A stretch of DNA of 58,213 bases, taken from Bacillota bacterium (GTDB taxonomy: Bacteria; Actinomycetota; Aquicultoria; Aquicultorales; Aquicultoraceae). Under the pieces are notes generated by a model that saw only the letters and a list, made by a program, of their open reading frames with translations, was not told where the DNA came from and did no database searches. This document shows positions 1 through 58,213 of this stretch, piece by piece. The DNA is taken from assembly GCA_023511485.1 (NCBI GenBank), contig JAIMBH010000016.1, positions 1-58,213 of the forward strand. The letters run 5' to 3'. The position numbers were made by a program, and so were the translations under genes. Numbering within the stretch: position 1 is the stretch's first letter; the number at the start of each line of letters is the position of its first letter.

Positions 1-423
1 TATGAGACTTCTCGCGATGTTGCAAAGCGCTCTGTTATTGTTCCCCATGCAGTTCTTGATGCGTTAAAGGAGCACCGGGAGCAGCAAGAGAAGAACCACA
101 TAAAGACTGCTTGTTACTTTGTATTTACGAATTCAACCGGCGAGGCGCTGAGCAAGGAACTTCTCGATGAAAGGATATTTGAACTAGCTAAAAGAAGGGC
201 TGGTTTGAAAAATATAAAGTTTGACGATTTACGGTACAGCTACGCGACAGCCCTCCTGGATGCCGGCGAGAGCCTGGAGTTTATTAAAAGACAACTTGGA
301 TATCCAGTCGTGGTGGAAGAGATTGATGGTCAGGAACCAATACCACCCGAGGACGAATGGGTGGTAAGCAAAAGATTAGCCCTAGATCTAGGTATCACCC
401 CGGCACACAGAGAGGCTTCATAG
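1..423 (+). CDS. C-terminal part of a degenerate tyrosine recombinase (phage-type integrase), 5' end outside window
   Basis: The frame is open from base 1 to a TAG at 421-423. The visible 140 residues resemble the catalytic half of tyrosine recombinases: a stretch like the region after the first catalytic arginine (RSVIVPHAVLDALKEHR) and then FDDLRYSYATALLDAG, which matches the usual HDLRHTYATLLLEAG block. The histidine of HxxR is Asp here, the second His block reads QLGYP instead of LGH, and no nucleophilic Tyr follows; the last ~35 residues look unrelated to the family. It is probably an inactive remnant. Its stop lies 2 bp from the stop of the convergent Rieske gene. The family assignment is fairly sure; inactivity is inferred from missing residues. 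Confidence 0.7.
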   Translation, partial: YETSRDVAKRSVIVPHAVLDALKEHREQQEKNHIKTACYFVFTNSTGEALSKELLDERIFELAKRRAGLKNIKFDDLRYSYATALLDAGESLEFIKRQLGYPVVVEEIDGQEPIPPEDEWVVSKRLALDLGITPAHREAS

Positions 424-425
424 TA

Positions 426-731
426 TCAAGTTTCAATAAGGATATCGCTATCCTGGATAATAACTTTGTAAGCCTGCTCAGGTTTCTTTGCAGGTCCACG
501 GACTACGTTACCCGTCGTAACATCAAACTGACTACCATGACATGGACAGGTTACCACATTTCCGTTGAGTTTACCTTTAGAAAGATTGCAGCCCATATGT
601 GTGCAGATGGCGTGGATAGCATAATAGTTTCCGTCAACGTTTGCTAGAAGTGTTGACTTGCCACCAGCCTTAACCTGGGTCATCTGCCCTGGTTGCAGGC
701 TCCCTAATTCGGCAACTTTTTCTCGAGCCAT
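426..731 (-). CDS. Small stand-alone Rieske [2Fe-2S] ferredoxin-type protein
   Basis: A 101-residue protein with a complete Rieske cluster-binding signature: C43-T-H45 and C62-P-C64-H65 supply two Cys and two His for the 2Fe-2S cluster, and C48 and C64 could form the stabilising disulfide seen in bc1-type proteins. There is no membrane anchor or oxygenase domain, so it is a soluble electron carrier or the ferredoxin component of a multicomponent system; no partner is visible. A GGGAGG ribosome-binding site precedes the ATG. It is the last gene of the miaB-MEMO-miaA-dapF series, 30 bp after dapF, and stops with TGA. Confidence 0.88.
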   Translation of the reverse strand: MAREKVAELGSLQPGQMTQVKAGGKSTLLANVDGNYYAIHAICTHMGCNLSKGKLNGNVVTCPCHGSQFDVTTGNVVRGPAKKPEQAYKVIIQDSDILIET

Positions 732-761
732 TTTACTTTCCTCCCGTTATGGTGCCATGAG

Positions 762-1601
762 CTACCCGACATCAATAATACCGGTGAAGACCCGATTTGC
801 TGGTCCTTCAAGGATGACATGGTTATTGTCTATCCAGCTTATCTTCAGGTCACCTCCAGGAAGATGCACGGTTGCAGAACGGTCTGTTTTATTGTTTAGC
901 GCGCAGGCTACGAGAGTTGCGCAAGCGCCGGTACCGCAAGCTAGCGTCTCACCGCATCCTCTCTCCCAGACACGAAGCTCAATCTCCCCTCGCCCAAGGA
1001 TATTTGCAAACTCGACATTGGTTTTCTGTGGGAAGTGCTTGCTTGCCTCGACTTTCGGGCCAAGCGTTCTAACCGGCGCAGTTTTTACGTCGTCGACAAA
1101 GATGATGCAATGGGGATTGCCCATGGAGACACACGTTGCTTTAATTTCACTATCGTCAACTATTAAGGGTTGGTTGATGAACCTTTCGGTATCGGCACTG
1201 ACCGGCACTTTAGATGATTCCAGAATTGGCTCACCCATATCGACTTTAGCTCTGACTGCCCTGCCGTGATTGAGCATTAGCTCTACTATCTTGATCCCGG
1301 CTCTTGTTTCAATATTGATGGTTGTTTTATCTGTTAAGTTCTCATCGTAAAGATATTTTGCGAAGCAGCGGATTCCATTGCCGCACATCTCAGCAATCGA
1401 CCCATCTGAGTTATAGAAGTCCATAAAGAAATCGGCGACTTCAGATGGACGCACAAACATCAACCCATCCGATCCGATGCCAAAGTTACGGTTGCATAGC
1501 CTTGCAATCTCTTCTTGAGAAAGAGATATCTGGCCGCTCAAATTATCTATAATAATAAAATCGTTGCCTATGCCCTCATACTTTGCAAATTTTATTTGCA
1601 C
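762..1601 (-). CDS. dapF: Diaminopimelate epimerase
   Basis: DapF interconverts LL- and meso-diaminopimelate, the last step before lysine and the source of the peptidoglycan cross-linking residue. The 279-residue length is normal. Both catalytic cysteines are present in their signatures: C73 in EMCGNGIRCF and C221 in ERGCGETLACGTGACA; the N-terminal FAKYEGIGNDF block is also typical. Translation starts at a GTG directly after a GGGTGG-like ribosome-binding site. It follows miaA by 15 bp, so co-transcription with miaA is likely. A second lysine gene, dapB, lies 23 kb away. Confidence 0.96.
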   Translation of the reverse strand: MQIKFAKYEGIGNDFIIIDNLSGQISLSQEEIARLCNRNFGIGSDGLMFVRPSEVADFFMDFYNSDGSIAEMCGNGIRCFAKYLYDENLTDKTTINIETRAGIKIVELMLNHGRAVRAKVDMGEPILESSKVPVSADTERFINQPLIVDDSEIKATCVSMGNPHCIIFVDDVKTAPVRTLGPKVEASKHFPQKTNVEFANILGRGEIELRVWERGCGETLACGTGACATLVACALNNKTDRSATVHLPGGDLKISWIDNNHVILEGPANRVFTGIIDVG

Positions 1602-1616
1602 CTGGCCACCCTTCGT

Positions 1617-2570
1617 TCAGACTGAATTATTAATGAATCCATCCTTCTTTAGCATATCTATTATCTCGTCAACGACCTCGTTGATGGATTTATCGTCAAC
1701 ATCTATCCACTTGACCCTTGGGTCTGCGCGGAACCAGGTAAGCTGTCTCTTTGCGTATTGTCTGGTACGAGCCTTGATAGTTCCAACCGCTTCATCCAGT
1801 GATTCTTCACCTTTTAAATAACCAATTAATTCTTTATAACCTATGGCCTGCTGGGAAGTCAAAAACCGTTCATATCCATGCGCCACTAAGTTTCTGACTT
1901 CATCGATAAGACCGGCGCTTATCATTTTATCTACCCGCCTGTTTATGCGCTCATGCAGCTTCTGCCTATCCATGGTAAGGCCGAACATCTCAAGGTCGTA
2001 AATAGACTCTCGGTTTTTCCATGCCCGGTGAAATTCTGAAAATGGGCGCCCAGTAAGCTCAATTACTTCCAATGCTCTAATAATACGGCGCACGTTTTTT
2101 GGATGCACAATATCGGCTGAAGCGGGGTCTTTTTCTATAAGTTCTTTATAGAGAGCATCAGGCCCTTCCCGATCTGCGCGCTTTTCAAGTTTTTTCCTAA
2201 TTTCTGAAGCTGTTTCACCAGCAGGAAACTCCAGCTTATCTATAACAGCGCGGACGTAAAGACCAGTTCCGCCTACCAATATAGGGATCTTCCCTCTGCT
2301 TGCTATATCGTTTATCGCCTGCCTTGCCAGCCGTTGATATTCAGCGACGCTAAATGGCTCTGCTGGGTCGATGATATCAATTAGATAATGGGGTATGTTG
2401 CGCATCTCTTCTTGCGTAACTTTAGCGGTACCGATGTTCATGCCTTTATAAATCTGCATAGAGTCGGCGGACACTATCTCCCCGCCAATACGCTTTGCAA
2501 GCTCTACGGCAACGTCGCTTTTACCTGTTGCAGTAGGTCCAACGATGGCTATAAGCTTTGTCTTTGGAAT
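1617..2570 (-). CDS. miaA: tRNA dimethylallyltransferase, probable AUU start
   Basis: MiaA transfers a dimethylallyl group to A37 of tRNAs reading U-starting codons; MiaB, encoded two genes upstream, then methylthiolates the product. Motifs include SADSMQIYKGMNIGTAK, HYLIDI and VGGTGLYVRA. The first conventional start, GTG at 2474, would remove the P-loop GPTATGKS that binds the prenyl diphosphate. The reading frame continues upstream to an ATT at 2568-2570, giving N-terminus IPKTKLIAIVGPTATGKS and 317 residues, the usual size; the in-frame TGA lies three codons before it. A GAGGTGAT ribosome-binding site sits about 7 nt before the ATT. No ATG, GTG or TTG lies between that stop and the P-loop, so AUU initiation is inferred. 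Confidence 0.93.
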   Translation of the reverse strand: MPKTKLIAIVGPTATGKSDVAVELAKRIGGEIVSADSMQIYKGMNIGTAKVTQEEMRNIPHYLIDIIDPAEPFSVAEYQRLARQAINDIASRGKIPILVGGTGLYVRAVIDKLEFPAGETASEIRKKLEKRADREGPDALYKELIEKDPASADIVHPKNVRRIIRALEVIELTGRPFSEFHRAWKNRESIYDLEMFGLTMDRQKLHERINRRVDKMISAGLIDEVRNLVAHGYERFLTSQQAIGYKELIGYLKGEESLDEAVGTIKARTRQYAKRQLTWFRADPRVKWIDVDDKSINEVVDEIIDMLKKDGFINNSV

Positions 2571-2731
2571 TCTAGATCACCTCAGCAGCTGCTTCAAGTT
2601 GTTAACCTCAAAGGCTACTTATCGTTGATTTTTCTCTGTTAATTTACAAGTATATGGTCTGAGATGCTAAGGGCTCATGTCATTTGCAGTTAAGAAGAAC
2701 TTCTATTACTAGCCTCTTTGTAGGAGGTCTT

Positions 2732-4120
2732 TCATTCATATCTTGTGACCTTAAACCTGTATAACTCTACCTCTTCGTGGGGCTTTATGCCGGCTTTTTG
2801 TTTGGCAATCGCTATTTGTTCATCGACGGTCTCAACACCGTCAATGTTTGGCAGGAGCAGGCCGGTGTTATACCCTCGCCTTACTATAACTCCGTAAACC
2901 TTGGGGTCCAGCATAAGATCGGATGGTATTTTTTCCGGTTCATCAAGTATGTCTACGGAATAGCGAATCTTCGGCAGTTCATCTTTTACCACCGGCAGAA
3001 ATCTCGGGTCTTCAGTTGCCGCCTGGATTGCATTTACCATGATTTCCTCTGCAATGTTTGCTTGTGTAGGTGTAATGGTCCCTACGCAGCCCCGTAAATG
3101 GTCATCTATTTTAAGGCACACGAATACTCCTGCTCTCTTGTTAAGCAGGCTTGGTGATGTACCCTTAGGTGGCTTAACCGGGTGGCCCACTGTAAAATAT
3201 TGCTCAAGACTATATTTAGCGAGCCTGACTGGTTCGCTTACCTCAGGTTCCTTGGGCGGCAGTTCTTCGACCTGGATGGTATAAAGATCTCTATCTAAGG
3301 ATACGGTTCCTGGGTAGATGGCAGCGACCATGTATCCCACGCCGAATGGAGCCTCGTAAGAGAGCACATTTGTTCTGATCTCGTAATTGTTAAACGCACC
3401 CGACAGAGCGTATATCGAGCGAAGCCCACACTCGCCTGCAGATTCGATGAGTGCAGGGTCAAGTTGCCTGAGTTCGTCAAAGTAGCCGGTATCAAAAATC
3501 TCCTCGATTCGCGCATCAAAATCAACCGCGCGTGGATTATATCCTGCCGGTGCACCGGGTATGAGCCTGTGGGATAAATCTCCGCTTGCAATCAATGCGA
3601 TTCTCTTTGGCAATGACTCAGATGCCTGCTGTATGGAAAGCCCTAGCGTATAATGCTCATCGAAACCCCGATAGTCTATCGAGAGCGATACTATCGGCAG
3701 CTCAAGATGCTTGCGCAGATAATAAAGGGGAACCATAATACCATGGTCCAGCTCGTCTGAGCCGAGCAGGTCTATAAATCCTCTTCCGACTTTGGTAATG
3801 GAGAGCTGGTAGTCATTTGCAGCCCTTAATAATTCGTCGATGAAAGTTAAATCATTTTCAACCGAGAATACAACATCAAATGCGCCAAAGTTTGCCATCG
3901 AGCCTTTAAGCACAGGGCTTGCTTTTACTGCAATGCTATCGGCAAACCCTGCGCTGTGAGGAGATACAAATACCAGAGTCTCAGGGTTGGCTTTGGCTAC
4001 ATCCTGGGATAACTCCTCCATAGCCTTTATCGTGGAGGTAACGCGAGCGATATTCTCTCGTCCGACCTCGGGCACTATGATTGGCGGATGAGGTACCAAA
4101 CAGCCTATAACTACCGGCAT
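2732..4120 (-). CDS. AmmeMemoRadiSam system fusion protein: MEMO1-like domain plus AMMECR1 domain
   Basis: Residues ~1-270 are a MEMO1-like domain (AmmeMemoRadiSam system protein B; start VVIGCLVPHPPIIVPEVG, with further conserved blocks such as ALIASGDLSHR), related to extradiol dioxygenase class III folds. Residues ~290-462 are an AMMECR1 domain (system protein A; GVFVCLKIDDHLRGCVGTI and ATEDPRF). The usual third partner, a radical SAM enzyme, is not in the window. The biochemical role of the system is unknown. A start at 4132 overlaps the miaB stop (TAATG), but the ATG at 4120 has GGAGG five bases upstream and is preferred. It lies between miaB and miaA. Confidence 0.9.
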   Translation of the reverse strand: MPVVIGCLVPHPPIIVPEVGRENIARVTSTIKAMEELSQDVAKANPETLVFVSPHSAGFADSIAVKASPVLKGSMANFGAFDVVFSVENDLTFIDELLRAANDYQLSITKVGRGFIDLLGSDELDHGIMVPLYYLRKHLELPIVSLSIDYRGFDEHYTLGLSIQQASESLPKRIALIASGDLSHRLIPGAPAGYNPRAVDFDARIEEIFDTGYFDELRQLDPALIESAGECGLRSIYALSGAFNNYEIRTNVLSYEAPFGVGYMVAAIYPGTVSLDRDLYTIQVEELPPKEPEVSEPVRLAKYSLEQYFTVGHPVKPPKGTSPSLLNKRAGVFVCLKIDDHLRGCVGTITPTQANIAEEIMVNAIQAATEDPRFLPVVKDELPKIRYSVDILDEPEKIPSDLMLDPKVYGVIVRRGYNTGLLLPNIDGVETVDEQIAIAKQKAGIKPHEEVELYRFKVTRYE

Positions 4121-4131
4121 TTCTACCTCCA

Positions 4132-5460
4132 TTAGTTCAACAGCAGGACTTCTTTAAGTTCACCCTTTAGAAACCAGGTATGCGCTTCAGTTATGTTAAT
4201 GATCGCCTCTTTATGAATTAGATCGTTCGAACCGGCAAAGTTAACCACCTTGTTGGTTCGTGTACGCCCGGTTAGCATATTCGGATTCTTCTTACTTACA
4301 CCTTCTACAAAAACCTCTACATCCCTACCAAGGAGCTCTTTATTTTTCTCAAAACTTAAGTTATTTTGTAGCTTAACGAGCCTATCAAAGCGATCGGCCT
4401 TTATTTGAGCCGGTATTTGATTTTCCATCTTAGCCGCTAGCGTTCCCTCGCGGGGTGAGAATATAAATGTAAAGGCCGAGTCGTAACGGGCCTTTTCAAC
4501 CACATCGAGCGTATCGAGAAAATCGGCTTCCGTTTCTCCTGGAAAACCAACCATAATATCCGTAGTCAGGCTTACTCCCGGTATTGCCGCATATATCTTT
4601 TTAACCGTTTTGAGATATTCCTCTTTTGTGTATTTTCTATTCATAGCCTTAAGAATCCTGTTTGATCCTGCCTGTACCGGCAGATGGATGTGTTCGCAAA
4701 CCTTTTTATTGCTTGCAACCGCCTCGATAATATCATCTGTCAGGTCTTTAGGATGTGAAGTCGTAAACCTTATGCGTTGCAGGCCGGCGATATTATTTAG
4801 CTCATTGAGTAATTTCGCAAATTCGCTTTTCTTGTAAATATCGCGCCCATAAGAGTTTACGTTTTGTCCAAGAAGGGTTATTTCGATAACACCATCGGCA
4901 ACAAGTCGCTCAACTTCAGCGATTATATCTTCAAGCGGCCTGCTTAGTTCGCGGCCGCGGGTAAGCGGCACGATGCAATAAGTGCAAAAATTATTACAGC
5001 CGATGATAATAGGTACCCAGGCGTGGTGTTTCTCCTCGCGTACGCTTGGCAAAGTTGTCGGCATTATCTCTATTGCATCCGCTATTTCGCAAATAGCTGT
5101 TCTTCCCTGTTCGACAGACTCTATCATATGGCCGAGGTTGGGCATATTATGCGTGCCGAAGACGATATCGGTGTGCGGTGCCTTTTTAAAAATTAGCTCA
5201 CGTTCTTTTTGAGCTACGCATCCACCAACGGCGATAATAAGGTTGGGGTCGTTTCTTTTCCTGGCCCTTAAGTTATTGAGATTACCAAAAAAGCGGTCTT
5301 CGGCATGCTCTCTTACCGTGCAGGTATTAAATATAATTATTTGAGCGGCATTTGGGTCATCGGTTTGCGAGTAACCGTGCTCGGTAAGAAGACCGGCTAT
5401 ACGCTCAGAATCATGCTTATTCATTTGACAACCAAAAGTAGTAATATGGAATTTCTTCAT
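4132..5460 (-). CDS. miaB: tRNA-2-methylthio-N6-dimethylallyladenosine synthase
   Basis: MiaB is a radical SAM methylthiotransferase acting on i6A37 of tRNA. The N-terminal MTTase domain has its three cluster cysteines (TFGCQMNKHDSER, NTCTVREHAEDR, GGCVAQ) and the radical SAM core has the CxxxCxxC motif in GCNNFCTYCIVPLTRGRE; a C-terminal TRAM domain follows. The 442-residue length is normal. It is the first of the miaB / MEMO-AMMECR1 / miaA / dapF / Rieske series. No strong ribosome-binding site is visible before the ATG. A paralogous methylthiotransferase, rimO, lies at 14518-15867. Confidence 0.96.
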   Translation of the reverse strand: MKKFHITTFGCQMNKHDSERIAGLLTEHGYSQTDDPNAAQIIIFNTCTVREHAEDRFFGNLNNLRARKRNDPNLIIAVGGCVAQKERELIFKKAPHTDIVFGTHNMPNLGHMIESVEQGRTAICEIADAIEIMPTTLPSVREEKHHAWVPIIIGCNNFCTYCIVPLTRGRELSRPLEDIIAEVERLVADGVIEITLLGQNVNSYGRDIYKKSEFAKLLNELNNIAGLQRIRFTTSHPKDLTDDIIEAVASNKKVCEHIHLPVQAGSNRILKAMNRKYTKEEYLKTVKKIYAAIPGVSLTTDIMVGFPGETEADFLDTLDVVEKARYDSAFTFIFSPREGTLAAKMENQIPAQIKADRFDRLVKLQNNLSFEKNKELLGRDVEVFVEGVSKKNPNMLTGRTRTNKVVNFAGSNDLIHKEAIINITEAHTWFLKGELKEVLLLN

Positions 5461-5525
5461 GCAATTATTTTAGCAAATCTGTGTTAAGAGCGCAGGTCTA
5501 GAGCGAGGGCAAGTCTAAGAGCTCT

Positions 5526-5590
5526 AAGGTGCCATTGCCGGAGGAAGTGCCCAGGGGCCGGGGTTCTGGGCTCAGGGAAGCCTTGGCACA
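5526..5590 (-). other. GC-rich inverted-repeat segment upstream of miaB
   Basis: The 150-bp gap between the PHP gene and miaB holds a strikingly GC-rich stretch. GTGCCA at 5529-5534 can pair with TGGCAC at 5584-5589, and CCCAG/CTGGG pairings are possible inside. No T-tract follows on either strand and no promoter was recognised. It may be a structured spacer or a decayed repeat; function unknown. Confidence 0.3.
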
Positions 5591-5612
5591 TTAAGACCTA
5601 TTGCGGGTTTAA

Positions 5613-6440
5613 CTACTGCCTTTCTTTGTTGGCAGCTAGTTTTAGCGTATCGACAACTGCATCTGGCACGCTAATTGAGCCTATTCGAAGACCGTGAGTG
5701 GATACGGGGCCGTGGTCATCCGAGCCGCCTGTAACAATCAGGCCGTATTCTTTAGCCAGCCTCAAGTAGTGCTCGATTTGATCGGCAGTGTGTTCCGCGT
5801 GATATGCTTCAAGACCATTTAACCCCATTTTAATAAGCTCAGGGATGTACTCGTCTATTTTAGCAAGTCCGGGGTGTGCGAAAACCGCTATTCCACCGGC
5901 TTCGTGAACAAGCGAAATTGCTTTATCGGTTGGATAGACAAACTTCTCACGAAAACACGGCGCACCGTGTTTTAAATACTTATTGAAAGCTTCTCTGACA
6001 TCAGGCACGTAGTTTTTTGCAAGTAGTGCACGGGCTATATGCGGACGGCCTATGGATGCCTGTTCTGCAATCTTAAGGACATCTTCGAAAGTTATATTAA
6101 GACCCAGGTTCCTGAGGCAATCAATAATTACTTTGGCACGCTCGATGCGAGCCTGTCTTAAATACGTGAAATAATCGAGGAGTTTTGTATCTTTATAATC
6201 AATAAAATAGCCGAGAATATGAACATCTCGGCTATTATACTTTGAACTAAGCTCAACTGCCGGTATTACCTCTATACCCAATTTGATTGCGTATGCCAGC
6301 GCTTCATCTATTCCCCCAACGGTGTCGTGGTCGGAAATAGCTATCGTCTTAAGGTTTAAACTGGCTGCAATTTCCACAACCTCGCCCGGGCTTAAGCTGC
6401 CATCGGATGCAGTTGTGTGAAGGTGTAAATCGACCGGCAT
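5613..6440 (-). CDS. PHP-domain metal-dependent phosphoesterase (TrpH/RNase AM-like)
   Basis: The 275-residue protein has the metal-binding motifs of the PHP superfamily: DLHLHTTASDGSLSP at the N-terminus, ISDHDTVGG, an ELSS block near residue 65, FAHPGLAK near 190 and GGSDDHG near 240. Stand-alone members of this type (TrpH/YciV) hydrolyse 3',5'-nucleoside bisphosphates or trim 5' ends of RNA, which would fit the RNA-processing neighbourhood. Substrate is inferred from family only. It lies 15 bp after spoVS, so the two are probably co-transcribed. Confidence 0.88.
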   Translation of the reverse strand: MPVDLHLHTTASDGSLSPGEVVEIAASLNLKTIAISDHDTVGGIDEALAYAIKLGIEVIPAVELSSKYNSRDVHILGYFIDYKDTKLLDYFTYLRQARIERAKVIIDCLRNLGLNITFEDVLKIAEQASIGRPHIARALLAKNYVPDVREAFNKYLKHGAPCFREKFVYPTDKAISLVHEAGGIAVFAHPGLAKIDEYIPELIKMGLNGLEAYHAEHTADQIEHYLRLAKEYGLIVTGGSDDHGPVSTHGLRIGSISVPDAVVDTLKLAANKERQ

Positions 6441-6455
6441 ATAAGCTACAATGCT

Positions 6456-6716
6456 TTACCTAGGCTCAATTATTAACTTGATCGCAGTGCGTTCCTCACC
6501 TGAAATTGAGATGTCGGTGAATGCGGGAACGACAACCAGGTCTAAGCCGCTCGGCGCCACAAAGCCTCTTGCTATCGCGATAGCTTTTATGGCCTGGTTT
6601 AAAGCTCCTGCACCAATGACCTGGATCTCGGCTCCACCGCGTTCCCTTAGAACACCAGCTAGAGCGCCAGCAACAGAGTTTGGACTAGATTTTGATGAAA
6701 CCTTTAGTACTTCCAT
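6456..6716 (-). CDS. spoVS: Stage V sporulation protein S family
   Basis: An 86-residue SpoVS/Alba-fold protein (MEVLKVSSKSSPNSVAGAL, then AIAIARGFVAPSG and SGEERTAIKLII). In Bacillus it affects coat assembly and septation, but the family is also found in non-spore-formers such as Thermus, so its presence does not prove sporulation; no other sporulation-specific gene is in the window. A TCCTCC complement (GGAGGA) just before the ATG gives a good ribosome-binding site. The location downstream of rny and upstream of miaB is the conserved place for this gene in Firmicutes. Confidence 0.93.
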   Translation of the reverse strand: MEVLKVSSKSSPNSVAGALAGVLRERGGAEIQVIGAGALNQAIKAIAIARGFVAPSGLDLVVVPAFTDISISGEERTAIKLIIEPR

Positions 6717-6817
6717 TTTATCCTCCTTGGCGGCGTACCACTATTGCTATACACGCCTGTAATTCAAGATTTGACACTACTTTTCAAGTTCCTGCTAAAT
6801 TATAACAGATATTGGCA

Positions 6818-7903
6818 TTAATTACCTTTCGATTGTACCTTAATCGTAACTTTAATACAATCCTTATCTACTCTGACCTCTGGATTTTCTGCTAGCTCCA
6901 TAAAATATTTATCTGTTATTGTTCTACAACTGCTACCGATAATTCCAGCCAGCTGTTTAAGGTCTTCCTGCGATATGCGCCTAGCAAGAGGCTCTGGTTT
7001 TAAAAGATCAACTTTTCTTTCAGGCTCTTTGCACTCTTTTTGCGCATTGAGCGTTTCAAGCATCGGTTTTAGAGGCTCTACTCTCGAACTCATTATTCGC
7101 TGGGCATTCCTGACCGATATTTTAAGACCCAGTTTTCTTTCAGCCACATCGGCCAAAATTGCCGCGGATTTTACCGAGCCTACTGATCGCCAAATCTTAT
7201 AATCCCTGGTTTTTTCGCCATCGCTGCTATTCATATCTTGCGCGCAAAGATAATGCATAGTCGCTAAAACCTCAGATGGCGAACCTAAATATATCTCAAG
7301 GTCCTGATGGTCGAGATTAAACTCGAGCACAGTCCTTATGATATTGTGAGGTCCTCTGATAATTATCGGCTCACCTTTTCGATACTTTATAGTTGGATAT
7401 GTCGATTGATCCTTTCTTTCAGATAATAATCCCATGCTGGTTTGTACCCTAAACACGCTGCCCCTACCGGGTGCTGAGAATACAAGTTCCACATCATCAG
7501 CAACCTGTTTTATGGAAAATAGCGCCATTCCCCTACCATGGATGCCATACCTATCGGTTATAACGTTATCGAGCTTGGAGGTTACGCGGGGTTCGAATAT
7601 CTTCTCGTGCAGTTCAGGTGGTATACCGCAAGCGTCGTCAATGATTGTTACTTTTCGGATGAGGTTGTCTTCTTTTGTGGAGGCTATAAATATCCTGGAC
7701 GCACCTGCATCTCGTGAGTTTCTAAGCATCTCAAGAACAATATCCTCCATCGATTGAATGTCATGTTTAGCCTGGCGCCTTTCTGCCTCGCTCGTATTTA
7801 GACGGACGAAGCCCTGCCCCAGATCTTCTTCGATTTTTAGATATTGCTCGCCTGTAAGGTTTGCCACGAAGGTAAGCAACGAATAGTCTTTAATCTCTGA
7901 CAT
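6818..7903 (-). CDS. GHKL-fold ATPase of unknown function (MutL/HSP90/histidine-kinase type ATP-binding domain)
   Basis: Residues ~45-160 carry the Bergerat ATP-binding elements: N box EMLRNSRDAG, G1 box IDDACGIP, and G2 region YGIHGRGMALFSIKQ, followed by GRGSVF. This resembles MutL/GHKL ATPases rather than a sensor kinase: no His-phosphoacceptor, receiver or membrane segment is present. The C-terminal ~200 residues match no domain I recognise and include a lysine-rich linker near 285. It lies between rny and spoVS, where Firmicutes usually keep the ymdB phosphodiesterase. Probably a conserved single-copy gene of this lineage; role unknown. Confidence 0.75.
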   Translation of the reverse strand: MSEIKDYSLLTFVANLTGEQYLKIEEDLGQGFVRLNTSEAERRQAKHDIQSMEDIVLEMLRNSRDAGASRIFIASTKEDNLIRKVTIIDDACGIPPELHEKIFEPRVTSKLDNVITDRYGIHGRGMALFSIKQVADDVELVFSAPGRGSVFRVQTSMGLLSERKDQSTYPTIKYRKGEPIIIRGPHNIIRTVLEFNLDHQDLEIYLGSPSEVLATMHYLCAQDMNSSDGEKTRDYKIWRSVGSVKSAAILADVAERKLGLKISVRNAQRIMSSRVEPLKPMLETLNAQKECKEPERKVDLLKPEPLARRISQEDLKQLAGIIGSSCRTITDKYFMELAENPEVRVDKDCIKVTIKVQSKGN

Positions 7904-8143
7904 ATAAAACCTAGCGTTAGTCCTGCATATAATGTATATATTGTTCTATGGAAAGGTCGATTTGTCAATTAAAATGCAGCGCATGTAGCGAATGTTAACA
8001 TAATTTACCTCTTTTAGCGTAGGTCAAGCGTTTAGCAAAATTCGGTGTGCCGGCGCTAAATGGGGGTCGGAAGTGTTGGTATTCGTACCGCAGTGCTACC
8101 GTGCTGCCTTTAACTGGGGCTGTTAATGGCATCACTAGGGAAC
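7904..8143. other. Spacer between rny and the GHKL ATPase gene
   Basis: No convincing gene. On the minus strand a TTGACA hexamer (complement of 7963-7968) stands about 60 bp before the ATPase gene with only a poor -10 17 bp on; an independent promoter here is possible but weak. The short minus-strand open frame at 7995-8201 has no recognisable protein features and runs into the rny terminator. Confidence 0.4.
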
Positions 8144-8171
8144 TAAAAAGGTGGAGACAAGCCCCACCTTT
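8144..8171 (-). terminator. Rho-independent terminator after rny
   Basis: On the minus strand the 8-bp stem AAAGGTGG/CCACCTTT (8147-8154 with 8164-8171, 9-nt loop) is followed by a run of five T (8145-8149). It lies 30 bp past the rny stop and separates rny from the ATPase gene. Confidence 0.85.
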
Positions 8172-8201
8172 CGAATTTACAATCAAGTTTTCTACGAGCA
8201 T

Positions 8202-9743
8202 TTACTTTGCGTACTCTACAGCCCTATGCTCTCTAATGACGATTACTTTGATTTGGCCTGGGTATTCCAGTTCAGCCTCAATCTGCTTAGCTACATCGCG
8301 CGCAAGCATTGCAGCCGAGGCGTCATCAATATCTTCAGGCTTTACCATGATACGAAGCTCACGGCCCGCTTGCATAGCATAGCATTTCTCGACGCCTGGA
8401 TAAGACTCGGCAATTGTCTCGAGCTTCTCGAGGCGTTTGACATAGCTCTCAAGAGTTTCTCTTCTAGCCCCAGGTCTTGCACCCGATATGGCATCGGCTG
8501 CTTGGACAAGAACCGCTTCAACAGAATTTGGCTCGCAATCGCCATGGTGCGCCTCTATGGCATGGACGACGTTAGCGTGCTCATGGAATCTTTTGGCAAG
8601 TTCTGCACCGATCACAGCGTGCGGGCCTTCTACCTCATGGTCGATTGCCTTGCCAATGTCGTGAAGAAGACCTGCCCGTCTTGCAAGCCTCATATCTGCA
8701 CCAAGCTCTGCTGCCATCATTCCTGCAAGATGTGCGACCTCGATGGAGTGCTGAAGGACATTTTGGCCGTAGCTTGTTCTATACTTGAGCCTTCCAAGCA
8801 CTCTTACAAGCTCTGGGTGTAGCCCGTGGATATCAGTATCGAATGTTGCCTGCTCTCCAACCTCGCGGATATGGGCCTCTACTTCATCTCGTGCCTTTGC
8901 ATACATTTGCTCGATCCTGGCCGGGTGTATGCGCCCGTCTGCTATAAGCCGCTCAAGCGCGAGTCTTGCAATTTCCCTTCTAACCGGATCAAAGCTTGAG
9001 AGAATGACCGCTTCAGGCGTATCGTCGATTATCAGGTTGATTCCCGATAAATTCTCAAACGCTCTGATGTTTCGACCTTCCCTCCCAATAATTCTGCCTT
9101 TCATCTCATCATTCGGCAGTGGCACAACAGAAACAGTTGTTTCTGCAACATGGTCTGCTGCACATCTCTGTATGGCAAGGGCAATTACGTTTCTGGCGCG
9201 CTTATCTGCTTCATCTTTTGCCTTAGCCTCAATGTCGCGGATCATCATCGCAACCTCATGTTTGGTTTCGTCCTCGACTCTCTTCATAAGAAGCTGACGT
9301 GCTTCTTCCGCGGAAAGTCCAGCGATTTGCTCAAGCAGTTTCAGCTCTTTTTCATAAATTTCGGAGAGCTCGCTTTCGATTCTACTGATCTCTCTTTCGC
9401 GATCCGCAAGTGACCGCTCTTTCTTGTCCAAGTTGTTTACCCGTGCATCAAGAGACTCTTCTTTTTGAGCTAATCGTCTCTCTATGCGCTGGATTTCATT
9501 CCGCCGTTCGCGCAAATCGCGTTCTGCTTCTGAACGCAGGGCATGAATTTCATCTTTAGCATTAATCAAGGCCTCTTTCTTTTTGGTCTCAGCTTCCTTC
9601 TCTGCTTCAGATATGATTCGCTTTGCAGCTTCTTCGGCGGAGGCAAACTTGGCTTCTGCGGTTGTCTTTCGTACCATGTATCCTGCAGCTACACCGATCG
9701 CAGTTGCTACAACGGCTACGATTACTGTTACTATCGCACTCAT
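8202..9743 (-). CDS. rny: Ribonuclease Y
   Basis: RNase Y is the membrane-anchored endoribonuclease that starts mRNA decay in many Gram-positive bacteria. The 513 residues show an N-terminal membrane helix ([20 protein letters not shown]), a long charged coiled coil to about residue 200, a KH domain ([15 protein letters not shown]) and an HD domain ([28 protein letters not shown]). A perfect GGAGG precedes the ATG. The gene is preceded by a strong promoter, a folded leader and an intrinsic terminator ending ~20 nt before the start codon, so expression is probably controlled by leader readthrough. PNPase, RNase J and NrnA in the same window complete a Gram-positive-style decay set. Confidence 0.97.
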
Positions 9744-9760
9744 TGTTGCCTCCTTTTTTG

Positions 9761-9790
9761 AAATAAAAATGCCGAGCGATTGCTCGGCAA
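9761..9790 (-). terminator. Intrinsic terminator directly before rny
   Basis: Minus-strand stem TGCCGAGC/GCTCGGCA (9782-9789 with 9770-9777, 4-nt loop) followed by TTTTTATTT. Only ~18 nt separate it from the rny ATG, leaving no room for a promoter, so it acts either as an rny attenuator or as the end of a small RNA. Confidence 0.85.
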
Positions 9791-9938
9791 AAACCCTTTA
9801 CTAAGGCTAATACAGGCTTAACTTCAGCAGCTATTTATAATGCTGCTGCGAGCCAACACCTGTTCTCATCTGTAGTTTTTCCAATCTATGTAAAACTAAA
9901 TGAGTGTTCTTAGTAAAGCATTTCTGCCTGTCATCTAC
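9763..9938 (-). ncRNA. Structured rny leader or small RNA with a three-way junction
   Basis: The predicted ~175-nt minus-strand transcript folds compactly. P1 is a perfect 10-bp helix between 9909-9918 and 9796-9805. Within it are two arms: P2 (5 + 7 bp; 9900-9904/9865-9869 and 9892-9898/9873-9879) and P3 (ACAGG/CCTGT 9859-9863/9812-9816, then GGCT/AGCC, then CAGCAGC/GCTGCTG 9842-9848/9825-9831). Junction strands are only 1 to 6 nt. The terminator hairpin follows P1 by 6 nt. I recognise no known riboswitch or small RNA class. It could be a cis-regulator of rny or an independent RNA. Confidence 0.6.
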
Positions 9939-9944
9939 GTTTCT

Positions 9945-9973
9945 ATACTATAATTACAGCAATATAGTGTCAA
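9945..9973 (-). promoter_or_regulatory. Strong sigma-A-type promoter for the rny leader
   Basis: On the minus strand, -35 TTGACA (9973-9968), a 17-bp spacer, then -10 TAGTAT (9950-9945). Expected transcription start is near 9938. The consensus -35 and ideal spacing make this the clearest promoter in the gap. Confidence 0.75.
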
Positions 9974-10192
9974 GAAAATTAATCAACTGCGCAGGCGCCA
10001 GGGTTATCGAAAAAAGTTTGTAAGCCTTTTGTGCGCCAAATTCTTGTTGTAGCAGAGTACAAATGCAAGAAAAAGAGGAATGGGATTATGGAGCCAGAGT
10101 TTAACCAAGGCCTCGGAGTTTAATCTGAGTTTAATTGGTTTTTATAATTATTGCATTTGTAGAGGGCAGGCTTTTAGCAGCTAAACTATTTT
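9974..10192. other. Spacer between recX and the rny promoter
   Basis: About 220 bp of AT-rich sequence after the recX stop, with no recognisable gene, RNA or terminator. Nothing further is visible. Confidence 0.4.
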
Positions 10193-10831
10193 TCATTCTA
10201 AGCCTTCGTTTCTGATGATGTCCTTGCACACATCATAGACGACCGAGGAACTATATCCGCGCCTTAACAGAAACTGGCTGAGCCTGCGGTAGATAACGTT
10301 TTTATCGATGCCTTTATAGGAGGGCAATTTTGTTTCGGCAAGTTCTTTAGCTCGGGCATATTCGTCCTCTTCCGAGAGTGATTCTTCAAAAGCACTGGAA
10401 ATTATTTCATCAGGCACGCCCTTTAAGCGCAGTTCTTGCTTGATACGCCTTTTTCCATAAAGGTTTGAACTCATGCGGCCATTCATCCAGGCTCTAGCAA
10501 AGTTATCATCATTAAGATAACCAAGGTCTTTTAGTTTTCCGATAGCTTCTTCGATGATATTAGGTGCAAAGCCAGCCTTTTTTAGACGGCTGGATACTTC
10601 ATGGACGCTTCTTGAGCGGTAGGATAAAAGGAGGACGGCACGGTCTACCGCACGCCGTTTTTCCAGTGAATTTATTAATTGGTCAAGCTCTTCTAGAGTA
10701 AAGCGCTGACCTTCGTGGAGACCAAGCTCAGCAATGATGTCCGTATCATATGCTTTCCAGAACCGTCCATCTAAAAAGATGGATGTTCTCCAAGGGTGTT
10801 TTTCCTGCTGCTGCAGCGCTGTTATTTTCAT
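10193..10831 (-). CDS. recX: Regulatory protein RecX
   Basis: RecX binds RecA filaments and limits recombinase and coprotease activity. The 212-residue protein shows the three-helix repeats of the family, e.g. YRSRSVHEVSSRLKKAGF, IEEAIGKLKDLGYLNDDNFARAW, YGKRRIKQELRLKGV and RRLSQFLLRRGYSSSVVYDV. It starts 48 bp after recA, so both are probably made from the SOS-controlled recA promoter. It ends with a TGA stop. Confidence 0.94.
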   Translation of the reverse strand: MKITALQQQEKHPWRTSIFLDGRFWKAYDTDIIAELGLHEGQRFTLEELDQLINSLEKRRAVDRAVLLLSYRSRSVHEVSSRLKKAGFAPNIIEEAIGKLKDLGYLNDDNFARAWMNGRMSSNLYGKRRIKQELRLKGVPDEIISSAFEESLSEEDEYARAKELAETKLPSYKGIDKNVIYRRLSQFLLRRGYSSSVVYDVCKDIIRNEGLE

Positions 10832-10879
10832 CCTCTATTTCCCTCATGGAAAAAGAACTATTAACGTTAAGACATCCTG

Positions 10880-11911
10880 TTAGGACTTAACTGTCTCGGT
10901 CTCTATTGCCTCGGCGTCATCGGTTTTTACTAGCCCGACCTTCTCCCTCACTTTAGTCTCGATATCTAATGCGAGCGCTTTGTTGTCGACGAGGGTCTGT
11001 TTTGCCGCTTCGCGGCCTTGGCCCAGGCGCTCCTCGCCATATGTATACCAGGAGCCGCTCTTATTAACAATGCCGTGCTCAACAGAGAGGTCAAGTATGC
11101 TTCCTTCTTTTGAGATGCCCTCGCCGAACATGATATCGAACTCGGCTTGTCTAAAAGGCGGGGCTATTTTATTCTTGACGATTTTAGCCCGCACCCTGTT
11201 ACCGGTAACCTCAGTTCCCTGTTTGATAGAATCTGCTTTTCGGATATCAATTCTAACCGAGGCATAGAATTTAAGTGCTCTACCGCCGGGCGTTGTCTCG
11301 GGATTGCCAAACATAACGCCTATTTTCTCTCTAAGCTGGTTAATAAAAATAGCTGTGGTTTTTGATTTATTGATCGAACCACTTAGTTTTCTCAATGCCT
11401 GGCTCATGAGACGTGCCTGCAAACCAACGTGGGAATCGCCCATCTCGCCCTCGATTTCGGCTCTCGGTACAAGCGCCGCTACAGAATCGATTACGATGAC
11501 ATCTATAGCGCCGGAGCGGACAAGCATATCAGCGATCTCCAATGCTTGCTCGCCAGTATCCGGTTGTGAGATGAGCAGCTCTTCAGTGTTGACACCCAAC
11601 TTCTTGGCATATATGGGGTCGAGCGCGTGCTCGGCATCAATATAAGCGGCTACACCGCCCATCTTCTGGGCCTCTGCCGCGATATGAAGTGCAAGAGTTG
11701 TCTTACCGGAGGATTCAGGACCGTAGATCTCTATAACTCTGCCTCTGGGTACGCCACCGACTCCAAGTGCGATATCAAGTGCAAGCGCTCCCGTAGGGAT
11801 GACCTGGATATCCATCCTTGTAGGATGCTCTCCAAGCTTCATCAAGGAACCTTTTCCGTACTTTCTCTCTATTTGTTCTTTGGTTAATTCAATTACTTTA
11901 TCCCGGTCCAT
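10880..11911 (-). CDS. recA: Recombinase RecA
   Basis: RecA forms the strand-exchange filament in homologous recombination and triggers LexA self-cleavage. The 343-residue protein has the Walker A motif GPESSGKTT near residue 68, the YIDAEHALD block, Walker B ([14 protein letters not shown]) and the loop regions [16 protein letters not shown] and [25 protein letters not shown] ribosome-binding site is 5 nt from the ATG. The promoter contains a perfect LexA box, so it belongs to an SOS regulon. Gene order cinA-thpR-recA-recX is conserved. Confidence 0.98.
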
Positions 11912-11963
11912 GCTTCCTCCCAGAGTTGTGGTTTAGCGAATTCATAAGGAAAGACCCTAACTT

Positions 11964-11992
11964 AGGATATACGAACGGATGTTCGTTGTCAA
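11964..11992 (-). promoter_or_regulatory. SOS promoter of recA with LexA box
   Basis: Minus strand: -35 TTGACA (11992-11987), 17-bp spacer, -10 TATCCT (11969-11964). The spacer contains the palindrome CGAACGGATGTTCG in plus-strand reading (11972-11985), a perfect match to the Gram-positive LexA/DinR consensus CGAACN4GTTCG, so LexA binding would block RNA polymerase. Downstream of thpR, 12090-12096 and 12134-12140 form a CTTTCAG/CTGAAAG stem without a T-tract. Confidence 0.92.
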
Positions 11993-12151
11993 GTGCTGTG
12001 ATGCGAATTCAAGTATGCCCAGTTAGCGGTCATGTCACATACTATACGAGTTGTGCTTTTGCACAATAATACTTGTGCTCTAAGTTTACCTTTCAGGCTG
12101 CCGCCTGGCAAGCGGATTTTTGCGAACCATGAACTGAAAGACACCGTTTGT

Positions 12152-12709
12152 CTATCCCTGCAGCGGAATAAACCTGATCGCTTCGTATTCGGCGCCTGTG
12201 GGTTTCAGGCGGCTCTGAAATATGGTTATGCCGTCCACATTTACCACCCGGCCTGAAATCTCTCCCGACGGCATCTGTGTTGCTGCACTTTCGATAGATG
12301 TTGGGATTCTGATCCTGGCCAGCGTGATATGTGGTTTGAAGGGCTTCTTCTCGATCTCGAAGCCAAGCGGAGCCAGGCTTTCTTCAATGGCTTTACTTAA
12401 TTCTATCAGCTCGCTTGAACCGTGTGATATGCCCACCCAGAGGACACGCGCTTTCCTAGAGCTTGGGAATCCTCCCACGCTATCAAGTGAGAAATAGAAT
12501 TTCCTGAAGTTTTTTATCGCATTCTCAATGGCATTTACTATTTCATCAAGTTTTTCGTCCTCTGTAGAACCTAGAAATTTAAGGGTGAGATGGATATTTT
12601 CCGGTGACACCCACCTTGTATTGCTTAGCTGGGATCTTAGCGGTTCGGAGATATTGTAAAGCACATGTTTTAGGTGGGACGGCAACTCTATGCCCACGAA
12701 TAAGCGCAA
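12152..12709 (-). CDS. thpR: RNA 2',3'-cyclic phosphodiesterase (LigT/2H family)
   Basis: The two HxT catalytic motifs of 2H phosphoesterases are present: HLTLKFLG near residue 40 and HITLARIR near 125. Bacterial members open 2',3'-cyclic phosphates on RNA and were first described as 2'-5' RNA ligases. The 185-residue size is normal. It starts 8 bp after the cinA stop and shares the conserved cinA-thpR-recA order, so cinA and thpR are probably one unit. Confidence 0.93.
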   Translation of the reverse strand: MRLFVGIELPSHLKHVLYNISEPLRSQLSNTRWVSPENIHLTLKFLGSTEDEKLDEIVNAIENAIKNFRKFYFSLDSVGGFPSSRKARVLWVGISHGSSELIELSKAIEESLAPLGFEIEKKPFKPHITLARIRIPTSIESAATQMPSGEISGRVVNVDGITIFQSRLKPTGAEYEAIRFIPLQG

Positions 12710-12717
12710 TGTCAGGT

Positions 12718-13980
12718 CTACATCCCTCCAGACTGTTCAAAATTATCCAGAATATAATACCGCAGCATATCAAGGGCTGCATTCGCACTTTTTAGCCTTA
12801 TGATGTCCCTTGAGCCAAAAAAGACGTATTTATTACTGTAGCTGGTGCTTTCATGCGACAAAGCGATGTAAATCAGGCCTACTGGCTTATCGGGAGTCCC
12901 ACCGGTTGGTCCTGCTATTCCCGTTATGGAAAGCCCAATATCTGAACCTAGCCTATTTCTTACGCCGACCGCCATAGCCAGAGCGGTCGCCGCACTTACA
13001 GCGCCTTGTCTTGCCAGCGTTTGTTCTGATACATTAAGCAGCGCCACTTTCGCATCGTTGCTGTATGAGATAATGCCTCCAAGAAAATAATCTGAACTTC
13101 CTGATATATCCGTAATTTTCTTGGATGTTAAACCTCCGGTACAGGATTCCGCCAGGGCAAGCGTCAGGTCATGCTTTTTTAATAGTCTTCCGACAACTTC
13201 TTCAAGCGTGTCCTCATCAAATCCGAAGACTATCGGTCCTAACCGCTCGATGAACCTGGATTCTGCCTCCTCAATGGCTTTGGCTGCCTCCTCTTCGCTG
13301 TTTCCTCTAGCCAGAAGCTGTAGTTGTATCTCGCCCGGAAATGCGATGATTCCGACTGTTACGTTTTCGAGGCTTTCCATAATGTCTTTAACCGATTCTT
13401 CAAGCGTTGCTTCAGTGCGAGCGGTGGTACGTAAAACTCTTACTTTATAGGTTTCATTTATAAGGTAGCGCGAATTTAACCAGGGGATGACATCTGTTTC
13501 GAGCATTTCTTTCATCTCACGCGGAACGCCGGGAAGGGAGATAACAAACCTGTTATCTTTTTCAAGGATTATTCCCGGTGCGCTTCCTATAGTCGGAATA
13601 ATCGGCTTTGCTCCGGATGGGAGATATGCCTGGCGGTATGTTATCTCGGGCAAGGGCGTTGTTCTTGGCCCGTATCTCTCCTTGATGATATCGGCTAGCC
13701 AGTGCTGAAATTCGAGCTTGCAATCTACAGCATCGCAAATCGCTTCGCGAGTCAGGTCGTCAACAGTGGGTCCAAGTCCTCCCGTGATAATCACACCGTC
13801 AACTTCGGCCAAAGATTTACGTATCGCCTTTGAGATCAGGCTTACATTATCGGGAACTCCTATCTGATAATTGCAGGAGTACCCTTCCTTACCCAGCCGC
13901 TTGGCGATGTAGGCTGCATTGGTGTTGACGGTAAGACCCAATGTTAATTCTGACCCAACGGAGATTATGTTGTAACGCAT
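12718..13980 (-). CDS. cinA: CinA: nicotinamide-nucleotide amidase / ADP-ribose pyrophosphatase family
   Basis: The 420-residue protein combines an N-terminal MoaB/MogA-like COG1058 domain (ISVGSELTLGLTVNTNAAY, VIITGGLGPTVDDLTREA) with a C-terminal PncC amidase domain from about residue 265 (LALAESCTGGLTSKKITDISG, SITGIAGPTGGTPDKPVG). The C-terminal activity deamidates NMN in pyridine nucleotide recycling. The gene follows pgsA by 14 bp and precedes thpR and recA, an order often linked to competence and recombination genes. An incomplete nicotinamidase-like gene at 49581-50171 is also in the window. Confidence 0.95.
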   Translation of the reverse strand: MRYNIISVGSELTLGLTVNTNAAYIAKRLGKEGYSCNYQIGVPDNVSLISKAIRKSLAEVDGVIITGGLGPTVDDLTREAICDAVDCKLEFQHWLADIIKERYGPRTTPLPEITYRQAYLPSGAKPIIPTIGSAPGIILEKDNRFVISLPGVPREMKEMLETDVIPWLNSRYLINETYKVRVLRTTARTEATLEESVKDIMESLENVTVGIIAFPGEIQLQLLARGNSEEEAAKAIEEAESRFIERLGPIVFGFDEDTLEEVVGRLLKKHDLTLALAESCTGGLTSKKITDISGSSDYFLGGIISYSNDAKVALLNVSEQTLARQGAVSAATALAMAVGVRNRLGSDIGLSITGIAGPTGGTPDKPVGLIYIALSHESTSYSNKYVFFGSRDIIRLKSANAALDMLRYYILDNFEQSGGM

Positions 13981-13994
13981 TGTTCTTTAATTCC

Positions 13995-14549
13995 TTAACT
14001 TCTTACTTTATCCGGCCGGTAAAGCACATTACGCGATTTTGTGAAGTAGTCGATTCCGGATAAGATTGTCAGGATTACGGCAATGGCTATCGCCAGTAAA
14101 CCTAAGGATATACCAAATAGGCTATATGGGACATTAATTATAACTATAATTATAGCAATAATTTGCGAAATTGTTTTTAATTTACCCCAGATACTTGCGG
14201 GAATTACTTTATTCTCGGTTAAGGCTACCAGTCGTAAGCCGGAGACTGCGAACTCGCGTGTGATAATTATAACTGCAACCCAGGCCGAGAGCCTGCCCAA
14301 CTGTACAAGGGATACAAGTGCTGCCGATACGAGCAACTTGTCGGCAAGCGGATCAATAAGCTGCCCAAATGCTGTAACCTGTGACTGGCTTCTCGCAACA
14401 TATCCATCGACTGTGTCTGTGATTGCCGCAATCGCAAAAATCAGTGCCGCGATGTAGGAACCGATAGGTTGCGGAGCCGATAAAAGGAATATCATAAAAA
14501 GCGGTACGAGAAGTATTCTAGAAATTGTTATTTTGTTTGCCAGCCCCAC
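13995..14549 (-). CDS. pgsA: CDP-diacylglycerol-glycerol-3-phosphate 3-phosphatidyltransferase
   Basis: PgsA makes phosphatidylglycerophosphate, the precursor of phosphatidylglycerol. The CDP-alcohol phosphotransferase motif is complete (DTVDGYVARS, then FGQLIDPLADK), within several hydrophobic helices. The frame extends to an ATG at 14591, but a GGGAGG lies just before a GTG at 14549, which gives the typical N-terminus GLANKITISRILLVP and 184 residues; this start is preferred. It overlaps the rimO 3' end by about 30 bp, implying coupled translation. Confidence 0.94.
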   Translation of the reverse strand: MGLANKITISRILLVPLFMIFLLSAPQPIGSYIAALIFAIAAITDTVDGYVARSQSQVTAFGQLIDPLADKLLVSAALVSLVQLGRLSAWVAVIIITREFAVSGLRLVALTENKVIPASIWGKLKTISQIIAIIIVIINVPYSLFGISLGLLAIAIAVILTILSGIDYFTKSRNVLYRPDKVRS

Positions 14550-15867
14550 CAACTGACCTCCCATAAAAATCGCAACTATCGAACCCATCAAAGTAAGTCT
14601 TGATTATCTGGCCTGGCTGTAGATCACCGCTGACAAATGTATAACCATCCACCTCGGGTGCCTGCCACCAAGCCCTTCCCTCAAATAATCCTGCTTCTGT
14701 TTCGACTTCTCTTTCGATCAGCACGTCGAATGTTTTTCCAACTCTACTGTTATTTCGCTCCTGACTGATATAATCCTGCAAGGCGTTTAATTGGTGGTAT
14801 CTCTCTTTTACTATGCGATCTGGGATGCGGTTAGGCAGCTCGGCGGCTTTTGTTCCCTCTTCTGGTGAATATTCAAAGATACCAAGATAATCGAACTTGG
14901 CTCTTTGCACAAAATCCGCAAGCTCATCAAAGTCGTTATCTGTTTCGCCGGGATAACCCACGATCACTGTTGTCCTCAGGACAACATCTGGAATGACTCG
15001 GCGCAGCCAGGCTATCTGGGCAAGATAGTCAGAGCCGGCACCGTGGCGGTTCATGGCATGAAGTATCCTCGGGCTTGCATGCTGGATCGGGATATCTAGG
15101 TAAGGCAGGATCAGCCGGTTGCTTTTTATCATATCGATTAGCTCATCGTTTATAAAATGGGGCTGCAGGTACAAGAGTCTGATCCACTTGATATTTTTAA
15201 AGCCTCTCATGGCGCTGAGAAGCTCTACAAATCTGCTTTTACCGTATAGGTCATAACCATACCTGCCGGTATCTTGCGCAATAATGTTTACTTCTTTAGC
15301 GCCTTTCTCATCGAGAAAGTGTGCTTCATCCAGCACTTTTTCAAACGGTTTGCTCCGGAAGTTTCCCCGGATTTGCGGTATCGCGCAATAGGCACAGCGA
15401 TTATCACAGCCGTCCGCAATTTGCAGGTAGGCATACGGCAGGTCAGATAGAATCCTCTCAGGATAAGCGGTAAAGTCATGCCTGGGGGCAGATGGCTCAA
15501 TGTTTTCGAATACGTCAGTTTTGATCATATTAGCAATATCGAACTCATTAGAAATTCCAACAAGAAGGTCTATTTCAGGGATCTCCTTGGCAAGGTCGTA
15601 GTAGTACCGCTGTGCAAGACAGCCAGTTACTATTATCTTTTTATGGTTCGACCGGTTTTTGAGCTCTACCAGCTCGAGGATGGTATCTATGGATTCTTGC
15701 TTTGCGGCCTCTATAAAACCACAGGTATTGACAATAATATAATCGGCTACACCAGGGTTTTCAACCAAGGAAATACCCTGTTTTATCAGTGAGCCTTTTA
15801 TATGCTCGCTATCAACGGAGTTTTTTGCACAGCCAAGCGTAATAACCGCGGCCTTTTTCGATAAAAT
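14518..15867 (-). CDS. rimO: Ribosomal protein S12 methylthiotransferase, probable AUU start
   Basis: RimO is a radical SAM enzyme that methylthiolates Asp of ribosomal protein S12. The radical SAM motif is GCDNRCAYCAIPQIRG, with NTCGFIEAAKQES and a C-terminal TRAM domain. The first conventional start, TTG at 15768, would lose the N-terminal cluster cysteine. The frame continues to an ATT at 15865-15867, giving LSKKAAVITLGCAKNSVDSE and 449 residues, the usual RimO N-terminus and size. GGGGAGGA lies 8 nt before the ATT. No ATG, GTG or TTG lies between that ATT and the LGC motif. This is the second AUU-type start in the window, after miaA. Confidence 0.94.
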   Translation of the reverse strand: MLSKKAAVITLGCAKNSVDSEHIKGSLIKQGISLVENPGVADYIIVNTCGFIEAAKQESIDTILELVELKNRSNHKKIIVTGCLAQRYYYDLAKEIPEIDLLVGISNEFDIANMIKTDVFENIEPSAPRHDFTAYPERILSDLPYAYLQIADGCDNRCAYCAIPQIRGNFRSKPFEKVLDEAHFLDEKGAKEVNIIAQDTGRYGYDLYGKSRFVELLSAMRGFKNIKWIRLLYLQPHFINDELIDMIKSNRLILPYLDIPIQHASPRILHAMNRHGAGSDYLAQIAWLRRVIPDVVLRTTVIVGYPGETDNDFDELADFVQRAKFDYLGIFEYSPEEGTKAAELPNRIPDRIVKERYHQLNALQDYISQERNNSRVGKTFDVLIEREVETEAGLFEGRAWWQAPEVDGYTFVSGDLQPGQIIKTYFDGFDSCDFYGRSVGGAGKQNNNF

Positions 15868-16268
15868 ATTGCCTTCCTCCCCGGCAAAACTGTTAAAGTG
15901 GCGATTCTGGTTGAGAATCGAAAAAAGATTGAATTATCTAAAGATTATTTAAAAGCCAAGGGCTTTTATTTTTCTAGCCTATTTCCGGTTCGACCAAGAC
16001 TCAATTCTTTGAAACTTAATTCTAAATTTTATAGTCCGCCGCTAAACCTACTCGCAAATCCAGGACAGATTTGTAATAAAATTATACAAGCCTGGATATT
16101 TTGGGTCTAGAGTCGACCTAAGAGCCAGAGATTAAAATTAGAAAGCAGAAAGCAATAAGCAGATAGTAGATATTAGGTAGTAGATTAAATTGTTGGGAAT
16201 TAGAATTGGTTAATGAGGGTTTTGCCGGCTTAGAGCTGTTTCTAATTTGCGGATATTAAGTGTATTAT
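15868..16268. other. Structured 400-bp gap upstream of rimO
   Basis: No gene is supported; a 70-codon plus-strand frame at 15898-16110 lacks protein features. On the minus strand a perfect TATAAT (16086-16081) could be the rimO -10, though no good -35 is seen. Three hairpins follow in the putative leader: ATCCAGG/CCTGGAT (16058-16064 with 16091-16097), AAAAGCC/GGCTTTT (15951-15957 with 15961-15967) and CGATTCT/AGAATCG (15902-15908 with 15914-15920). The middle one is followed by ATTTTTC on the plus strand and could end plus-strand transcripts. Confidence 0.45.
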
Positions 16269-17204
16269 CTAGGAGCCATAGCTCAGTAGCTCAGAAATCG
16301 TAACAAGCTCGTACCCCCTTCTACGGAGGGCGTCTATTACTTTAGGGAGAGCTTCCGCGGTATGCCAGCCCCTTCCATTGGCGTTCATAACAATAATAGA
16401 CCCCCCGCGCGTACCTCTTTTTACGGTATATAGGATGTCATCCGCTGACGTGTTAAGGCTTAAGTCTTGTGTATGCACATCCCATCTAACCGGTATAAGC
16501 CCGCAGCTATCAGCGACTTGTAAAGCCTTTTGATTGGATATACCAAATGGAAACCTGAAATAAACCGGTGTTACCCCGGTAATAAATTTTATGCTTTCCT
16601 GTGCCTTTGTTATTTCAAAACTCATCTGGTCGGGTGTAAGTCCAGTAAAGAGCTTACCCGCATATGACATATTGCCTATCTCAAAAAGTTCGTTGTTGCT
16701 GATCGACCTGGCATCTTGAGAGTGTGACTCTGCCCATCTGCCGCCCATAAAGAAGGTCGCCTGTACTTTCTTATCTATTAATACGCGCAGGATGGTTTTA
16801 TCAAGGCCTGCTCTTTGACCTTGCCTCTCGTAGAGATTAAACGTTAAAGCAACCAGTTTAGATTCTCTGGGCCCGTGTTCGATTTCACTGGACACAACTG
16901 TTGAGGGGAAAGAGGTTTTTCCTTTTGTGTAACCCTTAGGCGAGGTTGAAGATGAATTCTTAGAGCCGCTACTCGCAATTGACTTGAGCTTAATTCGGTA
17001 TTTACCGTGGCTTGATTTACTCTCAGCAGCAAGCGTTGCAAGATTTCCTGGTCCTGCGCTAGCTGTGCGCATAGAGCTGTCCACACTCTGCTCGTGCGTT
17101 GGTTTATTCTTTCGGTGATCGAAAGTATAGGACGGTAGGGCTCCTATTAATAGCCCCAGACCAATGGTTACAAGAATCGCAATCACCTTATGTCCCTTAG
17201 CCAA
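16269..17204 (-). CDS. Secreted polysaccharide deacetylase-like protein with degenerate active site
   Basis: A 311-residue protein with an N-terminal membrane/signal segment (VIAILVTIGLGLLIGALPSY), a Ser/Lys-rich linker to about residue 105 and a C-terminal NodB-type domain. The domain is recognisable by ALTFN, ATFFMGGRWAE, PVYFRFPFG, ADDILYTVKRGTRGGSII and TAEALPKVIDALRRRGYELVTISEL. The metal and catalytic residues are lost: TFDDGP is TFNLYE, the HSxxH motif is NMSYAG, and the late LLHD is IVMN. It is probably a non-catalytic glycan-binding protein, comparable to Bacillus YlxY, which also departs from the NodB consensus. Confidence 0.82.
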   Translation of the reverse strand: MAKGHKVIAILVTIGLGLLIGALPSYTFDHRKNKPTHEQSVDSSMRTASAGPGNLATLAAESKSSHGKYRIKLKSIASSGSKNSSSTSPKGYTKGKTSFPSTVVSSEIEHGPRESKLVALTFNLYERQGQRAGLDKTILRVLIDKKVQATFFMGGRWAESHSQDARSISNNELFEIGNMSYAGKLFTGLTPDQMSFEITKAQESIKFITGVTPVYFRFPFGISNQKALQVADSCGLIPVRWDVHTQDLSLNTSADDILYTVKRGTRGGSIIVMNANGRGWHTAEALPKVIDALRRRGYELVTISELLSYGS

Positions 17205-17477
17205 CTATCCATCTCCCCCGAGTACAAGCATATATTTGCTTCGGTTGCTAAGCGATTAATATATAAGTACTAGTACTTAATACTAATCGCACATACCTTA
17301 TATTAGCAGTCTTTAGATTAACATGCCAGGGCAAACCAAATATTTTTCTTTGAGTGATCAACTATGTTCAGCCGCTAGGTGTTTATCCGCTGGGGTTTGA
17401 TGTGAAAGCAAAAGAAGTTACAGGACCTTATTAAGGTATGTTTACGGCAGCAATATAAATACCAGCTGTATCAAATA

Positions 17478-17506
17478 TGTACAAAATGCTGTTTATGAGG
17501 GATAAT
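17478..17506 (+). promoter_or_regulatory. Likely promoter of the cold-shock gene
   Basis: TGTACA (17478-17483), a 17-bp spacer, then GATAAT (17501-17506, five of six matches to the -10 consensus). Transcription would start near 17513 and give a ~110-nt leader. The remaining spacer 17205-17477 shows no gene. Confidence 0.5.
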
Positions 17507-17527
17507 GTAATGGTCCTAGTGATCGGG

Positions 17528-17620
17528 CCTCCTGCCAGATAATCATATCTTGGTAGTAAATTTTGTGCCTGTGCATGGGGATAGATTCAGGCGCATTTGT
17601 GTCGATTATCTGGAGGTGAA
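17528..17620 (+). promoter_or_regulatory. csp leader stem that sequesters the ribosome-binding site
   Basis: CCAGATAATC (17535-17544) pairs perfectly with GATTATCTGG (17604-17613); after one bulged G, CCT (17531-17533) pairs with AGG (17614-17616). The GGAGG Shine-Dalgarno sequence (17612-17616) is therefore fully inside a 13-bp helix. The loop contains a second 8-bp helix (17564-17571 with 17588-17595). Such a fold is expected to control translation of the cold-shock protein by temperature. Confidence 0.7.
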
Positions 17621-17622
17621 AC

Positions 17623-18000
17623 ATGGCTCAAGGAAAAGTAAAGTGGTTTAACAACGGAAAAGGCTTTGGCTTTATCGAACAAGACGAAGGGAAAGACCTT
17701 TTTGTTCACTTTAAATCGATTCAGGATTCCGGATTTAAGAGCCTCAATGAGGGCGATATAGTCGAGTATAGCATTGGTACCGGACCGAAGGGTGATATGG
17801 CGATTGATGTAAAAGTTATCGCTAGAGGCCCAGCATCGAGAGAAAAACGACCACAGGAACGCAAATATGCTCACGCCTATAGTAAGCCGCGAATCAACGA
17901 TAAGCCCTTTAACAATAGTCTCGAAGATCAGCTGAAGGCTCTTCGCAAAAGCAGTAAGGAGAATCAGCAGGATTTAGTCAACAGATTAAAACGCAGGTAA
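17623..18000 (+). CDS. Cold-shock domain protein with basic C-terminal extension
   Basis: Residues 1-66 form a cold-shock domain: GKVKWFNNGKGFGFIEQDEG contains RNP1 (KGFGFI) and DLFVHF is RNP2, the single-stranded nucleic acid binding surface. Typical CspA proteins stop near 70 residues; this one continues to 125 with a Lys/Arg-rich, probably disordered tail (SREKRPQERK, LVNRLKRR) likely to strengthen RNA binding. It is the only plus-strand gene between 424 and 25 kb, has its own promoter and a folded leader, and is followed by a strong hairpin. Likely an RNA chaperone. Confidence 0.93.
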   Translation: MAQGKVKWFNNGKGFGFIEQDEGKDLFVHFKSIQDSGFKSLNEGDIVEYSIGTGPKGDMAIDVKVIARGPASREKRPQERKYAHAYSKPRINDKPFNNSLEDQLKALRKSSKENQQDLVNRLKRR

Positions 18001-18015
18001 ATTAAGGGCTGCTCA

Positions 18016-18055
18016 CCAACTGGCAGACAGATACCTATTCCTGTTTGCCAGTTGG
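18016..18055 (+). repeat. Strong hairpin after the cold-shock gene
   Basis: CCAACTGGCA (18016-18025) pairs perfectly with TGCCAGTTGG (18046-18055), with a further CAG/CTG inside (18028-18030 with 18041-18043). No T-run follows on either strand. It may protect the csp mRNA 3' end or serve as a weak terminator. Confidence 0.55.
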
Positions 18056-18221
18056 ATATCAAGAGAGGGGCATTTCAAAGATAACCCAATCGCGGAAGGT
18101 GTGTATGGTTAAACGGTCTAGCTTTGGTTACGTTATGTAATCAATTCTCGACTTACTGCGGCAAGAAGATAAGAATTTTATTGTTTGACTTCTGCAGGCG
18201 GATTTTATTTACAGCTCACGG

Positions 18222-18719
18222 CTACCTGTAGTTTGTAAACTGCAGCGGTACACCGAAGTCATGTTCTCTGACGGCCCGGATGACTTTTTGCAGGTCATCT
18301 TTACTTTTGGCGCTAACTCTGACCTTGTCCCCTTCTATAGCGACCTGGACTTTAAATTTTAGGTTCTTTATGAATTTGTTGATTTCACGGCCTTTATCCG
18401 CATCGATGCCTTGGATGATATTAACTGTTTGGCGAAGGGTTCCACCGGATGCCGGTTCGGGTTTCTTATAATGAAGGGCTTTCAGGTCAATGCCCCGGCG
18501 CACCAGCTTGGTGTGAAGAACATCTTGCACGCTTCTTAGCTTGTAATCATCATCGGCCTCAATAGTGATCTGGCCTTCATTTTTGCTCCAGTAGACCTTG
18601 CTTTTAGAGTTCTTGAAGTCATACCTTGTCGATATTTCCTTGTTGGCTTGATTTATTGCGTTATCTATTTCTTGCAGATTTACGGTCGAAACTATATCAA
18701 ACGAGTTATCTTTTGCCAC
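18222..18719 (-). CDS. yajQ: YajQ family nucleotide-binding protein
   Basis: The 165-residue protein matches the YajQ/DUF520 family along its length (NSFDIVSTVNLQEIDNAINQ, STRYDFKNSKSKVYW, GIDLKALHYKKPEPASG, IQGIDADKGREINKFIKN). Members bind RNA or DNA, and in Xanthomonas cyclic di-GMP, acting as a transcription co-regulator; two cyclic-di-GMP enzymes are encoded later in this window, but a link is speculative. It starts at a GTG with GGAGG about 10 nt upstream, 17 bp after the rodZ-like gene. Confidence 0.93.
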   Translation of the reverse strand: MAKDNSFDIVSTVNLQEIDNAINQANKEISTRYDFKNSKSKVYWSKNEGQITIEADDDYKLRSVQDVLHTKLVRRGIDLKALHYKKPEPASGGTLRQTVNIIQGIDADKGREINKFIKNLKFKVQVAIEGDKVRVSAKSKDDLQKVIRAVREHDFGVPLQFTNYR

Positions 18720-18736
18720 TTGCTGCCAACCTCCGT

Positions 18737-19606
18737 TTATGGCTTTGTAGTCGTAGTCGTTTTGCTCGTGGTCTTTGCAGTTATCGTGGAAGATGTCTTT
18801 TCCGTTGACGAGCTGCCTCTAGTTGTAGTTGTTTTACCTGAGGTTTTATCTGCGGTAAACGTTTGGTCAAAAATACCATTAACAGTTTTGTAATCAGCGC
18901 TTGTAATCTTCTTCCCGTTGTAAATTATCTCGACGTTGGTTACATTCCCTATTCTTAAGCGAACACTTGAATCACCCTTAAACTGTTTAGTTTCTCCTTT
19001 ATGGATTATGCCTTCAAAGGCTTTCTTATCATCTACAAAAGCCTTAGTCCACGAACCCGTGTCGCCTATACCGGTTACTTTTATGATAACGTCAAGCTTG
19101 CCGTCATTAACGCCCAATTTTGCCGGCGCTTGAGTGGTTACTGTTGTGGCGGCTACTGTAGTTGGCACAGTCTTTTTGGTTTTTACTTCCTGGACGACCA
19201 TTTTCGGTTCTTTAGAGACGAATTGCTGATAGGCGCCCCAAACAATCAGTGAAATAAACAATACCGCTATTGCGCCTATGCCGACTGCAGGCTTAAACCA
19301 TGCGGGTCTTTTTTTGCTTTTGACCCTGATATTTGATGAGAGTGACGAGAGATCGCTTTCGTCTTTGTATGCGTAGAGACCGCGATACTGCTGGATGAGA
19401 GGTATGTGGTCGATTCCTAAATAATTCGCATAAGTCTTTATGAAACCTTGTGTGTATATACTGGACGGCAGGTTGTCGAAATCGTCTTTCTCTAAAGACT
19501 CTATGAACTTAGCTCTTATTTTTGTATCAAACTCGACCTCTTTAATGCTTTTTCCTGCCCTGTGTCGAGCTTCAGATAAAATATGCCCGATTGACTCATT
19601 GTACAT
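18737..19606 (-). CDS. RodZ/YmfM-like membrane protein with N-terminal helix-turn-helix
   Basis: Residues 1-75 are an HTH_25 (Cro/CI-like) domain (IGHILSEARHRAGKSIKEVE, YTQGFIKTYANYLGID). A transmembrane helix follows near 120 (AVGIGAIAVLFISLIVWGAY), then an external DUF4115 domain (KLDVIIKVTGIGDTGSW, LRIGNVTNVEIIYNGK) and a Thr/Ser-rich tail of about 25 residues. This is the architecture of RodZ, which links MreB to the cell-wall elongation machinery. An ATG with CGGAGG upstream is the start. It lies 104 bp after ftsK and in tandem with yajQ. Confidence 0.88.
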   Translation of the reverse strand: MYNESIGHILSEARHRAGKSIKEVEFDTKIRAKFIESLEKDDFDNLPSSIYTQGFIKTYANYLGIDHIPLIQQYRGLYAYKDESDLSSLSSNIRVKSKKRPAWFKPAVGIGAIAVLFISLIVWGAYQQFVSKEPKMVVQEVKTKKTVPTTVAATTVTTQAPAKLGVNDGKLDVIIKVTGIGDTGSWTKAFVDDKKAFEGIIHKGETKQFKGDSSVRLRIGNVTNVEIIYNGKKITSADYKTVNGIFDQTFTADKTSGKTTTTRGSSSTEKTSSTITAKTTSKTTTTTKP

Positions 19607-19709
19607 CGATTTACCTCCGCAGGTGAGCTTACAGTTGCATATTAGAGCAGAACTTAATTCTTAACTTAACATAATTACAATGATTTAAAAAGCACGCGCT
19701 TAAACGACC

Positions 19710-21920
19710 TTAGTTCTCCTCCTTTGCCATCAGCTCATCATATTCTTCAGGTGTAATCAGGACAGCCCTGGGTTTGCTCCCCTCATAAGACCCGACTATG
19801 CCTTTTGCTTCCATCATATCTATAAGCCGTGCGGCTCTTGAATATCCGAGGCGAAGCCTACGCTGAAGCATTGATACTGATGCCTGGCCCGCATTAACAA
19901 CAATTTTTACTGCGTCATCAAACATGGGGTCGTCGTAGTCAAAGCCGTATTGCGAACGTTTATCTTCAAAGATTTCTTGTCTGTATTCGGGCTTTGCCTG
20001 CTTTTTGCAGTAGGTTGTAACTAGTTCAATCTCCTGCTCGGTTACAAACGCTCCCTGAATACGAAGCGGCTTCGAATATACCGGCGTTGAGTAAAGCATG
20101 TCGCCCTTGCCGACCAATTTCTCGGCCCCAGGTGTATCCAGTATGACTCTCGAGTCGATTTGTGATGACACTGCAAAAGCTATGCGATGCGTTATATTCG
20201 CCTTAATAAGGCCAGTAATGATGTCAGTCGATGGTCTTTGCGTTGCAACTATCAGGTGTATTCCTACCGCTCGGGCAAGCTGTGCAATGCGGCATATTGC
20301 ATCTTCAACCTCCCCAGCAGCGACCATCATAAGATCTGCTAGCTCGTCGATAACTATTAGCATATAAGGCATAAGCGGAATTTCTTCACCTTTTTGCTTA
20401 CTTATTATTGCGTTATACTGGTCAATGTTTCGTGCACCGACTTCAGACAACACCTGGAACCTATCCTCCATCTCTCCCACAGCCCACATTAAGGCTGTTG
20501 CCGCCTGCTTAGGGTTGGTTATAACCGGTGTCACAAGATGCGGTATGTCGGCATAAAGGTTTAACTCGACTCTCTTCGGGTCGATAAGAATCATCTTTAC
20601 CTGGTCGGGCTTAGCACGCATCAGCATCGACATTAAGATGGTATTAACACAGACGCTTTTACCCGAGCCGGTGGCTCCTGCAATGAGAAGGTGCGGCATA
20701 TCACCGATATCTGCAAGTATAGGATTGCCAGAAATATCCTTGCCAATTCCTATAGTAAGAATGCTTTTCTGCTTTTGGAATTCCTCTGTATTTAATATAT
20801 CACCGAGCGTTACTATCTCACGATACTGGTTTGGTACTTCAATTCCAATTGCAGACTTACCTGGAATCGGAGCAAGTATGCGCACATCTGCAGTTGCCAA
20901 TGCAAGCGCGATGTCATCAGAGAGGTTAAGCACACTGTTGACCTTGACGCCTGAAGCGAGCTGCAGTTCATAACGGGTCACCGTTGGTCCTTTGATAACC
21001 TTAGTTACATGGGCATCAACTTCAAAGTCGCTTAAGACACGCTCGAGCGCCTGGCTATTTTCTTTAACTCCCTTATGGCTCTTTAGTCCACCGCTACCTG
21101 ATGTTCTCTTTAGCAGGTCTGTTGACGGCAAAAGGTATGTGGTCGCTCCCTCAAGTTCCTTATCTATGTCTATTTTAAGCTGTGTTGTAGGCTTGGTAAG
21201 CAAAGTATTGTCTACAATTACTGGGGCTTTTCGCTCCGGTTCCGGCTCGGGCCCCGGTTCCGGCTCGGGCTCGGATTCGTATTGATCCTCTTCCGAATTC
21301 GCCATGACCGGTGTTTTTATTTCTGTTCTTTTCTTTTTGCCAGTTTTTTTCTGACTAGCCTGCTGCTCACGCTTGATTCTTATCTTTTCATCGATCCTTG
21401 CTCCTGCTTCTTGTACCATTTCAGCCGCTGAGTTAATGAGGTTACCTATGGATATACCTGTAGCCATAACTATACCGATCAAGATAAGCGAGCTAAAAAT
21501 GATATATGCGCCAACATCGGCAAATAAGAAGCGTATAACGTAAGAAATGCCGGCTCCTAAGATACCTCCGTGCTCAAACAAACTTGGCTGTGCAAACTGC
21601 TTATCAAGCGGCACCCGTAAATGAATTATTGCGAGGAGGCTCAAAAAAGACAGCGCCCCCCCAATTGCCGTCATCTCGGATTTCATTTTGACCCTGCCGG
21701 TCATCAGAACAAGGCCGGCTGCAATCATACCGAACGGGACGAAGTAGCGCACAATGCCAAAGAGCCACATAAAGGTCTGTGCGAGCAGACGCCCAGCAAT
21801 CCCGGACGAACTGGAAAAGAGGCTAACAAGAACAAGTGCACCTACGGATATCATCGCTATGCCGTAGATTTCCTCAAGGTGTTCGGAATACTTCTGCGTC
21901 TGGTTTGTCGTTTTTGGCAC
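19710..21920 (-). CDS. ftsK: DNA translocase FtsK/SpoIIIE
   Basis: A 736-residue translocase that pumps chromosomal DNA through the closing septum. Four N-terminal membrane helices lie within residues ~20-170. A linker with an EPEPEPGPEPEPE run near 220 leads to the alpha-beta motor (Walker A GATGSGKSVCVN near 430; Walker B LIVIDELADLM) and a C-terminal gamma winged helix from ~665 (DDAVKIVVNAGQASVSMLQR) that reads KOPS-type sequences. A GTG start follows AGGTGA. It lies 8 bp after uppP. Confidence 0.96.
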   Translation of the reverse strand: MPKTTNQTQKYSEHLEEIYGIAMISVGALVLVSLFSSSSGIAGRLLAQTFMWLFGIVRYFVPFGMIAAGLVLMTGRVKMKSEMTAIGGALSFLSLLAIIHLRVPLDKQFAQPSLFEHGGILGAGISYVIRFLFADVGAYIIFSSLILIGIVMATGISIGNLINSAAEMVQEAGARIDEKIRIKREQQASQKKTGKKKRTEIKTPVMANSEEDQYESEPEPEPGPEPEPERKAPVIVDNTLLTKPTTQLKIDIDKELEGATTYLLPSTDLLKRTSGSGGLKSHKGVKENSQALERVLSDFEVDAHVTKVIKGPTVTRYELQLASGVKVNSVLNLSDDIALALATADVRILAPIPGKSAIGIEVPNQYREIVTLGDILNTEEFQKQKSILTIGIGKDISGNPILADIGDMPHLLIAGATGSGKSVCVNTILMSMLMRAKPDQVKMILIDPKRVELNLYADIPHLVTPVITNPKQAATALMWAVGEMEDRFQVLSEVGARNIDQYNAIISKQKGEEIPLMPYMLIVIDELADLMMVAAGEVEDAICRIAQLARAVGIHLIVATQRPSTDIITGLIKANITHRIAFAVSSQIDSRVILDTPGAEKLVGKGDMLYSTPVYSKPLRIQGAFVTEQEIELVTTYCKKQAKPEYRQEIFEDKRSQYGFDYDDPMFDDAVKIVVNAGQASVSMLQRRLRLGYSRAARLIDMMEAKGIVGSYEGSKPRAVLITPEEYDELMAKEEN

Positions 21921-21928
21921 GATTTCAC

Positions 21929-22759
21929 CTATCTTATAACTTTAAAAGCTGCTAAAACCAATGTTAACGTTCCGACAACAAAGCAATATAGGGCAAAAAC
22001 ATAAAGGCTATGTTTTTTAAGATAATCTATAAAGTACTTAATTGCCAAGTATCCGGTTACTGAGGCTGCGATAAATCCTGCGATAAGTATCATCGCACTG
22101 CTTATGTGCGACGTCGCATCCATGAGCCCCTTCATATCCTCAACTGCGCCTGCAATAATCGCCGGGATCGAGAGAAGGAACGAAAATCTTGCTGCCTCCT
22201 CCCTGGTAAGGCCCCTAAAAAGACCGGCCGCAATAGTACTGCCCGACCTTGAAATACCTGGCAGTATCGATAGACCCTGGGTAAAACCAATAAAAAGCAC
22301 ATCAGAAAGGCGCATGTCTTTAGCGGCGGCTTTTCTCTTTCCTAGCAATTCGCTAGAGATAAGCAAAACTCCTGTTACGAGCAGAAATATGCTTACCAGT
22401 ACCGGAGATTCAAGCGTATTCTCCAGAAGTTTTTTGATCAGAATATAGACGACTCCTGCAGGCAAGGTTCCAATAATTAAAAACCATGCAAGCCTCGCAT
22501 GGGGGTCATTTCCTAACTTGCGCGTGCCTATACTTTTGAATAGACCGATTATTAGCTTTTTAATATCCGAATAGAAGAAGGATAGAACTGCTAGCAATGT
22601 CCCCAGGTGGACGACTACGTAGAAGGATATGTTTTGCTCAGCACTTATATTCCAGCCAAGGTAGGATGGAAACAGGACCAGATGCGCTGAACTGCTAATC
22701 GGTAGGAACTCAGTAAGCCCCTGAACAATACCTAGAACTATCGCCTGTAATAAATTCAT
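21929..22759 (-). CDS. uppP: Undecaprenyl-diphosphatase (BacA type)
   Basis: UppP dephosphorylates undecaprenyl diphosphate, recycling the lipid carrier for peptidoglycan; it also gives bacitracin tolerance. The two signature blocks are complete: GLTEFLPISSSAHL near residue 14 (with the catalytic Glu) and LPGISRSGSTIAAG near 165. The 276 residues are mostly membrane helices, the usual size. AAAGGCGGC precedes the ATG. It stands 8 bp before ftsK, likely one unit. Confidence 0.96.
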   Translation of the reverse strand: MNLLQAIVLGIVQGLTEFLPISSSAHLVLFPSYLGWNISAEQNISFYVVVHLGTLLAVLSFFYSDIKKLIIGLFKSIGTRKLGNDPHARLAWFLIIGTLPAGVVYILIKKLLENTLESPVLVSIFLLVTGVLLISSELLGKRKAAAKDMRLSDVLFIGFTQGLSILPGISRSGSTIAAGLFRGLTREEAARFSFLLSIPAIIAGAVEDMKGLMDATSHISSAMILIAGFIAASVTGYLAIKYFIDYLKKHSLYVFALYCFVVGTLTLVLAAFKVIR

Positions 22760-22862
22760 TGCCGCCTTTCTGTTAGTCGATTGCTTTTACGGAGTGCAAA
22801 GGTGCCGAAGTCAAGAAATAAAATAGAATAGAAAGACATCGGCCCCTGGAATTTTGATGTAT

Positions 22863-24545
22863 TTAAATTTCTACGATAATTGGCATAATCATCGGTCTGC
22901 GCTTAATCTGATCATAAATGTAAGAACCTAAAGCTCTTCTTACGTCCGCTTTTAGCACTGCCCAGTCCGTTATTGAATCAGCAGCAGTTCTCTCTAGAGT
23001 TGAGACAACGTGCTCCCTTGCTCCATCCAATAGTTCGCCGGATTCTTTCACGTAAACAAAGCCGCGCGTTACTAGGTCAGGGCCGGTTACAAGCTGTCCT
23101 GTTTGTTTATCTATGGTTACAACGACAATTAAGATTCCATCGCTGGCCAGCTGCTGCCTGTCTCTTAAGACTATATCGCCTATGTCTCCAACGCCTAAGC
23201 CATCGACAAGGACGGCCCCAGCTGTTACCCGTTCCTTCATCTTGGCAGTGCCATTTCCGTCAAACTCGATGACATCTCCATTGCTTGCAATAAAGATATT
23301 GCTTTTTGGAATACCCAGATCAAGTGCAAGCGACGCATGGTGCTTGAGATGCCGGTACTCACCGTGGACCGGTATGAAATATTTGGGCTTAACTAAGTTG
23401 ATGAGCAACTTGAGCTCTTCTTGGGCACCATGCCCTGATACGTGGACGCCCGATATTGACTCGTAATAGACATCGGCTCCACACCTGAAAAGCCTATCTA
23501 TTGTCTGGAATATCGACTTTTCGTTGCCAGGCACGGCGCTTGCCGAGATGATAACGGTATCGCCTTCCTCAATGTCTATCCACTTATGCTCATGGTTTGC
23601 CATTCTGGCAAGGGCCGACAATGGTTCACCCTGACTGCCTGTTGAGAGTACGCAGATCTGTTTCGGTGCAAATTTCTTCATCTCAGCCGGATGAATCATG
23701 ATTTTCTTGGGAAGCCTTAAGTAGCCCAGCTCGGCAGCGATTTCGATGTTATTTGCCATGCTCTTTCCGGTAACGGCAACCTTGCGGCCAAATCTATGAG
23801 CGGTATCTATTACTTGCTGTATGCGGTGGATATGCGATGCAAAGCTTGCTACAACCACTCTTCCTTTTGCTCTTTCAAAAATCTTCCGAAGGTTTTCGCC
23901 TACCACTCGCTCTGATGGTGTGTAGCCTTCTGATTCTGCGTTTGTGCTATCGGATAGTAAAGCAAGTACTCCCTTTTCGCGGTAAGAGGATAGTTTATCA
24001 AACTCTATTACATTGCCATCTATCGGTGTCTGGTCTAACTTGAAGTCACCTGAGTGTATGATCAAACCAACCGGCGTATGAATTGCGAGACCAACTCCGT
24101 CAGGAATCGAGTGGCTCATCCGGAAAAATTCAAGCCTAAAACATCCGATGTTTACGGCGTTCTTCGGGTGTATCTCGATTAACCTGGTGCTTTTAGCAAG
24201 ATTAAATTCCTCGAGCTTGGGTTTTATGATTCCAAGGGTAAGGCGTGTTCCATAGACTTTGGTGTTTATCTCTTTTAATAGATAAGGCAGTGCACCGACA
24301 TGGTCCTCGTGACCATGCGTCAGGACTATGCCCCGCACCTTTTCTTTGTTCTTGCGTAAGTAGGAGAAGTCAGGTAAAACCAGGTCGATTCCGAGCATCT
24401 CGTCTTCGGGGAACATCAAGCCGGCGTCTATAACAAGTATGTCATCATCGGCCTCAACTACAAACATGTTCTTGCCGACTTCACCCAAACCGCCCAATGG
24501 AATCAGGCGGATCTTGGGTCTGTTGCTATGATTATTTTTAGCCAT
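22863..24545 (-). CDS. rnj: Ribonuclease J
   Basis: RNase J is a metallo-beta-lactamase/beta-CASP nuclease with 5'-3' exo- and endonuclease activity in mRNA decay and rRNA maturation. Motifs: THGHEDHVGALPYLL, HSGDFK, SDSTNAE, SGHGAQEELKLLINLVKPKYFIPVHGEYRHL is spread over the beta-CASP end, and a C-terminal domain completes ~560 residues. The frame opens at a GTG at 24575 without a ribosome-binding site; the ATG at 24545 begins MAKNNHSNRPKIRLIPLGG and is preferred, although AGGAG lies 14 nt away. dapB is upstream, as in many Gram-positive genomes. Confidence 0.95.
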   Translation of the reverse strand: MAKNNHSNRPKIRLIPLGGLGEVGKNMFVVEADDDILVIDAGLMFPEDEMLGIDLVLPDFSYLRKNKEKVRGIVLTHGHEDHVGALPYLLKEINTKVYGTRLTLGIIKPKLEEFNLAKSTRLIEIHPKNAVNIGCFRLEFFRMSHSIPDGVGLAIHTPVGLIIHSGDFKLDQTPIDGNVIEFDKLSSYREKGVLALLSDSTNAESEGYTPSERVVGENLRKIFERAKGRVVVASFASHIHRIQQVIDTAHRFGRKVAVTGKSMANNIEIAAELGYLRLPKKIMIHPAEMKKFAPKQICVLSTGSQGEPLSALARMANHEHKWIDIEEGDTVIISASAVPGNEKSIFQTIDRLFRCGADVYYESISGVHVSGHGAQEELKLLINLVKPKYFIPVHGEYRHLKHHASLALDLGIPKSNIFIASNGDVIEFDGNGTAKMKERVTAGAVLVDGLGVGDIGDIVLRDRQQLASDGILIVVVTIDKQTGQLVTGPDLVTRGFVYVKESGELLDGAREHVVSTLERTAADSITDWAVLKADVRRALGSYIYDQIKRRPMIMPIIVEI

Positions 24546-24578
24546 TCGGGCTGTAATCACTCCTAGAAAAATCACAAT

Positions 24579-24599
24579 AAATTAAATATCATTTAATTT
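24579..24599. repeat. AT-rich inverted repeat before rnj
   Basis: AAATTAAAT (24579-24587) and ATTTAATTT (24591-24599) form a perfect 9-bp palindrome with a 3-nt centre, about 35 bp before the preferred rnj ATG. It could be an operator or a leader hairpin. Further upstream, ACCGAG (24652-24657) and CTCGGT (24683-24688) can pair just after dapB, without a clear T-tract. Confidence 0.4.
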
Positions 24600-24728
24600 T
24601 CTCATAACGAGCGTGTACATATCAAGCAGAATAAAACACCAGGGATAAAGCACCGAGGTTTGGGCCAGTAAATGTGCCAATGCTCGGTAAGGGTCTGCAG
24701 AGGGTATTAAATTTTAAATCTAGCCAGG

Positions 24729-25514
24729 TTACAGATCCATAATTTTGTCCAAGCCAATGGTGACCCCCGGATACTCAGATACCGCTTTGATTGCCATGAG
24801 AACGCCGGGCATAAACGAAGTGCGGTCTATCGAATCGTGCCTTATAGATAAAGCCTGTCCTACTCCGCCGAAGATCACTTCTTGATGCGCTACAAAACCA
24901 GGCAGGCGGACACTGTGTATGTGGACATTATCATATTCTGCACCGAGTGCACCTTTGACAATTTCCCCTGATTTAACTTTTGGTGGTTTAATCTTTTGAG
25001 CGATTCTCTTTGCTGTTTCAAGCGATGTCCCAGAAGGCGCGTCTTTCTTCTGGTCGTGGTGAAGCTCAATTATCTCAGCACGGTTCATATACCTTGCTGC
25101 AATCTCGGCAAATTTCATCATAAGAACCGCACCGATAGCAAAATTTGCGGCAATTATTGCGTGCACGTTGTTTTCAGAGCAAAGCTTTTTTATCTCTGCC
25201 TTGTCGTCTTCTGTAAGCCCTGTTGTGCCGATTACGAGATGAATTCCTTTCCCTGCGGCAGCTCTTACGTTTTCCATAACCGCACCGGCATAGGTAAAAT
25301 CTACCATAACATCGGCTTTTGCCGTGGAGAGAGCTTTTTTCAAGCCCGTTATTTTAATTCCAATCGGAGACCTTCCTAATAGTTCGCCGATATCTTTTCC
25401 AACATCTGCAACATCTATTGCGCCGGCCAACTCGGTATCGGGATCGTCCAGTACCGCCTTACATATTTCTTTGCCCATCTTGCCGGCCGCACCTGCAACA
25501 AGAACCTTTATCAT
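24729..25514 (-). CDS. dapB: 4-hydroxy-tetrahydrodipicolinate reductase
   Basis: DapB reduces 4-hydroxy-tetrahydrodipicolinate with NAD(P)H in lysine/diaminopimelate synthesis. Motifs: nucleotide-binding GAAGKMGKEI at the N-terminus, DFTYAGAVMENV, IGTTGLTEDD, and the catalytic ELHHDQKKDAPSGTSLETA near residue 155. The 261-residue length is normal. It is transcribed divergently from marR across a 350-bp gap. Confidence 0.96.
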   Translation of the reverse strand: MIKVLVAGAAGKMGKEICKAVLDDPDTELAGAIDVADVGKDIGELLGRSPIGIKITGLKKALSTAKADVMVDFTYAGAVMENVRAAAGKGIHLVIGTTGLTEDDKAEIKKLCSENNVHAIIAANFAIGAVLMMKFAEIAARYMNRAEIIELHHDQKKDAPSGTSLETAKRIAQKIKPPKVKSGEIVKGALGAEYDNVHIHSVRLPGFVAHQEVIFGGVGQALSIRHDSIDRTSFMPGVLMAIKAVSEYPGVTIGLDKIMDL

Positions 25515-25723
25515 ACTTCGTTTATCCTTTCAGATAGAAATCTCTTTAGTTTACTTCTTTGGCGAGGCTAATTCTGGCTCGCTTTACCCAGCTATTTATC
25601 TACTGTTTTTAAACAGTAATTATTTTAGCAGTTTCAAGTAGATAAGGCCATATAAAACCGTATTCAAGCTCTGTGTTTGATCTGAAAGGCAACTCAGTTA
25701 AATATGCCAACCCAATGTAGTAA
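25515..25723. other. Divergent dapB-marR spacer
   Basis: About 200 bp without a gene. A short inverted repeat around 25597-25612 (ACTGTTTTTAAACAGT) is near-palindromic and may be regulatory. No dapB promoter could be assigned with confidence. Confidence 0.35.
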
Positions 25724-25785
25724 TTGACAGGTCGGTTAGCTTATTATAACTTTTAGAGGATAAATATTTTAGTAACTAAAATATT
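25724..25785 (+). promoter_or_regulatory. marR promoter with palindromic operator
   Basis: TTGACA (25724-25729) is followed by -10 candidates TATAAC (15-bp spacer) or TAACTT (25747-25752, 17-bp spacer). Immediately after, AATATTTTAGT (25763-25773) and ACTAAAATATT (25775-25785) form a perfect 11-bp inverted repeat around one base, overlapping the expected transcription start. Size and position fit a MarR dimer site, so autorepression of the marR-RND operon is likely. Confidence 0.72.
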
Positions 25786-25864
25786 GTAATAGCTTGCAAT
25801 CGGCTGTTTATATGCCAAAGTTCTAAAGTGCATGGGTGATAGGGTTGATAACCTGGAGGGCCAC

Positions 25865-26350
25865 ATGAATAAAGCAGAAGCCGCGAAATTTTGTGATGAG
25901 CATTGCGGAAGCATACCAGGGTTTATGCAGACGTTTATGCAGGTCTGGTCTGGGCTTTATAAAGACATTTCTTTAGGGCATCACCAAGCAGGCCTTCTGG
26001 TGTTTATAGACTGCAGAGGCCAATGCAAAATGAGTGATTTGGCTGCGGAGTTAAGCATCTCGCCAGGGGCGATAACTCAACTTGTCGATTCACTTGTGAT
26101 GCAGGGCTTGTTAGAAAGAACAAACGATAGCAAAGATCGAAGAGTCGTCTTGGTAAATCTGACGAGAAAGGCACAAAATATGGTTGAGATTATAAAGCAC
26201 AGGCGCAAAGCGCTTATGGAAGGACTATTCTCTTCCCTATCAAAAGAAGAAGCGCTATCACTTATAGCAATTATTGGCAAGCTAGAGCAAACATTAAAAG
26301 ATTTAGATATTAACGGGCTGGTTAGGGTGACAAACACCGCTTCACATTAA
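25865..26350 (+). CDS. MarR family transcriptional regulator
   Basis: The protein has the MarR winged helix: MSDLAAELSISPGAITQLVDSL is the recognition region and DSKDRRVVLVNLT is the wing with the family DxRxxxV pattern. The frame opens at 25832, but an ATG at 25865 has GGAGG 5 nt upstream and gives 161 residues beginning MNKAEAAKFCDEHCGS. Four cysteines (two near the N-terminus, two near residue 50) could make it redox- or metal-sensitive; that is speculative. It lies 19 bp before the RND transporter gene and is its likely repressor. Confidence 0.92.
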   Translation: MNKAEAAKFCDEHCGSIPGFMQTFMQVWSGLYKDISLGHHQAGLLVFIDCRGQCKMSDLAAELSISPGAITQLVDSLVMQGLLERTNDSKDRRVVLVNLTRKAQNMVEIIKHRRKALMEGLFSSLSKEEALSLIAIIGKLEQTLKDLDINGLVRVTNTASH

Positions 26351-26369
26351 GAGCAGAACGCGCAGGAGG

Positions 26370-29300
26370 ATGAGTTTATTGTTGACCAAACTTTCTCTTA
26401 AGAATGTTCCTATAATTTTTCTTTTAACAGGGCTTGTATTGCTGGCCGGTGCTTATGCTATCCCCAGGCTTGGAATCGACTTTTTGCCCGAGATTGCCCC
26501 GCCAGTTGTCTCGATAGTAACGGTTTACCCAAATGCTTCACCTGATGCAGTTGCACATGATGTCACAAAACCTATCGAAGAAGCGATTAGTTCTATGCCT
26601 GCTTTGGATACGATGAGCTCTGTGTCAAATGAAAACGTGTCAATTGTTATCGCAGAATTTAACTATGGCACGGATATGGAGGACATGGAGCAAAAAATAA
26701 CCACCGAGATAAACAGGATCAAAGGCGACCTACCTGATACCATCATGGATCCAAAAATCGCTCGGTTTAACATGAACGATGCGCCGGTTATGTCGCTGAG
26801 CGTAACCTCGGCAGGCAATCAGGAGGAAACAAGCAGGATTGTAAAAGAGATTATAAAGCCGGAAATCGAGAAAATACCCGGTGTTGCTTCGGTTGATATC
26901 AGAGGCCTTGCGCAGAAGCGCTATGAAGTTACTATCGATCCGGACAAGCTTAAAGAGAACAAACTAACAAGTAGCCAGGTAGTGCAGGTACTCAAAGCAA
27001 ACAACCTTACTATTCCTGGCGGTACACTTGATATCGATACCAAAAGCATCCCGATCCAGACAATGAGCCGCATCAAGACCAGGTCAGATCTTGAGAACTT
27101 AATCGTCTCGGTTGGGGCTGACGAAGAGAAAGTAAAGCAGTTGCAAGAGGATGGAGTAAAAAAGGCCACCAGGGCCCAGCAGCAGGCAATGCAGAAGGCA
27201 TTTGAGGCGCAGCAAAAGATACTGATGCAGCAGATACAAAAAATGATTGAAAATGCGATGAAAAATCAGGCTGGCGCATATCCACCAGCCGGCGCATATC
27301 CACCAGCCGGCGCTACGCAAGGGACGCAACAACCAACAAGCATGAGAGCTAACCCGGCTTCTGGAGATACCAAATACCAGGTTGGTGGTTACATGCCTCC
27401 AAATGGGCGTGTGATTGCTGTCGCAGACAGTGGCATGGGTGGGTTTAACTCTATGGGCTCTATGCCTGGCGGATCCATGGGCACGCTTGGAAGTTCTATC
27501 AAAAATGTTCCCTTAAAAATTGTCTACTTAAAAGATATAGCCAAAGTCGATGAGGTATACGACCGGGGCTCATCAATCTACCGCACCAACGGAAGGCCAA
27601 GCATTGGTATAGATATAAAGAAAGGATCCAAGCAGAATACTGTAGCCGTATCCGACGCAGTTGCCAAGAAAATTCCTGAACTTGAGAGACGTGCAGGTAG
27701 CGGCACCAAAATCCTTATCTCTAACAATCAAGCTGATTACATAAAGAATGCCTTAAACGGGATGATCCGTGAGGGATTGCTCGGCGCGCTATTTGCCGTA
27801 CTTGTCATTTTCTTCTTCCTGCGCAATATCAGGTCGACTTTGGTTTCTGCGATATCTATTCCGCTCTCTGTCATTATTGGGCTAGTATTTCTTTATCTTG
27901 CAGACATTTCGCTTAACATATTTACACTTGGTGGAATCACGATAGCTATCGGGCGGGTCGTAGACGACAGCATTGTTGTTCTTGAGAACATATTCCGTCA
28001 TATGCAAACAACACAAGAGAAACGAATGACTACTATTATTAAAGGCACAGGTGAGGTAGCAAGAGCAATCACGGCTTCAACGATAACAACTGTCGCGGTG
28101 TTCTTGCCTCTCGGATTTGTCAAGGGATTTGTCGGTGAACTTTTCAGGCCATTTGCTTACACGGTTACGTTAACGCTTCTCGCATCGCTTCTGGTTGCGG
28201 TCACCGTGGTTCCAGTTTTGGCTGCAAAGTTTATGTCTCGCAGGAATATAGGCCGGGCAAAAGAGGATGGTATTTTAAAGGCAACCTATACAAAAGTGCT
28301 GAAGTGGTCCCTTGGCCACAAGGCTTTTGTGGTGACTGCATCGCTTGCGCTTTTTGCTGCAAGCATAGTCCTGCTGCCTTATGTGCCAAGGAACTTCATA
28401 TCCGCGCCAAACAAGGGATCGATTAATATAAGCATTGAGATGCCGGTTGGAACATCACTCAAGGCAACATCAGATGTAGCCGCAAAGATTGAGGATATTC
28501 TTGCTAAGGATAATCGTATTGATTCGTTTAGGACTTCGGTGGGTGCCGCCCAGGGAGCTTTCGCCAGCGGTGGCGGTAGCGATAGCGGCACCATATTTGC
28601 AACCGTAAAAGGAGCATATAAAGACCGCAAAAATGAGATCGTAAAGGACTTGCGCACCAAGGTAAAAGATATCAGCACGCCGGCAAAAATCGCCGTCTCA
28701 GGCGCAGATGATATCGCGGGTATGAGTAGCACTATCCAGGTCAACATAGCGGCTAATTCCTACGATGAGCTAAAAAAAGCAAACGACGCACTTATGAGAA
28801 AGCTTGCCGATGTAAAGTCCGTAGCGAACATAAAAAGCAATCTATCCGAATCAAAGCCTGAGCTTTGGGTCGAAGTAAATGAAGTCGAAGCAATGAAGAA
28901 AGGACTTACCGCTGTGCAGGTAGCGGCTGCGGTTCGAGGGGCTGTAAATGGCGAAAACGCAACAACTATTGAAAATAAAGGCGTATCAACGGATGTCTAT
29001 GTTCGCATTGATAAAGAAAAGGTAAAAGATAGGGATACACTGGCCTCCTTGCCCATTGTGTCGCCTATTGAAGGCACGATTCGACTTGACTCGGTCGCAA
29101 ATGTTAGGATGGCGACCGGCCCTGTAAATATTACCCGCATAGACCAGGAGCGGTCGGCTACTTTGACAATGGAGCCTGTCATTAAAAATACCGGCCAGGC
29201 CTCAAGGGATGTCAAAGAAGCGGTTAAGTCAGCAAACCTTCCATCCGGTGCTATTGCCACAGTTGGAGGGGTAACAACTATGATGGAAGAAGGGTTCTCG

Positions 29301-29846
29301 TCTATGGCGGTGGCGCTTATCGTTGCTATAGTTCTGGTCTATATAGTTATGGTCGCTACGTTCAGGTCGCTGCTGCACCCGTTTACAATGATGTTCTCCC
29401 TGCCCCTGGCAGTTATCGGTGCGGTGATTGCACTGTTCGTGACCGGGCGTGAACTAGGTATGCCTTCGCTTATCGGAGTATTGATGCTTGTTGGAATAGT
29501 CGTGACTAATGCAATAGTGTTGTTAGATTTGGTCCAGCAGCTTCGTGCCAAGGGCTATACCGCTTATGACGCGCTTGTGCAAGCTGGTTCAACCAGGATG
29601 AGGCCGATTCTCATGACAGCGCTTGCAACTATTCTTGCGCTTATTCCGATGGCTGTAAGCAAGACAGAAGGCGGTGTTATATCTGCCCCGCTAGCTACGG
29701 TGGTAATCGGTGGGCTGTTAACATCTACTTTTTTAACGTTAGTTGTAGTGCCGGTTCTTTATCTGGCCTTTGATAGATTGCGGGAGCGTATTGGCGTAGC
29801 AGAAGCGCCGTTTGCGCATCTTGAACTGGCAGACAGCAAAGAATAA
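26370..29846 (+). CDS. RND-family transporter (HAE1/SwrC-like) with a large low-complexity insert
   Basis: The 1158 residues show the RND plan: an N-terminal helix, porter domain, helices ~460-620, second porter domain and C-terminal helices ~985-1140. Typical blocks are GIDFLPEIAPPVVSIVTVYP, SPDAVAHDVTKPIEEAIS, and FTLGGITIAIGRVVDDSIVV with a membrane Asp pair. Residues ~255-375 form a Gln/Ala-rich coiled coil and Gly/Pro/Met-rich stretch with a tandem repeat, absent from usual members. No membrane-fusion or outer-membrane partner is present, fitting a monoderm pump like Bacillus SwrC/YerP. The ATG touches its GGAGG, so the TTG at 26379 may be the real start. Confidence 0.9.
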   Translation: MSLLLTKLSLKNVPIIFLLTGLVLLAGAYAIPRLGIDFLPEIAPPVVSIVTVYPNASPDAVAHDVTKPIEEAISSMPALDTMSSVSNENVSIVIAEFNYGTDMEDMEQKITTEINRIKGDLPDTIMDPKIARFNMNDAPVMSLSVTSAGNQEETSRIVKEIIKPEIEKIPGVASVDIRGLAQKRYEVTIDPDKLKENKLTSSQVVQVLKANNLTIPGGTLDIDTKSIPIQTMSRIKTRSDLENLIVSVGADEEKVKQLQEDGVKKATRAQQQAMQKAFEAQQKILMQQIQKMIENAMKNQAGAYPPAGAYPPAGATQGTQQPTSMRANPASGDTKYQVGGYMPPNGRVIAVADSGMGGFNSMGSMPGGSMGTLGSSIKNVPLKIVYLKDIAKVDEVYDRGSSIYRTNGRPSIGIDIKKGSKQNTVAVSDAVAKKIPELERRAGSGTKILISNNQADYIKNALNGMIREGLLGALFAVLVIFFFLRNIRSTLVSAISIPLSVIIGLVFLYLADISLNIFTLGGITIAIGRVVDDSIVVLENIFRHMQTTQEKRMTTIIKGTGEVARAITASTITTVAVFLPLGFVKGFVGELFRPFAYTVTLTLLASLLVAVTVVPVLAAKFMSRRNIGRAKEDGILKATYTKVLKWSLGHKAFVVTASLALFAASIVLLPYVPRNFISAPNKGSINISIEMPVGTSLKATSDVAAKIEDILAKDNRIDSFRTSVGAAQGAFASGGGSDSGTIFATVKGAYKDRKNEIVKDLRTKVKDISTPAKIAVSGADDIAGMSSTIQVNIAANSYDELKKANDALMRKLADVKSVANIKSNLSESKPELWVEVNEVEAMKKGLTAVQVAAAVRGAVNGENATTIENKGVSTDVYVRIDKEKVKDRDTLASLPIVSPIEGTIRLDSVANVRMATGPVNITRIDQERSATLTMEPVIKNTGQASRDVKEAVKSANLPSGAIATVGGVTTMMEEGFSSMAVALIVAIVLVYIVMVATFRSLLHPFTMMFSLPLAVIGAVIALFVTGRELGMPSLIGVLMLVGIVVTNAIVLLDLVQQLRAKGYTAYDALVQAGSTRMRPILMTALATILALIPMAVSKTEGGVISAPLATVVIGGLLTSTFLTLVVVPVLYLAFDRLRERIGVAEAPFAHLELADSKE
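27274..27309 (+). repeat. Two tandem 18-bp units inside the RND gene
   Basis: The unit GGCGCATATCCACCAGCC occurs at 27274-27291 and 27292-27309, with the first bases of a third copy after it. It encodes GAYPPA repeats in the porter-domain insert, a possible site of slippage-driven length variation. Confidence 0.9.
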
Positions 29847-29998
29847 GGGCTTGTGGTTTAAAATCAACCGTTTACTTTTGTTAAAAATTTATAATATAAC
29901 AGATATTTATAGTGCCTGATTACATAGTTAAAGAGCGATCAATTCGTATCTTAGTTAGTTGACCTCTTCTGCGCATGCTGCTTAAATCATGAACTTGT

Positions 29999-31393
29999 AT
30001 GGTGGCTTTTTATAGGATTAATCGCTTAAAAATTCTTATAGTAACTGTACTAGTGCTTACCCTCGTGTTGCCAACTCCAACTACAGTATTTGCGTCACAG
30101 CTTGATAGCAAACGTGAAGAACTCAAGGACGTTCAGACAAAGATTGAGGCAAACAAGAGCACGCAAACTGCTATTGCTAAGCAACAGGCGGAAATACTGG
30201 AAGCGATCAAGCAAAACGATCAAAAAATTGCAAGCCTTCAATCCGAGGTAAATACACTTCAAGAAAAGCTGGATCAAACTACTAAAGAGAGAAAAGATGC
30301 TGAGGCCAAGCTAAAAGAGATCCAAGAAACCCTTGAAGCGACACAGGCTCAGCTTGTTGCCAATCGGAAGAAACTTGCCGAACGGCGTGCAGTTTTTAAT
30401 AGTCGCCTGATTGGGACTTATAAGAACAGGGGCATACAAATCGTAGCAGTTATTTTAAACTCCCGGGACTTCAGGGACTTTATAGAGCGCACGCTTCTCC
30501 TTGGTACAATTGCCGAAAGTGATGGACACCTGGTAAAAGAAATAAAGTATTTGGAGAAGCAGACTTCAGATAAAGTTACTCAAATCGGCGAACAGAAAAG
30601 ACTTGTTGAAGACCAACGTCTTGTTCTTATCAAAAAAGAGGAACAAATAGCTGAGGCGAAAAATAAAGTAGCTGGCAAGCAAAGGGAACTCCAGGAGCAG
30701 CAACAGCGACAGCAGGAGTTATTTTCCCAGGCGCAAAGAAACAAAGTTGCACTGGAGCAGGCTGAAGAAATGCTTGTTGCCTCGTCTAATATGATAGCTA
30801 ACCAGATAAGAACGCTCGAGGCTGAGGAGATTGCTCGGCAAAAAGAACTTCAAAGACAACAAGAAATTCAACGGCAAAAAGAACTTGAAAGACAAAGACA
30901 GGCATCAGCTGTGGCGGCTTCTGTAGCAAGTAGTCCTGCTAAAGCCACAACTAAGGAGGCGGCTAAAAGTCTCTCCCCTTCCGCGGGCTCTGTCTCTTCT
31001 AGGCAGCAGACAGCACGGTTTATTTATCCTGCATCCGGTCCTATCACATCAGGTTTTGGCATGAGATTCCATCCGGTTCTTGGTTATTCAAGGATGCATA
31101 CAGGAATAGATATTGGCGTGCCCACCGGGACTTTGGTTCATGCATCGGCTTCGGGTACGGTCATAATGGCCGGCTGGATGGGTGGATACGGGAATGCAGT
31201 GGTGATATCGCATGGAGGAGGCATATCCACTCTTTATGGACACAATTCTGCGTTGCTTGTGTCGGTTGGTCAATACGTATCTCAGGGTCAGGTTATTGCA
31301 CGCTCAGGGTCAACAGGTCTCTCAACCGGCCCGCATCTGCACTTTGAGATAAGATTAAATGGAACGCCGGTTGATCCAATGAAATACCTATAA
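29999..31393 (+). CDS. Secreted M23 (LytM) peptidase with N-terminal coiled coil
   Basis: A 464-residue EnvC-like protein. A signal segment (LKILIVTVLVLTLVLPTPTTVFA) is followed by a long coiled coil to about residue 300 rich in Gln, Glu and Lys, then a Ser/Ala linker. A C-terminal M23 domain starts near 340: FHPVLGYSRMHTGIDIG carries the first zinc ligands and GPHLHFEIRLNG the HxH motif, so it should be catalytically active against peptidoglycan cross-links. EnvC/FtsX-type proteins act in cell separation. It is 150 bp after the RND gene with probably its own promoter. No clear ribosome-binding site precedes the ATG. Confidence 0.92.
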   Translation: MVAFYRINRLKILIVTVLVLTLVLPTPTTVFASQLDSKREELKDVQTKIEANKSTQTAIAKQQAEILEAIKQNDQKIASLQSEVNTLQEKLDQTTKERKDAEAKLKEIQETLEATQAQLVANRKKLAERRAVFNSRLIGTYKNRGIQIVAVILNSRDFRDFIERTLLLGTIAESDGHLVKEIKYLEKQTSDKVTQIGEQKRLVEDQRLVLIKKEEQIAEAKNKVAGKQRELQEQQQRQQELFSQAQRNKVALEQAEEMLVASSNMIANQIRTLEAEEIARQKELQRQQEIQRQKELERQRQASAVAASVASSPAKATTKEAAKSLSPSAGSVSSRQQTARFIYPASGPITSGFGMRFHPVLGYSRMHTGIDIGVPTGTLVHASASGTVIMAGWMGGYGNAVVISHGGGISTLYGHNSALLVSVGQYVSQGQVIARSGSTGLSTGPHLHFEIRLNGTPVDPMKYL

Positions 31394-31536
31394 TGCCAAA
31401 TTGCAAACGCCCGATGGACAATTAAAAAGAAGGCGAAGTCAAAACAAGTTTTAGTTTAGCTGCTCTTGTGGCGGCCAAAGAGCCAAAGAACTTCTATTGG
31501 GTTTTTACATAAAATTCTGGGGTTGCCTTAATTATT

Positions 31537-31896
31537 CTAACGGTTATTTACCATAGCCATGAGTAGTCTCTCGAGCTTTAAGATTGTCGGCAGGTGCCCT
31601 TTTGCCTGTATACGTTTTTTCTTAAACGCGTCAAGAGCGGCGCGTACACTGCCGTTGGAAATGAGCTCTTCAAAATCGTTGGCATGCGCGCTCAACATAC
31701 ATTTAGGCTCCTTTGTCTTGCCGCGCTCTACCTTGGGTTCATCAGTAAGGTCAATGGTCCAATATCCACCTGATTCGCCTAGGATTTCTATTCCGAGGAC
31801 TGCTTTTACTCTTTGAGCAATGTCAGGCTGCTCCGTTAAAATCTTAGGGACCATGTGGTCAAAAACATAACTAGCTGTAAGTTTCTCCCGCATCAT
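31537..31896 (-). CDS. SCP2 sterol-binding-domain-like protein
   Basis: A ~119-residue protein resembling small SCP2-domain proteins that bind lipids: a helix with VFDHMVPKILTEQPD, a strand set around GGYWTIDLTDEPKVERG, then CMLSAHANDFEELISNGSVRAALDAFKKKRIQAKG, the usual C-terminal part of the fold. The frame opens upstream at 31965, but an ATG at 31896 has AGGGG a few bases before it and is preferred. It follows the CFA-type methyltransferase by 14 bp, suggesting a lipid-modification pair. Confidence 0.75.
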   Translation of the reverse strand: MMREKLTASYVFDHMVPKILTEQPDIAQRVKAVLGIEILGESGGYWTIDLTDEPKVERGKTKEPKCMLSAHANDFEELISNGSVRAALDAFKKKRIQAKGHLPTILKLERLLMAMVNNR

Positions 31897-31910
31897 CTTT
31901 CCCCTCTCGG

Positions 31911-32849
31911 TTAGATAATCATACGCTCTCTCGTTAAGGGCAGGGCTGGACGTAGCTCGCCGCAAGCTATTTTACGGCAGAGGATTTGATTACACAGTGT
32001 ATGGCTTGTCTCGAAGCCTACTATATATCCGGCCATGAAAATCAGAAACTCTCGGTATTTTTCTTCTGGGATTACCTTATCTACTAAAGCTTCTTCGTTC
32101 TCCTGCAGCCTCTCCAGCCATCTCTCAACGGTCAGCTGGTAGTGGCGAGTTATGTTTTCGTGGTCTAATATCTCAAAGCCGCTCTTTTCAAGTGCCTCCA
32201 TAACTTCCCATAGGCTCTTCCAGTATCCAACACCGAAATGCTCTTTGACCATCTCTCCTACCTCTGAGGTAATGCCTCGCAGCTCTTCTTCTCTGTCTGG
32301 CCAGGGCTTGGTCATACCATGAACAAGGAATAACCCATCGTCTTTTAAAACATTGGCGCTTTTTGAAAAAACCATATGCAGGTCGTCCATATGCTCTATT
32401 GCGCCTATGGTGACTATCTTATTGAAATAATTATTTGGGTAGTCAAGTTCATAGACATGTAGGACCCTTGCTTGCACCTGGTCAGCTAAGCCTTTTTGCG
32501 CGGCTACTTCGTTGACAAAGACGGCTTGCTCGCTTGACAGCGTAATTCCCACCGTACGGCATCCGAATTTTTCGGCAGCATAGAACATGAAACTGCCCCA
32601 ACCGCAACCAATATCCAGAACTAGCTCACCGGGCTTTAATTCAAGCTTCTTTGCAGTTAGCAATAGCTTATTTTCCTCAGCTTCATCAAGGGTATTATTC
32701 TCATCCGTAAAGTAGGCGCAGGAATATGCCATCCGAGGTCCTAAAAAGCCTGCAAAAAACTTCGGCGGGAGGTCGTAGTGGGAAGCAACGGCTTTGGTTT
32801 GATAGTTTACAAGGTCACGCAAATTTTCAGTAGATGAGTTCACGGCCAC
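31911..32849 (-). CDS. Cyclopropane-fatty-acyl-phospholipid synthase family methyltransferase
   Basis: The 312-residue protein has the S-adenosylmethionine-binding block VLDIGCGWGSFMFYAAEKFG near residue 97, GITLSSEQA, and the CFA-family GAIEHM and FLVHGMTKPWPD segments. CFA synthases add a methylene or methyl group to unsaturated acyl chains of phospholipids. It is shorter than CfaA (~380 residues), lacking most of the N-terminal lipid domain, as in mycolic-acid-type or stand-alone CFA-like enzymes; the exact substrate is uncertain. Paired with the SCP2-like gene. Confidence 0.88.
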   Translation of the reverse strand: MAVNSSTENLRDLVNYQTKAVASHYDLPPKFFAGFLGPRMAYSCAYFTDENNTLDEAEENKLLLTAKKLELKPGELVLDIGCGWGSFMFYAAEKFGCRTVGITLSSEQAVFVNEVAAQKGLADQVQARVLHVYELDYPNNYFNKIVTIGAIEHMDDLHMVFSKSANVLKDDGLFLVHGMTKPWPDREEELRGITSEVGEMVKEHFGVGYWKSLWEVMEALEKSGFEILDHENITRHYQLTVERWLERLQENEEALVDKVIPEEKYREFLIFMAGYIVGFETSHTLCNQILCRKIACGELRPALPLTRERMII

Positions 32850-33012
32850 TTGGTTAACCCTCCTTGCGCTAAAGAACCTTATTTTCTATAGCATACCCAA
32901 AAAACGTTTGAATAAACAACTTAAAAAATGAATATATTCCCGATTATTGGGTTTTCTGCGGCCTGATTACGTTAGCATGTAACAGATATTATATAGGAGT
33001 GACATAAGGTTC

Positions 33013-34278
33013 TCACGCGACCAAGTGCGCTAGGCTGCCTATTTCAAATGGGCCGATGACTGTTAAGACCATCTTCTCAGGCTTAAAAATCTCTTTCGCA
33101 AGCTCAGTAACTGCGTCTCTCGTAACACTATTTATTCGTTCTACCAGGTCATCAAGAGAGAGTATCTCTCCTTTTGTTATCTCAAGTTTGCCGAGTCTGG
33201 TCATCCGCCTTCCTGTGCTCTCAAGTCCCAGAACGAGTTGCCCTTTGAGATGTTCCTTAGCCCTGTACATCTCCTGATCGGTTAAGCCACCTTCGCTAAT
33301 ATTGTTAAACTGCTCCTGCATTACTCTTATGACTTGTTCTGCGTTATTAGGGGCAGTGCCAGCATAGGCGGCTAAAAATCCTGTTTCTGTATAAAGCGAG
33401 TGATATGAGTACGCAGAGTATGCTAGCCCCCTCTTCTCCCTTATTTCCTGAAAGAGACGTGAGCTCATACCTCCGCCAAGTATATTATCCAAGATAGAGA
33501 GGGCAAACCTTCTATCATCGCTTGCGGATATAGCTTCGGTTCCAAACACTATATGAGCCTGCTCTGTTTGTTTAGTGAATACATCAATCTTTTTTTCAAC
33601 ATGCGGTATGAACTCTTTGCGCTGCGGTTTTTCGCCGCCTTTCTTGGTAAAGTGCTGCTCGATCAGATCGACCATTTTGTTATGGTCGATATTACCTGCA
33701 GCGGCAACAACAATATTCCTTGACACATACTCGTTATCATAATACTCGAGTATGTCTTCTCTGGAGATGTTCTTCATGGTCTCGACATGGCCAAGAATCG
33801 GCTTACCCAATGGATGATCTGCCCAAAGCGATTGGGCAAAGAGGTCATGAATTCGCTCATCGGGGCTGTCCTCGTGCAGGTTTATCTCTTCGAGCACCAC
33901 CTTTCGCTCAAAATCGATATCGCTTGCCTCAAAGCGCGGGTTTTGTATCATATCGGCCAGTATCTCAACACCCTTAGGCACATGCTCGTCAAGGAGCCGG
34001 GTATAGTAGCATGTGTATTCTTTTGCCGTAAATGCGTTAAGTTCACCGCCAAGTGTGTCAAATGCCTCAGAAATATCCTTTGCCGATCTAGTTTTCGTTC
34101 CCTTAAACAGTAAATGCTCGATAAAATGCGACATGCCGTTAATGGGATCCCTCTCATCTCTTGAACCTACGCCCAGCCAAATACCGATGGCTACAGAGCG
34201 TACTTGCGGCATTTTCTCGGTAACAACTGTTATACCGCTGGGAAGAGTTGTTCTTTCGAAAAACTTGTCTTTTGCCAT
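33013..34278 (-). CDS. M16 family zinc metallopeptidase (processing peptidase-like)
   Basis: The 421-residue single-unit M16 protease has the inverted zinc motif HxxEH in HFIEHLLFKGT near residue 48 and the downstream Glu in INLHEDSPDERIHD, and a second half with the structural RGLAYSAYSYHS motif. It corresponds to MlpA/YmxG of Bacillus, located near pnp in many Gram-positive genomes. The processed substrate is unknown. AAGAGGAAA precedes the ATG. It lies 140 bp after pnp. Confidence 0.93.
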   Translation of the reverse strand: MAKDKFFERTTLPSGITVVTEKMPQVRSVAIGIWLGVGSRDERDPINGMSHFIEHLLFKGTKTRSAKDISEAFDTLGGELNAFTAKEYTCYYTRLLDEHVPKGVEILADMIQNPRFEASDIDFERKVVLEEINLHEDSPDERIHDLFAQSLWADHPLGKPILGHVETMKNISREDILEYYDNEYVSRNIVVAAAGNIDHNKMVDLIEQHFTKKGGEKPQRKEFIPHVEKKIDVFTKQTEQAHIVFGTEAISASDDRRFALSILDNILGGGMSSRLFQEIREKRGLAYSAYSYHSLYTETGFLAAYAGTAPNNAEQVIRVMQEQFNNISEGGLTDQEMYRAKEHLKGQLVLGLESTGRRMTRLGKLEITKGEILSLDDLVERINSVTRDAVTELAKEIFKPEKMVLTVIGPFEIGSLAHLVA

Positions 34279-34418
34279 ACTATTTCCTCTTGATAAAAGT
34301 TTACTTACTTACCGAAGGTAGGTGCCGAAATCCTGATGTGGCAAATTGCCAATGTCTTTATTTGCTAACTTTGGTGCTTTGGCATTTTGGAATCCCGGCA
34401 TTTCTATACCTTCTGCTG

Positions 34419-36551
34419 CTATCCTTTATACTCAAGGTTTAAAGCCTGCAGGCTTATCTTGCCCTGCTTATCTATATCAATAACTTCAACGAGAATTTTG
34501 TCGCCAACGTTAACCACCGACTCGACGGTTGGTATGCGTCTTTTGGTCAGCCGTGATATATGGACAAGCCCTTCTTTACCAGGCAGTATCTCTACAAAGG
34601 CCCCAAAGCCGGTAGTCTTTGTAACTGTTCCCATATATTGCTCGCCTACTTTTGGCTCTTTGGTATAGGCTTCTACAAGCTCTCTTGCACGCTCGCCTGC
34701 TGGCCCGTCAGTGGATGCAATGAAGACCGTGCCGTCCTCCTCGATGTCTATAGTTACGACGCTTGGACCGACTTCTTCGATAATTCCGCGTATATTTTTG
34801 CCTTTCGGACCGATAAGGTCACCAATTTTCTCCTGCGGTATCTTGACGGTAATAATGCGCGGAGCATATTTTGACATTTCGCTTCTTGGCTCCGGGATGA
34901 CCTCGAGGATTCTATCCAGGATGTACAGCCTGGCCTCGCGAGCCTGGTCAAGCGCTCTTGACAATATATCGCTTCCCACGCCTTCTACCTTCATATCCAT
35001 CTGAAGCGCTGTGATGCCCTTTGAAGTGCCGGCAACCTTAAAATCCATATCGCCAAGCGCATCTTCCAAACCAAGAATATCGGTAAGGATCACGACTTTG
35101 TCCCCTTCCTTGATAAGCCCCATGGCTATACCAGCAACAGGGGCTTTGATCGGTACTCCTGCATCCATCAGAGCAAGTGTACTTCCGCAAACGCTGGCCA
35201 TTGATGAGGAGCCGTTCGATTCAAGTACCTCGGATACAATACGTATCGTGTATGGAAATTCATCCTCTTTAGGGATAACTGGCAGCAAAGCTCTCTCAGC
35301 AAGCGCCCCATGCCCTATTTCACGCCTTTTTGGCCCTCTAAGGAAGCCTATCTCACCTGTCGAAAAAGGTGGAAAGTTGTAGTGGTGCATATAACGCTTG
35401 GACTCTTCTATGCCAAGCCCATCGATCATCTGCTCTTCCCTAACGGTTCCCAGGGTTAAGACTGAGAGTACCTGGGTTTGGCCTCTGGTAAAGAGACCTG
35501 AGCCGTGTGGTCTTGGCAAAACGCCAGCCTTGATAAGTAATGGCCTGATCTCAGTCGGGGTACGCCCATCAGCGCGCCTGCCTTCCTCAATAATCATGCG
35601 GCGCATCTCTTCTTTTCTTATTTTTGCAAGAACTTTAGAGACAAAGTCAACTTTGTCTTCGATAATTGATTCAAGCTCTTCAATCGTTTCATCTTCAATC
35701 AGGTCTTCCTGCCTCTCGCGGGCAAGTTTGTCTGGATTTTTAAGTGCCTCCCTTAGTTTACCGGTTGCAAACTCCCTGATCCTTTTCTCTATTTCCTCAT
35801 ACGTCAGGTCTTCAACGGGCAATGCAATGACTTTTTCCGGTGCTGGGTTCACTTTTAGATAAGCATCTTTGAAACGTTCCTGGAAGTCGCAAAGCTCTTT
35901 GATTGCCTTATGCGCAGCATCGAGTGCCTCGACTACGGTCTGTTCGCTAACTTCATTCGCTCCCGCTTCTACCATGAGGATGGCATTGCGGTTTCCGGCA
36001 ACGACCATATCAAGGTCGCTTTCTGCGAGTTCTTCGAAGGTTGGGTTAATAACCCAGTTGCCACCTACTCTTCCAATTCTTACTCCGGCAACAGGGCCAT
36101 TAAATGGTGCGTTGGTAAGAAGAAGCGCCATTGAAGCTCCGTTTAACGCCAGGATATCCGGCTGATTTTTAAAATCGACAGAGAGAATAGTTGCCAATAT
36201 TTGGATATCGTTAAAAAATCCTTTTGGGAACGAAGGCCTAAGCGGCCTATCGATTAGTCTTGCAGAAAGCGTAGCTTTTTCGCTTGGGCGACCTTCTCTC
36301 TTAATAAATCCACCGGGAATTTTACCTGCCGCATACATCTTCTCATCAACATCAACAGTTAGCGGCAGAAAATCTCTTCCTTCAGCCGGTTCCTCAGCGA
36401 TAACGGCCGTAACAAGAACCACAGTCTCACCCATCCGAACAACCACCGCCCCGTCGGCTTGCCGAGCCAAGAGCCCGGACTCGAATGATATAGTCTTGCC
36501 CCCTATCTCAAATTCTTGCGTCACAATTTCTCTTGATTGATTAGATTCCAT
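34419..36551 (-). CDS. pnp: Polyribonucleotide nucleotidyltransferase (PNPase)
   Basis: PNPase degrades RNA 3'-5' by phosphorolysis and can add tails. Two RNase PH domains flank an alpha-helical segment near residues 240-310 and are followed by a KH domain (KIGDLIGPKGKNIRGI near 555) and an S1 domain (GEQYMGTVTKTTGFGAFVEI). The 710-residue length is normal, and AGGAGG precedes the ATG. rpsO is upstream, as is almost universal, with a long hairpin in the spacer that resembles the RNase III-processed leader of Escherichia coli pnp. Confidence 0.97.
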   Translation of the reverse strand: MESNQSREIVTQEFEIGGKTISFESGLLARQADGAVVVRMGETVVLVTAVIAEEPAEGRDFLPLTVDVDEKMYAAGKIPGGFIKREGRPSEKATLSARLIDRPLRPSFPKGFFNDIQILATILSVDFKNQPDILALNGASMALLLTNAPFNGPVAGVRIGRVGGNWVINPTFEELAESDLDMVVAGNRNAILMVEAGANEVSEQTVVEALDAAHKAIKELCDFQERFKDAYLKVNPAPEKVIALPVEDLTYEEIEKRIREFATGKLREALKNPDKLARERQEDLIEDETIEELESIIEDKVDFVSKVLAKIRKEEMRRMIIEEGRRADGRTPTEIRPLLIKAGVLPRPHGSGLFTRGQTQVLSVLTLGTVREEQMIDGLGIEESKRYMHHYNFPPFSTGEIGFLRGPKRREIGHGALAERALLPVIPKEDEFPYTIRIVSEVLESNGSSSMASVCGSTLALMDAGVPIKAPVAGIAMGLIKEGDKVVILTDILGLEDALGDMDFKVAGTSKGITALQMDMKVEGVGSDILSRALDQAREARLYILDRILEVIPEPRSEMSKYAPRIITVKIPQEKIGDLIGPKGKNIRGIIEEVGPSVVTIDIEEDGTVFIASTDGPAGERARELVEAYTKEPKVGEQYMGTVTKTTGFGAFVEILPGKEGLVHISRLTKRRIPTVESVVNVGDKILVEVIDIDKQGKISLQALNLEYKG

Positions 36552-36660
36552 TATTTGACCTCCTGGTCGTGTATTATGAATACAATACTTAGCACAGCGC
36601 GAAAATGCTTAGTCCAGAAGGCTACCGAGACAAGGATCTAGATATGCGGGTCCGCCAATA

Positions 36661-36712
36661 GGTCAAAAGTGGAATAATATGTTATTTTAATCCATTATTC
36701 CCCTTTGGCCTC
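36661..36712 (-). promoter_or_regulatory. Long hairpin in the rpsO-pnp spacer
   Basis: GGAATAAT (36671-36678) pairs with ATTATTCC (36694-36701), and the helix extends outward with one mismatch and a bulge through AAAG/CTTT and GGTC/GGCC to about 17 bp in all. It lies about 110 nt before pnp. It is a plausible double-strand-specific processing site for control of pnp. Confidence 0.6.
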
Positions 36713-36790
36713 TTGGCCGACCAACACTCTAGCCCTGCGTGGTACTGGCCTTCTAGAGGACTTTCATTCTTAGGCTGCGCAACACAGCAT

Positions 36791-36812
36791 CGGGCAGCCC
36801 TGTGGCTGCCCG
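36791..36812 (-). repeat. GC-rich hairpin directly after rpsO
   Basis: A perfect 9-bp stem CGGGCAGCC/GGCTGCCCG (36791-36799 with 36804-36812) 17 nt after the rpsO stop. On the minus strand the run of T precedes the stem instead of following it, so it is not a canonical terminator; it may stabilise the rpsO mRNA or mark a cleavage point. Confidence 0.6.
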
Positions 36813-36828
36813 AAAAAACTTCCCTTAT

Positions 36829-37098
36829 TTAGGCCCTTAAGCCTAGTTTTGAGATTAGCGTTCTATATCTCTCAATATCTTTGCTCTTAAGGTAATTCAA
36901 TAATCTTCTGCGTCGACCTACCATCTTCAAAAGACCACGGCGGGAATGATGATCCTTTTTGTGCTCCTTGAGATGCTCAGTAAGGTCGTTGATTCGCCTT
37001 GTGAGAATAGCGATTTGAACCTCTGGGGAACCTGTGTCCCCTTCGTGCGTTTTGTACTCGTTGATGATATCGCTTTTAATAGCTTTTTCTAAAGCCAT
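36829..37098 (-). CDS. rpsO: 30S ribosomal protein S15
   Basis: The 89-residue protein matches S15 throughout ([50 protein letters not shown]). S15 binds 16S rRNA early in 30S assembly. AAGGAGGTGA precedes the ATG. In the leader, CACCA (37121-37125) can pair with TGGTG (37142-37146), a possible S15 autoregulatory site, as known in several bacteria; this is tentative. It stands between ribF and pnp. Confidence 0.98.
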
Positions 37099-37219
37099 GG
37101 TTTCACCTCCTTATTTTATGCACCATAAACCAAGTAGCCGTTGGTGAAGCGGTCAACCTAGTTAAAGGTAATAATTATTACAACTTATATTAGCATAAAG
37201 GATGTCCAGCGTAAACGAA

Positions 37220-38161
37220 CTATAGTGGGTCATGGGCAAGCAATTCCTCTGCCTGCTTAATGTCTGCTTCGATTTGCTTCTTAAGTTCGTCAATTCCGCT
37301 GAATGTCATCTCATCTCTTAGCCTGCTAATAAGTTCTACATCAATTCTCTTCCCATAGATATCCCTTTTAAAACCGAGGATGTGAACGTGTATTTCCGGC
37401 TTTTTTAGGTCGCCAAATGTTGGTGACCAGCCAATATCAACTACGCACGGCAGCCTGCTATCATCTACCCAAGCATAACCAGCATAAACGCCTGCCTTAG
37501 GCAAAAGTTCATTATAAATTCTTTCTACGTTTGCTGTTGGAAAGCCTACAGCGGTACCGCCGCGGCCAAAACCATGCACTACCTTGCCGCGAAATCTAGG
37601 GAATCTGCCGGTAAGTTCCCTAACGCTTGAGATGTCGCCCTTTTGTAGGCGCTCCCTGACCTCAGTACTGCTTATTATAATGTTATCCTTCTTGATATGC
37701 GGTACTGCTATTACTTCCAAGCCTTTGGGGCCGCCGTACAAGTTCAGAAATTCAATCGTGCCCCGCCGGTTCCTACCAAAGGAGAAATCTTCTCCGACAA
37801 CAACATAAGCCGCATGGAGCTTTTCTAGCAGAATGCGATCGACAAATTCTTCCGCATTCATATTTGCGACTTCTCTGCTAAACGGAATGACCAGCATAAA
37901 ATCTACGCCGAGTTTCTCGATATAATCTGCCTTTAGGTCCGTTGCTGTAAGAAGCGGCGGTGCGCTATCAGGGCGTAGAACTGCGAGCGGATGAGGCTCA
38001 AACGTGACGACGACGCTCTTACCGTTTATCATCTTTGCGAAATCAACGGCCATCCGTATTATAGTCTGGTGTCCGATATGGACGCCATCAAATACGCCGA
38101 TGGTTACCGCTGTTTTCCCATCTATGCAATTGATATTTTCAATGCCTCTGATAATTTCCAC
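37220..38161 (-). CDS. ribF: Bifunctional riboflavin kinase / FAD synthetase
   Basis: RibF converts riboflavin to FMN and then FAD. The N-terminal nucleotidyltransferase domain shows VTIGVFDGVHIGHQTII and FEPHPLAVLRP; the flavokinase domain starts near residue 185 with GRGGTAVGFPTANV. 313 residues is normal. It is next to truB (62 bp) in the conserved truB-ribF order. Confidence 0.96.
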   Translation of the reverse strand: MEIIRGIENINCIDGKTAVTIGVFDGVHIGHQTIIRMAVDFAKMINGKSVVVTFEPHPLAVLRPDSAPPLLTATDLKADYIEKLGVDFMLVIPFSREVANMNAEEFVDRILLEKLHAAYVVVGEDFSFGRNRRGTIEFLNLYGGPKGLEVIAVPHIKKDNIIISSTEVRERLQKGDISSVRELTGRFPRFRGKVVHGFGRGGTAVGFPTANVERIYNELLPKAGVYAGYAWVDDSRLPCVVDIGWSPTFGDLKKPEIHVHILGFKRDIYGKRIDVELISRLRDEMTFSGIDELKKQIEADIKQAEELLAHDPL

Positions 38162-38223
38162 AGTTTGCTGCTTTACCCCTTCTTGCCTATACCTGCGGGC
38201 GATTGCAGGCAGCCTTTTCAGCT

Positions 38224-39141
38224 TTAATTAATTTCCTTTAGCTTAAATACTACCTTTGGCTTTATCGCAATGCCATTTGTTTTAGCTATCTTTCCGATAG
38301 CGAGTAAGGAACTATCCATACTTTTTATCCTTACAAATTCATTGTAGGCGGCTGCATTGGGATGTTTTTTAATCTGTTGGCCTGAAATAATCCCGCCATT
38401 TAATATTATGCCTTTAGCATCTTCACGTGCAATAACCTCGGGCAAATGCCTTAGGGCGTCATCTAGACTGATCAAGTGCCTGGCTAGCCTGTCTTTACTA
38501 ACCTCACCATCAAAACTTAAAGCTTCAGATAGGTCAAAGCTGCCAACTCGAGTGCGTCTGAGCGCTGCAAGCGTTGCTCCCAGCCCTAGTCTTTCCCCGA
38601 TATCATTAACGAGGGTGCGGATATAGGTTCCCCCAGAGCAGATGACATGAAATACGGCATGGTCTCTATTGTCTTTTTCGAAAAAATCAACCATCTCAAG
38701 CCTGTATATGAATACCTTTCTTTGAGGACGTTCAATCTCCTTGCCCTGCCTGGCAAGCTTATATAAAGGTTTTCCACCAATCTTTACCGCTGAAACCATA
38801 GGGGGAACCTGGCTGATCTCGCCGGAGAATTCAGGGATGATTGCCCTAATTGCTTCAGGGTTTGTTCTGCCCTCAATATCTTGAATGACTCTACCGGTTA
38901 TGTCTTGTGTATCTGTTCTTATGCCGAATACAGCCTCAGCGATATACTCCTTTGGCTCAAGCTCCAGAAATTGCGCAACTCGCGTTGCTTGACCCAGCAA
39001 CAGCACCAAAACGCCCGTTGCCATAGGGTCGAGCGTGCCGGTATGGCCAACTTTTCGCAATCCGGTTGCCTTTCTCACAAAATCGACGATATCGTGGGAA
39101 GTTTTTGCCGGTGGTTTATCAACAACAAGTATGCCGTTCAT
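38224..39141 (-). CDS. truB: tRNA pseudouridine(55) synthase
   Basis: TruB makes pseudouridine 55 in the T loop of tRNA. The N-terminal GILVVDKPPAKTSHDIV, VGHTGTLDPMATGVLV (catalytic Asp) and the SGGTYIRTLVNDIG block are complete, and the last ~65 residues form a PUA-like RNA-binding domain. Its start lies 1 bp from the nrnA stop, so it is translationally linked to nrnA and rbfA. Confidence 0.97.
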   Translation of the reverse strand: MNGILVVDKPPAKTSHDIVDFVRKATGLRKVGHTGTLDPMATGVLVLLLGQATRVAQFLELEPKEYIAEAVFGIRTDTQDITGRVIQDIEGRTNPEAIRAIIPEFSGEISQVPPMVSAVKIGGKPLYKLARQGKEIERPQRKVFIYRLEMVDFFEKDNRDHAVFHVICSGGTYIRTLVNDIGERLGLGATLAALRRTRVGSFDLSEALSFDGEVSKDRLARHLISLDDALRHLPEVIAREDAKGIILNGGIISGQQIKKHPNAAAYNEFVRIKSMDSSLLAIGKIAKTNGIAIKPKVVFKLKEIN

Positions 39142-39142
39142 G

Positions 39143-40129
39143 TTAAGTTGTTACCGATGAAGCGGGTCTTTGTGCTTTAATTTTTTCATTTATCCACTCA
39201 ACAGCTTCTTCTATTGTTTTATCAAGCGTAAGACCAGCGGCATTGCGATGACCACCGCCCCCTCCAGACCTGGCTATTGCTCCGACATCGATTGTCCCTT
39301 TAGAACGTAAGCTTATCCGGTATTTGCCCTCTGGAGTTTCCTTTAATATTGCAACCACGTTGGCTTCTTTTGCTGTTCTTAGATAATCAATAAATACTTC
39401 TGTATCTGCCATGGATGCACCCAGCTGCTTAAGGTCACTATCCCGGATATATGAGTAAATCAACCTTGTATCTTCAACAAAGGTTGCGCGTTCAAGTATT
39501 CTCGCAAGTAGCTTTAGCGAACAAAAGGAAATATTTTCGTAAACCTGCTCAAACACCCTGCTCGGCGTCGCACCAAGATCGATTAAATCGGCAGCGATTT
39601 TTAAGGTCTCTGCGGTGGTGTTTTGATACTGAAATCTACCGGTATCAGTTACGATACCGGTATAAAGCTGAATCGCCATATCATGGTCGATATCTGCGCC
39701 TAAGAGCCGCAGCAGCTTATAAACAATTTCACATGTTGCACCGGCTTTAAAATCAAGAACATTAATTGCACCGAAGCCTGAATTATCGACATGATGGTCG
39801 ATATTTATAATTGTCTTAAAACTAGACAGTTTATCTTCAAGCGTTCCAAGCCTTTGAGCATTCGCACAGTCAAGCACCAACAATATATCTGCAGCGCTAC
39901 ATTTGGCCGCATCTACGATAATATCTATACCAGGCAGCCATTTATAGTGTGAAGGTATCTTTATTTGCTCGCCCCAGGTTGCACATACAGATTTACCTGC
40001 CTTAAGCAGATAACGGGACATGGCAAGGAGGCTTCCGAGCGCATCCCCGTCAGGCTGCGTATGAACGGTTACAACAACCGATGAAGCTTCCCTTAACGCC
40101 TGGGCAGCTCTTTCTAAATCCTTAATCAT
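39143..40129 (-). CDS. nrnA: DHH/DHHA1 phosphoesterase, NrnA-like oligoribonuclease
   Basis: The 328-residue protein has the DHH domain motifs VTVHTQPDGDALGSL, VLDCANAQRLG and NIDHHVDNSGFG, and a C-terminal DHHA1 domain with SGGGGGHRNAAG. NrnA degrades nano-RNAs and pAp in bacteria without Orn, and often sits between rbfA and truB, as here. It overlaps rbfA by 8 bp. Confidence 0.94.
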   Translation of the reverse strand: MIKDLERAAQALREASSVVVTVHTQPDGDALGSLLAMSRYLLKAGKSVCATWGEQIKIPSHYKWLPGIDIIVDAAKCSAADILLVLDCANAQRLGTLEDKLSSFKTIINIDHHVDNSGFGAINVLDFKAGATCEIVYKLLRLLGADIDHDMAIQLYTGIVTDTGRFQYQNTTAETLKIAADLIDLGATPSRVFEQVYENISFCSLKLLARILERATFVEDTRLIYSYIRDSDLKQLGASMADTEVFIDYLRTAKEANVVAILKETPEGKYRISLRSKGTIDVGAIARSGGGGGHRNAAGLTLDKTIEEAVEWINEKIKAQRPASSVTT

Positions 40130-40493
40130 GCGTCTCCTCTTCTTTTTTGTGAAGCTTCTTTATTATCTTTTCGATTCGCATTCCTGCTTCGATCGAAGGG
40201 TCGAATGCAAATTTAAGCTCAGGAAAATGTTTTGTGCGTATCCTCTTTGAAAGCTCCTTTCTTAAAAAGCCGCTAGAGCTTTGAAGACCCTCTAATGTGG
40301 CCTCCTTCGCTTTTCGGGACCCTAAGACACTAATAAAGATATCGGCATGCCTGAGGTCGGGTGAAACGTCAACACCCGTTATCGTTACGAAACCAATCCG
40401 AGGATCCTTGATTTCTCTTTTTATGATATCGCTTAATTCTTTTTTAATAAGCTCACCCACACGCTGGGCTCTCGCTGTTTGCATCTTTACCAC
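40122..40493 (-). CDS. rbfA: 30S ribosome-binding factor A
   Basis: RbfA is a KH-type late 30S assembly factor, also needed in cold adaptation. The 123 residues include the family N-terminus RAQRVGELIKKELSDIIKRE, DPRIGFVTITGVDVSPDLRHADIF and the PELKFAFDPSIEAGMRIE end. It overlaps nrnA by 8 bp, and a 340-bp gap separates it from ylxP upstream. Confidence 0.96.
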   Translation of the reverse strand: MVKMQTARAQRVGELIKKELSDIIKREIKDPRIGFVTITGVDVSPDLRHADIFISVLGSRKAKEATLEGLQSSSGFLRKELSKRIRTKHFPELKFAFDPSIEAGMRIEKIIKKLHKKEEETHD

Positions 40494-40791
40494 CTTGTAG
40501 ATTATGAATTAAAAGTTAAGACATTTAAATTATTAATAATTTTAGCGATTTCTTGGTTTTAGCCCGTCGTTTTCATGCGTTAACAGACCCTTATTTAACC
40601 ATTATCTGCTGGCAAAATACCAGCATCAGTACAATTATGACGTTAAGCTTAGATTTCCCTCTCCAGCTTTTATTTTCCCATTGGCTTGGCTCAGAGCCCC
40701 GGCGCCTCATTCTAATTTGCCAGAATTTTGCCTCAGAATGATAGATATCAATCGCTGCAACGTCAAATCGTTAAAATCTTCGAGATAAGTA
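40494..40791. other. Gap between ylxP and rbfA
   Basis: About 300 bp with no gene, tRNA or clear promoter; AT-rich near rbfA, with a GC-rich patch around 40687-40706. Unusual for the otherwise tight infB-rbfA neighbourhood. Confidence 0.4.
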
Positions 40792-40831
40792 AGTCCAGGG
40801 CTTAGTAGCTATAAAACTTCAGCCCTGGACT
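40792..40831 (-). terminator. 11-bp hairpin after ylxP, possible terminator
   Basis: AGTCCAGGGCT (40792-40802) pairs perfectly with AGCCCTGGACT (40821-40831), 18-nt loop, 5 nt after the ylxP stop. On the minus strand only TTACTTATC follows, so termination would be weak; it may instead delimit the infB mRNA 3' end. Confidence 0.5.
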
Positions 40832-40835
40832 AAAA

Positions 40836-41129
40836 CTATTTTTCAGGTACAAAAATAGACAGCTCTCTTTCGCTGATAATTGCCTTATCCATACCTTCAA
40901 TGAAGCGATCTATATTATCCAGCACTTTTTTCGTTTGTTCACCGGTCTCAGATACATGGGCTATACCGATGGTTACCCTCTGCCAAAGGTCGTGGTTGTC
41001 GACCTCCGAGATAGACACATTATATTTGCTCTCGACTTTTCCGATAATGCTTTTTACGATATGTCTTTTTTCTTTAAGGGAGTTTGATGCTGGGATAAAT
41101 AGCTCTAACCTAAGTAGCCCAACCACCAT
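40836..41129 (-). CDS. ylxP: DUF503 family protein YlxP
   Basis: The 97 residues match the YlxP/DUF503 family (GLLRLELFIPASNSLKEKRH, VSISEVDNHDLWQRVTIGIA). The family adopts a ferredoxin-like fold, with a role near ribosome assembly assumed only from gene order. Its ATG overlaps the infB stop (TAATG), so it is translationally coupled to infB, the conserved position. Confidence 0.93.
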   Translation of the reverse strand: MVVGLLRLELFIPASNSLKEKRHIVKSIIGKVESKYNVSISEVDNHDLWQRVTIGIAHVSETGEQTKKVLDNIDRFIEGMDKAIISERELSIFVPEK

Positions 41130-43387
41130 TATTCTTCACCTAGATGACGCTCTCTCTCAACTAACCTGTAAGTCTCAATTATATCGCCGACTTTGATATC
41201 CTGGAAGTTTTCAAGTCCTATTCCGCACTCAAACCCCTCGCGAACATTCTTAACATCATCCTTAAATCTTCTTAGCGACGCGATACCGCCATCGTAGACG
41301 ACCTGTCCTTCTCTGACCAGGCGCACTCTATCGTTTCGATCAATTTCACCATTGAGAACGTAACAACCTGCGATTATTCCCATCTTTGGAACTTTAAAGG
41401 TTGCCCTTACTTCTGCCTGCCCGGTATCTACTTCATCAATTGCCGGTGCAAGCAAGCCTGATAGGGCACTTGTTATATCCTCTACCGCTTTGTAAATTAC
41501 CCTATAGGTTCTAATGTCAACTGTTTCTTTAGCAGCCATTGCTGTAGCGTTAATATCGGGTCTAACATTAAAGCCGATTACAATCGCGTTCGATGCGGCT
41601 GCCAACATCACGTCGGTTTCAGAGATACCGCCAACACCTGTATGGATAACCTGAACTTTGACCTCGTTAGTGTTTAGCTTATAAAGCGCATCCTTTAAGG
41701 CCTCAACAGAGCCTTGTGTGTCAGCCTTTATAACAAGGTTAAGCTCCTTAACCTCACCCTCCTGGATTTTATCGAACAGGTCTTCAAGAGTGATTCTGCG
41801 CCTTTTCTCCTGTTCGATTAGGCGGCGTTTTAGAGCTCTCTCCTCCGCTATGCGCCGGGCTGTTTTTTCATCCTCGACAACCTTCAACTCTTCGCCTGCC
41901 TGCGGAAGCGATGAAAGTCCTATCACCTCAACGGGCTGTGCTGGTGTGGCTTCTCTTACAGATTGGCCTTTATCATCATTCATAGCCCTTACCTTACCAA
42001 AAGCCGTACCGGCTATGACTGCGTCGCCTACGCGCAGAGTGCCACGATTGATAAGGACAGTGGCTACAGGCCCCCTACCACGGTCAAGCTTAGCCTCGAT
42101 ACAGATTCCGCGTCCTGGAGCGTTTGGGTTACCCTTAAGCTCTTGAACATCGGCCACCAGAAGAATCATTTCCAAAAGTTCTTCCAGGTTTATTTGCTTC
42201 TTAGCCGAAACATCAACGAAAATGGTATCGCCGCCCCACTCTTCAGGTACCAGGCCATAGCCCGTAAGCTCCTGGCGCACCTTGGTTGGGTCGGCACCCG
42301 ATTTATCGATTTTGTTTACTGCAACCACTATTGGAACCCCGGCGGCTTTTGCATGGTTAATAGCCTCAACCGTTTGTGGCATAACACCGTCGTCGGCAGC
42401 AACCACCAGCACTACAATATCGGTTACGTTTGCACCTCGCGCACGCATTGCCGTAAAGGCCTCGTGGCCCGGCGTATCTATGAACGTTATCTTGCGGTTA
42501 TTGAGAACTACCTGATACGCACCTATGTGCTGCGTGATACCACCCGCCTCGCCGGAGGTAACGTCGGTTTTTCTAATCGCATCAAGAAGCGATGTTTTAC
42601 CGTGGTCGACATGGCCCATGACTGTAACAACCGGTGGTCTTGGAACAAGATTATCTTTATTGTCTTCCTCGACTTCTTTCTCAGCAACTGCCTCGGGGCT
42701 TACCAACTCAATTTCAAATCCGAGTTCATCCGCAAGAACCTCCATGGCTTCCTGGCTCAAGGATTGGCTAATTGTAACCAGCTCGCCAAGCTTAAGGAGC
42801 ATTTTAATTAATTCGTTCGGTTCTTTGCCAACAAGCTGCGCAAACTCCTTTACTGTTGCGGCTTGGGGTACCCGGATTTTGGTAGCCGGTTTCTCCTCGG
42901 CTACTACAGGTTGAGCATCAGCATGCGTTGCCGTACTGCCTCTCCTAGTAGATTCAGGTTGCACCTTATGCCGTTTTGAAATGGTTCTATCCTTATCTGG
43001 GCCGCCACTATGAACTTTCTTAGGCATAGCGCCAGCCGGTGCCTTCACATTTGACTTGCCACCCGCAGTCTTGGCATCCATTTGCTGAGGGCCACTTGTT
43101 TTTGTATCCGTTGTTTTGCCACTTGCTGGTTTACCCTCCGCCTTAGCCGCCGGCTTGCTCTGTTTTGCGGCACCTTTAGATACTGCTGTTTTCTTAGCTT
43201 CTGTTCCCTTAGGCTTGGATTCTGCGCGTGGTGACGAACTGGCACTCTGGGCACCATCTAGTTTCTTGACTACCTCTGGATCAACTGAGGCAGCATGGCT
43301 TTTAACGTCAACGCCTACTGTCTTAAGCTTATTTATAAGCTCTGCACTGGATATTCCCATCTGCTTTGCCAGCTCATAAACTCTCAT
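41129..43387 (-). CDS. infB: Translation initiation factor IF-2
   Basis: IF-2 positions initiator tRNA on the 30S subunit and promotes subunit joining. An IF2_N domain ([19 protein letters not shown]) is followed by a ~130-residue Lys/Ala/Pro/Gly-rich linker, a second IF2_N segment, the GTPase domain ([17 protein letters not shown] near 260, [24 protein letters not shown]) and C-terminal domains. The 752-residue length fits monoderm IF-2. GGTGGTGA precedes the ATG. It stands between ylxR and ylxP. Confidence 0.97.
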
Positions 43388-43399
43388 ATTATCACCACC

Positions 43400-43711
43400 T
43401 TATGCACGGTCGCTGGAGGCTTCAGAATCTGCTTTAGATTCAATAATTACCTCCAGCTCCTTCTTTATTCTGTTTAGCTCTTCGGCGCTTATATCAATTT
43501 CGAGAGACCTTGACAGCCTTTTACTTCTTATGGCTGCCTCAAGGCACTCTACTTTAGGGCATATGTACGCGCCGCGCCCGTTTGCTTTTCCCGTTGGATC
43601 AACGATTATTTCATGCTCGGGCGTTCTTACTATCCTGATTAAATTTTTCTTTGGTTTAGCTTCTCGACAGCCAACGCAAGTTCTTTGAGGAATCTTCTTT
43701 ACCTTTGGCAA
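43400..43711 (-). CDS. ylxR: YlxR family RNA-binding protein (RnpM)
   Basis: A 103-residue YlxR/DUF448 protein: RTCVGCREAKPKKNLIRIV and GRGAYICPKVECLEAAIRSK are the family blocks, with conserved Cys pairs. Bacillus YlxR binds the RNase P RNA and modulates its activity. It lies 7 bp after nusA and 12 bp before infB, its usual place. Confidence 0.94.
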   Translation of the reverse strand: MPKVKKIPQRTCVGCREAKPKKNLIRIVRTPEHEIIVDPTGKANGRGAYICPKVECLEAAIRSKRLSRSLEIDISAEELNRIKKELEVIIESKADSEASSDRA

Positions 43712-43718
43712 AGATTAT

Positions 43719-44930
43719 CTACTCCTCGCTCTCTTCAAGCTTCTTGTGTACACCGCAGTAGATGCTTCCCGGCCTTGCCTTATTAGTACACCGCTCACCG
43801 GTAGACTTAATGGCTTGGCAAACGCGATCAGCCATACCGTCATCTGCAGTATATGCGCTTCCCTGCTCCAGGTCACCTTCTTCAAGCGACCCAATATCTG
43901 AAACAGGAAGCTCCTGCTCGGTTGCCTCAAGAAGGCTTGTTGTTTCGGCCTCTTCCTTTGCCTGAGATTCGCTTTTTATGTCGATTCTCCAGCCGGTCAA
44001 CTTAGCGGCAAGACGCGCATTTTGGCCTTCCTTGCCGATTGCAAGCGATAGCTGGCTATCAGGAACGATAACCGCTGCTGTATGCTCTTCTTCATTAACC
44101 CGGACCTCTTTTACCTTTGCCGGACTAAGAGCGTTAGCGACAAGTTTCGCTGGGTCATCGCTCCACTCTACAACATCTATCTTCTCGCCACGAAGTTCGC
44201 TTACCACCATTCTTACGCGCGAACCCTTTGGGCCGACACATGCGCCAACCGGATCGATGCTCGGATCTCTCGAAGCAACAGCGATCTTTGATCTATAGCC
44301 AGGTTCACGGGCAACCGATTTGATTTCAACATAGCCTTCGTAAATCTCCGGTACTTCAAGCTCAAACAAACGCCTCAGAAGACTAGGATGAGTCCTCGAA
44401 ACGATAATTTGAGGCTCTTTCGTCGTGCGCCTTACTTCGACTATGTATGTTTTCAAGCGGGTACCGTGGTCGTAACGCTCGGTTGGAACCTGCTCGGTTG
44501 GAGGCAGAAGTGCCTCAACCCGGCCGAGATTGACCAGGGTATACCTCTGGTCGCTTTGCTCCACGATCCCAGTCACGATATCGCCTTCACGATCGACGTA
44601 CTCCTGGTACATCTTCTCGCGCTCCGCTTCCCGTATTCTCTGAAGGATAACCTGCTTCGCTGTCTGTGCTGCGATTCGGCCAAAGTTATCCGGGGTTATC
44701 TCCTCCTCGATAAGCTCGGGCTCTTCGCCTTCTTTTTCTATCCACTCCTGGGAGAACACCTTAATTTTTCCGGTCTGCGGGTCGATATCTACTCTTATTT
44801 CGGTAGTGCCGCCATAGTTTCGCTTGTAAGCTGAGGCCAGAGCAGACTTGAGCGCCTCAAGCACCGTATCAGGGTCGATTTGTTTCTCGCGTTCAAGTTG
44901 TCGCAGAGCTTCTATTAATTCTCCATTCAC
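43719..44930 (-). CDS. nusA: Transcription elongation factor NusA with an unusual Cys/His tail
   Basis: NusA controls pausing, termination and antitermination. The N-terminal RNA-polymerase-binding domain (residues ~1-120), S1 domain (GDIVTGIVEQSDQRYTLVN), KH1 and KH2 (GPKGSRVRMVVSEL, AIGKEGQNARLAAKLTGW) are all present. After a ~50-residue acidic linker the last ~35 residues form CQAIKSTGERC-x9-C-x2-H (SIYCGVH), a short putative zinc-binding module not seen in standard NusA. A GTG start follows a distant GGAAGGGG. The operon has an upstream terminator-bearing leader. Confidence 0.95.
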   Translation of the reverse strand: MNGELIEALRQLEREKQIDPDTVLEALKSALASAYKRNYGGTTEIRVDIDPQTGKIKVFSQEWIEKEGEEPELIEEEITPDNFGRIAAQTAKQVILQRIREAEREKMYQEYVDREGDIVTGIVEQSDQRYTLVNLGRVEALLPPTEQVPTERYDHGTRLKTYIVEVRRTTKEPQIIVSRTHPSLLRRLFELEVPEIYEGYVEIKSVAREPGYRSKIAVASRDPSIDPVGACVGPKGSRVRMVVSELRGEKIDVVEWSDDPAKLVANALSPAKVKEVRVNEEEHTAAVIVPDSQLSLAIGKEGQNARLAAKLTGWRIDIKSESQAKEEAETTSLLEATEQELPVSDIGSLEEGDLEQGSAYTADDGMADRVCQAIKSTGERCTNKARPGSIYCGVHKKLEESEE

Positions 44931-44971
44931 TTTAAATAGCCCCTTCCCTTTCTTCAGCTTAAAAACATAGC

Positions 44972-45442
44972 TTAAAATTCGATATCGACTTGAAGGCGTG
45001 CTTTTGATACATTATCGTACGCTATTTCAAAGTGCTCTCCGTCGATCTCGACAGTAAAAGTTTTCCCTCCGGCTTCGACTAACCTTCCCTTAAACTGCTT
45101 GCGTTTACCAATTGGAGTCAAGGTTCTTACGGATATTTTCGATCCTACAAACCTTTTAAAATGCTCTGGTTTTGTCAACGGCCTCTCGATGCCCGGAGAC
45201 GATACCTCTAAAATATATTTCTGCGTTATGATATCCGTTTCATCCAGAATAGAGCCGATCTTCTGACTCGCTTTCGCCAGCGTATCTAAATCAATTCCAC
45301 CGTTTTTCGTATCGATGTAGATACGCAGGACCAGGCCCACAGCCTCTCTCTTCAACTCGATATCAACCAGCTCAAGCCCAGCTTTTTCCAGGTAAGGCCC
45401 AATAAGCTGCTCGATCTTTTCTATTCTGGGGTCGCGTTTCAT
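44972..45442 (-). CDS. rimP: Ribosome maturation factor RimP
   Basis: RimP assists 30S assembly. Typical blocks: IEKIEQLIGPYLEKAGLELV, GLVLRIYIDTKNGGIDLDTL, ILEVSSPGIERPLTKPEHF. Two possible starts are adjacent; the ATG at 45442 is preferred over the TTG one codon earlier. Its leader contains a terminator hairpin 22 nt upstream. First gene of rimP-nusA-ylxR-infB-ylxP. Confidence 0.96.
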   Translation of the reverse strand: MKRDPRIEKIEQLIGPYLEKAGLELVDIELKREAVGLVLRIYIDTKNGGIDLDTLAKASQKIGSILDETDIITQKYILEVSSPGIERPLTKPEHFKRFVGSKISVRTLTPIGKRKQFKGRLVEAGGKTFTVEIDGEHFEIAYDNVSKARLQVDIEF

Positions 45443-45463
45443 CAAAGCAGCACCCTCATAATC

Positions 45464-45487
45464 AAAAGAGTGGGCTAAAACCCACTC
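45464..45487 (-). terminator. Intrinsic terminator/attenuator in front of rimP
   Basis: Minus-strand stem GAGTGGG/CCCACTC (45481-45487 with 45468-45474) followed by TTTT. It lies between the likely promoter and the rimP start, so transcripts of the whole rimP-nusA-infB operon must pass it. Confidence 0.78.
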
Positions 45488-45516
45488 AACAAAAATCCCG
45501 TACTAAGTTCGGACAT

Positions 45517-45545
45517 ATCATAACACATGCTGTTATTTTTCGCAA
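45517..45545 (-). promoter_or_regulatory. Promoter of the rimP-nusA-infB operon
   Basis: Minus strand: -35 TTGCGA (45545-45540), 17-bp spacer, -10 TATGAT (45522-45517). Start of transcription near 45510, i.e. a ~65-nt leader that contains the terminator hairpin. Confidence 0.68.
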
Positions 45546-45638
45546 TTCTTTACAGAATTTACTAGTGCTGCTTATTTATTATTTTTACTGATGGTTTCTT
45601 TCACTCCTTCATATGCATAGCCACTGCAATAAATTTTT

Positions 45639-46196
45639 TCAACCTGCCAACTCTTCCTCGTAAATGCTTTTTTTCAAAATACCTACATACGGTAAATTGC
45701 GGTATTTTTGCCGAAAATCCAATCCGTAGCCGACAACAAACACGTCGGGGATGTCAAATCCTTTGTATTTAATTGGGAGGTTATAAGCTATTCTGCGGGC
45801 TGCTTTGTCCAGCAAAACACAGACATTAAGGCTTGCAGGATCACGTGCGCTAAGATTTCGCAACAGATAATTGAGCGTTAAGCCGGTATCGATGATGTCC
45901 TCGATAACAAGGACATGTCTGCCAACAATGTTTTCTTCCAGGTCTTTTACAACCTTGACGACACCCGAGCTTTCCGTTGAGGGGCCGTAGCTTGAAATGG
46001 CCATGAAGTCGATAGTTACAGGCAGAGAAATCGTTCGCACAAGGTCTGCTATGAATAATATTGCGCCCCTCAGGACACTCACAAGCACCAAATCTTTGCC
46101 AGTGTAGTCCGAGGAAATAGCTTGGCCTAGCTCAAAAACTTTATTTTTAATTTCTTCTTCGCTGATTAAAACCTTCTCGATATCGTCAGACAACAT
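45639..46196 (-). CDS. hpt: Hypoxanthine phosphoribosyltransferase
   Basis: Hpt salvages hypoxanthine and guanine using PRPP. Signature VLVIEDIIDTGLTLNYLL (PRPP loop) near residue 98 and SVLRGAILFIADLVR near 45 are intact, plus VGYGLDFRQKYRNLPYVG at the end. 185 residues is normal. It follows the nuclease-like hypothetical gene by 30 bp, so they may form one unit. Confidence 0.96.
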   Translation of the reverse strand: MLSDDIEKVLISEEEIKNKVFELGQAISSDYTGKDLVLVSVLRGAILFIADLVRTISLPVTIDFMAISSYGPSTESSGVVKVVKDLEENIVGRHVLVIEDIIDTGLTLNYLLRNLSARDPASLNVCVLLDKAARRIAYNLPIKYKGFDIPDVFVVGYGLDFRQKYRNLPYVGILKKSIYEEELAG

Positions 46197-46226
46197 GTTA
46201 ATTCCGCCAAAATCCCATAAATTCCG

Positions 46227-46613
46227 CTATTTAGGCTGCGGCAAGCCGTATTTAAGCAAAAGGTTTTTAAAATCCTTTTGGTAGAACACTTTGATGTTAA
46301 CATCCGGATAAAGCTCGCGAAGCATCCTGACTTTACGGTTTTTTTTGGTTACGAGCTTTTGACTCATAGTCGTAAGTTCTATGTAAAGATTTAGGTCGGG
46401 TAGATAAAAATCGGGGCTGAAACTTTGTGTTACATTGCCCTCTTTATCCCATTCGATAGGGAAGGTCCTGGGCTCGTATTCCCATCTAATGCCGTAGAAG
46501 TCAAGTATTTTTGCGCATTGTTCTTCGCTTGGGTGGGCAAACTCGACGCCCTTGTATATTATCTTTTTATCGTCCTGGGTCCGTTTATCTTTCCTTTTTA
46601 TATCTTCGGTCAT
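46227..46613 (-). CDS. Small PD-(D/E)XK nuclease-like protein of unknown function
   Basis: A 128-residue protein not assignable to a named gene. Its pattern is like compact restriction-fold proteins: a helix with HPSEEQCAKILDFYGIRWEY, then PRTFPIEW, SFSPDFYLPDLNLYIEL and a basic QKLVTKKNRKVRMLRELYP helix. The Asp of SPDFYLP and the Glu of YIELTT would be metal ligands; the expected Lys of ExK is Thr, and a nearby lysine could substitute. It is highly charged, without membrane segments. It lies upstream of hpt, after a 220-bp gap from rnhB. Confidence 0.6.
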   Translation of the reverse strand: MTEDIKRKDKRTQDDKKIIYKGVEFAHPSEEQCAKILDFYGIRWEYEPRTFPIEWDKEGNVTQSFSPDFYLPDLNLYIELTTMSQKLVTKKNRKVRMLRELYPDVNIKVFYQKDFKNLLLKYGLPQPK

Positions 46614-46835
46614 TTCATTGCTCGTTAGTTAAAAGTACTAGGTCTATTATTAAATTATATCAATTACATGCTGTTATTACTACATGATGGCTGGCGCTAC
46701 CTAACCCCTTAGTTGTTAAGGTGCATCTTCGATAAGCTTCTTTTTAGCGGCTAGCCTTTTCTTATTTTTCCCGTCGGGAATGTTCTGGAAACGGGATTAT
46801 TCTGCCAATAGTCTAATAGTATCTATCCGGCTTAA

Positions 46836-47627
46836 TCAGAAACTTAGCTGCTCATACTCGGCAACCGGAGCGAAATATTTACGATGTATCGGGGCTGGCC
46901 CGTATTTTTCGATGGCTTTTTTATGGAGAAGGGTGCCGTATCCTTTATGCTGATCAAAGCCATATTGGGGATATTCGGCATGATATGCTTGCATAATACG
47001 GTCTCTTGTAACTTTGGCAATGATTGATGCCGCGGCTATCGAAACAGATAAATTATCGCCTTTTGTTATCGCAAGGTGCGGTATTGTTAAGGTTTTTATA
47101 TCAAAACCATCAGAAAGTATGTAATCGGCTGCTGGGTTAAGCCCTAAAGCTGCCATTTCAAGGGATCGAAGATTGGCCCACTGGATACCATTAGCGTCTA
47201 TATCATAGTGCTCGATACGCACAACGTTCCAGGCTATAGCGGTATTAATTATTTTCTCATAGAGAATTTCGCGTTTCTCGGGCGATAGTAGTTTGCTATC
47301 TTTTATTCCGTAGAGCTGACTTTGTTCAGGCAGGATAACTGCTGCAGCAACAATTGGTCCTGCAAGGGCTCCTCTACCAGCTTCATCTACGCCTGCAATC
47401 ATTTTAAAGCCTTGGCTGTAGAGTTTACGTTCAAATCTCGTAAGTTCCTCGTAGGCATTTTTAGTGGCCTCGAGGCGCGCCTTCTCGCTGCGGTATGCCT
47501 TCAAAAGCTTTCTCACGCCGGCTCTGGGATCGTCGAGCAGCTGCGAAAAAAGCTCTACTTGTCTCCCTTCGCTTGCCGCATCAATAATTTTCTTGATTTC
47601 GGGGATAGTTTTTCTGGCAATGTCCAT
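46836..47627 (-). CDS. rnhB: Ribonuclease HII
   Basis: RNase HII removes ribonucleotides and RNA from RNA-DNA hybrids. The 263 residues include a ~75-residue N-terminal extension typical of Gram-positive RnhB, then GVDEAGRGALAGPIVAAAVI with the catalytic Asp-Glu, DSKLLSPEKRE, and SIAAASIIAKVTRDRIM with further acidic and basic residues. It begins 12 bp after lepB, as in the rplS-lepB-rnhB order. Confidence 0.96.
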   Translation of the reverse strand: MDIARKTIPEIKKIIDAASEGRQVELFSQLLDDPRAGVRKLLKAYRSEKARLEATKNAYEELTRFERKLYSQGFKMIAGVDEAGRGALAGPIVAAAVILPEQSQLYGIKDSKLLSPEKREILYEKIINTAIAWNVVRIEHYDIDANGIQWANLRSLEMAALGLNPAADYILSDGFDIKTLTIPHLAITKGDNLSVSIAAASIIAKVTRDRIMQAYHAEYPQYGFDQHKGYGTLLHKKAIEKYGPAPIHRKYFAPVAEYEQLSF

Positions 47628-47639
47628 TTTATTTTTGCA

Positions 47640-48245
47640 TTAGTGCATTAATTTTAGGTGGTTAGGTGGCCAGTATACCGCGACTACCTTACCGATGATA
47701 TTTTTCTCGGGAACCGGACCAAACCAGCGGCTATCCTGTGAAATAGGTCTATTATCGCCTAAGACAAACACATTGTCCTCGGGAACTTTAAGCGGTCCGC
47801 AATTGCTGTAGTCGCCAGGCATCGTTTTAAAATTTCCTATATACAGCCTGCCATTGACGTAAACTTTGCCGTCTTTTACCTGGATGGTATCCCCCTCAAC
47901 AGCAACAATTCTCTTTACAAAGTCGCGGCCGTCGTTTGTATGCGGCGGAACCAAGATAATTACATCGCCCGGTTTTGGTTCGGTGAACCTATAGATGAAT
48001 TTTAAAACTATGGTTCGGTCGTTCGGGGAAAGGTTTGGCCGCATAGAATCCTGGTTTATTATAGTTGTCTGGAAGACAAATGTTCGCAAAATTAGCGCAA
48101 TAAGAAAGGCGATTACTAGCAGACCGGGCAATTCCTTTAGGAAATCAACAAATGACTCTTCTTTAGTTGACTTGCTTGGGACCTCTCCCAATCGGTCCGT
48201 CAATTCAAGGTTAGAATCAGCACCAACATTGTCTTTTTCGGACAT
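47640..48245 (-). CDS. lepB: Signal peptidase I
   Basis: LepB cleaves signal peptides at the outer face of the membrane. After a ~40-residue charged N-terminus comes one membrane helix (LLVIAFLIALILRTFVF), the catalytic Ser in NQDSMRPNL and the catalytic Lys in VKRIVAVEGD, then GDNRPISQDSRWFGPV. The 201-residue size with a single helix is Gram-positive-like. It lies between rplS and rnhB. Confidence 0.95.
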   Translation of the reverse strand: MSEKDNVGADSNLELTDRLGEVPSKSTKEESFVDFLKELPGLLVIAFLIALILRTFVFQTTIINQDSMRPNLSPNDRTIVLKFIYRFTEPKPGDVIILVPPHTNDGRDFVKRIVAVEGDTIQVKDGKVYVNGRLYIGNFKTMPGDYSNCGPLKVPEDNVFVLGDNRPISQDSRWFGPVPEKNIIGKVVAVYWPPNHLKLMH

Positions 48246-48310
48246 ATTATCGCTCTTTCCCGCACCCAGATAGTAATCTGCCCTTATAGGATTTATGCAA
48301 GATTATTAAA

Positions 48311-48655
48311 TTAATATCTTTTCTCTTTGATACGCGCCTTTTTGCCGACTTTCTCTCTCAGATAGTATAGTTTTGAACGCCTTACCTTGCCCCTCGAGAG
48401 AACCTCAATTTTTGCTATTTTTGGCGAGTGAAGCGGGAAGGTTCGCTCAACGCCTACCCCAAAAGAAATCTTGCGGACTGTGAAAGTCTCCCTAATGCCG
48501 CCGTTTTGTTTTTTAATAACGGCACCTTGGAACATCTGGATCCTTTCTCGACCGGCTTCAACGACCTTGTAGTGGACTTTGACGGTATCTCCAGGACCGA
48601 AATCGGGTATATCGTCCCTAAGTTGTGCTCTTTCAATGCTCTCTATGCGATCCAT
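48311..48655 (-). CDS. rplS: 50S ribosomal protein L19
   Basis: The 114-residue protein is L19 over its full length ([70 protein letters not shown]). L19 sits at the 30S-50S interface. AGGAGGA precedes the ATG. trmD is upstream, separated by a 95-bp spacer containing a 32-bp palindrome. Confidence 0.98.
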
Positions 48656-48703
48656 AGTATCCTCCTTTTCGGCATAACATTCAAATTATAGCGAAAGAGA
48701 ATA

Positions 48704-48735
48704 ATCAAATCAATTGTTTAAACAATTGATTTGAT
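48704..48735. repeat. Perfect 32-bp palindrome between trmD and rplS
   Basis: Bases 48704-48719 are exactly complementary to 48720-48735, without any central spacer (half-site begins ATCAAATCAATTGTTT). In RNA it would fold into a long AT-rich hairpin about 50 nt before rplS; on DNA it could be a dimer-binding site. No T-run follows. Confidence 0.85.
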
Positions 48736-48750
48736 CTACCCATCTACGGT

Positions 48751-49509
48751 TTATTGATAAAACAATTCTCTTTTAATCTCTTCAAGCATTTTTAGGTCGC
48801 TGTTACTCAGCTGTGCTTTCTCAAGAAGATCAGGCCTTCTTAATAAAGTAGTCTTGAGCCGCTGCTTCCTGCGCCATTTGGCTATTTCACCGTGGTTACC
48901 GGAAAGCAATACCTCGGGGACCTTCCAGCCCATAAATTCTGGCGGTCGGGTATAATGCGGGTATTCAAGCAAACCTTCGGCAAAACTTTCCTCGGCTAGC
49001 GATTCTTCAGCGCCAAGAACGCCTGGCAACAGGCGAACTATTGCTTCGGTTAGTGCCATCGCGGGTATCTCACCGCCAGAGAGCACAAAATCTCCAATTG
49101 ATATCTCATCTGTTGCTATGTATTTGTGGACTCTCTCATCGATTCCCTCGTACCGGCCGCAAAGCATCATAATATGCTCTTCCCGCGAGAATTGCTCCAC
49201 TAAAGCTTGGTTCAGAACCCTGCCACGGGGTGTAAATAATACAATTCTTGACCGGCTGCGGATAGCCTCGAGGTCGTCCGAACCCCCTATATCGGTGACA
49301 GCTTTATAAAACGGCTCAGGTTTCATAACCATCCCCGAGCCGCCACCGTAAGGAACATCGTCTACCTGCCGGTGCTTATCCTCGGTCCAGCTACGCAGGT
49401 CATGCACTCGAATGTTTACCCGACCTTTTTCTCGCCCAATCCTGATCATGCTTTCATTTAAGAAGCCATCAAAAATTGGAGGAAATATGCTTACTATGTC
49501 AATTTTCAT
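48751..49509 (-). CDS. trmD: tRNA (guanine-N1)-methyltransferase
   Basis: TrmD methylates G37 of tRNAs to prevent frameshifting. The SPOUT knot motifs are present: PYGGGSGMVMKPEPFYKA, GRYEGIDERV and DEISIGDFVLSGGE, then the C-terminal RPPEFMGWKVPEVLLSGNH domain. 252 residues is normal. rimM and rpsP, which usually precede trmD, are absent here; an incomplete nicotinamidase gene and a terminator lie upstream instead. Confidence 0.97.
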   Translation of the reverse strand: MKIDIVSIFPPIFDGFLNESMIRIGREKGRVNIRVHDLRSWTEDKHRQVDDVPYGGGSGMVMKPEPFYKAVTDIGGSDDLEAIRSRSRIVLFTPRGRVLNQALVEQFSREEHIMMLCGRYEGIDERVHKYIATDEISIGDFVLSGGEIPAMALTEAIVRLLPGVLGAEESLAEESFAEGLLEYPHYTRPPEFMGWKVPEVLLSGNHGEIAKWRRKQRLKTTLLRRPDLLEKAQLSNSDLKMLEEIKRELFYQ

Positions 49510-49524
49510 AATAATCAGCCTGCG

Positions 49525-49552
49525 AAAAAGGGCGCATGCGAATGCATGCGCC
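49525..49552 (-). terminator. Intrinsic terminator directly before trmD
   Basis: Minus-strand stem GGCGCATGC/GCATGCGCC (49544-49552 with 49531-49539, 4-nt loop) followed by CTTTTTC. It closes the nicotinamidase-like gene but sits only 16 nt before the trmD ATG, so trmD needs readthrough. Confidence 0.85.
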
Positions 49553-49580
49553 GATTAGCATTTCGGTTAATAATGTAATA

Positions 49581-50171
49581 TCATGCCTGCTGCTTTTCGG
49601 CAATATCTTTTGATGTAATCAGCTTCGCACCATGATTAACCATATCATCCAGCGCTTTTTGAACATCGCCTGGGTGAACATCGATCCCCTTGACCGCATC
49701 CAGAATCACGTAGACCTCAAGTCCATTCTTAAGCGCTCCAATTACCGAGTCGTGCACGCAGTAATCTGTGGCCACTCCGCCAACAAATATCGTTTTAATG
49801 CCTCTTGCTTTAAGCATGTCCCCTAACCTGCTGGTTTCATCAAACGCCGTGTACTGCTCTTTATCAGGATTATAGCCTTTGCGCACAACCAGGCTTAAAT
49901 TAGATTGGTCTAGCTCTGGAGAAAAGTTCGAATCTTCTCTCATCTGGACGCAGTGCGGTGGCCAGGGACCACCTCTTTCCTGAAACGATATGTGGTTTGG
50001 CGGGTGCCAATCTTGAGAGGCCGCAACCACTTTGAATCTGCGGGTCAGGGGGTTAATTACTTTGAATATTTCATTTCCTTCCGGTACAGGAAGGACGCCG
50101 CCTGGCATGAATCAAACCTGCGGGTCAATGATTATAAGCGCATCTTTATCGACATTAATCATAACACTCAT
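49581..50171 (-). pseudogene. Nicotinamidase/isochorismatase-family gene interrupted by an in-frame TGA
   Basis: The conserved 3' part encodes FMPGGVLPVPEGNE, ASQDWHPPNHISF, HCVQ, VVRKGYN and GVATDYCVHDSVIGAL, so the metal His residues, the Lys and the nucleophilic Cys of PncA-type amidases are kept. The N-terminal ALIIIDPQV with the catalytic Asp is in the same frame, beginning at an ATG at 50171 with a GGTGG upstream. Between them a TGA (50112-50114) replaces the expected Asp of the QxDF motif. The local bases GTT-TGA-TTC differ from GTT-GAT-TTC only by the position of one T. TGA ends other genes here (recX, Rieske), so it should stop translation. Internal ATG at 50108 would make an incomplete enzyme. 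Confidence 0.78.
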
Positions 50172-50284
50172 GCTAACCACCTGCCTCGTTTTCTCAATTA
50201 TACCCATTGCGCGGGAAAGGAGTTGGGCATCTGAGCCAGAAAAATTATAAAAACAAAGCAACAAAAGCAACCTAAATTAATTTT

Positions 50285-50956
50285 TTATTGCTTTGTTTTT
50301 ATGTCGCGGATTGCGTCGCGCTGCAGAAAACCGCCTGCCAATTTATTCCTTAGCCCAAGGATGAAATTAAAGGCAGGCACGGTTTTCATGTAGGTGCTAT
50401 ATTCTGTCCCTATCGCCTTTTGGCTGTACCTATCCTCTTCTTTTGATGCAAGGATGAAAGCGAAGCTTGCGATTATACCCAGCGCGATGACAACAGCATT
50501 CGCCACGAGAAAGGCGATACCTAGTGAAGCCAGAACACCGCTGAGATGGATAGGATGCCGGATTATGCCGTAAATTCCCTGTGTTAGAAATAACCGCGTG
50601 CTTCCCCATGCCGAGATAAGGTTGCTAACTTTGCGTTTTGATAAAAAGGCGTAACATAGTAATACCAGGCAGGCCAGAATCAAAAGCATACCAACGGATT
50701 GTAGGCCAACATTAAGAACGCGATCCATACCAAGCCTAAGGAATTGGCCCGCGTAATTGGCTACAATAAATATCTGCGTAGATAATACAGCAACACCCAT
50801 ACTAAGAATTGCGTCGCAGTACAGCTTATCGATAAGCGATCTGATAATCAGATAAGCTGTATAGGCTAAGAATAAAGAGTAAATGATTATCCCGGTTACC
50901 ATGATTATATTCAAGTCCTTAAAAGCTTTGCTATTAACCGTTTTAGAATAAAACAT
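50285..50956 (-). CDS. ICMT/phospholipid-methyltransferase-like integral membrane protein
   Basis: A 223-residue membrane protein with about six helices. The C-terminal part matches the isoprenylcysteine carboxyl methyltransferase/NnrU-like pattern: TQGIYGIIRHPIHLSG (the RHP motif), then SKEEDRYSQKAIGTEYSTYMK. Bacterial members methylate lipids, isoprenoid or small molecules; the substrate cannot be told. It stands alone on the minus strand after a GGDEF/HD-GYP gene, in the accessory region. Confidence 0.82.
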   Translation of the reverse strand: MFYSKTVNSKAFKDLNIIMVTGIIIYSLFLAYTAYLIIRSLIDKLYCDAILSMGVAVLSTQIFIVANYAGQFLRLGMDRVLNVGLQSVGMLLILACLVLLCYAFLSKRKVSNLISAWGSTRLFLTQGIYGIIRHPIHLSGVLASLGIAFLVANAVVIALGIIASFAFILASKEEDRYSQKAIGTEYSTYMKTVPAFNFILGLRNKLAGGFLQRDAIRDIKTKQ

Positions 50957-51065
50957 TTGTATAATGATTGTTTACCCAAAAAAAGAAGCGGCACACAACT
51001 CTATATATAGCAAATTGTTCTTGTTTACCGCCAATAAAAGTAGTTTTTCGCAGTTTTTGCCTATA

Positions 51066-53267
51066 CTAAAAGCCTAGAGCCTTATCCAGCTTCAAGCCAA
51101 ACTCTGTTTCGAGCCCGTCTTCCGCATCAAAAGCAAGGCCGGGAAGGCTAAACATCGCCAAAAACTTGTCTACAATCTTAGGATCAAATTGGCTGCCTGA
51201 GCAGCGTCTTATTTCACCTAAAGCCTCGTCAACCGTAAGGCCTTTCCTGTATGGCCTATCAGTTGTCATGGCATCGTAAGCATCGGCGATAGCAAGGATT
51301 CTTGCCTCGATAGGAATTCTCCCGCCCTTCAGGCCCTGTGGATATCCTGAGCCGTCCCATCTCTCATGGTGTGCTTTCACTGCGGGGATGATATCTTTTA
51401 GGCTAGTTGACCTTATTATCTGCACGCTCAGCAGCGGGTGATTTCTTATAATCGTTATCTCTTCGCCCGATAGCTTATTTTGTTTTTTTAAGATATTATC
51501 AGGGATGCCTATTTTGCCTACATCGTGCAGCATGCCTGCCATTTCAACCCGGTTTACGATATCCTCATCTAAGCCCATGAACCTAGCTAGCTTCTTTGCC
51601 AAATCGCTTACGCGCTTTGAGTGAAGCCGGGTATAGGGGTCTCTAGCATCGACAGCTTTAGCGATGTTTCTAACCATATCGATGGATGTAATCTCTTCTG
51701 CGCGCTTTGCCCTCTCTTCTGCGCTTAGTATTTTAACTACCTTAGGATCATAGAACTGTATGCGGTTTTTGCCATTTAGCTTAGCCCAATAAAGTGCGCC
51801 GTCGGTGGTATGCAGCAGTTCGTCTTTGTCTTTCGCGAGCTCAGGATAGGTGCTAATTCCTATTGAAACGGTTATGCCTTTATCGGGAAATCCTTTTGAT
51901 AAAGCCCTCTTTATACTCATCTTCATTCTCTCAGCCAGGTATTGCGCTTCCTCACCCGTTGTATTAGGGCAGATAACGCCAAACTCATCACCGCTGAGGC
52001 GACAGGCCTCATCTTCTTCGCGGGTTTCTGTGAGGATTGCAGCTCCTACAGTAACCAGGACTCTATCTCCGAATACATGACCGTAGCTATTATTAAGCTG
52101 CGCAAAGTTATCGATATCCAGCATCATTAGCGACAGCGACCTGTTATTCTTAGCTGCTCTTTTTATCCCTTTATTTAAGGTTTCATGGAAATACCGATGG
52201 TTGTTAAGACCGGTTAAACTATCTCGTAATGCCTTCGCAAATAGAACGGTATTGTCGGTGACCAGCAGGTGGTTTCTGTAGATGAGAATTATCAGCAGTA
52301 AACTGGAAATCGCAACTAAAACCGGCAATTCGGCCTTGTTGCTATTGTAAGCATATGCCAGCCATATGATAGGTATAACCGAGCTAGCTAAACTTGGTAT
52401 CACCAGAGTGCGCCAGGGTTTCTGGGCAAGCGGATAGCTATCCACCGCACCTTTACTCTCGGCCCGGTGATGTTCGATATTGCCGACCAGAGAGCCTGTC
52501 ACCTCATCTATTGAAGACATAGCAATAAGTGATGCAGTGACCATCAGCGACCAGGTAGTGTACGGGTTTCTTTGGTTATCTGCGAGGTAGAAAATTATGT
52601 CGGAGAAAATTGAAAAACTGAATGCCGCAACAAGCAGAACCAACCATCCCTCGATCTGCCCTTCAAGGAACCTGCGCGAGGCCAGAAGCAGTGAGACAAT
52701 GATTATCCAGTCCATTATTGGATACGCTATGGCATATGTCTTTTGAACTACGCTCATGGCCGGGTTTTCATACCATTGCGGCAGGAGCAAAAATTTATAA
52801 CAAAGCAAAAATGCGGCTAATGCCAGCATGGTGACATTAGCCAAGAACAGTTTCTTTTCACTATCAAATGGAGCCCTAATTCTTCCAAGGCTAAAAAGCA
52901 CGCCTAAGATTATTGGGACATATGCGATCGAGAATGCGTCAGCAATTGTTGGCGATGGGACGTGTGCTATACCGTACTTTACAACGTAGCCAAAGAAGAT
53001 TAATTCACCGGTCATCCAGAAGAACATACCAATTGACATCAGCGTCCAGAGCTTTTTGTAAGCGCTGGATTTCCTTGAGGCCCATGTGCTACAGATAAAT
53101 GCGCCTATAATGGGGATAACATATAGTCCTCGCAAAACAATATCTGTAGTGCGCTCACCCGGTTTTAACATGAAGTTTAAAACCCCGAAAAGGGCCATAC
53201 AAAAGCCGGCCAAAATAACAGCCGTCTTTCGAAGTTGCGCTTTGTTTTGATTGGTAGTAACTACCAT
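51066..53267 (-). CDS. Membrane-bound GGDEF and HD-GYP protein (cyclic-di-GMP enzyme), copy 1
   Basis: The N-terminal ~330 residues hold about nine membrane helices. A GGDEF domain follows (DSLTGLNNHRYFHETL, signature SGDEF, I-site REED five residues before it), so diguanylate cyclase activity with product inhibition is possible. A HD-GYP domain from ~540 has LHDVGKIGIPDNIL and HHERWDGSGYP, the phosphodiesterase signature. It may both make and degrade cyclic di-GMP. AGGAG precedes the ATG. A paralog of the same architecture lies at 55438-57633 with nearly identical stretches. Confidence 0.93.
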   Translation of the reverse strand: MVVTTNQNKAQLRKTAVILAGFCMALFGVLNFMLKPGERTTDIVLRGLYVIPIIGAFICSTWASRKSSAYKKLWTLMSIGMFFWMTGELIFFGYVVKYGIAHVPSPTIADAFSIAYVPIILGVLFSLGRIRAPFDSEKKLFLANVTMLALAAFLLCYKFLLLPQWYENPAMSVVQKTYAIAYPIMDWIIIVSLLLASRRFLEGQIEGWLVLLVAAFSFSIFSDIIFYLADNQRNPYTTWSLMVTASLIAMSSIDEVTGSLVGNIEHHRAESKGAVDSYPLAQKPWRTLVIPSLASSVIPIIWLAYAYNSNKAELPVLVAISSLLLIILIYRNHLLVTDNTVLFAKALRDSLTGLNNHRYFHETLNKGIKRAAKNNRSLSLMMLDIDNFAQLNNSYGHVFGDRVLVTVGAAILTETREEDEACRLSGDEFGVICPNTTGEEAQYLAERMKMSIKRALSKGFPDKGITVSIGISTYPELAKDKDELLHTTDGALYWAKLNGKNRIQFYDPKVVKILSAEERAKRAEEITSIDMVRNIAKAVDARDPYTRLHSKRVSDLAKKLARFMGLDEDIVNRVEMAGMLHDVGKIGIPDNILKKQNKLSGEEITIIRNHPLLSVQIIRSTSLKDIIPAVKAHHERWDGSGYPQGLKGGRIPIEARILAIADAYDAMTTDRPYRKGLTVDEALGEIRRCSGSQFDPKIVDKFLAMFSLPGLAFDAEDGLETEFGLKLDKALGF

Positions 53268-53369
53268 TTTATACTCCTAAGTCATCTCTATAAATAAATA
53301 ATCGGCATCCATATACATACCTTTAGCTGCGCTAATTAATCATACTACTGTACTACTATGCTAGGTGTG

Positions 53370-53732
53370 CTACTTTATAAGACCTAATTTCGTCATCAGC
53401 CAGTTTATCTCTCTTGGTACCTGGTGGGTTCTAATTTTAGTTACAAATAGCAAGGAAGAGCTTAGAAGCAAGGCAAACAAGCTTACCCAGAACCATTTAG
53501 GAAGATCGTTCCCCTGGGTAACCACATATAGATAAGGCAAGAACCAGGCAAAACGGTTGATAGTTATACCCCAGGCGATCCTCTGCCATGATCGTTTGAT
53601 GAATCCCAGGGCAACCAAATACCACCCATACCAGTATATAGGGATAGATAGAACGTAGAAAAACAGAAACACCAGTGGGTTTACACTATATGTCGTTTGT
53701 ATAAAGTAAATTAGCCGTTCAATCGATTCCAT
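53370..53732 (-). CDS. Small membrane protein of unknown function
   Basis: 120 residues with about three hydrophobic segments (NPLVFLFFYVLSIPIYWYG, then around 70 and WFWVSLFALLLSSSLLFV), rich in Trp, Tyr and Phe. It ends in a basic tail. No family is recognised. It stands 53 bp after the E1-like gene on the same strand, so it may be the third member of that cassette. Confidence 0.65.
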   Translation of the reverse strand: MESIERLIYFIQTTYSVNPLVFLFFYVLSIPIYWYGWYLVALGFIKRSWQRIAWGITINRFAWFLPYLYVVTQGNDLPKWFWVSLFALLLSSSLLFVTKIRTHQVPREINWLMTKLGLIK

Positions 53733-53785
53733 TCTTCATCCCTTTGGCGCTTGTTTAACTAAGTTCTTAGTTAAACAAGTAGCTT

Positions 53786-54679
53786 CTACATGCTGCTACT
53801 TTTGTTTTTACGGGAGTTCAGTCCCATTAAAGCCAATGATGCGTAGAATGCTACCTTCCTTGCTTTTCGTATTTTCATCTTCCGTTTGTATAGGTCAATC
53901 CATATATACCGGGGTGCGGTTATCAGAGGCTTGCGCTTCAAAAGGTACATAAGCACCTCAGTTGAAACTGCCGCCGAAACTAGCGATACCGAAGGGCTTA
54001 TCCCTGGAACGCTTATTTTACCGTCGACAACGTCTCTTAGTACCTGTATGTCAATGTAGCTGGGCAACCAGGGGCACCATTTATGTATGGGTACGTCGCT
54101 AGATAAGATTTCTTCAATCGGCTGGCTTTCACTGAATCCGAGATAGCTCTCAAAAGATAAGCTATCCGGCATAAATGCCATAACTATAGCTCCAAAACCG
54201 ATATTAAGCCCGGTAATTAGGGGCAGATGCCGCTTTCTTGCTTCCCGGGCGAGCATGACCGCAATCTCGTGCATTGTGAACTCGGACTCATCGATAACGA
54301 TACTGGCGCCCTCTATAAAGTCGCAGATGTTTTTCTCATGTATCCCTGTTTCATACACATCGACCTTACAAAATGGATTGATCCTTTTTACAATATCTCC
54401 TATTTCCTGGGCTTTGTTTGCACCAAGCGTATCAATATAGCAGCCGTTTTGCCGGTTAATGTTACAGGCTTCAAACTCACCTGGGTCGGCCACTTTAATA
54501 TGGCCTATTCCCGCTCTTGCAAGTGTCTCGGCAATTAAGCCGCCATCACCGCCAACACCGGCAATTACGACTGTTGCATTTTTAAGTATCTCTTGCTCAT
54601 TTTTAGACACTATGCCGATATTCCGCATAAAAAGCTCGCCGTAATCCGGTAGATCCGGCTTTATCTTTAACAATTTCAA
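53786..54679 (-). CDS. ThiF/MoeB/E1-like adenylating enzyme of unknown target
   Basis: The 297-residue protein has the E1-like Rossmann fold: GVGGDGGLIAETLARAG near 37, VADPGEFEACNINRQ with the Asp and the N-x-R-Q adenylation residues, LGANKAQEIGDIVKRINP with the Lys, and VIDESEFTMHEIA with the second Asp. No CxxC zinc pair and no clear catalytic Cys is seen, so it may adenylate without thioester transfer, unlike ThiF/MoeB. No ThiS/MoaD/ubiquitin-like gene is nearby. Its ATG overlaps the FeeM-like gene stop by 4 bp, so the pair is translationally coupled. Confidence 0.85.
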   Translation of the reverse strand: MKLLKIKPDLPDYGELFMRNIGIVSKNEQEILKNATVVIAGVGGDGGLIAETLARAGIGHIKVADPGEFEACNINRQNGCYIDTLGANKAQEIGDIVKRINPFCKVDVYETGIHEKNICDFIEGASIVIDESEFTMHEIAVMLAREARKRHLPLITGLNIGFGAIVMAFMPDSLSFESYLGFSESQPIEEILSSDVPIHKWCPWLPSYIDIQVLRDVVDGKISVPGISPSVSLVSAAVSTEVLMYLLKRKPLITAPRYIWIDLYKRKMKIRKARKVAFYASLALMGLNSRKNKSSSM

Positions 54680-55278
54680 TCGCGTTCACCTGCAGCTTTT
54701 CTTCTGGTTTGCTTGAAAAATAGATATAGCGAAGGATTCTTGTCGTGAAGGTTCTGCATGGTTTCTTCAATATCAAGGACATATGGAGCGGTGACATCGC
54801 CCAAGCAATATTTGCAGTCCCCTACCTGTTTAAAGATAAAGCCCAGCCTTCTCGACAGCGCGATAAATCTCCTATCTAGGATGGCATACCAGTACTTGAT
54901 TCCATGGTCGATGCTGTAATCGTATATGGCTTTGCAGAGGCTAAGCATAATGTCATGGTCTATACTCCTCTTCTCCCTCAAAACGACCAGCCTCGAAACT
55001 TCAGCCGCAACGCCTGGTACATCCATCTTTGGAATACCAAAGTATTTATTTACTGGAAATCCAGTAGGTGAATCCAGAATCAAACGTATTGACCCTATAG
55101 CGTTCTCTTTTTCATCCAGCGCGATAAAATGGATGGCATGCTGATCAAATTCATCGGATTCAAGGCAATCCTCCGAGCTGGATAGGCTTATATATTCTTT
55201 TTCCTCGCAGAAAACTCTATATCTAAGTGCAAAAATCTGCTCTTTATCTTTTTTTGACAATGCCTGCCTTATTAACAA
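54676..55278 (-). CDS. FeeM/LuxI-like N-acyl amino acid synthase-type acyltransferase
   Basis: A 200-residue GNAT-fold protein. The N-terminal ALRYRVFCEEKEYI matches the R-x-x-V-F-x-x-E block of autoinducer and N-acyl-amino-acid synthases (FeeM); IGSIRLI and AEVSRLVVLREKR are the other conserved blocks. Such enzymes use acyl-ACP or acyl-CoA to acylate an amine. The substrate is unknown. Translation starts at a TTG 4 nt after AGGAGG. It overlaps the E1-like gene. Confidence 0.82.
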   Translation of the reverse strand: MLIRQALSKKDKEQIFALRYRVFCEEKEYISLSSSEDCLESDEFDQHAIHFIALDEKENAIGSIRLILDSPTGFPVNKYFGIPKMDVPGVAAEVSRLVVLREKRSIDHDIMLSLCKAIYDYSIDHGIKYWYAILDRRFIALSRRLGFIFKQVGDCKYCLGDVTAPYVLDIEETMQNLHDKNPSLYLFFKQTRRKAAGERD

Positions 55279-55437
55279 AATGCCTCCTATCCGTTCGCTG
55301 GCAATATATGGTTATGCTATATTAATCGGCATACCTCGATATTTCTTTAAGGCGTGGGGTTAAGAGGTTTATCCTGTAGGATATACGCTGCATTGCCGGA
55401 TGTTGGTTTCATTAGTTATAGACCTCTTGGATATAGG

Positions 55438-57633
55438 TTACATGCCGGAAGCCTTATCAAGACCTTCTACGGTTTCTTCAAGTTCTTTAATGGCGGCGGT
55501 TACTTCTTTGAATTGGGGCATTTCCAGAAACTGTGCAGCTAAATAGGGGTCAAACTGAGTTCCTGCACATCTTGCAATTTCGTTCAGGGCTTCAATGTCG
55601 GTTAGGCCCTTCCTGTATGGCCTATCAGTCGTCATGGCATCATAAGCATCGGCGATGGCAAGGATTCTTGCCTCGATAGGGATTCTCTCGCCCTTCAGAC
55701 CCTGTGGATATCCAGCGCCGTCCCATCTCTCATGGTGTGCTTTTACTGCGGGGATGATATCTTTTAGGCTAGTTGACCTTATTATCTGCGCGCTCATAAG
55801 TGGATGGTTCTTAACAATCGTCATCTCGTCTTTGGTTAGCCTGCCGGGCTTGTTGAGGATATTATCGGGAACGCCTATTTTACCTACGTCGTGCAAGATG
55901 CCAGCGATAGCTATGCGGTTTACAGTTTTCTCATCTAAACCAATATGTTTAGCAAGTTTAGTTGCCAAATCGCTTACGCGCTTTGAGTGAAGCCGGGTAT
56001 AGGGGTCTCTAGCATCGACAGCTTTAGCAAGGCTTTGTACCATGTCCAGCATTGCAGCTTCTTCAACTCGCCTTGCCCTTTCCTCTGCGCTTAATGTCTC
56101 GACGATTTCGGGATCGTACAGGAGTATCTGGTTCTTTCCATGAAGCTTGGCCCAATAAAGGGCGCCGTCAGTTGTTTGCACTAGCTCATCCTTGTTTTTT
56201 GCAAGGTTGGGATAAGTACTGATTCCGATGGTTACCGAGATATCTTTATCAGGAAACATTCTACCCAATACCCTATCGATTTCTGCTCTTATGTTCCCGG
56301 CGGTAATAAGCGCTTCAGGTCCAGAAGTTTCAGGAAGGATTATAGCGAACTCATCTCCGCTTAGGCGACATGCTTCGTCGGTTTCTCTGATTTTGTTATG
56401 GATAGCGCTGCCTATTGTAATTAGAACTCTATCACCAAGGATATGCCCAAAGGTATTGTTGAAGTGAGAGAAATTATCGATATCAAGAAACAGAAGAGAG
56501 ACAGCCTTGTTTGAGCGCTCAGCTTTCCTGAATATCTTATTCAGGGATTCCTGAAAATAACGATGGTTGTTAAGGCCAGTTAGGCTATCACGGAGTGCTT
56601 TGGCAAAGAGTATGGCATTATCGGAATTAACTAGGTAGTCCCTGTAAATAATAAGCAGTACGACTATCATTGATATGATAATCTGAACGATTTCGCCATT
56701 ATGTGGCCTATAGAGTGAAGAGAACCATACGATAGAAATAACAAGGCTTGTGATAATGGGAACTATAAGGGAGCGGCGAGGATTTTGAGCAAGCAACCGC
56801 ATATCTGAATTTGCATCTATTCTCGATGCAGTGCGATCGATTATACCTATTAAAAATCCTGTTGCCTCATCTATAGCTGATGCGACAACAGCCAGCGCTG
56901 TGACGACCAGTGCCGATATGGTGACAGGATTCATCTGGTAGCCGATTACATAAACTGCAATGTCTGCAACAACACTTGAGGCGATAGCAATAGTAAGTAA
57001 AACAATCCAGCCTTCAACCTGGTTCTCCCGAAAACGACGCGTGACCAGAAACAGTGATATTAGAACTACCCAATCGAGCATAGGATACGCCACAGTAGAG
57101 ATTTTCTCTATAGAAGCTTTATCCACATGAGAGTACCATGCTGGGGTAATTACGAATTCGTAATTCAATAAAAATACCGCTAAGGCAGTCATGGTTACGT
57201 CAGCAAGAAACCTCTTTTTTTCAGTGTCAAATGGGCGCCTAATTTTTCCTAGACTGAACATGATACCTAGAATTATTGGCACATATGCTATAGAAAATAC
57301 ATCGGCTATTGATGGGGATGGCACCCGTGCAGGCCCTAAAATTATCGAATATGTGGCCATAATGGTTGCGCCTAGAAACCAAAAAAACATACCTATAGCC
57401 ATCAATCGCCAGAGATGTTTGTAGGACTTAGAGTTTCTAGAGGCCCAGAGACAGGCAAATAAAGCCATGCATATAGGCATGACATAAAAAAGGCCATCGA
57501 TAACGCCAGAAAACCTACTGCTGGCTTTTAAGGCATAGTGCAATATAGCGAATGTAACTAAGTAGCTAATGCTCAGTGCAATATAAGTCTGCCTTATGTT
57601 TTTTTTATTAAAGTTAGCCGTAAATGCCGACAT
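55438..57633 (-). CDS. Membrane-bound GGDEF and HD-GYP protein (cyclic-di-GMP enzyme), copy 2
   Basis: 731 residues with the same plan as copy 1 at 51066: about nine membrane helices, GGDEF (DSLTGLNNHRYFQESL, SGDEF with an I-site RETD) and HD-GYP (LHDVGKIGVPDNIL, HHERWDGAGYP). Sensor and C-terminal ends differ more than the HD-GYP part, which is nearly identical, even in DNA. The two copies flank the acyltransferase/E1-like cassette. No strong ribosome-binding site precedes the ATG. Confidence 0.93.
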   Translation of the reverse strand: MSAFTANFNKKNIRQTYIALSISYLVTFAILHYALKASSRFSGVIDGLFYVMPICMALFACLWASRNSKSYKHLWRLMAIGMFFWFLGATIMATYSIILGPARVPSPSIADVFSIAYVPIILGIMFSLGKIRRPFDTEKKRFLADVTMTALAVFLLNYEFVITPAWYSHVDKASIEKISTVAYPMLDWVVLISLFLVTRRFRENQVEGWIVLLTIAIASSVVADIAVYVIGYQMNPVTISALVVTALAVVASAIDEATGFLIGIIDRTASRIDANSDMRLLAQNPRRSLIVPIITSLVISIVWFSSLYRPHNGEIVQIIISMIVVLLIIYRDYLVNSDNAILFAKALRDSLTGLNNHRYFQESLNKIFRKAERSNKAVSLLFLDIDNFSHFNNTFGHILGDRVLITIGSAIHNKIRETDEACRLSGDEFAIILPETSGPEALITAGNIRAEIDRVLGRMFPDKDISVTIGISTYPNLAKNKDELVQTTDGALYWAKLHGKNQILLYDPEIVETLSAEERARRVEEAAMLDMVQSLAKAVDARDPYTRLHSKRVSDLATKLAKHIGLDEKTVNRIAIAGILHDVGKIGVPDNILNKPGRLTKDEMTIVKNHPLMSAQIIRSTSLKDIIPAVKAHHERWDGAGYPQGLKGERIPIEARILAIADAYDAMTTDRPYRKGLTDIEALNEIARCAGTQFDPYLAAQFLEMPQFKEVTAAIKELEETVEGLDKASGM

Positions 57634-57967
57634 TTGATTCTCGCTTTAGAGCACGTTAGGCAAAGCTATAATAATATAGTTTATCGGCAACTAATCACAT
57701 ATCTTTAGTTAATCGAGCATGAATAAATCAGCTAGCTGCAGAAATGCTTAATCGGTGATCGGGTAGCTTACTAAAATAATTCATTTTAGGAAGGTATGAT
57801 GTCTTGGTTAAAAAGTTAGGAGTAATTTAAGATTAGAACCGGCCAACACCAAGTATAGAACCAATATCTTGACTTCCGCATCCCTCATTTTAGCATCTAA
57901 TAACTACTGGTCAAGCGGCATACAGCCTTACAGTTTGGGTACTGCAAGGAGTTCTCTTTAAATGTCA
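57634..57967. other. Gap upstream of GGDEF/HD-GYP copy 2
   Basis: About 330 bp of AT-rich sequence without a gene or RNA that I can support. It probably carries the promoter of the copy 2 gene; no clear hexamer pair was assigned. Confidence 0.4.
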
Positions 57968-58085
57968 GTCATCCCAAGCATTCTTTTTTGTCATCCCAAG
58001 CATTCTTTTTTTTATCATCTCAAGCATTCTTTTTTGTCATCCAGAGCATTCTTTTTTGTCATCCCGAGCGAAGCCGAGGGATCTC
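57968..58085. repeat. Tandem 22-bp repeat array ending in a REP-like element
   Basis: Four units of about 22-24 bp (57968, 57990, 58014, 58036) share GTCATCCCAAGCATTC plus a T run. The fifth unit (58058-58085) starts alike (GTCATCCCGAGC) but runs on as GAAGCCGAGGGATCTC. That full form is an imperfect palindrome of the widespread GTCATCCCGAGCGAAGC family of intergenic repeats; the four preceding units look like repeated heads of it. Confidence 0.85.
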
Positions 58086-58110
58086 AATTATATTTTCTAA
58101 CTTTTTAAGC

Positions 58111-58213
58111 CTAGAGCCACCCTTCACTTAAATCCCTCCAGCTGGGATTAAATGATTCTATAAGATTTACTTTCTTTGCCCTTGACCATCGTTTGATCTG
58201 CTTCTCTCTTTCA
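58111..58213 (-). CDS. C-terminal end of a GIY-YIG nuclease family gene (partial)
   Basis: On the minus strand the frame is open from the window edge (58212) to a TAG at 58111-58113 and encodes EREKQIKRWSRAKKVNLIES, followed by FNPSWRDLSEGW. This matches the typical C-terminus of small stand-alone GIY-YIG nuclease proteins (REKQIKxWRRxKKxxLIExxNPxWxDL). The catalytic GIY-YIG half is outside the window. The repeat array lies 26 bp after its stop. Confidence 0.75.
   Translation of the reverse strand, partial: EREKQIKRWSRAKKVNLIESFNPSWRDLSEGWL

Follow-up and report, generated by a model that had tools for sequence, protein, structure and literature searches.

The locus lies in a 58,213-nucleotide stretch of DNA, called the window here. 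Five consecutive genes are encoded on the minus strand: a GGDEF/HD-GYP membrane protein (paralog 2; 57633-55438, 731 aa), an acyltransferase of the FeeM/TIGR03694 type (55278-54676, 200 aa), an E1/ThiF-fold adenylating enzyme (hereafter E1; 54679-53786, 297 aa), a small membrane protein (53732-53370, 120 aa), and a further GGDEF/HD-GYP membrane protein (paralog 1; 53267-51066, 733 aa). The acyltransferase and E1 genes overlap by 4 bp (...TTGA...). Both have a TTG start preceded by a plausible Shine-Dalgarno sequence, AGGAGG for the acyltransferase and AGGTGA for E1. Gaps of 159, 53, and 102 bp follow the genes for paralog 2, E1, and the membrane protein, respectively, in the order given above. 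The positions and strand of the three inner reading frames, the overlap, and the 53-bp gap agree with the first-pass annotation of this DNA, as does its description of the three genes as framed by two cyclic-di-GMP (c-di-GMP) paralogs: the two proteins are 57% identical, and the SGDEF, HD, and GYP motifs are present in both. Paralog 2 has an N-terminal sensor region of about ten transmembrane segments.

The small membrane protein has two hydrophobic segments over the threshold. It had no family match in a profile search and no detectable relatives among the loci compared; in two relatives from the window's own family (G008 and G009), the place between the sensor gene and E1 is taken by another membrane protein that shows no detectable similarity to it. 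An ICMT/PEMT-like membrane methyltransferase gene (50285-50956, minus strand) is possibly part of the same transcription unit as the cassette; its matches fall just under both Pfam cut-offs (24.8 against 25 bits, and 23.8 against 24). The gap between E1 and the membrane protein gene contains a perfect 30-bp palindrome, CTTGTTTAACTAAGTTCTTAGTTAAACAAG (53750-53779; a 14-bp inverted repeat with a 2-nt centre), which occurs once in the window and was expected zero times in shuffled sequences. It is rather operator-like than terminator-like, since no T tract follows it, and is a possible operator. A promoter scan of the window performed no better than shuffles. Terminator-like sites numbered 13 against 6.3 expected, none of them 3' of E1 on the coding strand.

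The acyltransferase matches the Pfam FeeM family (PF21926; E = 7.6e-15, 55.5 bits against a cut-off of 27), and narrowly passes TIGR03694 (113.2 bits against 111.95). Its closest solved structures are LuxI-fold synthases, e.g., 5w8c, which is BjaI, named in the Tyz paper as a close structural relative of TyzA. The conserved columns D45, R65, and E93 are held in common with the LuxI/FeeM fold. By family criteria the protein is a FeeM/LuxI-fold N-acyl amino acid synthase, its activity being predicted from sequence.

E1 matches the ThiF family (PF00899; 4.4e-31) and passes no NCBIfam cut-off. Scores against the curated models were 82 (cut-off 159) and 78.7 (275) bits for ThiF, 59.8 (376.6) for MoeB, and 59.7 (450) for UbaA, shortfalls of about 77 to 390 bits; the Rv1355c-family model gave 58 against 476. 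The ATP-site residues R19, GxGGxGG at 41-47, D65, N75/R76/Q77, K89, and D130 are kept in 95-99% of 87 aligned E1 rows. Position 133 is occupied by Asp in 87% of these 87 rows and by the other acid, Glu, in the window E1, its family relatives, and loci L017, L018, L019, and L028. None of the five cysteines of the window E1 form a CxxC pair, and no gene for a ubiquitin-like carrier was noted beside it. The annotation's statement that E1 keeps its adenylation residues and lacks zinc-binding cysteine pairs was thus borne out, and by score the protein stands apart from the known MoeB/ThiF enzymes, far below every MoeB/ThiF cut-off; firm membership among them, together with a carrier encoded elsewhere, was what the annotation had said would count against its reading. 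The structure model is confident (pLDDT 91.9), with AclA of Tenacibaculum discolor, ThiF, PaaA, MoeB, and MccB as best fold matches. MccB and PaaA are E1s with small-molecule substrates. Together with AclA (PDB 9egb/9egc; 21% identity), they are the closest solved E1-fold relatives; unlike in those systems, no peptide precursor gene was seen at the window locus.

In the E1 phylogeny, an FDO-rich, mainly proteobacterial side (FDO denotes the flavin-dependent oxidase partner discussed below) is separated with support of 98-99 from an FDO-poor side, whose branches are long; the root is arbitrary. The FDO-poor side contains the window E1, its family, Dehalococcoidia, Elusimicrobiota, and one sequence each from Bacteroidota, Bacillota, Desulfobacterales, and Methylococcales. 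The window E1 pairs with the Bacteroidota sequence L017 (support 85) and not with the two relatives from its own family, a grouping that would fit horizontal exchange. Most matches to E1 in the phylum at 1e-30 to 1e-35 spanned only about half of the model and were left out of the set of relatives. Likewise, G163 matched most of the model and was set aside: its E1 is divergent and GC-rich, and no sensor, acyltransferase, or FDO was present in the stretch examined.

The same enzyme pair is known from acyl-oxazolone biosynthesis. In OxzAB of Pseudoalteromonas rubra and in TyzABC and TrzAS of Mycobacterium tuberculosis, an aromatic amino acid is N-acylated and then cyclised in an ATP-driven step (PMC10404671, PMC12856293). 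Both TyzA/TyzB and TrzA/TrzS work biochemically as pairs, TyzB and TrzS cyclising their substrates (PMC10404671, PMC12856293); with TyzA and TyzB alone, the cyclised intermediate went undetected and was seen only with the full pathway, including the desaturase (PMC12856293). The trzAS genes also adjoin c-di-GMP genes; the authors point out these neighbours and propose, without proof, a role in signalling (PMC12856293). The window locus resembles these pathways in that a predicted N-acyl amino acid synthase of the FeeM/LuxI fold adjoins a ThiF-fold protein that is predicted to use ATP, with c-di-GMP genes nearby. It differs in that a flavin-dependent oxidase/nitroreductase partner or fusion is missing, in that its E1 belongs to a separate, multi-phylum group of the tree, and in that sensor GGDEF/HD-GYP genes directly flank the pair. 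An FDO alignment search of the window's genome returned only a 44-residue match to an ordinary nitroreductase of about 180 aa, and none in the cassette; the same search found nothing in G004, G008, and two Dehalococcoidia genomes, and reached 4e-147 in the control genome.

The first-pass annotation had proposed that the pair acylates and adenylates a small amine or peptide to give a lipid-like product. Acylation plus adenylation with a lipid-like product gained from the comparison and now has a studied precedent, Oxz/Tyz/Trz, which the annotation did not name (PMC10404671, PMC12856293); the amine or peptide target needs correction, the precedent pointing instead to the carboxylate of an N-acyl amino acid as the type of E1 substrate, and the pathway lacks its flavin-dependent oxidase partner here.

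Of 93 loci fetched by E1 similarity alone, 46 have an acyltransferase of the same family no more than 4 kb from E1, an adjacency beyond chance that reinforces the coupling of the two genes described in the annotation. The annotation had also named separate occurrence of the homologs in most genomes as evidence against a joint system, a pattern that the comparison did not show. We found an acyltransferase and/or FDO in 70 of 85 loci picked by E1 similarity only (flanks of up to about 8 kb on each side; the set includes the window, and two family loci are counted twice through overlapping fetches). The linked loci span Pseudomonadota, Bdellovibrionota, Planctomycetota, Campylobacterota, and others. 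The cassette is real and conserved, and its chemistry is near a known pathway; what is new is the desaturase-less composition and the link to c-di-GMP.

On the window's side of the tree, 10 of 17 loci have a GGDEF or HD-GYP gene no further than 4 kb from E1, compared to 3 of 76 others (Fisher 5e-7, ignoring the relatedness of the loci and leaving out the window itself), which strengthens the signalling link at which the annotation had hinted. The ten loci comprise two family relatives, five Chloroflexota of one lineage, and one each from Elusimicrobiota, Bacillota, and Methylococcales; because they share lineages, the independent cases number about four to five, and in the Methylococcales locus (L028) the c-di-GMP gene is distant and on the opposite strand. 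Taken alone, such proximity is circumstantial and no proof of sensing.

The architectures in this group differ. Dehalococcoidia (L020, L027, L033, and L065) have an apparent operon of GH3, E1, and a GAF-GGDEF-HD-GYP protein with a membrane N-terminus, the sensor gene lying 132-167 bp from E1; a gene for a GH3-type, putative acyl-amino-acid synthetase takes the place of the acyltransferase. The GH3-like enzyme OlsH makes N-acyl ornithine in planctomycetes, which makes GH3 a reasonable non-homologous stand-in for FeeM, although no E1 partner is described for OlsH in the part of that report drawn on here (PMC12493201) and the window uses a FeeM-type enzyme. A further conserved gene lies downstream of the operon in all four loci. 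In Elusimicrobiota, genes for B12-binding radical SAM proteins and for a 7TM-GAF histidine kinase come after E1; in L134 and L135, the N-terminus of this kinase matches the Dehalococcoidia sensor. ICMT genes related to that of the window stand before E1 in L019 and L135. In the Bacillota locus L061, a PilZ-like protein (22.3 against 22.5 bits) overlaps E1, followed by a kinase and an HD-GYP response regulator. In L028 (7974-9428), the E1/ThiF domain is fused to a class I SAM methyltransferase, and a FeeM-like acyltransferase lies 266 bp away.

Within the window's own family (f1), the N-terminal 335 or so residues of the flanking GGDEF/HD-GYP proteins are modelled, with moderate confidence, as a sensor domain of about ten helices; the sensor model has only eight sequences, and a fold search gave no significant match, only rhodopsin-like ones at E>=0.08. 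The domain was found in 9 of 396 genomes of the phylum, all of them from f1. The distribution of the acyltransferase was followed with our own alignment; the Pfam FeeM model missed the window's gene and those of G004 and G008. The acyltransferase is present in the window's genome (G000, twice), G003, G004, G007, G008, and G009, and adjoins a sensor-domain gene in all of these except G009, where a contig break splits the cassette: the C-terminus of E1 (97% over 35 residues) is at one contig end and the start of the membrane protein is at the other, consistent with an intact cassette. The second G000 acyltransferase (contig C25) is beside a methyltransferase at the contig start, so its other flank is out of view. 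A third sensor paralog in G000 (contig C40; L120:9678-11856) is an exception, with no acyltransferase nearby; a frame break splits it in the HD domain, due to either pseudogene formation or an assembly error. Control GGDEF/HD-GYP genes from the same genome group had no acyltransferase/E1-type cassette neighbours. One apparent acyltransferase beside a GGDEF/HD-GYP gene (L126, in G011) proved to be an ordinary GNAT.

The cassettes of G000 and G004 share a chromosomal site by rplS-trmD-isochorismatase, and G006, G008, G009, and G010 share another next to the same synthetase-like gene pair; G003 and G007 are located elsewhere. E1 is found in G000, G004, G008, and, in part, G009, but is missing from the acyltransferase-sensor pairs of G003 and G007. 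A methyltransferase gene lies beside the acyltransferase in G003, G004, and on C25 of G000, and B12-radical SAM genes are close by in G007 and G008. From this distribution, acyltransferase plus sensor is the stable core in f1, whereas E1, methyltransferase, and radical SAM vary and serve as tailoring functions. In G001, G002, G006, and G010, the flank of interest is a contig end or short. Breaks in the assemblies of relatives coincide with the cassette or lie no more than a few hundred bases from it (G001:C24, G002:C46, G006:C11, and G009:C117 and C141), perhaps through near-repeats or strain variation; absences of cassette genes in G001, G002, G006, and G009 are therefore unsafe. Beside the acyltransferase/E1/methyltransferase cassette of G004 are two tandem LuxR/GerE-type regulators (L004:10798-12367).

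The domains, the overlap, the ATP-site residues, the missing desaturase, and the recurrent gene neighbourhoods, all read from sequence, fit a desaturase-less, anaerobe-style variant of the acyl-oxazolone pathway that is coupled to c-di-GMP control, possibly with the product as the signal and the sensor protein as its receptor; we regard this as an even call. In this scheme, the FeeM-like enzyme would take a fatty acyl group from a putative donor and attach it to the amine of an amino acid, probably an aromatic one. E1 would then adenylate the carboxylate that is left free on this N-acyl amino acid, and the adenylate might close to a saturated azlactone/oxazolone or go to another acceptor. As no flavin oxidase follows, the presumed product would not be the dehydro-oxazolone of OxzB/TyzC/TrzS. 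The product, through putative binding, or its turnover would be monitored at the membrane by the roughly ten-helix N-terminal domain of the GGDEF/HD-GYP proteins, which would respond by synthesis or breakdown of c-di-GMP. Since the usual O2-dependent last enzyme is missing and c-di-GMP sensors are repeatedly found as neighbours, a signalling role for the lipid is possible. Several points count against this reading: TyzA and TyzB without the desaturase gave no detectable cyclised intermediate (PMC12856293); saturated azlactones hydrolyse readily, so E1 may do something other than cyclise; E1 is optional within f1; the sensor paralog on C40 is unpaired; proximity to c-di-GMP genes is no proof of sensing; the 10 of 17 loci include one lineage several times and the distant case of L028; and the small sensor model has no significant fold match.

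One alternative is a metabolite function. The pair could make an N-acyl amino acid or oxazolone lipid with a membrane, antimicrobial, or surface-active role, the GGDEF/HD-GYP neighbours regulating production or being incidental. N-acyl tyrosines of Stieleria are antimicrobial, and stieleriacine clusters join an acyltransferase, a methyltransferase, ThiF, and a nitroreductase (PMC12479983, PMC12856293). As described in the part of the report drawn on here (PMC12479983), the stieleriacine, kyonggic, and thalassotalic acid clusters resemble the window in combining N-acyl amino acid synthase and ThiF, and those of Stieleria add a methyltransferase, as do the f1 relatives (L115, L116, and L004 have one adjoining the acyltransferase); unlike the window, the clusters with ThiF also have a nitroreductase, and that part reports no c-di-GMP genes for them. 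Most E1/acyltransferase/FDO loci outside the window's group have no c-di-GMP neighbours, which also favours a metabolite. Within the group, however, sensor genes recur in several phyla with different architectures, and in f1 the acyltransferase has the same family-specific sensor domain as its partner at what seem to be three chromosomal sites. We consider such a metabolite role possible but on the doubtful side.

Alternatively, E1 could activate the carboxylate so that the N-acyl amino acid is handed to another nucleophile or becomes a methyl ester, without cyclisation. The missing desaturase, the genes for ICMT-like carboxyl methyltransferases close to the window cassette and, in Elusimicrobiota, close to E1, and the E1-methyltransferase fusion in L028 are all in keeping with this. 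However, methyltransferases need no adenylate, and the characterised relatives TyzB and TrzS do cyclise (PMC10404671, PMC12856293); we consider this alternative rather unlikely. The NCBI name of TIGR03694 would make the acyltransferase a PEP-CTERM/exosortase-associated enzyme for protein sorting or exopolysaccharide. Passing that model is the argument for it, but the margin is narrow, the FeeM model is passed too, no exosortase was seen beside the gene, and the name reflects co-occurrence, not activity, so we think this very improbable. Least credible, and disfavoured, is a role for E1 in activating a ubiquitin-like protein or a sulfur carrier of the ThiS/MoaD type, its operon partner being incidental: the PF00899 fold, structural matches that include ThiF and MoeB, and the lack of another E1 match in the genome at E<=1e-3, which might make this its only E1, are outweighed by the absent CxxC zinc pairs, the scores far below the ThiF/MoeB/UbaA cut-offs, the linkage of most E1 loci to acyltransferase or FDO, and the lack of any trace of E1 in several f1 relatives, some of whose assemblies break at the locus.

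The oxazolone-like variant wired to c-di-GMP can be extended to a new class of bacterial communication module, in which FeeM or GH3 and an E1-fold enzyme would make an N-acyl amino acid (azlactone-type) autoinducer without O2, perceived directly by a multi-TM receptor domain that is fused to a histidine kinase in Elusimicrobiota and elsewhere to GGDEF/HD-GYP, feeding the signal straight into c-di-GMP. We offer this extension tentatively, as rather unlikely. It shares with LuxI/FeeM acyl-homoserine lactone (AHL) quorum sensing the acyltransferase fold and a putative acyl-amino-acid-like product that could signal; it differs in the E1 step and in the candidate receptor, a membrane c-di-GMP protein, with no LuxR-type receptor gene in the window's cassette.

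The locus bears on the function of acyl-oxazolones and of the N-acyl amino acids related to them. The window and its relatives provide an independent, cross-phylum version of the c-di-GMP hint from trzAS of M. tuberculosis, with named candidate receptor domains and two unrelated synthases (FeeM and GH3) beside the same E1 group; the signalling idea is therefore testable in cloned genes. With an E1 step but no O2-dependent desaturase, these loci suggest that the pathway has an anaerobic branch. Three further Elusimicrobiota loci (L136, L137, and L140) have E1 and FDO beside short receiver-like proteins and long (about 440 aa) acyltransferase-containing proteins, possibly another signalling link, for the FDO-type pathway.
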